IMG/VR virus record: IMGVR_UViG_3300036852_000135
Location: 1-42,650 of that record
Source of the DNA: a virus
DNA length: 42,650 nt
Strand: one strand, 5' to 3'
Shown here: positions 1-42,650 of the stretch, one piece after another
Layout: the number at the start of each line of letters is the position of its first letter
Position numbering within the stretch: position 1 is the first letter of the stretch
The notes under the pieces: generated by a model
What the model was told of the DNA's origin: nothing
The model's input: only the letters and a program-made list of their open reading frames with translations
Databases searched by the model: none
Position numbers and translations under genes: made by a program

Positions 1-778
1 TAGCGCAAGCGTCTCGCCCAGCGGGTCGGAATCACCTAGCATAAGCCCGTCAGTTAGTGTGAGCCCAAGCGTATCACCCAGTTCGTCAGCATCTCCCAGT
101 GCAGGTGCTGAAGGTAATTTCGCTATGTGGATGGAGGGTGAAGACTTGACGGGCACGCTGTCTGCTAACGATCCAGTAGACACGTGGCTTAATACCGGAA
201 ACGGCGGAACGGGCTATGACTTGATTAAGATTGCCACTGATACCACTCGTCCGCTCTATAAGACCGCCAGTGGGCCAAATGGATTGCCTTACGTCGAGTC
301 TAACCGTAGCAGTTTCCAGACACTGAAAGTGCGCACGGCCAGTGGAATGCTGGCGACCGCGTCAACCTTGGTCATGGTAATCAACCCGCAATCGTTGGCC
401 TCCAGTTATGACTGCGCCTTCCTGAGCGGAAAGAACGGTCTGTATTTAAAGCTAGGTGGCTCTAACTGGGGATCTTACATGGAAGGCGATGTGGATTCAG
501 GCGCAGCGCTGTCCACCGGCACATGGTATGTGCTGGCTATTGTCATGCGGGCGTTTAATGACATCGATTTCTACACCGGGCTATCAAAGGTGACGCGAAC
601 AAACGGCAACAACTATCACAACAGCCCGCTAATACAAACCATTTTCTCCAGTGGGAACGCAGAGCAGTGGTCGTCGGTTAAGTGCGCGATGGTAGGGTGG
701 GACGATACGACGTATGACGAGACAGCCATGGACGCGATTATCAATGCGCTAGGGACTAAGTACGGGGTCAGCGTATGA
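1..778 (+). CDS. Ser-Pro repeat protein with C-terminal LamG-like domain, 5' partial
   Basis: The reading frame is open from base 2, so the gene begins outside the window. The first 35 or so residues are Ser-Pro repeats of the SPSxSx type, like those in the gene at 34228-37314. The remaining roughly 220 residues look like a concanavalin/LamG-type beta-sandwich: many alternating hydrophobic strands, a GTWYVLAIVMR strand typical of such domains, and no catalytic motif that I can see. A GTG at 59 could be read as a start, but the repeat continues upstream of it, so it is internal. The stop overlaps the next start as ATGA, which suggests translational coupling. The likely role is a virion adhesin or tail-associated protein (inferred from domain type and neighbour). 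Confidence 0.8.
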   Translation, partial: SASVSPSGSESPSISPSVSVSPSVSPSSSASPSAGAEGNFAMWMEGEDLTGTLSANDPVDTWLNTGNGGTGYDLIKIATDTTRPLYKTASGPNGLPYVESNRSSFQTLKVRTASGMLATASTLVMVINPQSLASSYDCAFLSGKNGLYLKLGGSNWGSYMEGDVDSGAALSTGTWYVLAIVMRAFNDIDFYTGLSKVTRTNGNNYHNSPLIQTIFSSGNAEQWSSVKCAMVGWDDTTYDETAMDAIINALGTKYGVSV

Positions 779-2931
779 GCTACGAATCTCTCAAGCTGGC
801 CGCCAACCCCGCTCTCTACTGGCGGCTCGATATGGTTGGCGTGGCTGCGGATGGCGATGTAGTACCCGACATCTCCGGCAACAGCATGGACGGCGAGCTA
901 CGTCTCCTGCCCGGCGTCCCACCCTACGGCCTGACCTCACCGATTGAGTCCGACGCCTCCAGCAAAGCCATACTCATCCAAAACACGCCGCTCGATGGCA
1001 CGCAATCGTTTGTGGAGAGGGACTCCGACCCGGTGATTGAAGTTACCGACGACTTCACGCTGGAAGGCTGGTTTGCGGTGTCTATTGGCACGGTGGCTAA
1101 TGCTGCGGCGCTGGTCTACAAGCGGGCATCGTTTGGCGGGGACAGGTGTTTTACCATTCGAGTGGACACAGCAGGCCGCTTCGTCGGCGAAATCCGCGAT
1201 TCAGCCAACGCTACATGGACAGTCGCCACCCCACAATCACTCACCTATGACCAGTGGTACTACGTGGTGCTCGTACGGCTGGGAAACGCGCTGGCTATCT
1301 ACGTGGATGGCACCCTGCGAGCCACAGCGACTATCACCAGCGGCCTGCCCACGCTGAACGAGCCCGGTAAGTTCCAACTCGCTGGCCAAATTTCCGGCGA
1401 CTACCAGTACCGGGCTGATGAGGTGGCGTTGACTCTCAGCGGCCTGAGCGGGGCTACGATATTTGCTCAATACGAAGCAGCCTTCAACACCCTGAACATG
1501 TTTGGCCAGTGCGACATCCGCACGTCGGCGGTCATCAGGGCGAGTGACGAGCCGGACCCGGTCGCGTACCCGTTCAGGCACAATTGGGAGCAGCCGGTTG
1601 TGGAGCGCCTCAGGTGGAAGTCGTCAGTGTTCAAGCCAATAGACGGGGCGACGGAGTTGCGACGCCAGCGTAGTGCACCCCGCCGCCAAGTGGAGTACCG
1701 GCACTTGCTATATAACGAGCAACTCAGCCGACGGTTCACAGCGCGCGCGTTTGGTGGTCGCACGTCGATAGTGCAGTTTGAGCCCGACAAGGTGCGGGTG
1801 GGTGACTTGTTAGCCGGGGCTACCTCAGCCAGCGCAGACTTCGCGCTCATGGACTTCGAAGTAGGCCAGTATGCTTACGTCTGGGCTGATGACGACACTT
1901 ACGAGGTGGTAACGCTCAGCGTGGTGGGTGATAGTGGGGTGGAGTGGGAGGAGCCGCTAACGCGCAACTACACACGGCCATGGCTCAAACCTGCCCGTGT
2001 GGCCCGCATCCCGCAATCCCAACAAATGGACGGGGAGACCGACACGGTTGGGGTGGCGTCCACGCAGTACGACTACATCGAGTCAGACGAGCCGCTCAAC
2101 CCCCGCCGCATCATCCCGTACACACCCACCCTGCTATACCGGGATCGGGACTGCTGGGACTTGCGCGAGTGGCAGGGGCACGATTACTCGGAGATTCCAG
2201 CACACGAGTGGGTGGCAGATCGCTCGCAACTAGACGAGTCAACCGGGGTGGTGGCCACTAAGACCTACCGCTGGGGTGCGGAACAGGTGCAACCGTGGAA
2301 TATGAACCTGCAAGGGCGCGTGATGATCGCTAAGTATCTGGGTTGGCTGTATGAACGTAGCGGCCAAGCGTCTCCGTTCTGGTTCCCGACCTTCAGGCAG
2401 GACTTGAAGCCGTTGGCCGTCAGCGGGAATGTGCTCCAAGTCGAAGGTCACGACTATACTAACTTGTACGCCAGCGCTGACAATCGGCTGGACCTCGCTT
2501 TCGTCTACTTCGACAACACCTACGCGCTACGTCGCATACTCTCGGCTAACGTGGACGTTGACAACGATGCCTTGGAGTTGGATGCTGTGGTGCCCACGCT
2601 GGCCAACCTGCGCTGGCTGAGCTTCCTACGGCGGGTGATCCTAACCAGCGACGATCTTGAACTGGCCTGGGAAACCGACAACGTGGTGCGGGTAGCTTTC
2701 GCAGTCACCGACGCGCCACTTGACTGGGAAGCTGGGTCACCAAGCCCAAGCCCGTCACCGTCCTTGTCCACCTCCCGCTCACCGTCACCTAGTGGCAGCG
2801 CATCTGGGTCAGGCTCACCGTCGGGTTCACAATCGCCTTCCACGTCTACCAGCCCCTCGGTGTCGCCTTCAGGCTCAACCAGCCCGTCCGCGTCAACCTC
2901 GCCGTCGTCGAGCGCCAGCCCCTCTACGTAA
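775..2931 (+). CDS. Tail or baseplate-like protein with N-terminal LamG-like domain and C-terminal Ser-Pro repeat
   Basis: This 718-residue protein has three parts. Residues 1-240 are a LamG/concanavalin-like domain, with FTLEGWF and YYVVLVRLGNALAIYVDG strands. Residues 245-660 resemble a domain found in phage minor tail or baseplate proteins, with a SPFWFPTFRQDL motif and a closing LRWLSFLRRVIL...D.LELAWETD segment. Residues 668-718 are Ser-Pro repeats. The gene is coupled to the preceding one by an ATGA overlap. Its last 8 bases overlap the end of the convergent gene at 2924-4471, leaving no room for a conventional intergenic terminator. I infer a structural role in host attachment. The exact tail position is unknown. 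Confidence 0.8.
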   Translation: MSYESLKLAANPALYWRLDMVGVAADGDVVPDISGNSMDGELRLLPGVPPYGLTSPIESDASSKAILIQNTPLDGTQSFVERDSDPVIEVTDDFTLEGWFAVSIGTVANAAALVYKRASFGGDRCFTIRVDTAGRFVGEIRDSANATWTVATPQSLTYDQWYYVVLVRLGNALAIYVDGTLRATATITSGLPTLNEPGKFQLAGQISGDYQYRADEVALTLSGLSGATIFAQYEAAFNTLNMFGQCDIRTSAVIRASDEPDPVAYPFRHNWEQPVVERLRWKSSVFKPIDGATELRRQRSAPRRQVEYRHLLYNEQLSRRFTARAFGGRTSIVQFEPDKVRVGDLLAGATSASADFALMDFEVGQYAYVWADDDTYEVVTLSVVGDSGVEWEEPLTRNYTRPWLKPARVARIPQSQQMDGETDTVGVASTQYDYIESDEPLNPRRIIPYTPTLLYRDRDCWDLREWQGHDYSEIPAHEWVADRSQLDESTGVVATKTYRWGAEQVQPWNMNLQGRVMIAKYLGWLYERSGQASPFWFPTFRQDLKPLAVSGNVLQVEGHDYTNLYASADNRLDLAFVYFDNTYALRRILSANVDVDNDALELDAVVPTLANLRWLSFLRRVILTSDDLELAWETDNVVRVAFAVTDAPLDWEAGSPSPSPSPSLSTSRSPSPSGSASGSGSPSGSQSPSTSTSPSVSPSGSTSPSASTSPSSSASPST

Positions 2932-4471
2932 CGTTGACTCGTGTTACCACTGACCCGCAACCTGACTGAAACGTGATTGTGCGCGATTGCCGCTTGACTC
3001 GGACGCGGAAGCTGACCACGGCGCTGGTGCCGCTCACCGTCTTGCTCAACGGCGTCACAGTCACCTGCCCATCGCTCCCCAGCACGTCGATAGTCACAGT
3101 GGTTGAATTGCTCACAGTCAGACTAATCTGCCCCTCGCTATTACGTGGGATGGTGACTGAGGCGGGGCCGGTAATAGAGCAGGGTGGCGTAGGTTGAGGC
3201 GGGACCGGGGTCGGCTGCAGTGGAACTGGCGTCACACTGCTACCCACCAGCGCCGGATACGTCAACGACGACCTGAACGCCTGCGGGTAGCACTTGGGCG
3301 TAGAAGGTGCGTCGGCGTAGCACTTAAACCCATCGCCACCTCCAAAGCACGCGTCCTGTATCTCATCGCCCTGGGTTTTATACTTGGCGTCTCCAGTCAG
3401 GTGGTATGCGTAGCCAAAGCCGTGCAGCACCATCGTCGCGTACTGGCGAGCTTCACGCACCAGATCGACGGAGCCACCCTCGGTATTCGCCGTCTCAGAC
3501 GGCATGCTCAGCACACCAGCAGGATTGTGCCCTGCGTCACGGCAACCCAGCGGTTGCTCACACGCCAGTGGATGCGCGTCGTCTCCCCCACCCCAGCGGT
3601 TGGCGTACCCGCGCCAGGTGATGCCGGGCTTATCTGCCACCGCATCACGACGATAGATGGTGGACAGGTGGTCAACGGCCCTAGTAATCGCGGTTGCTAT
3701 GGTTGTGTCTCCCAGCAGCCGGTGCGCATATGCCATGCCCTCCAGCAGCAACCCGGTCATCAGCGGCTGTTCAGTATTCCACAACGACAGCCCACTACCC
3801 GCATAATTGGGATGATAGTAGCGGAAACTGCCATCAGCCCACTGGCGCGGGATGATTAGCTCGGTGAGGGTGCGAGTGCATAATGCCTGGAATTCAGTGC
3901 GTACCGTAGCGTCGGGGTGCGCCTTGGCAAGTATCGCCGCGTACTGCAACGTGTAGCCCAACTCACGCACATCCCACATGAACAGCTTCAGTGATGCCTC
4001 ATTACCACCCGGCACCGCGCTGGGGCGTTCGATATGGTCAACGATCCATTGCTTAGCTTGAAAGCGAGTATAGCTCACAATCCACGGCCAGTACTCGGGC
4101 TTACCATCCAACGCACGCAGCATTAGCCCGGCTAGCGCCACATCCTTCGGGTTGATGCGCGTGGGGTCAGTCTGCGTGCCGGATTCAATACCCGGCCGGG
4201 TCCACCACGAGTCAACACACTTGCGAAACAGGGTCAGGAACTCGGCCTCACCAGTACGAGCTGCCTGAATCGCCAGCACCTTACCCAAGTCGTAATAGTA
4301 GTAGTTATTGCAAACCCACCAGTTGGCCGGGTCGTAGGCTGGCGGGTACGCACGTCCACGCTCCAACCCAAGGTCGTAAGCCACCTGATCAGCCCAAGGG
4401 TAAGGGTGCGTCCCATGCGCACCGAGCGGTCCAATGATAAACTCAACTTCCGACGATAAACTAACTGGCAC
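2924..4471 (-). CDS. Alpha/alpha-barrel (six-hairpin glycosidase or lyase-like) protein with C-terminal Ig-like domain
   Basis: This 515-residue protein starts at GTG 4471, behind GAAAGGACGCCAC. Residues 1-380 are helical and rich in Trp, Tyr and His, with repeated helix pairs typical of six-hairpin glycosidases and polysaccharide lyases (NNYYYYDLGKVLAIQAARTG; MWDVRELGYTLQYAAILAKAH). A Pro/Thr-rich linker (PVPLQPTPVPPQPTPP) follows, then about 85 residues of Ig-like beta-sandwich. There is no signal peptide. It is the last gene of the lysis transcript and converges on the tail genes. It may be a capsule or polysaccharide depolymerase or another carbohydrate-binding protein. I could not assign catalytic residues. 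Confidence 0.7.
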   Translation of the reverse strand: MPVSLSSEVEFIIGPLGAHGTHPYPWADQVAYDLGLERGRAYPPAYDPANWWVCNNYYYYDLGKVLAIQAARTGEAEFLTLFRKCVDSWWTRPGIESGTQTDPTRINPKDVALAGLMLRALDGKPEYWPWIVSYTRFQAKQWIVDHIERPSAVPGGNEASLKLFMWDVRELGYTLQYAAILAKAHPDATVRTEFQALCTRTLTELIIPRQWADGSFRYYHPNYAGSGLSLWNTEQPLMTGLLLEGMAYAHRLLGDTTIATAITRAVDHLSTIYRRDAVADKPGITWRGYANRWGGGDDAHPLACEQPLGCRDAGHNPAGVLSMPSETANTEGGSVDLVREARQYATMVLHGFGYAYHLTGDAKYKTQGDEIQDACFGGGDGFKCYADAPSTPKCYPQAFRSSLTYPALVGSSVTPVPLQPTPVPPQPTPPCSITGPASVTIPRNSEGQISLTVSNSTTVTIDVLGSDGQVTVTPLSKTVSGTSAVVSFRVRVKRQSRTITFQSGCGSVVTRVNVT

Positions 4472-4484
4472 GTGGCGTCCTTTC

Positions 4485-4988
4485 TCAGGTTGACTTCTCA
4501 GCTTCCAATTCCTGCAACATCATAATCACGTCGGCTATAGTTGGCGGCAGGTCTTTTAACTCCACCCCCAGCTTGGTAGCTGCATGCAGTCGAGCGATGA
4601 ATTGTTCGTTCAGTCGGATCGTTATCTGAGCCTGTTGCAAATCAGCCTGTAAGTTACGGTTCTCGCTGGTTAGTTCCATGCATCGACTTTCAATGTCTAC
4701 CAGCTTGTCTTCGGTGTTGGCCAGCTTATCCCTGAGCGCGTCGACTCGGTCTTGCGCCTCTACTAGCGACTGGGTATAGCGAATGACCGCGTCGCCTTCA
4801 GCCACCCTTGTGCGCACCCGAATTTCAGTTGTACTTGCATCAGCTTGAGTAATTTCCGCGCGTCGTTGCCTTCTCGCCAGCCAACCGGTGACCAGCGCGG
4901 TAGTAAGCGAGCTTCCAAGGACTGCTGCAACCAGATAGAAGACAATAGCACGCCAGTTGGCGAGGGGTAGAGGAACGTCTTGCAGCAT
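4485..4988 (-). CDS. Membrane-anchored coiled-coil protein, inner-spanin-like
   Basis: The product is 167 residues. Residues 12-35 form one hydrophobic helix (IVFYLVAAVLGSSLTTALVTGW), followed by RRQRR and then about 100 residues of heptad-like coiled coil (DALRDKLANTEDKLVDIESRCMEL). One N-terminal anchor plus a long periplasmic-type coiled coil is the architecture of Rz-type inner spanins, and the gene sits in the lysis transcript. Spanins diverge too much for motif-level proof. The protein could instead be a generic membrane scaffold. A similar, smaller anchored coiled coil is encoded at 5641-6003. Confidence 0.6.
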   Translation of the reverse strand: MLQDVPLPLANWRAIVFYLVAAVLGSSLTTALVTGWLARRQRRAEITQADASTTEIRVRTRVAEGDAVIRYTQSLVEAQDRVDALRDKLANTEDKLVDIESRCMELTSENRNLQADLQQAQITIRLNEQFIARLHAATKLGVELKDLPPTIADVIMMLQELEAEKST

Positions 4989-4992
4989 GGGA

Positions 4993-5418
4993 TCATACCG
5001 CTACAGGGTCTTTAGTGTGTTCGATCAACTGTTCGATACGCTCACCCAGCGCTTCAAACTCATCACGTGGCACGGCCACAAAAGGCAGGACGACCCCGCG
5101 CCTGTACCACTGGGCTTCCTCGCTCAGCGGTACATCGCCGGGCTTGTAACTGCAAGTCTCCTCAGGTGCGGCAGCATTGAACGGAATGGGTTTGACTGCG
5201 CCGCCGGGACACGAAGCCACCCAGCGGGCAAGTACCGGGTCGTCGAATACGCCGCGGTACTCGATTGATGCGTAGCAGCGTCCATCGTAATCCCGGCACG
5301 CAAACCCACGCCACTGAAAATAGCGGCGCAATAACCAGCGCAGCCACCGCCAGGGCTCCACGTCCTCCAGTGGCTTGCGCTGGGTTACCAGATACATGTC
5401 CCGGACTTGCGCTGTCAT
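4993..5418 (-). CDS. Hypothetical protein, lysis region
   Basis: This 141-residue protein has no family that I recognise. The N-terminal half is rich in Trp and Arg (WRWLRWLLRRYFQWRGF), and there are four Cys residues spread through the middle. The ATG at 5418 has no clear ribosome site. A second ATG seven codons downstream (5397) has CCGGGAC before it, so the start is uncertain. It ends 4 bases before the membrane coiled-coil gene at 4988, so the two are probably co-translated. Confidence 0.6.
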   Translation of the reverse strand: MTAQVRDMYLVTQRKPLEDVEPWRWLRWLLRRYFQWRGFACRDYDGRCYASIEYRGVFDDPVLARWVASCPGGAVKPIPFNAAAPEETCSYKPGDVPLSEEAQWYRRGVVLPFVAVPRDEFEALGERIEQLIEHTKDPVAV

Positions 5419-5462
5419 GTTATATTAGGCAGAGCCGCTGAAAGCACTGAACTTAACGACAC

Positions 5463-5618
5463 CTAGCCGCCGCTCTTAGGAGATCCTGGGTCCTCAGGGA
5501 TTCCAACTTCATCTGGCTGTGGTTCGTCCTGTGGCTGCCGCGCTGGCGCTGGCTGCGCAGGCGGCGTCGGATGCTCAGGAGTCGTTGGTGAATCAGGGTT
5601 GTCATATTCGTTGTCCAT
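5463..5618 (-). CDS. Small Pro-rich acidic protein
   Basis: This 51-residue protein is almost entirely Pro, Asp, Glu and Gln (TTPEHPTPPAQPAPARQP). The start at 5618 is chosen because GAGGAGG lies 6 bases upstream. The frame is open further upstream but has no such site, and extension would overlap the neighbour at 5641. It is low-complexity and probably disordered. No function can be assigned. Confidence 0.6.
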   Translation of the reverse strand: MDNEYDNPDSPTTPEHPTPPAQPAPARQPQDEPQPDEVGIPEDPGSPKSGG

Positions 5619-5640
5619 GTGGGTTGCCTCCTCTAGGTTC

Positions 5641-6003
5641 CTAATCGTCCTTAACCTGCCGCTTAATCTCAATGATTGCTTCACTAAGCTGCCGCTGCTT
5701 CTCTTGTACGCTGAGTTCAAATTGCATAGCTAGCTGATTTAGCTTTACCTGAATCTGTCGCCGCTCACTCGCTGCTTCCACTCGCTCAGGCTCTCGAATG
5801 CGTCGGTCATAGTCAATAAGCGCATCCTTAACCACCTTGCCAATAGTCGCTTCCCAGTAGGCTGGCGACTTGTCACCTGAGCGCCCGTTGCCATTACTGG
5901 CCAGCCCACGCTTCGTATCTCGCCACCGTAACAACTCGCGCCCTATGAGCACCACCAGCGCGGTCACTACCAGCCAATCCTTGATTGTTGAAGCGTCGGG
6001 CAT
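5641..6003 (-). CDS. Small membrane-anchored coiled-coil protein
   Basis: This 120-residue protein has one hydrophobic segment at residues 9-22 (WLVVTALVVLIG) and then a charged, helical C-terminal half with a coiled-coil run at about 75-118. It lies in the lysis cassette between a lipoprotein-like gene and a Pro-rich gene. By architecture it could be an inner-spanin subunit paired with the lipoprotein at 6012-6542. That pairing is inference from order alone. Confidence 0.6.
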   Translation of the reverse strand: MPDASTIKDWLVVTALVVLIGRELLRWRDTKRGLASNGNGRSGDKSPAYWEATIGKVVKDALIDYDRRIREPERVEAASERRQIQVKLNQLAMQFELSVQEKQRQLSEAIIEIKRQVKDD

Positions 6004-6011
6004 TCATGCGG

Positions 6012-6542
6012 CTACCTTGTTTCGACGACGGTGACATCGGGGTGCGCGCGACAGTAGGACATCTTGCGATACTGGCCTGATTGCGCGTCACGACAAGCCC
6101 AGACCTTCTGCTTGTTGAATCTTGGGATCACGTGGTTGGCACCTAGTCGCCCGCTTGCAGTGCGCTCAACGTGATTGGCGATGTAGTGAAGGGCGACGTT
6201 GGCAATCCCTAAGCTAACAATAACCAGCGTGCGAGTGTGCTGGTTGGTAATCAACTCTGACTCAGCCGCCAGTGCGTTGAACGCGGTGATCAGGGACGAG
6301 GTTAGCGCCACTGTATCGGCATCCTGGTTGTTCTCAAACGAGGTGACGAGTTGGTTGGCAATGCTAATAGCTTGCGTCAGCTTGGCCGTACTCACGCCAG
6401 CCTGTTGTAACAGTGGCGAGATGTCATTTAGCGCGCTGACCACATCCCTGGCCGCACCCAGCATCGACTGCCGTGAGCATGCGAACCCGTAGGTAGTATA
6501 GATGAGCGCCATCGCTAAACCAATCGCTGTTAATCGTCGCAT
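6012..6542 (-). CDS. Putative exported lipoprotein, lysis region
   Basis: The product is 176 residues. The start at ATG 6542 is supported by AAGGAGA upstream. An alternative ATG at 6578 would overlap the protease gene. The N-terminus is a signal-like MRR plus hydrophobic stretch ending at GFAC near residue 22, a poor but possible lipobox. The body is helical (ALNDISPLLQQAG, SSLITAFNALAAESELI). It could be an outer-membrane spanin partner or a simple exported protein. The lipoprotein call is weak. Confidence 0.55.
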   Translation of the reverse strand: MRRLTAIGLAMALIYTTYGFACSRQSMLGAARDVVSALNDISPLLQQAGVSTAKLTQAISIANQLVTSFENNQDADTVALTSSLITAFNALAAESELITNQHTRTLVIVSLGIANVALHYIANHVERTASGRLGANHVIPRFNKQKVWACRDAQSGQYRKMSYCRAHPDVTVVETR

Positions 6543-6553
6543 AAGCTGTCTCC

Positions 6554-7312
6554 TTAGGTTACCGCTTCTACACGCCAAAAGTCATTGGCTAAGCCTGCGT
6601 TAGCTATGTACGCATACGGCAGCCAGAATACTCCCTGCGCACCCTCCCCCTCACCCCATGAGTTGGGGCAGCGAAACCGTTGCAAGTCATCGTCGTAGCC
6701 GTTGCAGTAGATAAGATGGCCACCCTCGTAAGTCTCACTCGTCTTGGGCATCGGGGTCATGCCGTCGTCGCTGGTATCGTAGAACGATGAGTAGACATCC
6801 ACGCCGACTAAGAAGGGCAGGCGCTGGGCCAGTGAGTACTTCAGGTGGTGCAGGTTGTCATTGGCTAGCATGCGCACGTAGCGGCCTTCGATTACCTTGT
6901 GCTGCTTAGCCTTAGCCAGCAACTCCTGTGGCGGGCGGGCATTGAGGGTATCAGGCAGTAACGGCCAATCTACCTCACTAACCACCCCGTTTGAGATCAT
7001 CGACTGCATCACGTCCCGAGGCATGGCTCCCTCGTCTTCATTCTCCCAACCCAGCCGGGGCACGTGACGGCCAAACCAGTAGTTGAAGGCTGGGGAGAGG
7101 GCGAAGTCGGGTAGGCCCAGCAGACGCAGGGTGTAGCGGTACAACGATGCTGTGGCGTGGCCCGTGCAGGAGTTAGTTGGGCCCTGGTCAAGAATCGGCG
7201 GGGTCCACAGCTCAACACGATGTGGCAATTGCGCAGCCGGAGCCTCAAACCGATGGTCCTGCGGGTGACGGATGTCACGTTGCCAGCCTAGTCCTCGTCG
7301 TCGCTTGGTCAC
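6554..7312 (-). CDS. Papain-like (C1-family) cysteine protease
   Basis: This 252-residue protein has the papain catalytic triad in order. The oxyanion Gln and nucleophile are in DQGPTNSCTGHA (Gln43, Cys49), the His is in EGGHLIYCNGYD (His199), and the Asn is in PNSWGEG (Asn217). The start is GTG 7312 with TAAGGAG upstream. There is no signal peptide. It sits immediately downstream of the holin gene. C1 proteases are uncommon in phage lysis cassettes. The target could be host or virion protein, or crosslinked peptides of the wall. The family is secure and the role is not. Confidence 0.85.
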   Translation of the reverse strand: MTKRRRGLGWQRDIRHPQDHRFEAPAAQLPHRVELWTPPILDQGPTNSCTGHATASLYRYTLRLLGLPDFALSPAFNYWFGRHVPRLGWENEDEGAMPRDVMQSMISNGVVSEVDWPLLPDTLNARPPQELLAKAKQHKVIEGRYVRMLANDNLHHLKYSLAQRLPFLVGVDVYSSFYDTSDDGMTPMPKTSETYEGGHLIYCNGYDDDLQRFRCPNSWGEGEGAQGVFWLPYAYIANAGLANDFWRVEAVT

Positions 7313-7317
7313 AAGGA

Positions 7318-7632
7318 TTACTCCTTAGTAGTGGGACTACTGCCTGCGCCTCCTGCTGGTGGCGGAGTCGCACTGGCTAACGATGAAGCCGCAGCACGGG
7401 TAAAACCAAACACGCCTGCTGCCGAGGTAGCCACGGCGATGAAGCCAGCAAAGTACATAAAGGAATTCCCGCGACTGAAGTCACCCGTTGACCATCCCCA
7501 GAAGGCTACGCCAATGGCTGACAGCAAAAGCACTGACACCGGGCCATACTTGTCCGGCACAAAACCCCACTTAGCTAGCTGGGTAAGGGCAACAACCGCT
7601 GCAGATACCGTGATAATTGCCTGTCCATCCAT
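7318..7632 (-). CDS. Holin-like three-helix membrane protein
   Basis: This 104-residue protein has three hydrophobic segments at about residues 5-24, 32-50 and 57-78, and a short hydrophilic, Pro/Ser/Thr-rich C-terminal tail. The size and topology match class I holins, and it lies directly after the two endolysin genes in the transcript. GAAGGAG precedes the ATG. It would form inner-membrane lesions that release the endolysins. No sequence family name is claimed. Confidence 0.75.
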   Translation of the reverse strand: MDGQAIITVSAAVVALTQLAKWGFVPDKYGPVSVLLLSAIGVAFWGWSTGDFSRGNSFMYFAGFIAVATSAAGVFGFTRAAASSLASATPPPAGGAGSSPTTKE

Positions 7633-7662
7633 GTAGGTCTCCTTCAGGTTGGTATGCCGTCG

Positions 7663-7680
7663 TTCTCGCTAGACCGAGAA
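7663..7680 (-). terminator. Hairpin between the endolysin and holin genes
   Basis: TTCTCG and CGAGAA form a perfect 6-bp stem around the 6-base loop CTAGAC, in the gap between the transglycosylase stop (7726) and the holin ribosome site. No U-tract follows, so it may be an mRNA stability or attenuation element rather than a true terminator. Confidence 0.35.
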
Positions 7681-7725
7681 GTCAGCTTGGGGCCGTCTAG
7701 CTTCCCCTTACCGCACTGCGACGGC

Positions 7726-8274
7726 TCATGTTAGGTAGCTTTGAAAGAACTCGATAAACAATGGCTCATATTTGCGCCAATCGGCTAACCGATGAGGTTG
7801 CGCCACAGGCCCAGTATAGCGCACAACACGGGTTTCGTCGTCACCTTTCGTAGCGAGCAGGCGGCGAAGGCCACAGCGGGCATGGGCGATGACGTTGCCA
7901 TCAAACGGAACGTTGACCAAGGTGCCCCACACGTCATGCCAAACCAACCCAGTAGTGTCCAACTCTCCCTGCCAGACCATTCGGTGGGTCCACTGTACGT
8001 TCATCTGCAGAAACCCCACGTCGTAATGCCATGGCGAACTAGGTTGGCCGTTAGTATTAGGCCGAGTGTCAAAGTTGAAGCACGACTCATTCATCCACGT
8101 GATTGCCAGCATGGCCATCAGCGTGACCCGACGCTTAACTGGGTGACGCTCCTCCAGCACGGCGGCGATGATAGCTTCAGCAGCATCTTCATTTAGATCA
8201 CCCCACTTGCCGTACTGGTCATGGACGATCTGCCAGAGGTTGCCAATGTCTTTGCAGGTGTCGAACTTGCTCAT
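7726..8274 (-). CDS. Lytic transglycosylase or muramidase-like endolysin
   Basis: This 182-residue protein starts at ATG 8274, which overlaps the stop of the amidase gene as ATGA. Residues 55-92 carry an SLT/goose-lysozyme-like core: a catalytic-type Glu63 in AITWMNESCFN, followed by YDVGFLQMN at 85-92, matching the ES...GLxQ pattern. There is no signal peptide, so export would depend on the holin. Together with the adjacent amidase it gives the phage two separate wall-cutting activities. The family call rests on short motifs. Confidence 0.65.
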   Translation of the reverse strand: MSKFDTCKDIGNLWQIVHDQYGKWGDLNEDAAEAIIAAVLEERHPVKRRVTLMAMLAITWMNESCFNFDTRPNTNGQPSSPWHYDVGFLQMNVQWTHRMVWQGELDTTGLVWHDVWGTLVNVPFDGNVIAHARCGLRRLLATKGDDETRVVRYTGPVAQPHRLADWRKYEPLFIEFFQSYLT

Positions 8275-8840
8275 GGTTGCAGGCTCCGGTAGTAGGTCAC
8301 TTGGGCAACAACGCGATCCATGAACCACTGCCAGGGAAAGTGTGGGCCGGGATCAGTATGGCCGTGATTGGGCGGGTAGACCGCACTGGCCTGGTAGTGG
8401 CCAATGATTCCTTTGGCTCCAGCCTTCAACTCGACGTTGGTCAGATGAACAGCAGGAATCTCATATTTCATGCAGTACTGAGCCGTCACATCTGCGCCAC
8501 GCTCCAGCATTAGCAGGCCATATACGTCCAACCACTCGGCCTCAGTCTGCTCAGCAAATCCGCACAGCTCGATGTGAATGCCGTCACGATTGACGCCATT
8601 AGCTCCGGCAGCTTGGTTGTTATCCAGTACGCACTGCACAACTGAGTCGCTATCTACAACGACGTGCGCTGAACCGCGAGCCTGTGGATTCTGGAACCAT
8701 GCGGCATTGTTCTCTGCGCCGGTGGCCAGCTCCTTGGATTGAGTTGCGTGAATGACCACTAACCGCACGGGTCGCGGCGTAGTCCATTTAATCTGTAGTC
8801 GGGCAGGAATGTAGCGCCAGTTATCTGTCTCGAATGCCAT
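8271..8840 (-). CDS. N-acetylmuramoyl-L-alanine amidase (Amidase_2/PGRP type)
   Basis: This 189-residue endolysin cleaves the amide bond between muramic acid and the peptide stem. Zinc-site residues are visible: His31 in VVIHATQS, His148 in GIIGHYQAS, and HTDPGPHFPW at 161-170, a hallmark of the family. The start at 8840 is set by AAGGAGA six bases upstream, rather than the ATG at 8864. It is coupled to the transglycosylase by an ATGA overlap. There is no wall-binding domain, so it is a single-domain enzyme. Confidence 0.9.
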   Translation of the reverse strand: MAFETDNWRYIPARLQIKWTTPRPVRLVVIHATQSKELATGAENNAAWFQNPQARGSAHVVVDSDSVVQCVLDNNQAAGANGVNRDGIHIELCGFAEQTEAEWLDVYGLLMLERGADVTAQYCMKYEIPAVHLTNVELKAGAKGIIGHYQASAVYPPNHGHTDPGPHFPWQWFMDRVVAQVTYYRSLQP

Positions 8841-9007
8841 TGGCAGTCTCCTTGGTTTAGCCAACCATCAAACCCAACCCATCCCTCACCCGTATTCACG
8901 AGTCCTCTTTGACAAGTTACAACGGGCAGGGGAGAGGTCCGGGTATCTCAAATCTGAATGTGCTGTAAAGGTCTCCTTTCATGGGTATGGGATAAAGCCG
9001 AGTATGA

Positions 9008-9097
9008 TTACCATGTTTTACGATTTGCCCTGATAGCGCAGACGATTGGCCCTGCTACCGTGAACAGGGCCAGCAACAGCAAGCCGCGTCTAATCAC
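9008..9097 (-). CDS. Micro membrane protein (29 residues)
   Basis: A GTG at 9097 lies five bases after GGAGG and overlaps the end of the gene at 9090. The product is a basic N-terminus (IRRG) followed by one hydrophobic helix (LLLLALFTVAGPIVCAI) and a basic tail. This is a plausible single-pass lysis-region peptide. About 167 bases between it and the amidase start hold no other gene that I can support. Confidence 0.5.
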   Translation of the reverse strand: MIRRGLLLLALFTVAGPIVCAIRANRKTW

Positions 9098-9335
9098 CGC
9101 TTCCTCCGGCAGCTAAAGCACCGTCCTTCGCGGTCGCAGAACTCGCTGCGCCACTTGTCGCCGACTTGTTGGCTGATGATGAGCGCTGAGCACGCGGTGC
9201 AGACTTCGATGACTTTGGGCGTTGCGTGCCAGCCTGTGACTTGATGTAGTCGAAGACCATCAGCTTCTCAGTCTCGCCCAGAGCGTTGAACTTGTTGATG
9301 ATGTCAGTAGTTGGTAACACTCGTCTCTTTCCCAT
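9090..9335 (-). CDS. Hypothetical Ser/Ala-rich protein
   Basis: This 81-residue protein has an ordered N-terminus (TTDIINKFNALGETEKLMVFDYIKS) and a low-complexity Ser/Ala/Lys tail. AAGGAG precedes the ATG. I do not recognise a family. Confidence 0.6.
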   Translation of the reverse strand: MGKRRVLPTTDIINKFNALGETEKLMVFDYIKSQAGTQRPKSSKSAPRAQRSSSANKSATSGAASSATAKDGALAAGGSGD

Positions 9336-9347
9336 GTAGTAGTCTCC

Positions 9348-9581
9348 TTATGCTAAGCCCGCCATTGACGGGCAGTTATCAGCTTTATTTGCATGAACTT
9401 GTCGGCAGACGTTGCAATAGATGACCATGCTTTCCTGTCGCTTGGTCAGCCATAACAGAAAGTGGCCCAGCCGCATCTGTTCTAACAGGTAGCGATCACT
9501 CGCCAGTTCCTCAGCTACGTACTGCTTCATTAACTGTTCCAAGTCCTTGAGGTTGATTGTGATTGCCAACTTGGTGCTCAT
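9348..9581 (-). CDS. Hypothetical protein with CxxC motif
   Basis: This 77-residue protein is helical in its first 55 residues and then has YCNVCRQVHANKADNC, a possible zinc site. Its ATG overlaps the stop of the DUF4406-like gene as ATGA, so it is probably translated by coupling. No function is recognised. Confidence 0.6.
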   Translation of the reverse strand: MSTKLAITINLKDLEQLMKQYVAEELASDRYLLEQMRLGHFLLWLTKRQESMVIYCNVCRQVHANKADNCPSMAGLA

Positions 9582-9874
9582 CGCTGCGCCTCCAGTTCAA
9601 GTATGGCAATTCCTAGCACTGAGGCAATGTGGTGCTCAAGTGTCGCACCCTTGGACTTCTCCCAACCATCCAGCATTAGAATATGATCGCAGTCAACGAG
9701 AGCTAAAACGTCCTTCTTCATTGCGTTATAGTAGGTCTCGGTGATTGGGTTAAGCTCAGCAGGACTGACCACTTCAAATCCCAGCTTACGCAGGCGCTCA
9801 GCCGCAGAAGCAAACGCTAGATAGTTCAACTCGGGGAAGCCTGTCATTGGGCCAGCGATGTAGCACTTGGTCAT
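9578..9874 (-). CDS. DUF4406 / nucleoside 2-deoxyribosyltransferase-like protein
   Basis: This 98-residue protein has the Rossmann-like layout of the small deoxyribosyltransferase-like family: CYIAGPMTG at the N-terminus, FEVVSPAEL in the middle, and DCDHILMLDGWEKSKGATLEHHIASVLGI at the C-terminus, where the Asp and the GW.KS.GA..E motif form the active site in relatives. The start is ATG 9874 with AAGG upstream. A TTG two codons earlier is less likely. The proteins are common in phages, where a role in nucleotide metabolism is assumed. Confidence 0.8.
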   Translation of the reverse strand: MTKCYIAGPMTGFPELNYLAFASAAERLRKLGFEVVSPAELNPITETYYNAMKKDVLALVDCDHILMLDGWEKSKGATLEHHIASVLGIAILELEAQR

Positions 9875-9876
9875 AG

Positions 9877-10212
9877 TCAAACCTTAAACCCTTTCAACGT
9901 CTCCAGCGTCCAGATGCGTTGCGGTATTCGATAGCCCTCAGCACATAAGACCTCCAACACCGGACCCACCCACCGCGCGCCGGTTACCACCACAGGCCGT
10001 GGAAACCCTTCGATGTCTGCCACCACGTATTTGCCAGCGCGAATGGCTTTGTTAATTAGTGACGGCCCAAACGTCTGCCCGAAGTACTTCTTGGGCCAGG
10101 TGTCCCTGCCGTACTCGTTGTTGCGTTGGATGTCGAAGTCGAGGACGGGTTCCAGTTGCGGTGGCTCATCTAAGTCACTTGGACTCTGACGACTTGACCA
10201 ATTCAGTCTCAA
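9877..10212 (-). CDS. Hypothetical protein
   Basis: This 111-residue protein has no recognised family. The first in-frame start is a TTG at 10212 that overlaps the previous stop as TTGA, so expression probably depends on coupling. The C-terminal half (KYVVADIEGFPRPVVVTGARWVGPVLEVL) looks like a small beta-rich domain. Confidence 0.55.
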   Translation of the reverse strand: MRLNWSSRQSPSDLDEPPQLEPVLDFDIQRNNEYGRDTWPKKYFGQTFGPSLINKAIRAGKYVVADIEGFPRPVVVTGARWVGPVLEVLCAEGYRIPQRIWTLETLKGFKV

Positions 10213-10601
10213 GGTAATACTACCTCCTGCAAGTCGTCGAGGTCGGACTCTAAGTCTTCGATGATATTACCTAGTGCGTCAACGGCCTCCGCACCAACTT
10301 CCAACTCGCCGCAAATACCTGCCAGTTCAACGTGGCGGTCTTTAAGTAGCGCCAGCTTAGCTTCTAGTGCTCGGTGAGCTTCCACTACCTCGTCAGGGTC
10401 GATGTGTAGACTCTCGTCAACGTGGTCGCCATGGCCTTCACAGGTTGAGCATACGCGACACTTATCGTTGGCCTGTTCCAGCTCATCCACGCACCGCTCC
10501 AGCGCCTCAGCCAGCTGCGACTCACGTGAGTCAAACCCAAAGCTAGCAATGATGGCGTCATTGGCCAGTTGTTTCAGTCGTGCGCGCTCACCTCTGTCCA
10601 T
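10209..10601 (-). CDS. Coiled-coil protein with CxxC zinc motif
   Basis: This 130-residue, strongly acidic protein is mostly coiled coil. A CRVCSTCEGHGDH segment near residue 50 could bind zinc. The start at ATG 10601 follows GGAG. It overlaps the small zinc-ribbon gene at 10588-10746. No function is recognised. Confidence 0.6.
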   Translation of the reverse strand: MDRGERARLKQLANDAIIASFGFDSRESQLAEALERCVDELEQANDKCRVCSTCEGHGDHVDESLHIDPDEVVEAHRALEAKLALLKDRHVELAGICGELEVGAEAVDALGNIIEDLESDLDDLQEVVLP

Positions 10602-10746
10602 CAAACAACTCCCCGTTCACTGGGCCATGCTTACAAACAAACCCGTAGTTGTAGCGACCAATGCGTCGCACCCAAGTGCCAGTGTTATGACAGCGAGGAC
10701 ATATAGGCTTAGGTTTCTTGTCTGGCTTGTCACTTTGTCTACTCAT
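10588..10746 (-). CDS. Small zinc-ribbon protein (52 residues)
   Basis: The product is Lys-rich at its N-terminus and then has CPRCHNTGTW followed by FVCKHG, a minimal zinc-ribbon pattern. It overlaps the RusA-like gene upstream by 8 bases and the coiled-coil gene downstream by 14, which fits the tight packing here. Confidence 0.6.
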   Translation of the reverse strand: MSRQSDKPDKKPKPICPRCHNTGTWVRRIGRYNYGFVCKHGPVNGELFDGQR

Positions 10747-11320
10747 CCCTCTCGCTTCCTAAATCAATTGTCTCATCAAGCTGTGGCATCTGTTGGTCAG
10801 GCGTGGTCACCGCCCAGGCCCACACCCAAGTGCGTTCTCCAATCCCGTCATCGTACCTGCGTCGTAGGTGCAAGTCGCTAATTCGCGCGTCGTTGGTCCA
10901 CCAGCAGGCAATTTGTCCTGCATCCAGGATAGCCCGAGCCACTTTGTCAATGTCGCGACCTGCAGCTGGCACCTGGGCTGCGTTGGACTTAAGATCCCCA
11001 TTAGTCCGGTAGTGAGCTTGTGGGCGAGGAACATAGATTAGGATACTACACGCTACAGCGGAGTTGATTGCCTGCTCAGGTTTACATCTCTGCATCGCAT
11101 CCACTAGCTCCTGTCGCCACGATTTCAAGGCTTTGTCATTAGCGTCCACGATCACCACGCGCTTCAGTTGTGGGTGCAGGAAGCCTTTCTTGGAGCCCTG
11201 GGATTGGGCGGGGCCCCAGACGCAGGCTGAGCCTAGCCATGCAGGCTTATCAGGCACGGAGTCGGGGAGCCGCACTGGCTGCTCGCTGTCCCACTCGTTA
11301 TCAAACAAGTTACTATTCAT
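10739..11320 (-). CDS. RusA-like Holliday junction resolvase (longer copy)
   Basis: This 193-residue protein ends in the RusA signature: GRDIDKVARAILDAG (Asp123, Asp125, Asp133), then TNDARISDL (Asp144), the acidic cluster that binds metal in RusA. The N-terminal about 50 residues are extra compared with a typical RusA of about 120. GGAGCGCAA precedes ATG 11320. The expected role is cutting branched DNA during recombination or before packaging. It lies next to a second RusA-like gene, which is unusual. Confidence 0.75.
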   Translation of the reverse strand: MNSNLFDNEWDSEQPVRLPDSVPDKPAWLGSACVWGPAQSQGSKKGFLHPQLKRVVIVDANDKALKSWRQELVDAMQRCKPEQAINSAVACSILIYVPRPQAHYRTNGDLKSNAAQVPAAGRDIDKVARAILDAGQIACWWTNDARISDLHLRRRYDDGIGERTWVWAWAVTTPDQQMPQLDETIDLGSERDE

Positions 11321-11733
11321 TTGCGCTCCAATTTATGCCCCTCTTCAAGTATCACTACAATTCTATCGTAGTCATACCACTCTTTGCGTCTGACTACCTC
11401 AACTAGCCTACAATCATCCCAGCCCCACTTGCCACAGAGAGTATCAATAACCAGCTTATCCAGGTTTGCATGGTCCACTTTCCTTAGCGCCCCGTTCTTA
11501 ATAAGCCAGCTGGGCGATTGGTACAAGAGAGTTAACTTGTAAGCCTCATAACCTAGCCTACAGGGCAGAATACAAGGACTCATGTGCGTGCGCCACAACA
11601 ATGCCTCATCACTTAGAAACACTCGCCGCTGGTTGTGATTGATCACATACAGGCGGTTGATTGAGGGCGGAAACGAGGGCAGCGAGAATTGCAGCCGCCC
11701 TTTGGTTTCCACTGATGCAACCCCCTCTTGCAT
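11317..11733 (-). CDS. RusA-like Holliday junction resolvase (shorter copy)
   Basis: This 138-residue protein matches RusA along its length: FPPSINRLYVI near the N-terminus, VDHANLDKLVIDTL at residues 86-99 and WDDCRLVEVVRRKEWY at 105-120, giving the conserved acidic residues (Asp87, Asp92, Asp97, Asp106/107). The ATG at 11733 overlaps the previous stop. A GTG at 11712 behind GAGGGGG is an alternative start. It is divergent from its neighbour at 10739, so this is not a recent duplication. Confidence 0.75.
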   Translation of the reverse strand: MQEGVASVETKGRLQFSLPSFPPSINRLYVINHNQRRVFLSDEALLWRTHMSPCILPCRLGYEAYKLTLLYQSPSWLIKNGALRKVDHANLDKLVIDTLCGKWGWDDCRLVEVVRRKEWYDYDRIVVILEEGHKLERK

Positions 11734-12392
11734 CAACTTGCGGCGGCCTCCACTTGTGACGCGGGCGCACTAGCTTTCTTGGGCTTGTACACAAGCACGT
11801 TCTCGTACTCGTCAACCCGCTCATACTTGCCAGTTGACTTGTTTTTGACCTGCTTGCGATCTTTCTTGATGTCTGCGGTGACCGATTGGCCCACCAGCCC
11901 CGCCCGGAAGGCCGCATCGTTCTTGGGGGCTGGGTTAGTCTTCAGACCCAATGCAAGCAGGAATGCATTGTAATCCCCGAAGAAGCCTCCCGACGGGTCG
12001 TAGTAATTTGTAGGCTTACCGGCTGCATTGGTCGAGAAGTCATACGCGCCCCGATTGACCGCAAATCCGATTCTCGGAAAGAAATGCTTGTTCTTATACT
12101 TGCCCTTGCCGTCGGTTCCTTTGCTCCCCACTACAAGCATCAATTCCATGCGGGCAGTCTTCCATTCGGTCTCCCCGTCGGGCACGTACTTGTCAACTTT
12201 CACTGACTTGATGACTAGCTCGACGTCATTACAAGGTTCAATGACGTCCGAGCCGCCAACCATTTGTTCGGCTTTGCTAACGTCCTCTCCGTCGACACTG
12301 AAATCATCTTCCTCGGTTCCTTCCTTGACCCAGCCTAGGGTGTCATCAATTTCCTCTGCTACATCGCTATCTGTTCCATCGTAGGTATCCAT
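11733..12392 (-). CDS. Putative single-stranded DNA-binding protein of the recombination module
   Basis: This 219-residue protein has an acidic first third (DVAEEIDDTLGWVKEGTEEDDF), a central beta-rich core with conserved-looking aromatics (NKHFFPRIGFAVNRGAYDFS, GGFFGDYNAFLLALGL) and a VTADIKKDRKQVKNKSTGKYERVDEYENV segment near the end. That layout resembles the DUF669/SSB-like proteins encoded next to Sak4-type ATPases. AAGGAG precedes the ATG. The call is by context and general shape, not by a diagnostic motif. Confidence 0.55.
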   Translation of the reverse strand: MDTYDGTDSDVAEEIDDTLGWVKEGTEEDDFSVDGEDVSKAEQMVGGSDVIEPCNDVELVIKSVKVDKYVPDGETEWKTARMELMLVVGSKGTDGKGKYKNKHFFPRIGFAVNRGAYDFSTNAAGKPTNYYDPSGGFFGDYNAFLLALGLKTNPAPKNDAAFRAGLVGQSVTADIKKDRKQVKNKSTGKYERVDEYENVLVYKPKKASAPASQVEAAAS

Positions 12393-12434
12393 TGCTTAAG
12401 CTCCTTTAGTTAGTCAGGTTACTTGTTGTTCAAG

Positions 12435-13427
12435 TTACTTAATTGTACTAGTAGTCTTCACACTAGCGGCCTTGCTCTCAGGTTCCGACTGAGCAGCGTT
12501 AGTAGAAGTGTTTGCAGGCTTGGTGTCCGTATTGGCAATCTTGGCTACTATGGTCTTATACAAGTTGCCATTTGTTAGCCGTAGCGTACCCAGGCCAAAC
12601 CTGTTCTTAGCCAGGATCGTAGTATCTAACGACTCGCTACGGGTGCGGCGACAGTAGGCGTAGTACTCGACAACTTCCTTACCGTCTCGCTGCTCCAAGC
12701 GATCTTCAAGGTAAATCATTGCACTGGGTAGACCGGCAATACGTTGGCGGAAACTACCGAGCACCTGAGGCGACAAGTCGCTATCTAAATCCACCTGACG
12801 CTTGCCCGCTGCTGCCTGCTCTTGTTGTTGCGGAGTTCGTTGCACTTGCATACCTTCGATTGTGTTCTTCGACTCCCGCTGAACGTGTGAGCTAACTACG
12901 ACGTTGAGCCGGTCTCTCGTGGCAAGTGGTAAGAGATTCTGCAGCACCAGGTGGTCTAAGTAAGACCCCAACGCATCGTACCAACCACGCTGGTCCGACT
13001 CCTTGCGATCCATTCCCTGTTTCTCGGTCCAGACCACACCCTTACTCTCACAAATTTGCGTCCACTTGAGGGTGGCAAGATAATTGAACCCGTCAACAAA
13101 AATAGTCTCAATTTGTTTCTCGCCCAGTGGTCCCAACTTGCGAGCAAGGGCGATAGCTCCGTAAATACTTCGTTCGCTGGGCTTCTCGGTGTACTGGAAC
13201 ACCTCGTTTAACGGAATTCCATTCATTGGCACCTGAATAACCAAGTTATCAATGTACTTCTGGTTTTCCGGTTGTCTAAGCACGTCAGCACCGGTCGGGT
13301 CAAAGGTAACAATCATCACCTTAGGGAAGGTCATCCCCTGCAGGGTCTTGCCGCTCCCGGCTCCACCGTTCAACCACACAGTCAGACCATTGGGTTTGAG
13401 AAACTCGTCTCTGTTTACAAAGGGCAT
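12435..13427 (-). CDS. Sak4-like recombination ATPase (RecA-fold AAA)
   Basis: This 330-residue protein has Walker A at GGAGSGKT (21-28) and Walker B at ETIFVDGFN (Asp112), followed by LNVVVSSHVQRE, a sensor-like strand. The short RecA core with these motifs and the flanking nuclease and ssDNA-binding genes match phage Sak4-type single-strand annealing or recombinase proteins. The last 40 residues are a Ser/Thr/Asn-rich tail. It probably anneals or loads on ssDNA during phage recombination. Confidence 0.75.
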   Translation of the reverse strand: MPFVNRDEFLKPNGLTVWLNGGAGSGKTLQGMTFPKVMIVTFDPTGADVLRQPENQKYIDNLVIQVPMNGIPLNEVFQYTEKPSERSIYGAIALARKLGPLGEKQIETIFVDGFNYLATLKWTQICESKGVVWTEKQGMDRKESDQRGWYDALGSYLDHLVLQNLLPLATRDRLNVVVSSHVQRESKNTIEGMQVQRTPQQQEQAAAGKRQVDLDSDLSPQVLGSFRQRIAGLPSAMIYLEDRLEQRDGKEVVEYYAYCRRTRSESLDTTILAKNRFGLGTLRLTNGNLYKTIVAKIANTDTKPANTSTNAAQSEPESKAASVKTTSTIK

Positions 13428-13438
13428 TTGTTATCTTT

Positions 13439-14464
13439 CTACGCTTCTGCGTCCTCAATTGTGTCATCACTTAAATCAACTTCGTAGTCGGGTTGCTTAG
13501 GCCGCGTACTATCACACCCACCCTCATGCTCAGGCTCCAACCAACACCGTTCACCGTCAACCAACTCCAAACACCTCCGCACGTAGTACTGCTCAACAAG
13601 CATAGCGTCTTTAGGATATGAATAACCAGCTGAACACAATCGGTGATAGGGACACACCATCTCGCCGCGCACACATTGATCGGTGTTGTAGCTCCAGCTA
13701 CCTTGCTTCTTATCCAACTCAATCTTAGCTACCCAATTGGCAAAGCTACTACGCTCCGCACTCACGGCCTCAGCATTCGGGTTAAACAACCACCGCTTGA
13801 AATCAAACCAATCTCCGGCTGGCAATTGCACGCCTTTGTCAGGTCCTGAACGAGGCGTGTAAGCCTTGCTACGGTGGCGGAAACTTGCGGCGTTGATGTA
13901 GAAGCCGGCTACTTCTCCGTGCAGTTCTTGCAACCTAGCCACGTAACTACGCACCTGTGAGTGGGGGTCAAACTGTGAGGCATACTTAGCATCCAAGTAC
14001 TTCCCAGTTGATTTGTTGTCTACTCCGTACACAAGCCCATCCCGCCTGTCTCTCACTACCAAATCAAGTACCACAACCCGATCCCCATCCTCGTTAGTAT
14101 CCCTGTCCTGCACCGCCAGCACTTCCCACTGACTATCGTCCTCACGCCACTTCTCAACGTAGGCTGGGATAGCTTGCAAACCATTAGCGAGCGACTTACC
14201 AGGTGACCAGAAGGGTAGCTGGGCGGGGTACTCGCTGGCTGGGTAACTAGCAACAAAGGCTTGTTGTGCCTCGGTAACTGAACCACCTTGATAGTGGGTG
14301 TTTAGCGCGCAGTCCCACGCCTTCCCGTACCTTAGATCATGCTCTGACTCTTGTAAGGGAGACAGACAAGCTACGTACTTGAAGAAGTAGCGAGTCGGAC
14401 AAGCTGCGTAGGTCTGGATTGACGAGTAGGAATAGGGACGCGACTTATTTGCGATTACCGACAT
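13439..14464 (-). CDS. Cas4/RecB-like PD-(D/E)XK exonuclease with Fe-S cysteines
   Basis: This 341-residue nuclease starts at ATG 14464. An upstream ATG at 14506 lacks support. Nuclease motifs are VVVLDLVVRD (Asp134), GVDNKSTGK (Asp149, Lys151) and QVRSYVARL (motif with Gln170 and Tyr174). Cys22 in YAACPTRYF and Cys264, Cys271 and Cys277 in CVRGEMVCPYHRLC match the split four-cysteine 4Fe-4S site of Cas4/AddB. It probably resects DNA ends for the adjacent Sak4-like protein. Confidence 0.85.
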   Translation of the reverse strand: MSVIANKSRPYSYSSIQTYAACPTRYFFKYVACLSPLQESEHDLRYGKAWDCALNTHYQGGSVTEAQQAFVASYPASEYPAQLPFWSPGKSLANGLQAIPAYVEKWREDDSQWEVLAVQDRDTNEDGDRVVVLDLVVRDRRDGLVYGVDNKSTGKYLDAKYASQFDPHSQVRSYVARLQELHGEVAGFYINAASFRHRSKAYTPRSGPDKGVQLPAGDWFDFKRWLFNPNAEAVSAERSSFANWVAKIELDKKQGSWSYNTDQCVRGEMVCPYHRLCSAGYSYPKDAMLVEQYYVRRCLELVDGERCWLEPEHEGGCDSTRPKQPDYEVDLSDDTIEDAEA

Positions 14465-14533
14465 GAAATGAAATCCTCTCACTTGCAGGCGGCACCGGCG
14501 GCCCACTTCTCTTAGGATTGTTACTACTGATAG

Positions 14534-14635
14534 CTAGGTTAAGAATACAATACCATCAGGGGTGATACTCCAGCCCCAATCGGGCTCGGGTTCACCTAGC
14601 TCGACTTCGCTTGACTCCATCTCCTCGACTTGCAT
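14534..14635 (-). CDS. Small acidic peptide (33 residues)
   Basis: ATG 14635 follows AAGGAG at an 8-base spacing. The product is acidic, with a W-G-W core (EPEPDWGWSITPDGIVFL). It overlaps the zinc-ribbon gene at 14596-14709 in a different frame. It is real on ribosome-site grounds. Function unknown. Confidence 0.5.
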   Translation of the reverse strand: MQVEEMESSEVELGEPEPDWGWSITPDGIVFLT

Positions 14636-14709
14636 TCGGGACACTCCTTTGGTTGGGCTACCTTACTAATCCACTTGTAACCGCAACGTCTGCATCTGAG
14701 TTTCTTCAT
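14596..14709 (-). CDS. Rubredoxin-like zinc-ribbon micro-protein (37 residues)
   Basis: Four cysteines in two knuckles (LRCRRCGYKW and KECPECKSRRW) with a basic background make a complete zinc ribbon. The protein at 30060-30287 begins with a similar ribbon. It is the first gene after the strong promoter at 14718-14747. Its ATG lies only 8 bases beyond the -10, so the message would be leaderless or nearly so. Confidence 0.65.
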   Translation of the reverse strand: MKKLRCRRCGYKWISKVAQPKECPECKSRRWSQAKSS

Positions 14710-14717
14710 GGGCGCTC

Positions 14718-14747
14718 ATCATAATCATAGCTACCACGGCCTGTCAA
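14718..14747 (-). promoter_or_regulatory. Sigma-70-like promoter for the recombination and lysis module
   Basis: On the - strand a perfect TTGACA (14747-14742) is followed after 18 bp by TATGAT (14723-14718), five of six matches to the -10 consensus. It faces left, directly before the zinc-ribbon gene. Confidence 0.7.
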
Positions 14748-14760
14748 GCTAAATCTTCAC

Positions 14761-14781
14761 TACCTGTCACTCTATCAGGTA
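14761..14781. promoter_or_regulatory. Operator-like dyad upstream of the promoter
   Basis: TACCTG and CAGGTA form a perfect inverted repeat with 9 bases between, 14 bp upstream of the -35. This is a plausible binding site for an activator or repressor. No U-tract suggests a terminator. Confidence 0.4.
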
Positions 14782-14842
14782 CGCTTACTGATGAAGTAGT
14801 AGCGGCGTCAGATTTGGATCGCAATTGTAGGAGAGCGTCAAC

Positions 14843-15235
14843 TCATTCGCTCAATATCTCGCATCTGTCAAACTCTTCGTCTTCACTCGTGGCCCAATCA
14901 ACCGCCGCGTCAACAACCGCATCCATTCGACGCTGAACTTCGGCAACGAGATCGTCTCTTGGGGCACCTGTAGAGGGTAGAGTAGCGGGCGGCGATTCTA
15001 ACGCGGCGAAGAATGCGCAACATACCTGGTTGTAGCTAAGGTCATAATTGCGAGTCAGAAGCCATTCGGTACACGCTGAACGTACCAGCGCGGCAGCGAG
15101 ACTTGTTTTTGGCAGACTATCTACTCCGTCCTTGCGTTCTTCTGGGGTGAGCACGATTGGACCACACGCAGGTAGCCGTACAGCGAAATACGCCGTCAAG
15201 TCTTCAATCTCTTTTTGATATCGCTCACTCGGCAT
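14843..15235 (-). CDS. Hypothetical protein
   Basis: This 130-residue, mostly helical, acidic protein has no recognised family. The GCAGGAGGG ribosome site lies inside the end of the upstream gene. It is the last gene of the early leftward array before the internal promoter. Confidence 0.6.
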   Translation of the reverse strand: MPSERYQKEIEDLTAYFAVRLPACGPIVLTPEERKDGVDSLPKTSLAAALVRSACTEWLLTRNYDLSYNQVCCAFFAALESPPATLPSTGAPRDDLVAEVQRRMDAVVDAAVDWATSEDEEFDRCEILSE

Positions 15236-15437
15236 TCTCTTTCCCTCCTGCTATACGTTTCAATTCGGTTAGCAACACCATCGCCAACGCTTCAGGATCG
15301 GGAAGCCAGATGACGTCCCCACTAGTGAACCCCATTTGATTTGGGTTAGCAAAGCGTCGTGGCAGTAACCCTAAACGCCCGTCAGCGACTACTACGACTA
15401 CTACGTCAAGCATATTTCCGGTTTGAACCATAACCAT
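15225..15437 (-). CDS. Hypothetical protein
   Basis: This 70-residue protein begins with a run of Val (LDVVVVVVADGRLGLLPRR) and reads like a small beta-alpha domain ending in a helix (EALAMVLLTELKRIAGG). GGAGGG precedes ATG 15437. Function unknown. Confidence 0.6.
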   Translation of the reverse strand: MVMVQTGNMLDVVVVVVADGRLGLLPRRFANPNQMGFTSGDVIWLPDPEALAMVLLTELKRIAGGKENAE

Positions 15438-15825
15438 TTACTTTCCCTCCTGCGCTCTCCAAGGCGGTGATCCGCGGCTTTAGTACGCCCTTACGTTTAC
15501 GTTCACTTTCGCGCCGCATTGTCTGGTGTTTCTCGCAGTAGCGTAAGTATGTAGTCTTGGAGTTTTTATTAGTTGATGGTGCAGCCTGTTTTCCGCATGA
15601 CTGACATAAACCATTAGCGCGTCGCTCTGCGGATCGCCGTGCGGCTCTTTCTTTTCTGGCGGTTGCGTGTTGTTTTTTAATCTCATCGCGTTTTGCCTTT
15701 CGCTCAATACGCGCCCGCTCTTCCTTCAAAAGTCGCAACTCCGCCCGTAACCGCTCTTGCTTTTGCTGTGCGCGATCAAGTTCGTCCTGTATCGCTCTTA
15801 CTTTTCTCTCGTACTGATTACTCAT
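15406..15825 (-). CDS. Basic coiled-coil protein with CxxC/CxxxH motif
   Basis: This 139-residue protein is extremely rich in Arg, Lys and Glu. Residues 5-70 form a continuous charged helix, then LCQSCGKQ and YCEKHQ make a possible zinc site, followed by a basic tail. It may bind nucleic acid. It overlaps the next gene by 32 bases and starts inside the end of the previous one. Confidence 0.55.
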   Translation of the reverse strand: MSNQYERKVRAIQDELDRAQQKQERLRAELRLLKEERARIERKAKRDEIKKQHATARKERAARRSAERRANGLCQSCGKQAAPSTNKNSKTTYLRYCEKHQTMRRESERKRKGVLKPRITALESAGGKVNGYGSNRKYA

Positions 15826-16036
15826 CAATCGGTTGCCACTTCATTGCTGCACCTACACAGTGCCTGGCGATAATTTCTTGCCAGTCTTGAGTATGGTCAC
15901 GAACGACGTATTTGAAACCGCCAACACGTTCTATCTCAGCGGTGATCTCTTCCGCAGCCTGTCTGTGGTCACAGCGGGGTGAGGGGAACTCGCACTTACA
16001 GAGACACTGCTTGTCGTGGTCGTTAGGGGTTGCCAT
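15818..16036 (-). CDS. Small Cys-rich hypothetical protein
   Basis: This 72-residue protein has a cluster CLCKCEFPSPRCDH near the N-terminus and GFKYVVRDHTQDWQEIIARH afterwards. ATG 16036 overlaps the upstream stop region. A longer frame to 16090 exists, but lies fully inside the upstream gene. Function unknown. Confidence 0.5.
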   Translation of the reverse strand: MATPNDHDKQCLCKCEFPSPRCDHRQAAEEITAEIERVGGFKYVVRDHTQDWQEIIARHCVGAAMKWQPIDE

Positions 16037-16427
16037 AATAAATCCACACTTGGCAGGTACCGTCAATCGTGGGCCGGTTTCTGTGTCCACACTTCAAACA
16101 TTTATCCGTAGAGACGGCTGGCTGGGCGGTGGGAATTAGCGACAACAGAAACGCGATGTCGGTGTTGTACCAAGGCCGACAGTTACGGGCTAAGTCTGCG
16201 CGGATTGTTTCCAGCCGTTTCGCATCTTTGCGATCACCTACTACTGAGGAGCGGGCTACTGGCGCGTATTCGACAACCGTGCGCGGCGAACATTCAAACA
16301 TGCGCGGGCCGGGATAACTCGTGGCCGTTTCTTTAGAGACGAACGGTGTGACACCCCATTCGCCAACTACGGCGTACAGGTGTTCGGGTGCTTCAGGGAG
16401 TTCGGATGCAGGCTTGTTATCTGTCAT
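16023..16427 (-). CDS. Hypothetical protein with C-terminal zinc knuckle
   Basis: This 134-residue protein has an HLYAVVGEWGVTPFVSKETA segment near the N-terminus and a DKCLKCGHRNRPTIDGTC zinc-type motif near the end. AAAGGTAACACC precedes ATG 16427. Similar early phage proteins are common but unnamed. Confidence 0.6.
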   Translation of the reverse strand: MTDNKPASELPEAPEHLYAVVGEWGVTPFVSKETATSYPGPRMFECSPRTVVEYAPVARSSVVGDRKDAKRLETIRADLARNCRPWYNTDIAFLLSLIPTAQPAVSTDKCLKCGHRNRPTIDGTCQVWIYYGNP

Positions 16428-16687
16428 GGTGTTACCTTTCTGAACCATCCCGAATCCACGTCCTCAATTGCTACGGGCGGGCGTTTAGCAATGCGGCCTC
16501 GTTTATATTCAGTTGCCTTTACTAACCACCCACTCTCGCAATCATTAGACTCTACGCATTCAAGTACGCGTACCTTGTCTCCTGAATGGACAGTTAGATA
16601 ATCGAGATAGCAAATAACCACGTCTCCTGTTTGAAACGGCTGAGTGATCATTGGCGTCTCCACTACCGGGTTGTTACCTGTGGTCAT
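16424..16687 (-). CDS. Small beta-rich hypothetical protein
   Basis: This 87-residue protein has alternating strands (GDVVICYLDYLTVHSGDKVRVLEC) suggesting an SH3-like barrel. The start at 16687 follows GGGGAGAAACGAAC, a leader shared by several genes in this array. It is coupled to the next gene by ATGA. Function unknown. Confidence 0.6.
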   Translation of the reverse strand: MTTGNNPVVETPMITQPFQTGDVVICYLDYLTVHSGDKVRVLECVESNDCESGWLVKATEYKRGRIAKRPPVAIEDVDSGWFRKVTP

Positions 16688-17145
16688 AGTTCGTTTCTCC
16701 CCGGCATTGTTTTTTGAATACGGCGGAGCGTTTCTTCTCCACAATCTCTGCAATAACGCCCGTCGCCTAGTGCAGTAGTAAACCCTGCGCCGCGCAAATC
16801 AATTTCGATGTAACAAGTCGCCGGTTCTATATCGCATTCTGTGCAGTTCTCAACAGGCAGGTCTTGAAGTGCAAGGTCTTCTTTATCAAATCTTATATTG
16901 TTGCTCATTTTGATTAAAGAGTGGCGCACTGGTGGAACATAATCGGGGCCACGAAAAGACGGGAGTCGTTCAACGGCAAACTTTGCTGGATAGGGAAGAG
17001 TGAAGCTTAAATACTCAGCATAGCTTTCTAAGATATGCTCGATTTCTTCTTCACAGTATCCACCCTTTGAAAGATGGACACCCACTGAGGCCCAAAACAA
17101 CAGTGCTCGTAGATCGTCGTCAATTATTGTGATGTTATCCGACAT
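16684..17145 (-). CDS. Hypothetical protein with two CxxC pairs
   Basis: This 153-residue protein is helical at the N-terminus. ENCTECDIEPATC and RYCRDCGEETLRR at the C-terminus form a likely zinc site. The start at 17145 follows GGAGAAACGAGC. Function unknown. Confidence 0.6.
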   Translation of the reverse strand: MSDNITIIDDDLRALLFWASVGVHLSKGGYCEEEIEHILESYAEYLSFTLPYPAKFAVERLPSFRGPDYVPPVRHSLIKMSNNIRFDKEDLALQDLPVENCTECDIEPATCYIEIDLRGAGFTTALGDGRYCRDCGEETLRRIQKTMPGRNEL

Positions 17146-17320
17146 GCTCGTTTCTCCGCTTATCTGACTTTTCATCATTAATCCGTGCCCGAATCTCCTT
17201 GATTGGTGCAGGTACAGGATTGTATTCAGCAGCTACCTCATCAATTATTTTCAGCGCACGTTCGCGTTCTTCGTGCTGGCCCATTTCGCGCCAGCGGGAG
17301 TAGGTTTGTAGGTCGTCCAT
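17135..17320 (-). CDS. Small charged hypothetical protein
   Basis: This 61-residue, highly charged helical protein has GGAGAACCCT before its ATG. It overlaps the following gene by 11 bases. No function is recognised. Confidence 0.55.
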   Translation of the reverse strand: MDDLQTYSRWREMGQHEERERALKIIDEVAAEYNPVPAPIKEIRARINDEKSDKRRNEHVG

Positions 17321-17351
17321 AGGGTTCTCCGGTTATCTGGTTCGGTGATTT

Positions 17352-17486
17352 CTACTCCTGATTCGATCTTAAGTACTCCCGAAACGACATAAACATTATC
17401 CAAATCAATGTGGCAAACAATGCGAGTATCAACGCACCTAACGCAGATAAGAAGATTATTAAGAGAATGTTGATTAAGCTATTCAT
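17352..17486 (-). CDS. Micro membrane protein (44 residues)
   Basis: A single long hydrophobic helix (NILLIIFLSALGALILALFA) is followed by a short basic tail. The ATG overlaps the upstream stop (ATGAATAG), showing coupling. Function unknown. It might act on the host envelope. Confidence 0.55.
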   Translation of the reverse strand: MNSLINILLIIFLSALGALILALFATLIWIMFMSFREYLRSNQE

Positions 17487-17670
17487 TCGTTACTCCGATT
17501 ACTTGCTCAGGTATTCTAATGAGTGGGTCTTGGTACTGTGGGCAGTCGCAGCGCGTACAGCGGCCCTTAACATTCTGCCAATTCTCCTGTCGCCACCGAT
17601 GTTGGGAAGCTCCGTGCCCGCATCCCGCAGTTAGGCAAGGTCGAGTGTTTAGCCTGTTTGGTTTCGGCAT
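17479..17670 (-). CDS. Small Cys/His zinc-type protein
   Basis: This 63-residue protein has CLTAGCGHGASQHRW and GRCTRCDCPQY, a repeated Cys/His pattern found in small actinophage-type and other phage proteins. AAGGAG lies upstream, inside the end of the disrupted gene at 17676. Confidence 0.6.
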   Translation of the reverse strand: MPKPNRLNTRPCLTAGCGHGASQHRWRQENWQNVKGRCTRCDCPQYQDPLIRIPEQVIGVTNE

Positions 17671-17675
17671 CGCTT

Positions 17676-18017
17676 CTACTCCTTTGTTGTCCGTGTACGA
17701 GCAGCTTCAAGTGCCTTGACCACTTGAGCCGCGCCTGACAATGCCCCATTGGCCCAGCCCACTACATAATCCGTCGAGCCAGTTGAGCCTATGTCCAGTG
17801 TTGGATGCGCAGCCTCAATCGCTTCCTTCCACGCAGCCTCTCTAGCCTATTGGCATGTAGTAGCAGCGAAGTTGGCGATGCGGTTTATTAAGTCGTCTTT
17901 CTCCTTCGCGGAAAGGTAAAATGATGAATCGCTATCCGTATTGCCTAACCACTCGTGCGTCTCCGCTACTATTCGCCACGCTTCATCGCGCTCAGTATCA
18001 GTTGGAATGGGTATCAT
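17676..18017 (-). pseudogene. Hypothetical gene interrupted by an in-frame TAG
   Basis: From ATG 18017, which overlaps the upstream stop as ATGA, the frame gives 56 residues ending in AATTCQ, then TAG (17849-17847). It continues in the same frame for 56 more sense codons (AREAAWKEAIEAAHPTLDIG...) to a TAG at 17676. The helical, protein-like sequence on both sides shows one ancestral gene of about 113 codons. A single substitution (CAG or TGG to TAG) would explain it. TAG ends other genes here, so wholesale recoding is unlikely, though readthrough cannot be excluded. Confidence 0.65.
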
Positions 18018-18196
18018 TGCTTATCTTCCTTTAGTGACTCAGCGAAACGGGACGGATCAAAGGTCGCTTCCGTCTCACATTCTGCGTTTGAGCAAACAGG
18101 AGTCCCGTTCTCAATGGTTATGCAGCACAACGGCGCTCCGCATTCATCGCATTCGCCCTCAAGTTTGAAAAGAGATTTATTAAGTCGAATCGCCAT
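18014..18196 (-). CDS. Small zinc-ribbon protein
   Basis: This 60-residue protein has two cysteine pairs (GECDECGAPLCC and PVCSNAEC), giving a zinc-ribbon fold. Its stop overlaps the start of the disrupted gene downstream. Function unknown. Confidence 0.6.
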   Translation of the reverse strand: MAIRLNKSLFKLEGECDECGAPLCCITIENGTPVCSNAECETEATFDPSRFAESLKEDKQ

Positions 18197-18199
18197 CAC

Positions 18200-18856
18200 T
18201 CACTCACCTTCCTTCTGGGTGGGTTGGTCCATACACATCTGAGTTGGGTCAAGCGCTCGTTCTAGTTGAGTGCGTAACTCGGTGTTCTCACTTTGCAGAT
18301 CTACTACCCGTCGCTCGCACTCGGCTAGTTGCTCAGCGTGCTCCTTCTTCAAGATGCGAACGCGATGCGCGATTGGACCAGCACAGTTGATTTCCTGTGA
18401 CGCTTCCCACAGTTGACGTTCAGCGGCTTGTAACCTTTCTCGTTCCGCTTTTCTATCGCGAATAACAATACGCAGTCGGTCGATTTCTTTATGGTTATCA
18501 CTAACCTGCTGTTGGGACTCGGCTAGTTGCGAGCGCAGGGATTCGTTCTCCGTGATTAGCTCGCGTCCGATTCGCGCCGCGTTGATCAAGTCTTGGCCCG
18601 CATGTTTATCCCAGCGAAGCGTTTCATTCTCAGCAAGTAACTCTCTCACTATTGACGGAGCAGCGGCGATGAACTTCGCAGTATGCCATTCGCATAACCG
18701 CGCAATGGGCCAATCGCTTTCGCGGCCAGTGTCCACAAGTGCTAGCCCCGAGTGTCGATGTGGGCCACATTCTTCAGCGACGTCAGCATCAACAAACCAC
18801 GGGTCTTCGGGAACCTTTGCGAGCAGTTGCTCAATTGATTCTTTTGTATACGTCAT
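18200..18856 (-). CDS. Ea22-like early protein with long coiled coil
   Basis: This 218-residue protein has an N-terminal domain ending in WHTAKFIAAAPSIVRELLAENETLR, a signature shared by Ea22-like phage early proteins, then about 120 residues of coiled coil. ATG 18856 overlaps the upstream stop as ATGA, with GAGG before it. Such proteins are common in the early regions of lambdoid and other phages. No biochemical function is known. Confidence 0.6.
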   Translation of the reverse strand: MTYTKESIEQLLAKVPEDPWFVDADVAEECGPHRHSGLALVDTGRESDWPIARLCEWHTAKFIAAAPSIVRELLAENETLRWDKHAGQDLINAARIGRELITENESLRSQLAESQQQVSDNHKEIDRLRIVIRDRKAERERLQAAERQLWEASQEINCAGPIAHRVRILKKEHAEQLAECERRVVDLQSENTELRTQLERALDPTQMCMDQPTQKEGE

Positions 18857-19077
18857 CTGAAATCCTCGTAAATGGCATCCCAATCTTCATCGGTTAATGG
18901 CGTTGTAGAAAACTTCGCCTTACTGAAATCAACTCCGGCTTTCATCAACTCGCGCGCAACGCCTTCCATGATGCGTGGCAACCGTTTCTTAAACTCCAAC
19001 TTCGCTATCTCGCGCAGGATCGCAATGTTGGCATCAACGCGAGTAACGTAATCAAACTCCTCGGATTCTTTCACCAT
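18853..19077 (-). CDS. Small helical hypothetical protein
   Basis: This 74-residue, helical, mixed-charge protein is coupled to the downstream Ea22-like gene by ATGA. GAGAAAGC lies upstream, inside the end of the micro membrane gene. No family is recognised. Confidence 0.55.
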   Translation of the reverse strand: MVKESEEFDYVTRVDANIAILREIAKLEFKKRLPRIMEGVARELMKAGVDFSKAKFSTTPLTDEDWDAIYEDFR

Positions 19078-19090
19078 TGCGTTTGCTTTC

Positions 19091-19159
19091 TCAGTCAGGT
19101 CTCATTCCCTTGTAACAGCCAAATATGATCAGAGCGAGTACTAGAAGACCTATCAACAT
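19091..19159 (-). CDS. Micro membrane peptide (22 residues)
   Basis: ATG 19159 follows GGAGGAGGCGTTGAA. The product is one hydrophobic helix (MLIGLLVLALIIFGCYKG) with a short charged end. It is preceded by an 11-codon frame (19196-19161) that contains this ribosome site. The strong site and hydrophobic pattern support translation. Confidence 0.45.
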   Translation of the reverse strand: MLIGLLVLALIIFGCYKGMRPD

Positions 19160-19192
19160 TTCAACGCCTCCTCCATTTCCCGAGCCTGTGTG

Positions 19193-19357
19193 TCATTGCG
19201 ATGCCTCACCAGGGTATTCGTGCTCAAAGAAACAACTGATACAGAACTCAATACCGTAGAAAGGACACGGCTTTGTTGCCGGACAACACTCCCACAGGAT
19301 GCACTCACAATATTTGCACGTTGGGGTAAAGTGTCGGGATGTGGCAGGACTAATCAT
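19193..19357 (-). CDS. Cys-rich micro-protein (54 residues)
   Basis: It contains nine cysteines, spaced as CKYCECILWECC, CPFYGIEFC and SCF, suggesting a metal-binding fold. ATG 19357 overlaps the previous stop as ATGA. Function unknown. Confidence 0.55.
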   Translation of the reverse strand: MISPATSRHFTPTCKYCECILWECCPATKPCPFYGIEFCISCFFEHEYPGEASQ

Positions 19358-19668
19358 TGCGACTCCTCATAACGGAAGAACCACCAACATTCTTGCCGTA
19401 CTTGGGCCACTCTTGCAGCCATTGCCAACAGTCGTTCAATCGCGTCTGGTCCGTCGCATTCACCACAAATGAATGGATTTCCACGAATAGCTCGGTGCTC
19501 AGATTCGGTGTTTGTGTAAACCCAGCGAGCGGTATCTCCAGCCTTGAACCCATGTCCACACCACGCACAGCGAAAAGATTTATCAGCTGACTGGAATCCC
19601 CAGCGAGCTGACGCATCTGCTTCGGTAACAGTAAAAGGCTGGCGATTTGTAAAGTTGCTAACAGTCAT
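19354..19668 (-). CDS. Zinc-finger hypothetical protein
   Basis: This 104-residue protein carries FRCAWCGHGF and FICGECDGPD, a two-knuckle zinc site in which DTARWVYTN lies between the knuckles. GGAAGG precedes ATG 19668. It is coupled on both sides. Function unknown. Confidence 0.6.
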   Translation of the reverse strand: MTVSNFTNRQPFTVTEADASARWGFQSADKSFRCAWCGHGFKAGDTARWVYTNTESEHRAIRGNPFICGECDGPDAIERLLAMAARVAQVRQECWWFFRYEESQ

Positions 19669-19901
19669 TGCGATGCCTTCCAAGCCCTGACCTCGGCCAT
19701 TGCTTCTTCAAGCGTTGGATTAGTCGTAAAGAATCGTCCGTGTCCAGATCGCCAGTTTTCCGTTACAAGAATTCTAGTAGACATAGACGTGTCGCCATTC
19801 CAGTGGTTTATATAGTCGCCAGAAATGGTTACAGCCTTGGCGTCGGGAAACATTTCCCTTAACTCTTTCAACGCTTCCTCGATTGTCGCTGCTTGATTCA
19901 T
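19665..19901 (-). CDS. Small hypothetical protein
   Basis: This 78-residue protein has an N-terminal helix (IEEALKELREMFPDAKAVTIS) and a small beta region (RILVTENWRSGHGRFFTT). AAAGG precedes ATG 19901, which overlaps the end of the frameshifted gene at 19898. Function unknown. Confidence 0.55.
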   Translation of the reverse strand: MNQAATIEEALKELREMFPDAKAVTISGDYINHWNGDTSMSTRILVTENWRSGHGRFFTTNPTLEEAMAEVRAWKASQ

Positions 19902-20075
19902 TGGTGTGCCTTTGCCGCTTTCGACCCTGCCAGATAAGGATAAAGCGCCGCTCGCGCTTCCACTGTGCAGCGGCAATGCTGCTCACCGTGACGACAGGAC
20001 GTGTAATGTTCTAACGCCCTTTTCAGCGTATCGACCTCGTTCTCAAGAATCCGTACTATTTTATCGGTCGCCATT
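19898..20075 (-). pseudogene. Small gene disrupted by a +1 frameshift
   Basis: ATG 20075 follows AGGAGAAACAAA and starts MATDKIVRILE. After codon GAG the frame drifts to a stop at 19983. Skipping one base at about 20040-20043 (the AAA of GAGAAACGAGG) restores a protein-like continuation NEVDTLKRALEHYTSCRHGE...CRCTVEARAALYPYLAG. That continuation ends in TGA exactly overlapping the next ATG. A one-base insertion in an A-run, natural or a sequencing error, is the simplest explanation. Programmed frameshifting is possible. Confidence 0.6.
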
Positions 20076-20100
20076 TTGTTTCTCCTGGTTAGTTGGTGTC

Positions 20101-20283
20101 TCAGCCATTAGCGCCTTTCTTTCTGTCGGCAATCCATTGATCCTTAATGCTTAATTTTGGCTTTGCGTTCTTTCGCGGCTTTCCTCGAATAGTCAAGCAG
20201 AAGCCTTGCTCGTGGCGAATAACAAGGTTGGGATTATCGCTGTCGTAAACTTCTCCGCAGCGCGGACATTTTGTATTAGCCAT
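20101..20283 (-). CDS. Small zinc-finger protein
   Basis: This 60-residue, basic protein begins TKCPRCGEVYDSDNPNLVIRHEQGFC, a C2-type or C2HC-type knuckle, and ends in a Lys-rich tail. AAGGAG precedes its ATG, which overlaps the upstream stop as TAATG. It may bind nucleic acid. Confidence 0.6.
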   Translation of the reverse strand: MANTKCPRCGEVYDSDNPNLVIRHEQGFCLTIRGKPRKNAKPKLSIKDQWIADRKKGANG

Positions 20284-20483
20284 TAGCTAGACTCCTTTTC
20301 GTCCGGCCAGAAATGCCCCGGTCGCGGCAACTGTCCGTAACCCTCACAATCGCTATCACATAACCCGTTAGCCATCTCTAAAGGCGCAGAACGGCCCCAC
20401 GGCTTCTTTGGCAAGCCACAGACAAGACATTCCGGCATGGCCCAACATTGCTCCGTGTGCGTCTCATTCACTGTCTCAGCCAT
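20283..20483 (-). CDS. Small Cys-rich conserved-type phage protein
   Basis: This 66-residue protein has ECLVCGLPKKPWGRSAPLEMANGLCDSDC and PRPGHFWP, a pattern that recurs in small phage proteins. Four cysteines probably bind zinc. GAGGTAACT precedes the ATG. Function unknown. Confidence 0.55.
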   Translation of the reverse strand: MAETVNETHTEQCWAMPECLVCGLPKKPWGRSAPLEMANGLCDSDCEGYGQLPRPGHFWPDEKESS

Positions 20484-20492
20484 AGTTACCTC

Positions 20493-20600
20493 TTACCAAT
20501 GCCACCCACGTTCAGCCTTACAGTTGCCACAGCGCCAACGCGCAATCGTGTTTCGCGTCAAGCATCTAAGACATATCCAAGTGAATTTCTTTTTAGCCAC
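20493..20600 (-). CDS. Zinc-ribbon micro-protein (35 residues)
   Basis: A GTG at 20600 follows GAGGTAACTA. The product is KKKFTWICLRCLTRNTIARW followed by RCGNCKAERGWHW, a complete two-knuckle zinc ribbon with a basic start. It fits neatly between its neighbours. Confidence 0.55.
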   Translation of the reverse strand: MAKKKFTWICLRCLTRNTIARWRCGNCKAERGWHW

Positions 20601-20609
20601 TAGTTACCT

Positions 20610-20792
20610 CTACTTCGGCAATAACTCGTGCCAGTCTTTGACGCGATACTCTTCTTCCGCGAGTGCGGTAATAGCCAGCATCACTGCTAGCTTTCGATAG
20701 CCATCAGGATTGCTCTCGTCGGGGTACTTCTCGCGCAATCGCTGCCATTCCTTACCAAGTTCCTGAATCAGTCTCAAGCGCGAGTAGGCCAT
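20610..20792 (-). CDS. Small helical hypothetical protein
   Basis: This 60-residue helical protein (SRLRLIQELGKEWQRLREKYP...LAVMLAITALAEEEYRVKDWHELL) has its start next to the upstream stop. Function unknown. Confidence 0.55.
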   Translation of the reverse strand: MAYSRLRLIQELGKEWQRLREKYPDESNPDGYRKLAVMLAITALAEEEYRVKDWHELLPK

Positions 20793-20795
20793 CAC

Positions 20796-21128
20796 TCACC
20801 CTTCCTTTGCTAGCGCTTCTTCTGCAATAGCTACGTGACACGAAGTGAGAACTTTTTCGATGTCCGCGATTCCTTTACCCACCGTCATTTCAAGTTCGTC
20901 CATTCTGGTTGAATAGCCGCCTTGCTCTGGTAGCCAGCCCATTCGTTTCTGACAAGCAGCGAGAAGGTCACGGGCCGCTAGTAAGCACTCTGCTAACCAC
21001 TCCGCCTTAGCTGTTGTTTCTTCTAACGCCGCTCGGTATTCAGCAGCACGAGCGTGGGTTGGACAGAGTTCAATGAATTGAATTCCCTGCTTGGATGTTG
21101 CTTTGCAGACTTGACAGCGTTCAGTCAT
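20796..21128 (-). CDS. Hypothetical protein with N-terminal zinc motif
   Basis: This 110-residue protein starts TERCQVCKATSKQGIQFIELCPTH, a Cys4/His-type knuckle, followed by helices. GGGAGATACCA precedes ATG 21128, which lies inside the end of the upstream gene. Function unknown. Confidence 0.55.
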   Translation of the reverse strand: MTERCQVCKATSKQGIQFIELCPTHARAAEYRAALEETTAKAEWLAECLLAARDLLAACQKRMGWLPEQGGYSTRMDELEMTVGKGIADIEKVLTSCHVAIAEEALAKEG

Positions 21129-21309
21129 TGGTATCTCCCTCAGTGACGCGGGCATCACTCACGCGAGGGTCACGTAGCGCATCGGCAATAACCCGTTGCA
21201 GATAGGGCACGCTCGCGCACCCGAGCAAGACGTAGACTCGCTCCGCGACTCGCTGTGCTAGCAGCTCAGTCGGGTCGTTTTTCAAGTCTCTAACTTTCCA
21301 CTCAGCCAT
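21121..21309 (-). CDS. Small hypothetical protein
   Basis: This 62-residue protein (AEWKVRDLKNDPTELLAQRVAERVYVLL...) is helical. The start at 21309 is preferred over 21342 because GGGAGACACGGTA lies just upstream. Function unknown. Confidence 0.5.
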   Translation of the reverse strand: MAEWKVRDLKNDPTELLAQRVAERVYVLLGCASVPYLQRVIADALRDPRVSDARVTEGDTND

Positions 21310-21331
21310 TACCGTGTCTCCCGTGCTCACG

Positions 21332-21526
21332 TTATTCAACATCTAAGTACCACTTACGAATGAAGTCGCGTAGTTCGCGGGCCTTCTCTTCGCTGAAAGC
21401 TCCGGTGATAGCGATACCACCGTCTTTAGACTGGCGGTACTGGCCCGAAACCATCACCTGAACGATGTACAAGTCCCCGTCTTTAGCTTTCTGAATCTGG
21501 TCTTTCGTCAACGGCGTTGCTCGCAT
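21332..21526 (-). CDS. Small beta-alpha hypothetical protein
   Basis: This 64-residue protein has GDLYIVQVMVSGQYRQSKDGGIAITGAF followed by a C-terminal helix. GAGGGAGAAACG precedes the ATG. Between it and the next gene (21527-21630) a TTG-started 24-codon frame of basic character exists, but it is not strong enough to call. Confidence 0.55.
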   Translation of the reverse strand: MRATPLTKDQIQKAKDGDLYIVQVMVSGQYRQSKDGGIAITGAFSEEKARELRDFIRKWYLDVE

Positions 21527-21630
21527 CGTTTCTCCCTCTAGTACGAATTGCGCGGGCGTCCCCGGCTTCCACGGAGCAGCGGAATACCACGCTGTTGGCC
21601 CGCTCGCGCCAACCTATATAACCCTTGGTA

Positions 21631-21795
21631 CTACTCCTTCGGTCGGATTGTCTGGCTGGAGTTGGCAGCACAGGCAGCGTTGGCAGCGTTACAAGCCGCT
21701 TGTGAAAACTTCAAAGCATCATCAGCCTTCTCGGCTTGCTCTGCCTTGTTGACCAGCGACTTAACCTGTTCGTTTACATTTACTATTTCATTCAT
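21631..21795 (-). CDS. Small Ala/Asn-rich hypothetical protein
   Basis: This 54-residue helical protein (NEQVKSLVNKAEQAEKADDALKFSQAACNAANAACAAN) starts at 21795 behind GGAGGTAGAACCCAA. The frame is open upstream but without a site. Function unknown. Confidence 0.55.
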   Translation of the reverse strand: MNEIVNVNEQVKSLVNKAEQAEKADDALKFSQAACNAANAACAANSSQTIRPKE

Positions 21796-21886
21796 TTGGG
21801 TTCTACCTCCAAAAAGAAGCGTCGCGTTTAGAGTAGTCATAATAGGGAGCGACGCTTGCCCTGTTATGACACCATCCCATCATTCC

Positions 21887-21919
21887 CTACCCACACGCCC
21901 CATTACGCGTTAACTTCAT
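21887..21919 (-). pseudogene. Probable C-terminal remnant of the 22299-22430 gene family
   Basis: A 10-codon frame encodes MKLTRNGACG, closely matching the end of the intact 43-residue protein (MRLNRNGSCG). The bases after its stop (GTGGGTAGG) also resemble those after the intact copy. It is too short to be called a gene on its own. Confidence 0.35.
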
Positions 21920-21931
21920 TACAATCTCTAG

Positions 21932-22288
21932 CTATAACTGCCCCATCACTTCATCAAGTGCTGCTTCTTCTTCGTCCATCCTGTCGATTAGAACCAAGTC
22001 GGGATTGCGCGGACGACGCAGCACCCTCGTTCTAAACCATTCCCAAAATGGTGCGTATCGCTCGTGGTAATGGCACCAGAAGGCGTCAGTGAATACGCCC
22101 CAAACGCATTTCCAACGCCCGCGATAGTGCGCGTCCAGAATCATGCGGGCTTCCATTGCAACCATGACCTTTGGTGGGAAGGGCGGTTTCATTTCGAGCC
22201 ACCGCTTCATGCTGTTGCAACGATTCTCATATGCCGCGTCCCAGTTAAACTTTCGATAGAAACGACGCCAGTAAGTCCATTCAGTCAT
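21932..22288 (-). CDS. Trp-rich basic hypothetical protein
   Basis: This 118-residue protein is rich in Trp, Tyr and Arg (WTYWRRFYRKFNWDAAYENR; RYAPFWEWFRTRVLRRPRNP). GTAGGAGATGGAAC precedes ATG 22288. No family is recognised. It lies between the intact copy and a fragment of the 43-residue gene family. Confidence 0.6.
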   Translation of the reverse strand: MTEWTYWRRFYRKFNWDAAYENRCNSMKRWLEMKPPFPPKVMVAMEARMILDAHYRGRWKCVWGVFTDAFWCHYHERYAPFWEWFRTRVLRRPRNPDLVLIDRMDEEEAALDEVMGQL

Positions 22289-22298
22289 GTTCCATCTC

Positions 22299-22430
22299 CT
22301 ACCCACAACTCCCATTCCGATTCAACCTCATCATGCACAACCCACAGATGAACTTGTTGGTCCAGCCCGAGCCGTAGCAGATACCGTGATACCAGCGGGC
22401 ACAGCGGCGGCGCTTTGGTTTTTTTTTCAT
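22299..22430 (-). CDS. Basic Cys-containing micro-protein (43 residues)
   Basis: It starts with ATG followed by nine A bases encoding three Lys, then PKRRRCARWYHGICYGSGW and KFICGLC, a probable zinc site. Partial relatives lie on both sides (22898-22978 for the N-terminus, 21887-21919 for the C-terminus). The A9 run is a place where slippage could occur. Confidence 0.5.
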   Translation of the reverse strand: MKKKPKRRRCARWYHGICYGSGWTNKFICGLCMMRLNRNGSCG

Positions 22431-22440
22431 AGTTCTCTGC

Positions 22441-22917
22441 TTAGAAAGCTGGTCCGTCTGCGTCGGGCGCAATCGCTGGCGGCGGGTTCTTTAGCGCGGC
22501 CAGTTCTGACTCCAAGTCGTTAATGCGCTCCTGCATTCGGCGTGTGGGCCAATCCGAAGCGAACGCATCGCGCCATTGAAAGTGACTGAACATGATTTCA
22601 AGATCGCGCCGTCGAAGCTGCTCAACCATCCGCTCTAAGAGTTCAATCGCGCCGCGAAGTCGTGCAGCCTTCTCTGCGTGGGTTGACGCATTACCAGTCA
22701 TGTCCAGCACGATAATCAGGGCGCGAAAGTACGTCAGCATGTCATCGCGAAACTGCTTAGTGTTCGAGATCGCGCTAGTCGCTTTGTCTTCGTAGTGCCG
22801 AAGCAGGGCGTTGACGCGCTCAGCTAACGAACCGAAGCCTTGGTGATAACGAAGTTTGTCAGAATGCGCCTCGATTAACTTTGAAATCGCAGTAAGTTCA
22901 TCTTGTTGATTTTCCAT
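22441..22917 (-). CDS. Helical hypothetical protein
   Basis: This 158-residue, almost entirely helical protein has a C-terminal coiled coil (MQERINDLESELAALKN) and a Pro-rich end. AAGGAGAAACGCG precedes ATG 22917. The frame extends to 22947 without a site. Function unknown. Confidence 0.6.
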   Translation of the reverse strand: MENQQDELTAISKLIEAHSDKLRYHQGFGSLAERVNALLRHYEDKATSAISNTKQFRDDMLTYFRALIIVLDMTGNASTHAEKAARLRGAIELLERMVEQLRRRDLEIMFSHFQWRDAFASDWPTRRMQERINDLESELAALKNPPPAIAPDADGPAF

Positions 22918-22978
22918 CGCGTTTCTCCTTTTTATACCAGCGGGCACAGCGTTTACGTTTGCTTACTTGCTTTTTCAT
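22898..22978 (-). CDS. Basic micro-ORF, N-terminal relative of the 22299-22430 gene
   Basis: Twenty-six codons encode MKKQVSKRKRCARWYKK and then diverge into the ribosome site of the next gene. The RCARWY core and an identical 18-base stretch (22934-22951 and 22389-22406) tie it to the intact 43-residue gene. It may be a remnant kept as a leader for the gene at 22917. Confidence 0.4.
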   Translation of the reverse strand: MKKQVSKRKRCARWYKKEKRDGKSTR

Positions 22979-22986
22979 CTGCGATT

Positions 22987-23199
22987 CTATCCAGGCTTAC
23001 CCGGCATCTCCTTAATGCGTTTGTATTCTTCGTGCAGCTTCTCAGCTTTGATGATCGTGTTGACCGCTTGACTGATCCGAATGCACCGATTCGACATGCG
23101 GGACATCAACGCGGGAATACTCTTGATGCACGTTTCCGCCAGACCTCCGATCGATTGGGCTAGTCGCTCACTCCAGAACCGACAATTTTCACAACGCAT
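22987..23199 (-). CDS. Small hypothetical protein with N-terminal CxxC
   Basis: This 70-residue protein starts RCENCRFWSERLAQ and has two more cysteines, resembling the CxxCxFW starts of many small phage proteins. GGGGAAG precedes the ATG. Function unknown. Confidence 0.55.
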   Translation of the reverse strand: MRCENCRFWSERLAQSIGGLAETCIKSIPALMSRMSNRCIRISQAVNTIIKAEKLHEEYKRIKEMPGKPG

Positions 23200-23201
23200 C
23201 T

Positions 23202-23561
23202 TTATACTTCCCCTCCCGCAGAATGATGTTCTGAACAGTATCGAATTGAAGCTTCTAGATCGTGTTCAAGGTCTACTACATGCTTGCGGAGTTCCTGATT
23301 TTCAACTTCTAGTTCTTTTATCCGCGCTTCAAGTTTGTCGTGGGCGTTACAGGCTTTGACGATAAAAGCAGCGTTTGCTTCGTGCGCGGGAACCTGGTCA
23401 GCCACGAGAACAGCTATGGTCATTTCGTCCGCCGCTTCAATAGCGAACTCACACTTAGCCATGGGCGCGGCGTAGTCGCTCTCTTCAATCACGCGCCATG
23501 GCGTTGGCGTATGCTCAGTTAGTTTTGCTGTTTCTACTTCTTCTGCGTATTGAGTGGTCAT
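23202..23561 (-). CDS. Conserved early phage protein with C-terminal coiled coil
   Basis: This 119-residue protein contains HTPTPWRVIEESDYAAPM and HEANAAFIVKACNAHDKLEARI, features shared by a large family of short phage early proteins related to the Ea22-like group. The start at 23561 follows GGAGTTAAGTTT. The rest of the open frame (to 23711) lies inside the upstream gene. Function unknown. Confidence 0.65.
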   Translation of the reverse strand: MTTQYAEEVETAKLTEHTPTPWRVIEESDYAAPMAKCEFAIEAADEMTIAVLVADQVPAHEANAAFIVKACNAHDKLEARIKELEVENQELRKHVVDLEHDLEASIRYCSEHHSAGGEV

Positions 23562-23565
23562 AAAC

Positions 23566-23991
23566 TTAACTCCAAGTTCTGTGCGCTTCCGCAATGTGTT
23601 CGTTGCCGTCGTATTCCTCGATTTGAAATTCAACACCGTCAGGGATTTCAACGATTGCCAGCTTGGCGCACTCGCCGTTTGCGGCCTCGCCCATCTCGGT
23701 AACGACGGCAATTAGATCGGGATCGTCGCGGGGGATTTCAGGGTAGTAGTAGCACTCCTTGTTACTGCACTCGCCGTCAAATACATCGCCGTGGTCTGTT
23801 CGGTGCGGGTGGGCAAACAATCCCTCGTCGTTCGCGCCGATCCGCGTGTATTCAGTGACGCCGTCGTCTCTGAACGGATACTTTGTCTGCCTATAAAACC
23901 AAAGCGTAAAGCCCTTACGATTCGCATAAGCCTGCTGCGCCTTAAGCGACAATCCAAAGCCACCAAAACATTTGTTGATAACAACTTTCAT
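23566..23991 (-). CDS. Conserved hypothetical protein (KVVINKCFGGFGLS family)
   Basis: This 141-residue protein begins MKVVINKCFGGFGLSLKA, a start that I recognise from a widespread uncharacterised phage and bacterial family, and ends in an acidic domain (IVEIPDGVEFQIEEYDGNEHIAE). It overlaps the upstream gene as ATGA. Function unknown. Confidence 0.7.
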   Translation of the reverse strand: MKVVINKCFGGFGLSLKAQQAYANRKGFTLWFYRQTKYPFRDDGVTEYTRIGANDEGLFAHPHRTDHGDVFDGECSNKECYYYPEIPRDDPDLIAVVTEMGEAANGECAKLAIVEIPDGVEFQIEEYDGNEHIAEAHRTWS

Positions 23992-24197
23992 CTCACACCC
24001 GCCATCGTTTCAGCTTCAAGTTCTTTGACTGCCTGTGCTCGTATGTCTCGCAAGTCCCGCTGCGCCTGGTCTACTAGTTGGCGATACTCATCACTTGAGT
24101 ACCAAGGGTCTGCAAGGTGGGAATACTGGCCCACGTGGACAGTAGGCGCGCAATCATACTCACGCTCGTACTGGCGGTCGTCGTTGTGTGGGCTCAT
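23988..24197 (-). CDS. Small hypothetical protein
   Basis: This 69-residue protein starts at 24197 behind GGGAGGTGTAAG. The longer frame to 24338 is an overlap with the upstream gene. It has DPWYSSDEYRQLVDQAQRDLRDIRAQAVKELEAE, a helix-rich C-terminus. Function unknown. Confidence 0.55.
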   Translation of the reverse strand: MSPHNDDRQYEREYDCAPTVHVGQYSHLADPWYSSDEYRQLVDQAQRDLRDIRAQAVKELEAETMAGVR

Positions 24198-24231
24198 CTT
24201 ACACCTCCCAGTAATTCTTTTATGAAGAACT

Positions 24232-24660
24232 TCACTCCGCGTTTCCTTCGAGAATGAAATCCTCGTCACAGTGCGGGCATCGAATTTTCTGGCCCACAAT
24301 CGGAACCATTTGCTTTTGCGCGAACCCGTCTTTGCCAATTACTAGCGCCCATCGATCTTCAACGTCTTCACCTTGGGCGGCGAGCGCGCCACTCAAACCA
24401 AAATCGGGATACTTCTTACGCATCTCACGAATAACGACATTGGTTAACTTGTCTAAGTCGTAGGTCTTTTCTGCGCCATTCCACTCAATACCTGAGAAGT
24501 CTTTCGTTAGATCGATGTAGTAAAGGCGCTCTCCTTTGGTGTCCCATTCAGGATGCTCGCGGCAGTCTTCGCCCAGCATTGAATTCAGCTTCGAAAGCTG
24601 TGACGCGGTAAGCTCGGACGTGAACCTCAATTCGCCCTTGAAGTTAGTTGAGTAACCCAC
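24232..24660 (-). CDS. Conserved phage protein with C-terminal zinc knuckle
   Basis: This 142-residue protein has FKGELRFTSELTASQLSKL, a DFSGIEWNGAEKTYDLDKL core and ALAAQGEDVEDRWALVIG, a combination that I recognise from an unnamed family common in tailed phages, and ends RCPHCDEDF. The start is GTG 24660 after AGGAGAACAAAA. No biochemical role is known. Confidence 0.7.
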   Translation of the reverse strand: MGYSTNFKGELRFTSELTASQLSKLNSMLGEDCREHPEWDTKGERLYYIDLTKDFSGIEWNGAEKTYDLDKLTNVVIREMRKKYPDFGLSGALAAQGEDVEDRWALVIGKDGFAQKQMVPIVGQKIRCPHCDEDFILEGNAE

Positions 24661-24694
24661 TTTTGTTCTCCTATCTCTCTGTGCTAGATTGCTA

Positions 24695-24880
24695 TTACCA
24701 CCACATTCTCGCCTGCAGCCACCGCCACAGTCGACGCCACAGTGGTCGCCGGTAGTGTCTGCGCCCCCTCGTGGCAATCGCCCCGTAGGCCCATCGGTGT
24801 GGCCGGGGCAGGTCGTCGGCATGGAGGCCCAGCAAGCGGTCGAGGGCGGCGTGGGCTTGGTTGAGTGATTCGAGTACCAT
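24695..24880 (-). CDS. Small basic Trp/Arg-rich protein
   Basis: This 61-residue protein has a helical start (ESLNQAHAALDRLLGLHADDLP) and a very basic, Trp-rich end (RRPLWRRLWRWLQARMWW). ATG 24880 overlaps a TAA stop as TAATG and has GGGAG 11 bases upstream. Function unknown. The amphipathic end might touch membranes. Confidence 0.5.
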   Translation of the reverse strand: MVLESLNQAHAALDRLLGLHADDLPRPHRWAYGAIATRGRRHYRRPLWRRLWRWLQARMWW

Positions 24881-25029
24881 TAGCGTAGTTGCTCCCAGAC
24901 CTCAGTGGGTGAGCGCCCGTCCCACCGCCAGCCCCAAGCAGTCTCGCCAGCATTGAGTACGATACTTTCTACCGCGCCCTGATACTGTCGCGTAACTCGC
25001 CGCCTGACGAGTGGTTTCGAGGTAATCAT
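24880..25029 (-). CDS. Alternative-frame small ORF (49 residues)
   Basis: This frame gives a protein-like sequence ending ESIVLNAGETAWGWRWDGRS and then PTEVWEQLR, with its stop overlapping the next ATG as TAATG. It overlaps most of the gene at 24902-25150 in another frame. Either the two genes overlap, or a frameshift splits one gene whose true C-terminus is here. Confidence 0.4.
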   Translation of the reverse strand: MITSKPLVRRRVTRQYQGAVESIVLNAGETAWGWRWDGRSPTEVWEQLR

Positions 25030-25150
25030 AGTCGTAAATACCGTCAATCGAGTGGCCGCCTACGCGAACGTACGCAGTTGCGGGCCTGGTTTCTCTTGCT
25101 CGGTCTTCTACGATGCCACATTCAAATCCGCAGCCCCATGCTTGTGTCAT
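24902..25150 (-). CDS. Small hypothetical protein, C-terminus uncertain
   Basis: This 82-residue protein starts at 25150 behind GGGGAGACTAAGGTA. Its beginning (TQAWGCGFECGIVED) shares a CGxECG element with the start of the protein at 34228. The final 40 residues are less protein-like than the overlapping frame at 24880-25029, so a frameshift near 25000-25029 is possible. Confidence 0.45.
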   Translation of the reverse strand: MTQAWGCGFECGIVEDRARETRPATAYVRVGGHSIDGIYDYDYLETTRQAASYATVSGRGRKYRTQCWRDCLGLAVGRALTH

Positions 25151-25362
25151 TACCTTAGTCTCCCCTCCACCAGCCTGCACATTTCCCGCGCGTCGTCAAC
25201 CTGCAGCCTTAGCCCTTCGGTACGCCCGGCCTGACAACCGCGCAGGAACCAGTACTCGGCTACTTGTTGGTCGACGTAGTTGCGCATTGACCGGGGAGCG
25301 CGATCCCACTCGGCGTTAAAGCCATTTATCTGCTCAGTCTGAACGCTCACTACTACCTCCAT
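25150..25362 (-). CDS. Small hypothetical protein
   Basis: This 70-residue protein (QINGFNAEWDRAPRSMRNYVDQQVAEYWFLRGCQAGRTEG) is helical. ATG 25362 lacks a clear site. A GTG at 25350 behind GGAGGTAGTA is an alternative. It overlaps the upstream gene by 29 bases. Confidence 0.5.
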   Translation of the reverse strand: MEVVVSVQTEQINGFNAEWDRAPRSMRNYVDQQVAEYWFLRGCQAGRTEGLRLQVDDAREMCRLVEGRLR

Positions 25363-25741
25363 TCACGCTCAGCAAGGGCTCATTACAACGCCACTCAACT
25401 ATCTCACGCTGGTAGGCTGGTCTGATTTCCTCGGGAACTTGCTCGACACCTACCACCACCCGTTCACAGACCTCTTGCCGGGCCGTGAAGGCGTAGAGCG
25501 ACGAGGTGCCAAAGCGCTTGCGCAAGTAGAAGCTATCTTGGCTAAACTCCTTCTCGCACTCACCAAACTCTCGGGCCAGTTGCTGTAGTTCGCCTTTGAG
25601 ATTGACGCTGGCAATTAGAAAGCCACCGTAACCAATGTCGTACGGCAAGGGAACCTGTGGGTGCGCTTCCAGCCAATCCAGCACGTCACGCACGTCGTTC
25701 AGCTTCTGTAGTCGGTCATCACTATTGTCGTCAGTCATCAT
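25334..25741 (-). CDS. Hypothetical protein, first gene of the leftward early transcript
   Basis: This 135-residue acidic protein has a helical start (RLQKLNDVRDVLDWLEAHPQ). GGAGAGGTGAG precedes the paired ATG ATG at 25741. It lies directly behind the promoter at 25762-25790 and would be the first early product. Function unknown. Confidence 0.6.
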   Translation of the reverse strand: MMTDDNSDDRLQKLNDVRDVLDWLEAHPQVPLPYDIGYGGFLIASVNLKGELQQLAREFGECEKEFSQDSFYLRKRFGTSSLYAFTARQEVCERVVVGVEQVPEEIRPAYQREIVEWRCNEPLLSVNGGSSERSD

Positions 25742-25761
25742 CTCACCTCTCCTGAGCGGGG

Positions 25762-25790
25762 ATACTAGCGCGTCCGCAAGGGCTTGTCAA
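25762..25790 (-). promoter_or_regulatory. Strong leftward early promoter
   Basis: On the - strand TTGACA (25790-25785) is followed after exactly 17 bp by TAGTAT (25767-25762). It faces the early gene array and lies 20 bases before the ATG at 25741. Confidence 0.7.
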
Positions 25791-25828
25791 TAGGTTCCGG
25801 TGAAATAAATTTTAGGTCTTGCACTTCT

Positions 25829-25848
25829 GCGATAATACGTGGTAAAAC
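25829..25848 (+). promoter_or_regulatory. Extended -10 promoter with GGTAAAAC site before the HTH gene
   Basis: TGC followed by GATAAT (25831-25836) forms an extended -10 with no good -35. GGTAAAAC (25841-25848) lies between it and the ATG at 25856. The same octamer occurs as an inverted pair at 28240-28247 and 28272-28279, so it may be an operator of the small HTH protein. Confidence 0.4.
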
Positions 25849-25855
25849 TAACCAT

Positions 25856-26086
25856 ATGTCAGCAATTCTTGGCTACCGACTGGTAAAAGAAGCAGCGGAC
25901 GACCTAGGGGTGAGCGAGCAACGGATACGCCAGCTTACAAAAAACGGTAAGCTACCCTCGCAGAAAGTTGGCCCGGCGCTCTTAATCCCTATCGAGGCCA
26001 TCAACGCCCGCAAGGTGGCTCGTGAGGTGGCTAAACGGCAGTCTACCCGACGAGCGCACAAGTCTAACGGCAACGGTCACAAGTAA
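25856..26086 (+). CDS. Small helix-turn-helix DNA-binding protein (excisionase/MerR-like)
   Basis: This 76-residue protein has an HTH in GYRLVKEAADDLGVSEQRIRQLTKNGKLPSQKVGPALLI, the layout of HTH_17/excisionase-type domains, with a basic C-terminal tail. The start at 25856 is internal to a longer frame and has no ribosome site, so it may be leaderless. It lies divergent from the early promoter and just before the replication ATPase, a typical place for a regulator. Confidence 0.7.
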   Translation: MSAILGYRLVKEAADDLGVSEQRIRQLTKNGKLPSQKVGPALLIPIEAINARKVAREVAKRQSTRRAHKSNGNGHK

Positions 26087-26100
26087 ACTAAGGCTTACTC

Positions 26101-27018
26101 TTGGCAAGCTCTCCAGAGTTTCTCATTGAAGGAATCCTGCCCGCAAATGAGGTTCATCTGCTGGGTGGCTCATCCGGCAGTGGGAAGACGACGCTATTAT
26201 TTCAGGTGCTGGCAGAGTGGCAGCAGGGGCACGACGTATTCGGACACAAGTCATTTCCGGTGCCATATGCCTATCTCAGCCTGGATCGCTCACGCAGCTC
26301 GGTTCAGCGCACCCTTGCCCGCATTGGCCTCAACGACCAGATCCCCAACATTATTACACGCGAGAAGTTTCCCAAGCTGATAACACCCAAGGCAATGTTT
26401 GACGTCGGGCAAGCTGCATTCCCTGAGTCGCAGGCGTTCTTTGTCGAGGGCTACCAAACTCTCGCCGGTGACAAAGGCAACTCTTACTCGCCGGTTGCTA
26501 ACCTTCTGACTGAAAGCGCGATCATTTGCAGTGCCAAGCATCTGACGTTGCTCGGCGTGGCCCACGCTGCCAAGCTCAAGCGCGAGGAAAGCTGGCAGAA
26601 CTCTCGGGAAGTACTGCTTGGCTCAGTGGCCTGGTCGGCTTACTCTGACACAATCATTGTGCTTGACCACAACGAAGACACGCGCATTGTTACCTGTCGT
26701 ATCATGCCGCGTAACGCGCCATCTGAGCAGCACGAGTTTATCTTCGGTGACAGAGGCATCCTTCAACCTTACGTCCAGCGAACCAAGAAGGACTCCTTCT
26801 GCATGCGTATCGCGGCTCTACAAGCCGGACGACCAATCACCCGCGATGAGATCGTCTCCTGGGGCAAGTCCTCAAGTGTCAGCACTCGTACCTGTGACGC
26901 AGCTATCAAAACCTGCATAGAAAATAATTTACTTGAGGTAATTGGCAACGGAATCTACGAAAGAACGACCGTGTCCCTCCCTGAAATACCCGCAGATCCA
27001 GACATAACTGTTGAATAA
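26101..27018 (+). CDS. RepA/KaiC-type replication ATPase
   Basis: This 305-residue protein has Walker A at GGSSGSGKTT (22-31), an SLDRS segment after it, and a Walker-B-like strand AFFVEGYQ. It is the AAA_25/RepA-like ATPase type used as phage or plasmid helicases or helicase loaders, and ends in a winged-helix-like region. The only in-frame start is TTG 26101, with AAGG seven bases upstream. It is followed at once by the phased TTTGCAAA field, consistent with replication initiation. Confidence 0.75.
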   Translation: MASSPEFLIEGILPANEVHLLGGSSGSGKTTLLFQVLAEWQQGHDVFGHKSFPVPYAYLSLDRSRSSVQRTLARIGLNDQIPNIITREKFPKLITPKAMFDVGQAAFPESQAFFVEGYQTLAGDKGNSYSPVANLLTESAIICSAKHLTLLGVAHAAKLKREESWQNSREVLLGSVAWSAYSDTIIVLDHNEDTRIVTCRIMPRNAPSEQHEFIFGDRGILQPYVQRTKKDSFCMRIAALQAGRPITRDEIVSWGKSSSVSTRTCDAAIKTCIENNLLEVIGNGIYERTTVSLPEIPADPDITVE

Positions 27019-27033
27019 TAAGCACTTAACCCC

Positions 27034-27144
27034 TTTGCAAACCTTTGCAAATCGACTGCAAATGGCACCTTGGCTTGCAACGTCATTCTGACCGACTTTG
27101 CAATTCGTCTCTCCTTTGCAAACTTTTGCAATCCACTTTGCAAA
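27034..27144. repeat. Phased TTTGCAAA elements, candidate replication origin
   Basis: Five full palindromes or near-full copies of TTTGCAAA lie at 27034, 27044, 27115, 27125 and 27137, with further copies at 27057 (TGCAAA), 27075 (TTGCAA) and 27097 (TTTGCAA). Inside each cluster the centres are 10 to 12 bp apart, one helical turn. An AT-rich stretch (27150-27186) follows. Iterons next to an initiator-type ATPase gene are typical of an origin. Confidence 0.55.
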
Positions 27145-27233
27145 GACTTAACCCTATTAATTAGTTAGTTTAAGGAGTATTTATAGACCATCTTTTACCC
27201 CGCACTATCGCGCGCGCGTAGCAGGTCGTATGC

Positions 27234-27350
27234 CTAACCGAGCGCAATCACCAGCACTACCAAGGCACAAGCGGCCAAGCCGATGATTGGGATGGTGGTC
27301 AGGGCGAGGGCGAGTAGCAGTACGACAGTCTGATTGGTTGGTTCAGGCAT
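27234..27350 (-). CDS. Micro membrane protein (38 residues)
   Basis: AAGGAGG precedes ATG 27350, which overlaps the stop of the methyltransferase. The product is almost wholly hydrophobic (TVVLLLALALTTIPIIGLAA and on to VLVIALG). It probably spans the membrane once or twice. Function unknown. Confidence 0.6.
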   Translation of the reverse strand: MPEPTNQTVVLLLALALTTIPIIGLAACALVVLVIALG

Positions 27351-27969
27351 TGGGCGGCCTCCTTTTGTACTGTTCGGCAACCCATCTGGCATAGGCTGGC
27401 GGGACTGCTTGAGCTAGCTCCGGCGAACGCATCCAGTCGATGCCCATTGCTGCGCCCCATGAGGCCTTGCCTGTTTCGTGACCGTAGACGCGGTAGTAGT
27501 AGCCGCCGTCGTTCTGCTTGCGGATGTGCGTACCACGATGCTTGAGGTGTTCAGGCTGAACCAATGGGAATGACGCCTCGAATAGCCGGTGACGAGTAAC
27601 CCGTAGCCCAAACATCTCGCCGCATAGCGTGACCGAGTTAGTCAACGGTGCGCCGGGTACGTTTTCGATGACGTAGGGCTTGCCGCTGGCAATTAGCTGG
27701 CGTCTGACTTCAGCCACGTAGTCGGGATGATTAGCACGGTCGGTTAGCCCGTGGTTAAGCATCGACGTATATCGCTGGCAGGGTGGACTGGCCCAAATGA
27801 AATCAGCCTGAAACCAAAACCGCGTACTGAGCACGTCAACTTGGTAGAACTGGAAAGGGTAAGCGGGCTGCGGTTTGATATCCATGCCGATTATCTCAGC
27901 CTCAGGCCATGCCTGGCGCAAGCCCATTGCCGCTCCGCCAGCTCCGCAGAATAAGTCAAAGATTCGCAT
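27343..27969 (-). CDS. C5 cytosine DNA methyltransferase
   Basis: This 208-residue protein has motif I (DLFCGAGGAAMGL, residues 5-17), the catalytic Pro-Cys of motif IV (ASPPCQRYT, Cys64) and motif VI (IENVPGAP, Glu102-Asn103-Val104). The end has PPAYARWVAEQY, like motif X. It is short for the family, with a reduced target-recognition region, as seen in some phage enzymes. GGAGG precedes ATG 27969. No cognate restriction enzyme is nearby, so it is probably an orphan protecting phage DNA. Confidence 0.85.
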   Translation of the reverse strand: MRIFDLFCGAGGAAMGLRQAWPEAEIIGMDIKPQPAYPFQFYQVDVLSTRFWFQADFIWASPPCQRYTSMLNHGLTDRANHPDYVAEVRRQLIASGKPYVIENVPGAPLTNSVTLCGEMFGLRVTRHRLFEASFPLVQPEHLKHRGTHIRKQNDGGYYYRVYGHETGKASWGAAMGIDWMRSPELAQAVPPAYARWVAEQYKRRPPNA

Positions 27970-28039
27970 AACGTGGATTCCTCCGCAGTCTGATTGCCAC
28001 CTGGTACACAAACATGAGCAGGGTGATTAGTTCGAGCAT
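27956..28039 (-). CDS. Micro membrane peptide (27 residues)
   Basis: GGAGGTTTGTG precedes ATG 28039. The product is MLELITLLMFVYQVAIRLRR plus a short tail, one hydrophobic helix with a basic end. It overlaps the start of the methyltransferase by 14 bases. Confidence 0.5.
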   Translation of the reverse strand: MLELITLLMFVYQVAIRLRRNPRYANL

Positions 28040-28373
28040 CACAAACCTCCAACTTTGCGTTTATTTGACTTCTAAGCTCGCCATCTGACGAGGCAAGCCG
28101 ATTTTACCTCTTGGCACGTTCTAGCGCCTCTATTAACGATTACGGGCAAAAGCGGGCCATCACAGCGACGTCTGATAGTCATTGCTGGCGATTGCGGGCG
28201 CTAGGAGACGTTTCCAGCCCTCGACTGACCTCGGACACAGGTAAAACGATTCTGAGGGCGTTTACGGGCGAGTTTTACCTACCTCTAAAGCTCCGGCCTC
28301 GGCCAGTCGTCAGCCTCAACTGGTCGCAAATAAAGCGGGTCTTAACGTCGCCCGCTACGACGACTTGAATAGC
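28040..28373. other. Gene-free stretch with repeated elements
   Basis: No convincing gene is present on either strand. A + frame at 28111-28368 lacks a ribosome site and protein character. The stretch holds an inverted pair GGTAAAAC (28240-28247) and GTTTTACC (28272-28279), a third related copy ATTTTACC (28101-28108), and three loose copies of GATTACGGGC-like sequence (near 28137, 28193 and 28260). It may be a regulatory region. Confidence 0.4.
28334..28356 (-). terminator. Candidate intrinsic terminator of the 30601-28374 transcript
   Basis: On the - strand AGCGGG pairs with CCCGCT around an 11-base loop and is followed by TTATTT. It lies 18 bases past the stop of the gene at 28374. The U-tract is imperfect. 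Confidence 0.45.
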
Positions 28374-28595
28374 TCACAGTCGCTCAAAGCTGAGGCCAGT
28401 ATTTGCAACCGATGGGTAGCTGTCAACTACGTCATAAAAGACCTCATCGCCCTCCGCGTCATCCAACACGACCCACCAGTGACCATGCTCATAATGCGGT
28501 TTAGCCTTGCCACATCCAAACTTGGCGGCCGCGGCTTTACGGACAAGTTTTTCAACCTTGCTTGTGTTCTGTGTCGATAGAAGTTTCTCGCTCAT
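28374..28595 (-). CDS. Small hypothetical protein
   Basis: This 73-residue protein has a basic N-terminus and then HYEHGHWWVVLDDAEGDEVFYDVVDSYPS, a small beta domain. AAAGGATCAGACT precedes the ATG. It is the last gene before the candidate terminator. Function unknown. Confidence 0.6.
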   Translation of the reverse strand: MSEKLLSTQNTSKVEKLVRKAAAAKFGCGKAKPHYEHGHWWVVLDDAEGDEVFYDVVDSYPSVANTGLSFERL

Positions 28596-28673
28596 AGTCT
28601 GATCCTTTCAAAGTTAGAAGATTAGAAGTTAATTGCTGGCTATTTAACGTGCGCCAGCTACACGGGCAAGTGG

Positions 28674-29105
28674 TTACAACCAGCGTTGCTTAAGCGCGTA
28701 GCCTGGGTCTGAGTGTCGATGCGGCGTGTAGTCCCTATCGCCGTTACTGTGGTCATTAGCCGGACAACCTTCACCAATGCAATCAAACCCGTCGCGGAAT
28801 AGCACTCGGCTCAGGTCGTAAACAATCGCAAACCCCATATCCATACCACAACCACCAATCTTGACCCCTTCGCGTTCCCTGTCGTAACGCATATCGCAGG
28901 CTTGCGCGACGTTGTAGCCAAGATAGAGCACGTCTGGTTCCTTACGATCTGGATTACACTGGATCTTAATAACCTGAATCACGCGTGACATACCTGATCG
29001 ACTAACACTCTTAAGCTGAGTGTGAACTGTGTCGCCGGGTTTAATCCATTCTCTTAGCCTGTCAATCGCTTCTTGACGGACTGCGTTTTTAGCGTCTCTC
29101 GTCAT
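28674..29105 (-). CDS. Conserved hypothetical phage protein (SRSGMSR family)
   Basis: This 143-residue protein has VSRSGMSRVIQVIKI, a GGCGMDMGFAIVYDLSRVLF core and CPANDHSNGD near the end, with several Cys and His residues. I recognise this pattern from a widespread phage family of unknown function. Confidence 0.75.
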   Translation of the reverse strand: MTRDAKNAVRQEAIDRLREWIKPGDTVHTQLKSVSRSGMSRVIQVIKIQCNPDRKEPDVLYLGYNVAQACDMRYDREREGVKIGGCGMDMGFAIVYDLSRVLFRDGFDCIGEGCPANDHSNGDRDYTPHRHSDPGYALKQRWL

Positions 29106-29159
29106 AGTCGTATCTCCTCAAGTTTGTACTCGCGTGCGGAGTGCGGGTTGATGGTTGGG

Positions 29160-29399
29160 TTAGCGAACCACGCGCTTGACTACACGCAGATCGTCATAGC
29201 CGATTGCTACCAGCTCTGATAACAACGGCCTGTACTCATCGACGGTAGCGGGCACGGTACCCGAGTGTGGATAGACCGCGCTCCCATGTTGCCCAACGTG
29301 CTCATAAGCCATTATCAATCCATTGTTCTCTGGTTGGTAGGGAAAGAAAGCAATTACGTCGCCGGTATCTTTCCACTTGCGAAATATAACTCGTTGCAT
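29160..29399 (-). CDS. Conserved hypothetical phage protein (VIFRKWKDTGDVIAFFP family)
   Basis: This 79-residue protein has MQRVIFRKWKDTGDVIAFFP, then HVGQHGSAVYPHSGTVPAT and EYRPLLSELVAIGYDDLRVV. These segments recur in many phage early regions. The start at 29399 follows GAGGACC. Function unknown. Confidence 0.7.
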   Translation of the reverse strand: MQRVIFRKWKDTGDVIAFFPYQPENNGLIMAYEHVGQHGSAVYPHSGTVPATVDEYRPLLSELVAIGYDDLRVVKRVVR

Positions 29400-29433
29400 G
29401 GTCCTCAACTCCTCTCAAGTCTGAATGGTTGGG

Positions 29434-29739
29434 TTAGCTGGCGTAGTGGTATTCGATGGTCTTAGTTGGCGGCGCATCGTGCAACGTGACCCAGACTTCA
29501 CGGAGATAACTGTCGCCTGTGTCGTCGTATTTATCACGCTTCACGAACACCCAGCCAATAGACTTAGCACCTTGACTGCTGTCAACGTAGACGCGTGACA
29601 CGCATCGACCGTACTTACGACGCAGGGCGCGATACAGTTTGCCCTTGTCGTCGTAACCGGACTCGTAAACGTCCGACTCGCCAAACTGATAACCCTCAGT
29701 CTTATTAACGAAAGTCTCTTGAACGTATAGGTTTGACAT
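29434..29739 (-). CDS. Conserved hypothetical protein
   Basis: This 101-residue protein is mostly beta (KSIGWVFVKRDKYDDTGDSYLREVWVTLHD), with GRCVSRVYVDS in the middle. Similar proteins occur in phages next to the 29160-type gene. GGAGTTGATTGAG precedes ATG 29739. Function unknown. Confidence 0.65.
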   Translation of the reverse strand: MSNLYVQETFVNKTEGYQFGESDVYESGYDDKGKLYRALRRKYGRCVSRVYVDSSQGAKSIGWVFVKRDKYDDTGDSYLREVWVTLHDAPPTKTIEYHYAS

Positions 29740-29787
29740 CTCAATCAACTCCTCTTAATCAAAATTGGTTGCGAACATTGGTGGTAG

Positions 29788-30063
29788 CTACTCGCCAAAC
29801 TTTAAGTCCAAGACTTCAACAACTTTAGACTCATCCACTTTCAGTATTGCCGCTATCTGGCTATGCGGTTGCTGTAATAGCTGACGACCCTTGCGCGTGA
29901 TACTGACTACTCCGCAGTACTGGATTGAGCCTTTGTCAATCAAACCAAGTCGGACTAGCGGTTGCCAGAGTTGCTTTGCTCGTTTCGCGCCAATACCTAA
30001 GCCAACATTGTGATGATTGGCGTTATGGAGTAGCACTAGCCTGTTGACATCTAAGTTGCTCAT
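29788..30063 (-). CDS. Putative winged-helix protein
   Basis: This 91-residue protein has helices followed by GVVSITRKGRQLLQQP, which resembles the wing and final helix of winged-helix domains. GGAGGAAACAA precedes ATG 30063, which overlaps the upstream stop as ATGA. It may be a small DNA-binding protein. Confidence 0.5.
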   Translation of the reverse strand: MSNLDVNRLVLLHNANHHNVGLGIGAKRAKQLWQPLVRLGLIDKGSIQYCGVVSITRKGRQLLQQPHSQIAAILKVDESKVVEVLDLKFGE

Positions 30064-30287
30064 TTGTTTCCTCCAATTGTCGTCCCGCATTGCGTACACT
30101 GGCCAGTCTGCCGATCTACCTCAGTCAACAACCCCGCACACTTGGCACACAGGTCGGACTTGCGGTAGGTCTGCCAGTAAGGTGACTTGCAGCCAGCACA
30201 TCTGAGTGGTTGTGCGTTCAACGAAGCCCACGTATGCGCACATCGCTTGCACTCGTGGCGATAGGCTTTGATGGTAGTGGTGGTCAT
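30060..30287 (-). CDS. Double zinc-ribbon protein
   Basis: This 75-residue protein has eight cysteines in four knuckles: CKRCAHTW, RCAGCKSPYW, LCAKCAGL and QCTQCGTT. The first half resembles the single ribbon at 14596-14709 (RCRRCGYKW...ECPECKSRRW). It probably binds nucleic acid or protein. Confidence 0.65.
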   Translation of the reverse strand: MTTTTIKAYRHECKRCAHTWASLNAQPLRCAGCKSPYWQTYRKSDLCAKCAGLLTEVDRQTGQCTQCGTTIGGNK

Positions 30288-30601
30288 TATCGCAACCCGT
30301 AGCAGCCTATTAAACGAGCAATACGCAAGCGGCTAGAACGCGTGACAGTTTCCGGTATGTGTAGGCTCATGTTGGTTACTTCGCCAGTACCGTAGTCCTC
30401 GTTCTGCTTATAGAACGTAAACCAACGAGGATTAAGTACCGGGCACTCACTGGCTTCGACTCCACCCTCGCAGCCACCAATGATTGACAGTGCATCACGT
30501 AGACTCACGTTCTCAGCCTCAAAACCTGAGCTTTCAGCTTCGCCTTGCTCGGCACTCTCATCAGTTATGGTTTCATATGTAACGCTAAACTTCTTAATCA
30601 T
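30287..30601 (-). CDS. Conserved hypothetical early protein
   Basis: This 104-residue protein has an acidic first half (ESAEQGEAESSGFEAENVSLRDAL), a FTFYKQNEDYGTGEVTNMSLHIP segment and a basic end. GGAGATAGGCTG precedes the ATG. It is the first gene of this leftward transcript, behind the promoter at 30648-30676. Function unknown. Confidence 0.6.
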   Translation of the reverse strand: MIKKFSVTYETITDESAEQGEAESSGFEAENVSLRDALSIIGGCEGGVEASECPVLNPRWFTFYKQNEDYGTGEVTNMSLHIPETVTRSSRLRIARLIGCYGLR

Positions 30602-30647
30602 CAGCCTATCTCCTCATCGATGAATATCAAGTAACTAACTACACCGC

Positions 30648-30676
30648 AGAGTACACCCGTGTGCATACCAAGTCAA
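30648..30676 (-). promoter_or_regulatory. Leftward promoter candidate
   Basis: On the - strand TTGACT (30676-30671) is followed after 17 bp by TACTCT (30653-30648), a good -35 with a weak -10. It faces the gene at 30287-30601. Confidence 0.45.
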
Positions 30677-30689
30677 CATAAATCGTATG

Positions 30690-30725
30690 GCAGGAACCTG
30701 CATTTCTTACTAGCAGCAACCTGCT
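30690..30725. promoter_or_regulatory. Paired operator-like dyads between divergent genes
   Basis: GCAGG-AA-CCTGC (30690-30701) and AGCAG-CAAC-CTGCT (30712-30725) are two inverted repeats 22 bp apart in the control region between the leftward early genes and the terminase genes. A third relative, GCAGG-ATTCAA-CCTGC, lies at 31604-31619. Confidence 0.45.
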
Positions 30726-30778
30726 ATACCACTGTATGATTATCGACTACTTGCGCGAGTGTGTTACCATCGTGACCT

Positions 30779-31240
30779 ATGAGCGCGCAGCTGGATCATG
30801 AACTACAGACCATTGACTTTGACTTATACGAGCTCGATCTCAGTGGAGACAATCGGACAGTCGAGAACAAGCGCTTATTTCTCACCCTGTACCGGCAACA
30901 AGGCAGTGTGTACCATGCAGCTCACGAGGCCAGGATTGCCAGGAGTCAGGTTTATAAGTGGTTGGAGCTAGACCCGGCCTTTGCCGCAGCCTTAGAAGAC
31001 TGCAAGCAGGATACCTACGACATAGTTGAATCCAGTGTGTACCGGAAGGCGGTTGAAGGTAGCAATCCATTGCTTATGATGTTCTGGCTCAAAGCAAAGC
31101 GCCCAGAGTTCAGGGATAAGGTGATTGTTGACTTGCAGGCGATCGATAGTGAGATTAAGGATAGACTGGCCGCGCTCCAAACACAGCAATTCCCTCCCGC
31201 GCTCGCCCTTTTACAAAAAGGCGATGATGATAGTGGGTGA
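30779..31240 (+). CDS. terS: Terminase small subunit-like protein
   Basis: This 153-residue protein has an N-terminal HTH region (NKRLFLTLYRQQGSVYHAAHEARIARSQVYKWLELDPAF) of the phBC6A51/helix-turn-helix terminase small subunit type, followed by helices that include NPLLMMFWLKAKRPEFRDKV. That element is common to such subunits and to related phage proteins. It lies just before the large terminase. It should recognise the packaging site and guide the large subunit. Confidence 0.75.
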   Translation: MSAQLDHELQTIDFDLYELDLSGDNRTVENKRLFLTLYRQQGSVYHAAHEARIARSQVYKWLELDPAFAAALEDCKQDTYDIVESSVYRKAVEGSNPLLMMFWLKAKRPEFRDKVIVDLQAIDSEIKDRLAALQTQQFPPALALLQKGDDDSG

Positions 31241-31765
31241 TCGTTGTCGGTGACCATCGTCGTACTTCGTTACAATCAAACATTATCATTACCATCGCTT
31301 GATAACCTTGGTCCAATTGGTCTAAGTGTTGGCCCATGTGGTCTAACTACAGGTTGCGATGGCCACTGATGATGACTACCATCGATAGCACCCCGGTTGC
31401 CGGGAGTTCGAGCGCGTACCAAGCACAGGGCGGGCACTACCACTTCTACGCGTTTGCAATTTTCTAATAGTAAAACTTAGCAAAAAGACGATGAACACTG
31501 TTGTTGCGTCTGCTGGTCGTTATCAGGACGCTCGTCAACAATGATTATCCGCCGTCGTCGGCATCAATCACGTGTTATGAAACCAAGTTGGTGAATTGGG
31601 ACGGCAGGATTCAACCTGCACTGCCTTTCGGCTACTGACTGCCGCCAGCGGGTCTCTCTCTCAACTTGCCAGTTGGTGCTTTTGGTTATAGGCACGTGTT
31701 CCCCTACGTCTCAATCTAGCATTTTATCACAGGCTGAGCCCACTATCGTGATAATCTGCCCGTTG
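31241..31765. other. Gene-free stretch between the terminase genes
   Basis: I see no gene in this stretch of about 525 bases. It holds TGGTCTAA twice, 21 bp apart (31318-31325, 31339-31346). ACCATCG occurs three times (31253, 31291, 31378), with a fourth copy at 30766 before the small terminase. There is also a tRNA-like folded block at 31584-31671. A packaging (cos/pac) site would be expected in such a place. The region upstream of 31766 in the terL frame lacks a ribosome site. Confidence 0.45.
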
Positions 31766-33361
31766 ATGAGCACCCGCCGTCGCCAGCAAACCATCGGGCC
31801 CAACTGGGAAACATGGCCGCCGGAGATCAAGCTGCGGTTTCTGGAGCAGTTGCGCGCCCTTGATCAGCCCGGCGAGACGTTCAAGAAGACCTACCGCCAC
31901 GACCCGGTTGCCTTCGCCCACGATTGCATCGACTGGGGCGATGAGCATCTGGCCCTGTACCAGGAGGAGATCCTTGGCGAACTACCCCAGCGCCGTCGCG
32001 TTGCAGTGCGCGGCCCCCACGGCCTCGGCAAAACCTGCATCGCCTCCATCGCGCTCCTGCACTTCGCCCTGACCCACGACGGCAGCGACTGGAAAGTGCC
32101 CACCACAGCCAGCGCCTGGCAGCAGTTGACTGAGTATTTCTGGCCCGAGGTGCACAAGTGGGCGAGTCGCATTCGCTGGGATCGCGTTGGCCGCGCTAAA
32201 GTGACCAAGTATGAACTGCAAACCCTCAAGCTCACCCTGACCACCGGCCACGCCTTTGCTATAGCCTCGGCTGAAGATGAACGCACTGAAGGAGCTCACG
32301 CCAGCCATCTATTATACATCTTCGACGAGGCTAAAATTATCCCACCAAGTCGCTGGGATGCAGCAGAAGGCGCACTCTCCACTGGCGATTGCTACGCACT
32401 GGCCATCTCCACCCCCGGTGACCCCAGTGGGCGCTTCTACGATATCCACTCCCGCAAACCCGGCTACGAAGACTGGTGGACCCGACACGTAACTGTCGAT
32501 GAGTGTATTGCCGCCGGTCGCATCAGCCCGGAGTTTGTGCAACAACGTGCCCGCCAGTGGGGTGAGACGTCAGCGGTGTATCAGAACCGCGTACTGGGGG
32601 AGTTTTGCGAGTCAAGTGAGGATTGCGTGATACCGCTGGCGTGGGTGGAAGCCGCCAACCGCCGCTGGGAGGCACAGGTGGAGGTGCTCGATGCGCACTG
32701 GAACTGGATTGAAGGCGCTAAGCAGAATCGCTGGCCGAGATGGCGCTGGCGTGATGGCCGGGACGCCAAGCCCGTGACCGCGCTGGGCGTGGACATCGCC
32801 CGCAGTGACTTCGGCGACAAGACGAGCATTGCGCGCCAACAGGAGCAGACGATCACGCAACTTGACCGCTACGCCATCGCCGACACGACGCCGGTAGTGG
32901 GCTACGTCAGCAACCTGCTGGAGAAGTGGCATGGGTCGTATGCCGTGGTTGACGTCATTGGCATTGGCAGCGGGCCGTACGATCAGCTGCGTGAGCGGTT
33001 TGCCACTCGTGCTGTGCCGTTTAACGCCAGCGAGTCTAGTGACGCGCGCGACCGCAGCCGTGAGCTGGAGTTCAGTAACAAACGCGCCGCCGCCTGGTGG
33101 CACATGCGTGAGTTGTTGGATCCGGCCTTTGACTCGCAAATCGCGCTCCCGCCCTGTGACCTGCTCACTGGCGACCTGACCGCACCGCGTCGGGGCCGCA
33201 TGACCAGTGCGGGTAAGCTGACCGTGGAGTCCAAACCCGACATTCGCAAACGTCTGGGCCGCTCGCCTGACGACGGTGACGCAGTGGTGATGGCTTTCTA
33301 CGAGCGCCCGGTAGCGCCGCAAGACCAAGCGTATGGCGTGTCCTACGTTGAGTACTACTGA
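31766..33361 (+). CDS. terL: Terminase large subunit
   Basis: This 531-residue motor and nuclease has Walker A GPHGLGKT (83-90), Walker B LLYIFDEA (182-189) and an STPGDPSG coupling motif near 215-222. The RNase-H-like nuclease acidic residues lie in GVDIARSDFGD (Asp343), YAVVDVIGIGSG (Asp396) and SPDDGDAVVMAF (about 499-510). It cuts and packages phage DNA at the portal. ATG 31766 is the most likely start. The frame is open back to 31673, but without support. Confidence 0.92.
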   Translation: MSTRRRQQTIGPNWETWPPEIKLRFLEQLRALDQPGETFKKTYRHDPVAFAHDCIDWGDEHLALYQEEILGELPQRRRVAVRGPHGLGKTCIASIALLHFALTHDGSDWKVPTTASAWQQLTEYFWPEVHKWASRIRWDRVGRAKVTKYELQTLKLTLTTGHAFAIASAEDERTEGAHASHLLYIFDEAKIIPPSRWDAAEGALSTGDCYALAISTPGDPSGRFYDIHSRKPGYEDWWTRHVTVDECIAAGRISPEFVQQRARQWGETSAVYQNRVLGEFCESSEDCVIPLAWVEAANRRWEAQVEVLDAHWNWIEGAKQNRWPRWRWRDGRDAKPVTALGVDIARSDFGDKTSIARQQEQTITQLDRYAIADTTPVVGYVSNLLEKWHGSYAVVDVIGIGSGPYDQLRERFATRAVPFNASESSDARDRSRELEFSNKRAAAWWHMRELLDPAFDSQIALPPCDLLTGDLTAPRRGRMTSAGKLTVESKPDIRKRLGRSPDDGDAVVMAFYERPVAPQDQAYGVSYVEYY

Positions 33362-33516
33362 ACTGGGACACGTGGAACCTTAAACCTTCAACTATGACCT
33401 GAGCTTAACTAGATTGGAGCCTTGGCGATCAACTTTCCCACCTTACCCTACCCGTCCCGTTGTACTATGCTCGCCAACTAACCCGACGCGCGGGTACAAA
33501 GCGTGGAGGTACGTGT

Positions 33517-34224
33517 ATGAAACTGTTGTTAATTGTCCTGCTTGCCTTACCGCTGACTGCTAACGCGCAAACCTGTTTCTATGCGCCAACGATTTATTCG
33601 GTTACCCCTGATGGGTTTCCGACCATTAGTGGTTCACTGCTGATCCTTGTCGACGTCGAGTCCCAATGTCCCGATCGCACTCTCTGGGCCAATGCTCGTA
33701 TTTGGCACGGTTATTACGGTCCCTGTTACCTTGACCCGGACTTCTGCGTCTACCCCGACACGCTGAGTGCGGGTGGGCAGTACGCTGGCGGTCAGGTAGG
33801 CATGCGTCACTTTGCCCTGCTATGGGATACGACCCGCTGGGCCAATGGTGATTATCCGTGGACGCTGGAGGTGCATGATCAGTTTGATGCCAACTCAGGT
33901 GTGAATCGGTGGGTACACATTGTGAACCCTGCTCCGCTACCCGATACCCAGCCACCGCAAGCATGGCTGCAATATCCCTATGACGGTTTTCAAATGCCGA
34001 ATGGCAAGTACGCCTCACAACCTTTGCAGTTGCTGGTCGCTGATAACGTCGGCGTATCTCAGGTGGACTTGCTGGATAACGGAACTCAGATTGCCTCGTC
34101 TACCACTCAACCATTTGCTTTCAGCTATAACCCTAAAACCCACGGCACCCACGTCCTGCAACTGCGCGCTTGGGACGCAGCGGGTAACATTGGCTACTCA
34201 AACACGGCAACCGTGACTAAGTAA
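33517..34224 (+). CDS. Secreted Ig-like protein of unknown role
   Basis: This 235-residue protein has a clean signal peptide (MKLLLIVLLALPLTANA, cleavage before QTC). The C-terminal 100 residues are an Ig-like domain of the Big/cadherin type (DNVGVSQVDLLDNGTQIASSTTQPFAFSYNP...WDAAGNIGYSNTATV). The ordered N-terminal 110 residues are Cys/Tyr-rich. GGAGGTACGTGT precedes ATG 33517. A signal peptide on a gene beside terminase is unusual. It may act at the host surface or periplasm. The 155 bases before it hold no gene. Confidence 0.7.
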   Translation: MKLLLIVLLALPLTANAQTCFYAPTIYSVTPDGFPTISGSLLILVDVESQCPDRTLWANARIWHGYYGPCYLDPDFCVYPDTLSAGGQYAGGQVGMRHFALLWDTTRWANGDYPWTLEVHDQFDANSGVNRWVHIVNPAPLPDTQPPQAWLQYPYDGFQMPNGKYASQPLQLLVADNVGVSQVDLLDNGTQIASSTTQPFAFSYNPKTHGTHVLQLRAWDAAGNIGYSNTATVTK

Positions 34225-34227
34225 AAC

Positions 34228-37200
34228 ATGGCAATCCCTGTTTTCTGTTGTGGCGCGGAATGCGGCGTGATTGGCGGCAACGCTGTAGGCGCTCCCCACT
34301 GGTTTCAAAGTTCGGGAACCAATGCCAGCATCTCCACCACCACCACCCGTAGTGGTTCTCGTGCGTTTCGGTTTAATCCTACTGGCGCGGCTAGTGGAAT
34401 CCAGACCGTTGCCCTGACTTCAGCCACTCGCTGGATTGGTCATTGTTACGTGTGGTTTACAACTCTGCCCAGCAACGACCAGGCAATTATTCGTTTGCCC
34501 GGTGGTGGCCCGGCGGTAAGCTTCAAACAGTCTGATTCAAAAATCTATGCCGCTATTATCGGCACCGGCAACGGCGCATCAGGAATTAGCGTAACCACAG
34601 GCCAGTGGTACAGGATTGACTTTGACTTCAATATTAACACGGGCGGTAATGACACCTGTGATGCGCAGGTTGACGGGGCAGTCTGCGGTCAGGCTACGGG
34701 AACCGGACTAAGTGCGGGTGTAACAGCACTGCAAATTGGCTGCGGCACGGGCAGTTCAACTGCTGACTTCTTCATTGACGACATCCTGCTCAGTAATACC
34801 GCGGCCGATTACCCTCTTGGCACAGGCAACGTCTACCACTTCATACCTGCTGCCGACGGTACACACAATGTTGCCGGAGCTAACGACTTTGAGCGTGGCG
34901 ATACCGGCGTGGATATTGATAATGCTACCACAACAGCGTTCCAGCTGGTCGATGAGGTGCCGTTACCCTCGGGCACGGTTGATGAAACAGACTGTATTCG
35001 TGCTGTCGCCCCACCTAACGCTACCGACTATGTCGAAGGCGTCTTTGGCCCCGCGTCCGGCATTGGTACGCCTGCTGCTGGCCCACGCGGAGTAGAAGTT
35101 ATCCTGGCTCACCACCAGATTGCTACGACAGTGGGCCAGATGGTGGTGGAGTTAAACGATAACGGCTCCATCGACACGATCTTTGACACCGGGGCTGCAG
35201 CTGGTGTGATTACTTACCGCTATGCCCGCAAGCACTATGCCGATCCGCCGAGTGCGGCCACGTCGTGGAATGCGGCTAACGATGGCGGGAACGGTGATTT
35301 CCGCGACCTGCGCTTCAGGTTCCGCGCGCCTGACGCAGCCCCGGACCAATGTCTGGACGCAATAATGATTGAAGCGGAGTTTGCGGTGGCAGGCTCAGCC
35401 TCGGTCTCCCCGTCGTTCAGCCAGTCGCCCTCAGCCTCGCAATCACCCTCAGCCTCGCAGTCGCCCAGCGCCTCGGTTAGTCCATCTGCGTCAGTGAGCC
35501 CGTCTGCTAGCGTCAGCCCGTCAGTTAGTCCCAGCGTCTCACCTTCGGGGTCAGTAAGCCCCAGTGCGTCAGTTTCTCCCAGCGCCAGCCAATCGCCATC
35601 GTCATCCGCATCTCCGTCAGTCTCGCCAAGTGGGTCCGTCAGCCCGTCAGCCAGCGCCTCCCCAAGCGTGTCGCCCTCAGCCAGCGTGTCCCCGTCGGCG
35701 TCCGTGTCTCCATCGTCGTCAGCCAGCCCGAGCGTCAGCCCAAGCGCGTCGGCCTCACCATCGTCATCGGCCTCACCGTCAGTCAGTCCCTCGGCGTCTG
35801 TGTCTCCGTCAGCCTCTATCAGCCCGTCGTCGAGCGTCAGTCCGAGTGTGAGTCCGTCTGCGTCTGTGTCTCCCAGCGTGAGCGAATCGCCTAGTGTTTC
35901 ACCATCTGCCTCAGTCTCCCCTTCAGCCAGCCTGAGCCCCAGTGCGTCGGCGTCTCCCAGTGTGAGTCCAAGCGCCAGTGTCTCGCCATCTGCGAGTGTC
36001 AGTCCAAGCATCTCGCCAAGTGCCAGCGTCAGCCCTTCAGCGAGCGCATCGCCCTCGGTGTCACCCTCTGCTTCAGTGAGCCCCAGCGCCTCGGTGAGTC
36101 CCAGTGGCAGCACCTCGCCGAGCATTAGCCCGAGCGCCTCAGTTTCCCCTTCATCGTCGACCTCGCCGTCCGTTAGCCCATCGACTTCGGTGTCCCCTTC
36201 GGCCTCTGTGTCCCCGAGTAGCAGCGCGTCTCCGTCCCTGAGTCCCAGCGCCTCAGTCAGCCCCAGCAGTTCCGTCTCACCGTCAGTCTCCCCTTCAGCT
36301 TCAGTTTCACCAAGTGCCTCGGTGAGCCCGAGTTCCTCGCAATCGCCATCCGTCAGTCCCAGCGCCAGCGCCTCTCCCAGCGGCAGTGCCTCACCGTCCG
36401 TATCACCTTCGGCCAGCACTTCCCCCAGCGCGTCCATCTCGCCCTCGTCAAGCGCGTCGCCATCCATTAGTCCATCAGCTTCAGCCAGTCCGAGTTCCAG
36501 CGTCTCCCCCAGCGTCTCTCCCAGCGCCTCGCAATCACCATCATCGTCGGAGAGTCCGAGCCAGTCACCTTCTGCGTCTCAGTCCCCATCAGCATCCGTC
36601 TCCCCTTCGGTATCTCCCTCTGCCAGTGTCTCGCCTTCAGTCTCGGTCTCTCCGTCGGTGAGCTCCTCGGCCAGTCAGAGTCCGTCCGCATCTGAGTCAC
36701 CCAGTATTAGCCCCAGTCCCAGTCAATCGCCCTCATCGTCGGCTTCCCCCTCTACCCCGCCCCTGGGTTCACCGTCAGTCAGCCCGTCAGCCAGCGTTTC
36801 TCCATCAGTATCACCAAGTGCCAGCTTGTCGCCCAGCGCGAGCGAGTCTCCCAGCGTCAGTCCGTCGCTATCCGTGAGCCCCAGCGCCAGTGTAAGTCCA
36901 AGCGTTAGTCCATCGAGTTCAATAAGCCCGTCTGCCTCAGTCAGCCCCAGTGTGAGTTCCAGCGAGTCGCTGAGCCCCTCGATTAGCGAGTCGCCCAGCG
37001 TGTCGCCGTCTGGGTCAGCCTCAGCATCTGCCAGCCCGAGTGGCAGCGAATCACCCTCGCTCTCACCCAGCGCCAGTGCTAGCCCCAGCGTGAGTCCCTC
37101 AGCTTCAGTTAGTCCGTCAGTAAGCCCCAGTGAGTCTGTCTCACCCAGCGCGTCCCAATCACCCTCCAGTTCAGTCTCGCCCTCCACCGCAATCCCTGAC

Positions 37201-37314
37201 TTCATCCAATGCTTCTTTGACGCTCGTCACCCCTCGGCGACCTTCAGTCTGCGTCGTCCCACCTGCACCTTCACTATGGCCAGCCCGCGCGTGACCATTG
37301 AACCAACTTTCTAG
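34228..37314 (+). CDS. Giant Ser-X repeat adhesin-like virion protein
   Basis: This 1028-residue protein has two beta-sandwich-like domains (about 1-205 and 205-385, the first resembling a LamG/concanavalin fold: FRFNPTGAASGIQTVALTS, WYRIDFDFNIN). Then come about 600 residues (388-985) in which almost every second residue is Ser and the sequence runs as SPSASV-type hexamers, and a 40-residue end (PDFIQCFFDARHPSATFSLRR). No ribosome site is clear. Similar repeats occur in the two genes at 1-2931. It is probably a host-recognition or decoration protein. The repeat is mucin-like. Confidence 0.8.
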   Translation: MAIPVFCCGAECGVIGGNAVGAPHWFQSSGTNASISTTTTRSGSRAFRFNPTGAASGIQTVALTSATRWIGHCYVWFTTLPSNDQAIIRLPGGGPAVSFKQSDSKIYAAIIGTGNGASGISVTTGQWYRIDFDFNINTGGNDTCDAQVDGAVCGQATGTGLSAGVTALQIGCGTGSSTADFFIDDILLSNTAADYPLGTGNVYHFIPAADGTHNVAGANDFERGDTGVDIDNATTTAFQLVDEVPLPSGTVDETDCIRAVAPPNATDYVEGVFGPASGIGTPAAGPRGVEVILAHHQIATTVGQMVVELNDNGSIDTIFDTGAAAGVITYRYARKHYADPPSAATSWNAANDGGNGDFRDLRFRFRAPDAAPDQCLDAIMIEAEFAVAGSASVSPSFSQSPSASQSPSASQSPSASVSPSASVSPSASVSPSVSPSVSPSGSVSPSASVSPSASQSPSSSASPSVSPSGSVSPSASASPSVSPSASVSPSASVSPSSSASPSVSPSASASPSSSASPSVSPSASVSPSASISPSSSVSPSVSPSASVSPSVSESPSVSPSASVSPSASLSPSASASPSVSPSASVSPSASVSPSISPSASVSPSASASPSVSPSASVSPSASVSPSGSTSPSISPSASVSPSSSTSPSVSPSTSVSPSASVSPSSSASPSLSPSASVSPSSSVSPSVSPSASVSPSASVSPSSSQSPSVSPSASASPSGSASPSVSPSASTSPSASISPSSSASPSISPSASASPSSSVSPSVSPSASQSPSSSESPSQSPSASQSPSASVSPSVSPSASVSPSVSVSPSVSSSASQSPSASESPSISPSPSQSPSSSASPSTPPLGSPSVSPSASVSPSVSPSASLSPSASESPSVSPSLSVSPSASVSPSVSPSSSISPSASVSPSVSSSESLSPSISESPSVSPSGSASASASPSGSESPSLSPSASASPSVSPSASVSPSVSPSESVSPSASQSPSSSVSPSTAIPDFIQCFFDARHPSATFSLRRPTCTFTMASPRVTIEPTF
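35395..37190 (+). repeat. Coding Ser-X / SPSxSx repeat tract
   Basis: The tract holds about 100 units of six residues (S-P-S-x-S-x) with occasional four-residue SPSV units. The x positions are Ala, Val, Gln, Gly, Ile, Leu, Glu or Thr. Ser codons (AGC, AGT, TCG, TCA, TCC, TCT) are well mixed, so the protein pattern is conserved while the DNA has diverged. Confidence 0.85.
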
Positions 37315-37351
37315 TTGACTAGGATTACTCTTTAGACTACAGTACTGTCTA
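37315..37351 (+). promoter_or_regulatory. Promoter with overlapping dyad before the 37356 gene
   Basis: TTGACT (37315-37320), a 17-bp spacer and TACAGT (37338-37343) make a sigma-70-like promoter. An inverted repeat TAGAC...GTCTA (37333-37337, 37347-37351) covers the -10 and the expected start site, as an operator would. The ATG at 37356 is only 12 bases past the -10, so the message would be leaderless or nearly so. Confidence 0.55.
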
Positions 37352-37355
37352 ATTT

Positions 37356-37595
37356 ATGAAATTAGGTAAGCCTACAACTGTATTACCACCTAAGGCGTCA
37401 GGACGAAATGACGGTAAGTACGCGGCTATCTACGCCGCAGTGGACAAGCTCAAAAATGGGGACTGGCTGCCCGTTATGTTTAATTCCACCCGTGAGGCGT
37501 ACAATTTCAGGATAGCCTGCGAGACTCATCGTACTCGGATGTTGGAGGCCGCCATGAGACAGTGTGTAATCTTTGTGAGGAGACGGAAAAGTTAA
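37356..37595 (+). CDS. Hypothetical protein, first gene of the glycan-modification cluster
   Basis: This 79-residue basic protein (ASGRNDGKYAAIYAAVDKLKNGDWLPVMF) resembles small phage proteins that pair a NDGKYAA segment with an ERACETH-like motif. I recognise no function. There is no ribosome site before the ATG. It ends in TAATG with the fused glycosyltransferase. Confidence 0.6.
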   Translation: MKLGKPTTVLPPKASGRNDGKYAAIYAAVDKLKNGDWLPVMFNSTREAYNFRIACETHRTRMLEAAMRQCVIFVRRRKS

Positions 37596-39604
37596 TGGCT
37601 AAAGTTGCGATAGTTTCTCCCGCTCGAAACGAACCGTACTTGGTGAACACGGTAGAGGACGCGTTTCGCAATGCTGGCGGCGAAGTGGAGTTTGTCGCTG
37701 TACTCGAAGGCTACAAACCCGACAACTGGGACGCCATCGTCGCCAGGTACCCCAACCTGCACACTATCTACCATAGCGAGCCCCAAGGCATGCGTAAGGC
37801 CATCAATGAGGGGGTGGCCAGCGCGATCAGTCGTGGCGCGAAGTACATCCTGAAAGTAGACGCGCACTGCTCGTTTGCGGAGGGGTTTGACGTCGCACTA
37901 GCCGCCGACTGCGACAAAGACTGGGTGGTCATTCCGCGTCGACTACGCATGGACGTAGAGAACTGGAAAGTGCGTGACGATGGTCGTCCGCCAATCGACT
38001 ATCACTACCTTAGCTTTCCTGACAACGTGCAGGACTTTGGCGGGCCGGGCTTGAACGGCAAAGTCTGGGCTGAGCGAGCGCGCGAACGGTTTGGTAAGCC
38101 CGAGTACGACCTGGACGATGAAATGGCCAGCCAAGGCAGTTTCTACTTCATGCACGCCGACTACTTCCAGTTCCTTGAACTCATGGACGAGACGCATTAC
38201 GGGAAGTTCTGGAATGAAAGCCAGGAGGTATTGAACAAGTGCTGGCTGTCAGGCGGGAGAGGCGTGATCAACAAGAAGACGTGGATCTCGCACTGGCACA
38301 AGGGGTCGGCTGGTCGTGGCTACCACTTGCCAAAAGACTGGCTCAACCATGGGGCGACATTCACCAAGCGCTGGATGTTTAACGATGCTGCGTTCAGCCA
38401 TAAGCAGACCCGTCCGTTCAAGTGGCTCATCGAACACTTCTGGCCCGTACCAACCTGGCCGGAGAACTGGGAGGAGTTGGTGTATGGGACAAAAGGGCGT
38501 GCGGCTATCAGTGTTCCTGCGGTTGCTGGCGCTATCAGTGATAGTAGGCTTGCTCCTGGGAGTCCTGCTAACCCATCTGTTTCCACCCTGACAATCCACT
38601 CAGCCTACTACGGTGTTGGTGAGATGCGTTCCGCTGAGCCTAACGGCATGGCAACATGGATTGACGTGACTAAGCTATTGCAGTCGAAAGTAGTCAATGG
38701 TTCGCTGGATATGAATGTCACTAACGCTGAACTCGAAGTTGGCAACCCCTTTCGCGGCCAGAAGAAGAAGCTGATAGTTACCTATGCCTACGACGGCGGC
38801 CCGCCCGTTACGATCACGAAGGACGAACGCGACTGGCTAATCATCGGGCAGTCGGCGCGGTATGTGAAGGGGGACACTGCTGATAGTGGGGTGACAATAG
38901 AAGTTACTGACGGTGGTCGAATCTGGTTGGAGTCCGCTACTAAAGACGATGATAATGTAATCCCACTTAAGTTGCAGATGTCCGCCACCGCCCTCACCGA
39001 CTTCCTCACCCGCCGTTTCGCCATTCCCGCTCACCGCCTGCGTGGCCCAATGCCCATCGAGGTGCCGACGTTTCACAGGAACGACCTAGCTGCACTGTTT
39101 GCTGAGCTAGGCATGAACCACGGCGCTGAGATTGGCGTGGCTGAGGGTAACTACAGCGAAGTGCTGGTGAAAGCTAACCCTAACCTCGAACTACTATGCG
39201 TTGATCCGTGGCACGCCTGCGACGGCAATAAGCAACAGAAGTCACACGACAAGCACGTCTACGCTTTCAATGAGGCTAGTCGTAAGCTACAAGGTAGCAA
39301 GGCTCGGCTTATTGCCAAGACGTCAATGGATGCAGTGCGCGATATTCCTGATGGTTACTTAGACTTCGTCTACATTGACGCCAACCATTCATTCGACTAC
39401 GTGCTCATGGATATTATCGAGTGGTCCAAGCGTGTGCGCTCAGGCGGTCTAATAACCGGCGATGACTTCTACTACCTCGACCCCAAGCGCTGGGGGACTG
39501 GGCCAGTGGAGGCGGTGATGGCCTACGCCGAGGCGCACAAGATTAGTCCGTGGTTTACGTTTCAGGGGCATAAGTCGGTGGATTTCATGTGGGTGAAGCA
39601 ATGA
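37595..39604 (+). CDS. Glycosyltransferase GT2 / DUF3395-like / methyltransferase fusion
   Basis: This 669-residue protein has three regions. Residues 1-300 are a GT-A glycosyltransferase (AIVSPARNEPYLVNTVEDAF; YILKVDAHCSF at 84-94 as DxD-like site; ISHWHKGSAGRGYHLPKDW). Residues 330-420 resemble DUF3395 (TLTIHSAYYGVGEM, WIDVTKLLQSKVVNGSLDM, KKKLIVTYAYDGGP). Residues 490-665 are a Rossmann methyltransferase (AEIGVAEGNYSEV, LLCVDPWHA, LDFVYIDANHSFDYVLMDI, GGLITGDDF). ATG 37595 overlaps the previous stop and has GAGGAGACGG upstream. It probably adds and methylates a sugar. The acceptor is unknown, and the adjacent Ser-rich protein is one candidate. Confidence 0.8.
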   Translation: MAKVAIVSPARNEPYLVNTVEDAFRNAGGEVEFVAVLEGYKPDNWDAIVARYPNLHTIYHSEPQGMRKAINEGVASAISRGAKYILKVDAHCSFAEGFDVALAADCDKDWVVIPRRLRMDVENWKVRDDGRPPIDYHYLSFPDNVQDFGGPGLNGKVWAERARERFGKPEYDLDDEMASQGSFYFMHADYFQFLELMDETHYGKFWNESQEVLNKCWLSGGRGVINKKTWISHWHKGSAGRGYHLPKDWLNHGATFTKRWMFNDAAFSHKQTRPFKWLIEHFWPVPTWPENWEELVYGTKGRAAISVPAVAGAISDSRLAPGSPANPSVSTLTIHSAYYGVGEMRSAEPNGMATWIDVTKLLQSKVVNGSLDMNVTNAELEVGNPFRGQKKKLIVTYAYDGGPPVTITKDERDWLIIGQSARYVKGDTADSGVTIEVTDGGRIWLESATKDDDNVIPLKLQMSATALTDFLTRRFAIPAHRLRGPMPIEVPTFHRNDLAALFAELGMNHGAEIGVAEGNYSEVLVKANPNLELLCVDPWHACDGNKQQKSHDKHVYAFNEASRKLQGSKARLIAKTSMDAVRDIPDGYLDFVYIDANHSFDYVLMDIIEWSKRVRSGGLITGDDFYYLDPKRWGTGPVEAVMAYAEAHKISPWFTFQGHKSVDFMWVKQ

Positions 39605-39825
39605 CTATTGAATACGCGAATGAAGCTCGTGCTTTAACCGCTAGGAACAAGTGGACAATCGAGACATTGCTAATCGCCGTTGAGAATGCGGCAGTAGCAG
39701 GTAATTCGACTGTTGACGTAGCTCCTACACCGAGCCAAGAGCTTATTGAAGAACTTTGCTCTAGGGGGTTCACGGTTAACGTGAACAAGAGTGACTACGA
39801 TAACGATTGCAGAATTTCATGGTAG
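39601..39825 (+). CDS. Small hypothetical protein
   Basis: This 74-residue helical protein starts by ATGA overlap with the fused glycosyltransferase (EYANEARALTARNKWTIETLLIAVENAA). I recognise no family. Confidence 0.55.
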   Translation: MTIEYANEARALTARNKWTIETLLIAVENAAVAGNSTVDVAPTPSQELIEELCSRGFTVNVNKSDYDNDCRISW

Positions 39826-39834
39826 GAGTAGCCA

Positions 39835-40053
39835 ATGACCTTCACCGAAGCCCTCAGTGCCGTGTTCAACGACAGCGACCGCGTCACCCGCGCCCACTGG
39901 AACTCGCGGGCCATCTACGTCGAACTAGTCGACTCGCAACTCTGCATCGTCGGCTTCATAGCCAGCGGCAAGAACGACGGCCTACCGCACCCGTGGATTG
40001 TGACGGATCAGGATTACTTTGCTGATGATTGGGAGGTGATTGTGGATGCGTGA
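39835..40053 (+). CDS. Tad2-like (DUF2829-type) protein
   Basis: This 72-residue protein follows the DUF2829 plan: FTEALSAVFNDSDRVTRAHWN at the start, IYVELV and then PHPWIVTDQDYFADDWEVI at the end, where the W...D..A.DWEV signature lies. In some phages this family is Tad2, which binds the Thoeris signalling nucleotide. AGGAGTAGCCA precedes the ATG. Whether this copy counters Thoeris is inference. Confidence 0.65.
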   Translation: MTFTEALSAVFNDSDRVTRAHWNSRAIYVELVDSQLCIVGFIASGKNDGLPHPWIVTDQDYFADDWEVIVDA

Positions 40054-40525
40054 GTTCTACAGAGCAGACCCTGAGCAGTGGAAGAAAAATATTAGTGCCG
40101 CGAAGAAAGGCGTTCCCTTATCACCTAAGGACAGGCAGCGAACGGTCGAGCAGTTAAGAGCTATGAACATAGCTCGTCGTGGTATTCCTCGCTCCCCTGA
40201 GGTCAGGGCCAAAATCTCTCAATCTAAAGCCGGGATCGCCACCGTCTGGCAAGAGACTCACGGTTGCTGGCGTGGCGACGATGTTCGGTATGGTGGTATT
40301 CATCAATGGCTGAACGCTCAGTTTGGAAAGCCTAAAGAATGCCAAAATAGTAATTGCCTAGGTCGGTCAACGAACTTTGACTGGGCACTCAAAAGGGGAA
40401 TGCGACACAAGCGCAAACGGAAGAACTATGTCCGGTTATGCCGTTCGTGCCATAGAAGCTACGACACGAATGTGGAATTTATGATTGATGTCCAAGTATT
40501 ACACGAGGTTGAGAATGCGGACTAA
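40046..40525 (+). CDS. HNH-type endonuclease-like protein with NUMOD3 element
   Basis: This 159-residue protein has the NUMOD3 element SPEVRAKISQSKAG and a zinc-bound core: HGCWRGDDVRYGGIHQWLNAQFGKPKECQNSNC...NFDWALKRG...LCRSCHRSYD. That core pairs Cys residues around a degenerate HNH-like motif of intron-homing types. ATG 40046 lies inside the end of the Tad2-like gene. It may be a free-standing homing endonuclease, which fits the mosaic look of this region. Confidence 0.65.
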   Translation: MREFYRADPEQWKKNISAAKKGVPLSPKDRQRTVEQLRAMNIARRGIPRSPEVRAKISQSKAGIATVWQETHGCWRGDDVRYGGIHQWLNAQFGKPKECQNSNCLGRSTNFDWALKRGMRHKRKRKNYVRLCRSCHRSYDTNVEFMIDVQVLHEVENAD

Positions 40526-40742
40526 GCAGGAGATAGACAACCTAAGAAAGCAGCATCTTATAGCGAGTGACGCTGAAATGATTATGATTGAACTACTGAC
40601 TGACATTAGGGAATTGCTCCAAGCAGGCGAAGATCGCATTGCCCGGCTGGAGCAGATGGCTGAGGAACATCGTCAGCAAGACTTGGTTCGATTAAGGTCA
40701 GAATCTGGCGTAGTAACAAGAGACAGGTTCCCTAAGCCGTGA
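40515..40742 (+). CDS. Small coiled-coil hypothetical protein
   Basis: This 75-residue protein (KQEIDNLRKQHLIASDAEMIMIELLTDIRELLQAGEDRIARLEQM) is a continuous helix with heptads. GAGGTTGAG precedes ATG 40515. Its stop overlaps the next ATG as TGATG. Function unknown. Confidence 0.55.
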   Translation: MRTKQEIDNLRKQHLIASDAEMIMIELLTDIRELLQAGEDRIARLEQMAEEHRQQDLVRLRSESGVVTRDRFPKP

Positions 40743-40792
40743 TGCGCGTCTACCTCCAACCACCCCAGCTCGACTTGATAGCCTATGCCTAA
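40742..40792 (+). pseudogene. Vestigial second start of the glycosyltransferase gene
   Basis: Sixteen codons encode MRVYLQPPQLDLIAYA, nearly the start of the protein at 40948 (MKVFLQPPQPSLGLDRIAHA). The ATG is coupled to the previous gene as the real gene start would be. It looks like the original gene start, displaced when the 40785-40979 segment was inserted. Confidence 0.5.
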
Positions 40793-40979
40793 CGTAGAGC
40801 GACAACGAGAGGCGGACAAAGAGTACCGTCGTCGCAACTCCAAGAAGGGCCAAGTTCTTTGTCGCGTATGTACTGAACAGGCTAGAGCTGAATATGGCCC
40901 AGACAGCTATGCTTACCATGAACCACCTGAATGTAAAGTAGAGTCAGATGAAAGTATTCCTACAGCCCCCACAGCCTAG
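40785..40979 (+). CDS. Small basic protein with CxxC motif
   Basis: This 64-residue protein has a basic start (NVERQREADKEYRRRNSKK) and VLCRVCTEQARAEYG, followed by a disordered end. It lies between the vestigial and real starts of the glycosyltransferase, and may be an inserted gene. Function unknown. Confidence 0.5.
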   Translation: MPNVERQREADKEYRRRNSKKGQVLCRVCTEQARAEYGPDSYAYHEPPECKVESDESIPTAPTA

Positions 40980-41862
40980 CCTCGGCCTCGACCGCATCGC
41001 CCACGCGCTCCGTCGCTATGCCCCAGCAGGCGTGGAAGTCTGCCAGTTCCCGCGCAACGTGGACTTGACGGTGATTTATGCGATTGGGAGGCGCGACCAC
41101 ATTGAGCGTCAGTGCAGGGAGATAAAGCAAAGGGATAAGCGATACGCGGTCATTCAAGTTTGCTTAAAATCAACTATGTCTCCTAATGTAGATGACTGGG
41201 TAGACATCTGGGAGAATGCGATAGTTGTTTGGAGCTACTACGACCTAGCACGACAATTTTATAGCGCAGGATACGATACCGACGGTGGCTGGAGGTTCCC
41301 GCAGCATTTCTTCCACGTCCCACTCGGGGTTGATGGGCAGGTGTTTTACGACAGGTTCACCAGCCCCCGCTGGGACGACCTGCCCCACAACGAACGCAAC
41401 GTCACCATCGTCACCAGTGGTCATAGCCGACTGAGCGAATCGGTCCGCGAATGTTGGCTGGCTGCCGAGCAAGTAGAAGGCACGGTCGTACACCTTGGCC
41501 CACTTAAGCCAGCGAAGCACGTCATGTCAGTCACTAATGTCAGCGATGCTGAACTAGCGGTTCACTATTCGGCTAGCCAGTTCGTTTCTGGTCTCCGTCG
41601 TACTGAAGGCTTCGAGCTACCTGCGGCTGAGGGGTTGTTGTGCGGGGCCAGACCCGTAGTGTTTGACACTCCCGACTACCGCTGGGCCTACAAGTCATGG
41701 GCCGAGTATATCCACGAAGGCACCCGCGCTGAAGTCGTCGACCAACTGGTCCAGCTATTCAAACAGGGAGCGCGTCCAGTGACTGCAGCCGAGCGCGAAG
41801 AAGCCGCCCACTGGTTTAACTGGGAGCGGGTGTGCGGGGAGTTCTGGCAGAGATGCTTGTAG
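40948..41862 (+). CDS. Glycosyltransferase-like protein (GT-B type)
   Basis: This 304-residue protein has a C-terminal GT-B element RRTEGFELPAAEGLLCGARPVVFDTPDYRW, where the EGFE...AEGLLCGARPV pattern is the nucleotide-sugar site of GT1/GT4-like enzymes. The first 150 residues form a Rossmann-like domain. It is coupled to the next gene by overlap at 41853. With the fused gene at 37595 it would build or extend a glycan. The substrate is unknown. Confidence 0.7.
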   Translation: MKVFLQPPQPSLGLDRIAHALRRYAPAGVEVCQFPRNVDLTVIYAIGRRDHIERQCREIKQRDKRYAVIQVCLKSTMSPNVDDWVDIWENAIVVWSYYDLARQFYSAGYDTDGGWRFPQHFFHVPLGVDGQVFYDRFTSPRWDDLPHNERNVTIVTSGHSRLSESVRECWLAAEQVEGTVVHLGPLKPAKHVMSVTNVSDAELAVHYSASQFVSGLRRTEGFELPAAEGLLCGARPVVFDTPDYRWAYKSWAEYIHEGTRAEVVDQLVQLFKQGARPVTAAEREEAAHWFNWERVCGEFWQRCL

Positions 41863-42065
41863 TAACGGCAACGGAATTGTTTCGGGAGCTTGGGCGCGCA
41901 GCGGCTGAAGCTGGCGTGTCCCTGTCTTCGTTGACTCATGGGTGTAGGGCCTGTGATGGTGGTTTTATCTTCTTGGACAAGGGTGGTGTACGTCCATGCA
42001 TGTTGTGCAATCAAGCGTTTATAACTAGAGCTACTTATAGTATTAAGGGGCCGACCGACGAATGA
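41853..42065 (+). CDS. Small zinc-binding protein (DnaJ-type CxxC)
   Basis: This 70-residue protein has a helical start, then HGCRACDGGFIFLDKGGVRPCMLCNQAF, two cysteine pairs in a DnaJ zinc-finger-like arrangement. ATG 41853 overlaps the preceding stop in another frame and the stop overlaps the next ATG as ATGA. Function unknown. Confidence 0.55.
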   Translation: MLVVTATELFRELGRAAAEAGVSLSSLTHGCRACDGGFIFLDKGGVRPCMLCNQAFITRATYSIKGPTDE

Positions 42066-42650
42066 CCACCACCCTCGACCGCATCCTTCACCACTGGCCC
42101 CAGACGCCCACCACTGGCCGCTCGCCGCGTGAGATTCCTAACGTGGGGCGGGATGATTTAGCCACGCTACTGGGCCAACTCGGCTTTACCCGAGGCGTAG
42201 AGGTCGGCACCGAGCGCGGCGAATATGCGGAGATACTTTGTCAGGCTAACCCGCAACTCTACCTTGACTGTGTAGATCCCTATCGCGCCTACCGTGATTA
42301 CCGCGAACACACATCACAACCTAAACTTGACGCCCTCTGCTACGAAGCCACCCACCGCCTACGCAACTACAACGTCACCTTCGTGCGTGACTTCAGCGTA
42401 GATGCGACTCATCGCTATGACGACGAATCGTTGGACTTCGTTTACTGGGATGGCAACCACTCGTTACCTTACGTCATTCAAGATCTGGTGACATGGACGC
42501 CTAAGATACGCAAGGGCGGGATCGCAGCAGGCCACGATTTTATCCGCCGCAACAATCGCCTGCGCTACCAGTGTCACGTCGTCGAAGCCGTTCATGCCTA
42601 CACCCAATCGTATATGATTGACCCCTGGTACGTGCTCGGCACCAAGGCTG
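42062..42650 (+). CDS. Class I methyltransferase, 3' partial
   Basis: 196 codons are visible and the frame is still open at the window end. It matches the C-terminal methyltransferase of the 37595 fusion: RDDLATLLGQLGFTRGVEVG against RNDLAALFAELGMNHGAEIG, then CVDPYRAYRD, DFVYWDGNHSLPYVIQDLVTW and KGGIAAGHDF. The two are clear paralogs, so methylation in this cluster is carried out by at least two related enzymes. Confidence 0.8.
   Translation, partial: MTTTLDRILHHWPQTPTTGRSPREIPNVGRDDLATLLGQLGFTRGVEVGTERGEYAEILCQANPQLYLDCVDPYRAYRDYREHTSQPKLDALCYEATHRLRNYNVTFVRDFSVDATHRYDDESLDFVYWDGNHSLPYVIQDLVTWTPKIRKGGIAAGHDFIRRNNRLRYQCHVVEAVHAYTQSYMIDPWYVLGTKA

Follow-up and report, generated by a model that had tools for sequence, protein, structure and literature searches.

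Does a phage that carries a long Ser-rich protein next to glycosyltransferase (GT) and methyltransferase (MT) genes encode the means to coat its own virion with sugar? This question is raised by a stretch of 42,650 bp (the window), which is the whole IMG/VR record IMGVR_UViG_3300036852_000135. As the record is linear and probably a fragment of a larger genome, the cassette is truncated at the right end of the window. The cassette genes sit among terminase, head and tail genes, outside any lysogeny module, and the upstream gene for the terminase large subunit (TerL, 31673-33361; this and all coordinates below refer to the plus strand) sets them in the late structural region. An Ig-like (Big_7) protein, a possible surface protein identified by Pfam scan, is encoded at 33460-34224, immediately 5' of the Ser-rich protein.

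The Ser-rich protein is a genuine ORF of 1028 aa (34228-37314), which consists of a ~390-aa N-terminal region, a 593-aa Ser-X-Ser-Pro (SXSP) tract (35407-37185) and a C-terminal module of ~40 aa in which beta-like repeats are conserved. The tract of roughly 600 residues with alternating Ser described in the initial annotation was thus borne out, with Ser occupying 295 of the 297 alternate (even) positions. The tract is a putative O-glycan acceptor and is composed of 52% Ser and 19% Pro while being nearly Thr-free; across 94 SXSP contigs, such tracts contain 51% Ser and 1.3% Thr. It harbors 106 SxSP sites, each of which puts a Pro at +3 of a Ser. Like mucins, the protein has a long Ser/Thr/Pro-rich repeat region. 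Between the repeats of the tract, identity at third codon positions was at chance level (0.24-0.30, lags of 6-60 nt), whereas identity at the protein level reached 0.51-0.74 for in-register lags; usage of the six Ser codons was close to even (2.52 of 2.58 bits). Since synonymous sites are random between repeats, these computations show that selection maintains the pattern of the tract at the protein level. An origin as a DNA slippage repeat was ruled out by the random third codon positions and the even Ser codons. Relatives of the protein were found at the equivalent place after TerL in L003, L005, L008, L009 and L010.

The tract at 34228 is not the only one in the window. The window begins inside the tract of another SXSP protein, of which the 3' part (2-778) comprises ~40 aa of the tract followed by a globular C-terminal domain. 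The neighboring gene (775-2931) encodes a Laminin_G and tail assembly protein (phrog_1082) that ends in a ~70-aa SXSP tail and thus represents a structural-type protein bearing the acceptor sequence. In relatives, a small SXSP protein is encoded directly 3' of the major head protein gene.

Downstream of the SXSP protein lies the expected fusion protein (37562/37595-39604), in which GT2, DnaJ-like_C11_C (formerly DUF3395) and Methyltransf_24 domains all exceed the Pfam cut-offs. ATG 37595 is the likelier start compared to GTG 37562, and it is overlapped by the stop of a 79-aa ORF (37356-37595), suggesting possible translational coupling. The N-terminal domain (GT-alpha, 37595-38560) has a GT-A fold and, by profile and fold comparison, resembles polypeptide GalNAc-transferases. 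A profile of 30 GT-alpha domains matched these enzymes best (E 5e-14), a strong score that requires the wider family profile, as a profile of the four sequences of the window's own GT family gave a weak match (E 0.011). In a comparison of the AlphaFold model (pLDDT 89.6) with the PDB, the best 29 entries were all polypeptide GalNAc-transferases (Z 24.1-26.9; rmsd ~3 over 260-285 residues), followed by the next family at 19.6; polysaccharide enzymes, which also have the GT2 fold, ranked lower. D100xH102, E219 and H244 (numbering from 37562) correspond to three features of GT27 enzymes, namely the DxH, the Glu and the His that binds the metal. D89, H91 and H233 are invariant in 30 aligned GT-alpha sequences and correspond to the metal ligands Asp209, His211 and His344 of GalNAc-T1 (PMC10901373). 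A DxH in place of DxD is found in GT27 and GT60, both of which are peptide Ser/Thr O-glycosyltransferases (PMC7185993). Moreover, the known pocket of polypeptide GalNAc-transferases accommodates Pro at +3 (PMC10901373), and the SxSP register of the tract agrees with this preference. No ricin-type lectin domain was detected by Pfam scan in the full protein, and the enzyme is therefore termed GT27-like rather than a GT27 member. Judged by profile and modeled fold, GT-alpha is closest to polypeptide GalNAc-transferases, which initiate mucin-type O-glycosylation. This enzyme class, which the initial annotation did not name, strengthens the claim of a dedicated glycosylation system. The DUF3395-type domain between GT and MT (38588-38828; 27.9 bits, cut-off 27.1) is a candidate substrate- or glycan-binding module, and the Methyltransf_24 domain (39128-39470) belongs to the SAM-dependent class I methyltransferases in Pfam.

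Further downstream, an HNH/homing-type endonuclease gene (40040-40525) is inserted into the cassette. The protein encoded at 40948-41862 is a putative GT-B (GT4-like) glycosyltransferase. It looks GT-B, as had been proposed, and contains the motif TEGFELPAAEGLLCG, but its sole database support as a glycosyltransferase is two weak PHROG glycosyltransferase matches (E about 0.009). No relatives were detected in the viral contigs searched, and it is a putative member of the unit by position. The predicted second methyltransferase was found at 42062-42649 as a Methyltransf_24 protein (Pfam) that runs off the contig end. Searches with PDB and NCBIfam profiles gave a single weak match to the MT family (6g7d, E 1e-3, 39 residues). 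The coupled overlaps claimed for the cassette hold for the 79-aa ORF with 37595 and for a 77-aa ORF that overlaps the start of the 42062 gene; the named genes themselves are separated by gaps of 200-440 bp that hold small ORFs and the HNH gene. In relatives a second GT (GT-beta) is present, whose profile also matched polypeptide GalNAc-transferases best (E 3e-15) and whose fold search retrieved these enzymes at Z 23.4-26.5, then 19.5. The GT-beta of this phage was probably lost beyond the contig end.

To assess the pairing of tract and enzymes, viral loci picked solely for an SXSP tract were compared with random loci and collagen-repeat loci. GT2 was present in 42/48 SXSP-pattern contigs and 6/48 random-pattern contigs (Fisher 5e-14), and Methyltransf_24 in 34/48 and 4/48, respectively (Fisher 2e-10). 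With GT-family profiles, a GT near the tract was obtained in 41/78 SXSP loci, 0/105 random loci and 0/109 collagen-repeat loci (p about 1e-19), although the phages sampled share kinship and the counts are not fully independent. The remaining 37 SXSP loci had no such GT in the stretch examined, and many of these stretches were short or cut. All 79 GTs shared the strand of the nearest tract, with a median gap of 402 bp; a within-contig rotation test of adjacency was only mildly informative as contigs were short. The second GT and methyltransferases recur across SXSP loci as well. That repeat-bearing fibres in general attract GTs was ruled out by the collagen-repeat control. The pairing recurs in related contigs, and all close relatives with the enzyme retain a Ser-X protein; the refuting case named in the initial annotation, related phages with the cluster but no Ser-X protein, was thus not encountered among them. 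In the terminase lineage, considering loci of 10 kb or more, six had both the SXSP protein and the enzymes, and the remaining 35, which lacked a Ser-X protein, lacked the enzymes too; a contig ending before the enzymes and a false positive in phiAsp2 were set aside, the latter because pas57 of this phage is Ser-rich but is an LPxTG-type stalk rather than an SXSP protein. The TurkishDelight gp20 glycosyltransferase was rejected as a relative, since it was not matched by the profiles and has a GT-B-like sequence. In annotated isolate phages, neither GT-alpha nor GT-beta was detected by tblastn with single members as queries. Overall, the proposal that the phage carries its own machinery to glycosylate its Ser-rich proteins is partly supported: the pairing is specific against two controls, the place of 40948 in the unit is putative and the coupled overlaps are partial. 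The purposes suggested there, concealment from receptors or antibodies and lectin binding, are hypothetical.

Taken together, these results make it likely that the phage has a mucin-like O-glycosylation system of its own, dedicated to the virion. The acceptors would be long SXSP stretches that form tails or linkers of structural proteins: the protein encoded at 34228, the tail protein (775-2931) and the small protein following the head gene in relatives. GT-alpha, acting in the cytoplasm, would put the first sugar, which may be GalNAc, GlcNAc or another, on Ser, guided by the SXSP register with Pro at +3. The glycan would presumably then be extended by GT-beta in relatives and by 40948 in this phage, and the Methyltransf_24 enzymes may cap it by O-methylation. 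Dense O-glycosylation of the repeat is suggested by the GT association, and the outcome might be a stiff, hydrated brush of glycan over head and tail that serves adhesion, protection from proteases or recognition, or virion dispersal. As Ser/Pro tails of structural proteins lie beside mucin-initiator-like enzymes, and as this pairing recurs in many unrelated viruses and some ultra-small bacteria, these viruses probably coat their own surface with sugar.

Phage GTs that modify host glycans are common, and the SXSP tract could instead be a bare flexible linker or spacer, while GT and MT exclude superinfecting phages by altering a glycan on the host surface (O-antigen, wall polysaccharide); the two would then just happen to be encoded together in the late region. 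The GT2 fold of polysaccharide enzymes and the SXSP loci without a GT would fit this, but we regard it as improbable given the specific co-occurrence and same-strand adjacency, absent for collagen repeats, the proximity of the GT family to peptide transferases and the location among terminase, head and tail genes rather than in a lysogeny module; in addition, no GtrA-type flippase matched among the window cassette proteins scanned with Pfam. GT and acceptor could also both mark phages of one host group. A role of GT and MT in modifying bases of the phage DNA is suggested by the match of the MT domain to PHROG 2675, labelled DNA methyltransferase. This label belongs, however, to Methyltransf_24, a broad fold. 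The GT is closest to peptide transferases, no hydroxymethylase-type gene was found among the window proteins scanned and DNA modification would not explain the link with SXSP tracts, all of which renders this role very improbable.

The cassette is also present in genomes of Patescibacteria. Patescibacteria/CPR names are carried by 39/45 genome loci with GT-beta, several of which lack nearby phage genes (L329, L332, L327 and L307, on long contigs or a chromosome). The SXSP proteins might therefore be glycosylated by a system borrowed from Patescibacteria hosts, where it would serve a cell-surface glycoprotein, and the phage protein might act in infection, e.g. by host display, and not on the virion. 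This appears unlikely, as the SXSP tails of the phages occur in fusions with tail-type proteins and downstream of the head protein gene, prevalence among Patescibacteria is low (4/287) and the window terminase is closest to those of Actinobacteria phages. A search for this terminase in 29 GT-beta-bearing genomes yielded one weak partial match and thus no host link.

Eukaryotic GalNAc-transferases carry a ricin-type lectin domain and work in the Golgi, differences that count against the mucin-like reading. GT-alpha shares with the GT27 enzymes the GT-A fold, DxH, Glu, the metal-binding His and a Ser/Pro-rich acceptor with Pro at +3; it differs by an identity of ~17%, by lacking the ricin lectin and by its fusion to a DUF3395-type domain and a methyltransferase, and its genes reside in phages and CPR bacteria. 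A statement in PMC5504323 holds metazoan-type O-GalNAc to be absent from bacteria. Virion glycosylation is described for the mycobacteriophages Corndog (cluster O) and Che8 (Freeman et al. 2023, cited in PMC11600133; gene cluster in PMC4351075), where, according to the descriptions consulted, a phage O-methyltransferase and several glycosyltransferases are encoded in the structural operon and target capsid and tail proteins. GT and methyltransferase genes likewise lie in the structural region here; the likeness is drawn from those descriptions rather than from GT sequences, and SXSP acceptor tails do not figure in them. PBCV-1 A064R and A061L, a GT-GT-methyltransferase protein and a second methyltransferase, serve an O-methylated virion glycan (PMC9614988). 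This resembles the multidomain protein plus second methyltransferase of the present phage, but PBCV-1 is a chlorovirus with an N-glycan on its capsid protein and rhamnosyltransferases from other families. Gram-positive SRR adhesins likewise have long alternate-Ser repeats adjoining dedicated glycosyltransferase genes. Unlike these, the 34228 protein lies in the structural region and lacks the long SRR-type signal peptide (N-terminus MAIPVFCCGAECG...), which ruled out its identity as an SRR adhesin, and its putative initiator is a GT-A GT27-like enzyme instead of the GtfA/GtfB pair. Neither GtfA/GtfB nor SecA2/SecY2 was among the Pfam matches of the window proteins scanned (a subset of ORFs).

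In the literature searched, no earlier account was found that connects these GTs with Ser-rich proteins of phages or CPR bacteria, and phage enzymes are so far known to glycosylate virions in a few mycobacteriophages. The chances seem evenly balanced that mucin-type O-glycosylation is not confined to eukaryotes but also forms a mobile cassette of GalNAc-transferase-like initiator, dedicated elongating enzymes and Ser-Pro repeat acceptor. In many phage lineages and in Patescibacteria this cassette would coat virions and possibly cells, and it may have a common origin with the animal system. A recurrent cassette in which a repeat acceptor accompanies a GalNAc-transferase-like enzyme offers a prokaryotic mucin-like system that can readily be tested, and perhaps a simple way of making mucin-like polymers in the bacterial cytoplasm. 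It would represent a new class of glycosylated virion surface among environmental phages, provide a clue to the interaction of phages with Patescibacteria and account for the low-complexity Ser-rich proteins of phages, a large class commonly dismissed as noise.

The window is one entire virus record (42650 bp), a linear fragment in which the genes for TerS (30779), TerL (31673-33361), an Ig-like protein, a protein carrying a Ser-X-Ser-Pro (SXSP) repeat region (34228-37314), a fusion enzyme (37595-39604), an HNH/homing-type endonuclease (40040-40525, plus strand), a putative GT-B and a second methyltransferase, cut by the right contig end, follow one another. The fusion enzyme consists of a glycosyltransferase (GT) domain, termed GT-alpha, a DUF3395 domain and a methyltransferase (MT). 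Among isolate phages, the TerL is nearest to those of phiAsp2 and TurkishDelight (47-48% identity). The initial annotation had described a tract with Ser at about every second residue, which was borne out, as Ser occupies 295 of 297 alternate positions at 35407-37185. Repeats within this tract, which contains 106 S-x-S-P sites, are 51-74% identical in protein sequence at in-register lags. Their third codon positions agree only at chance level and the six Ser codons are used near-evenly; the pattern is therefore kept by selection on the protein. Two more SXSP tracts were found at the left end of the window, one of them on a tail assembly protein (phrog_1082). The genome bears SXSP tails on structural-type proteins, which the initial annotation had not described for this feature. 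Elsewhere, a Papain-family (Peptidase_C1) protease-like protein is encoded within the minus-strand gene block (6554-7312, minus strand), and an AAA_25/NACHT-like ATPase (26101-27018, plus strand) lies on the strand opposite to its neighbours.

Matches to the fusion at 51-58% identity were obtained in seven phage contigs, one copy being split by an insertion. In all seven, the SXSP protein is followed by GT-DUF3395-MT, a second GT of ~550-760 aa (GT-beta) and a head protein (phrog_29), and contigs that extend far enough have TerL ahead of the SXSP protein. In six, a small protein (129-139 aa) bearing an SXSP tail comes after the head protein. In two contigs an SXSP insert lies inside a large tail protein, one of which was assigned to phrog_1101. 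The more distant contigs L012, L013 and L015 have other structural genes, and their SXSP proteins stand beside separate GT and MT genes. Heptose-type genes (gmhA-like isomerase, HddA-like heptose kinase) adjoin the GT/MT genes at 5245-6614 of L013, and some phages of this type may synthesize their own heptose donor.

To assess whether the pairing is specific, an enzyme-blind search was performed with a degenerate DNA pattern for SPSASVSPS, which yielded 119 stretches, 94 encoding the tract in an ORF. GT2 was detected in 42/48 SXSP records and Methyltransf_24 in 34/48, compared with 6/48 and 4/48 above cut-off in records from an arbitrary pattern (p 5e-14 and 2e-10, respectively). Cassette-GT profiles matched 41/78 SXSP loci (at least 4 kb), 0/105 random and 0/109 collagen-repeat loci; the MT profile matched 20/78, 1/105 and 0/109. 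Some of the sequences used for these profiles came from the SXSP set itself, which raises the scores of that set. This bias is unable to produce matches this strong from nothing, and the Pfam-based test is free of it. All 79 GTs share the strand of the nearest SXSP tract, with the nearest GT at a median of 402 bp. A phrog_2 TerL was present in 26/48 SXSP records with widely differing scores, indicating that several phage lineages are involved. Related phages inflate the counts.

Among ~80 phages related to the window phage by their terminase, the same pairing, proposed earlier as a check, was found wherever a true SXSP tract was present, unless the contig ended first. The enzymes were absent from every relative without such a tract, and the cluster without Ser-X proteins, named as the refuting case, did not occur; these relatives form one clade and count as one event. 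Absence is weak evidence, because the contigs are incomplete and many of them break off within the SXSP repeats. Assemblies end in such repeats at window position 1 and at the ends of contigs L004 and L350, so that metagenome collections probably under-represent phages of this kind and contain them in truncated form.

When genomes were scanned with GT-beta, 45 loci were recovered; 39 come from records labelled Patescibacteria/CPR, and in 29 of the 45 an SXSP-type ORF lay within the fetched stretch. Some loci are phage-like (L313, L314), whereas no phage structural genes were near certain others, which are located on long contigs or, in L329, on a chromosome record. Near the cassette of the Patescibacteria genomes L327, L329 and L332 a tatC-like gene was present. 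Beside the cassette these genomes also encode giant SXSP proteins (~1,500-2,300 aa; in L329 interrupted by stops) with a tail-fibre-like C-terminus (GRPKNAKIGTIGFN...). An even draw of 287 Patescibacteria genomes contained the cassette in four, all already found by the scan, and a Planctomycetota draw in 1/294, the already known genome. This patchy CPR distribution suits a mobile module. The terminase of the window phage points to phages of Actinobacteria, and no convincing relative of it was found in the genomes with GT-beta.

An hhalign comparison (E 1.5e-80) identifies GT-alpha and GT-beta as sister families, and nearly all of their members have the metal-site motif K-x-D-A-H-C. Their top profile matches were polypeptide GalNAc-transferases (E 5e-14 and 3e-15, respectively), the mucin-type initiators of family GT27. 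With AlphaFold models (pLDDT 89.6 and 87.4), the top 29 entries of the structure search were all polypeptide GalNAc-transferases, and the next family scored ~4-5 Z units lower. The DxH motif marks two families that glycosylate Ser/Thr of peptides, GT27 and GT60 (PMC7185993); the metal ligands of GalNAc-T1 are Asp209, His211 and His344, and the favoured acceptor context has Pro at +3, e.g. -TSAP- of Muc1 (PMC10901373). In contrast to GT27, the phage enzyme is without a lectin domain, so that it is predicted to work like GT27 but is not filed as a member. GT-beta (L003:13288-15102 and relatives) contains a Cys4 zinc-ribbon-like insert inside the GT. Its C-terminal domain of ~220 aa, in which the motif E-H-D-V-L-Y-H-P is conserved, is also encoded by stand-alone genes and is possibly a second transferase. 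Methyltransf_24 is a broad SAM-dependent family; context and precedents suggest that its members here methylate sugars.

Phage-encoded GTs and O-MTs acting on structural proteins have a precedent in mycobacteriophages, where they modify capsid and tail tube proteins (PMC11600133, PMC4351075). The GT-GT-MT protein A064R of PBCV-1 and a second methyltransferase, A061L (PMC9614988), resemble the multidomain protein and separate methyltransferase of the window. The acceptor pattern, the enzyme class and their association are shown here by computation, and a mucin-like mechanism is, as a whole, the most likely model. In it, head and tail proteins would offer their SXSP tails as acceptors, on which GT-alpha would start a glycan on Ser, other GTs would extend it and the methyltransferases would cap it, and the glycosylated SXSP proteins would be displayed on the virion.
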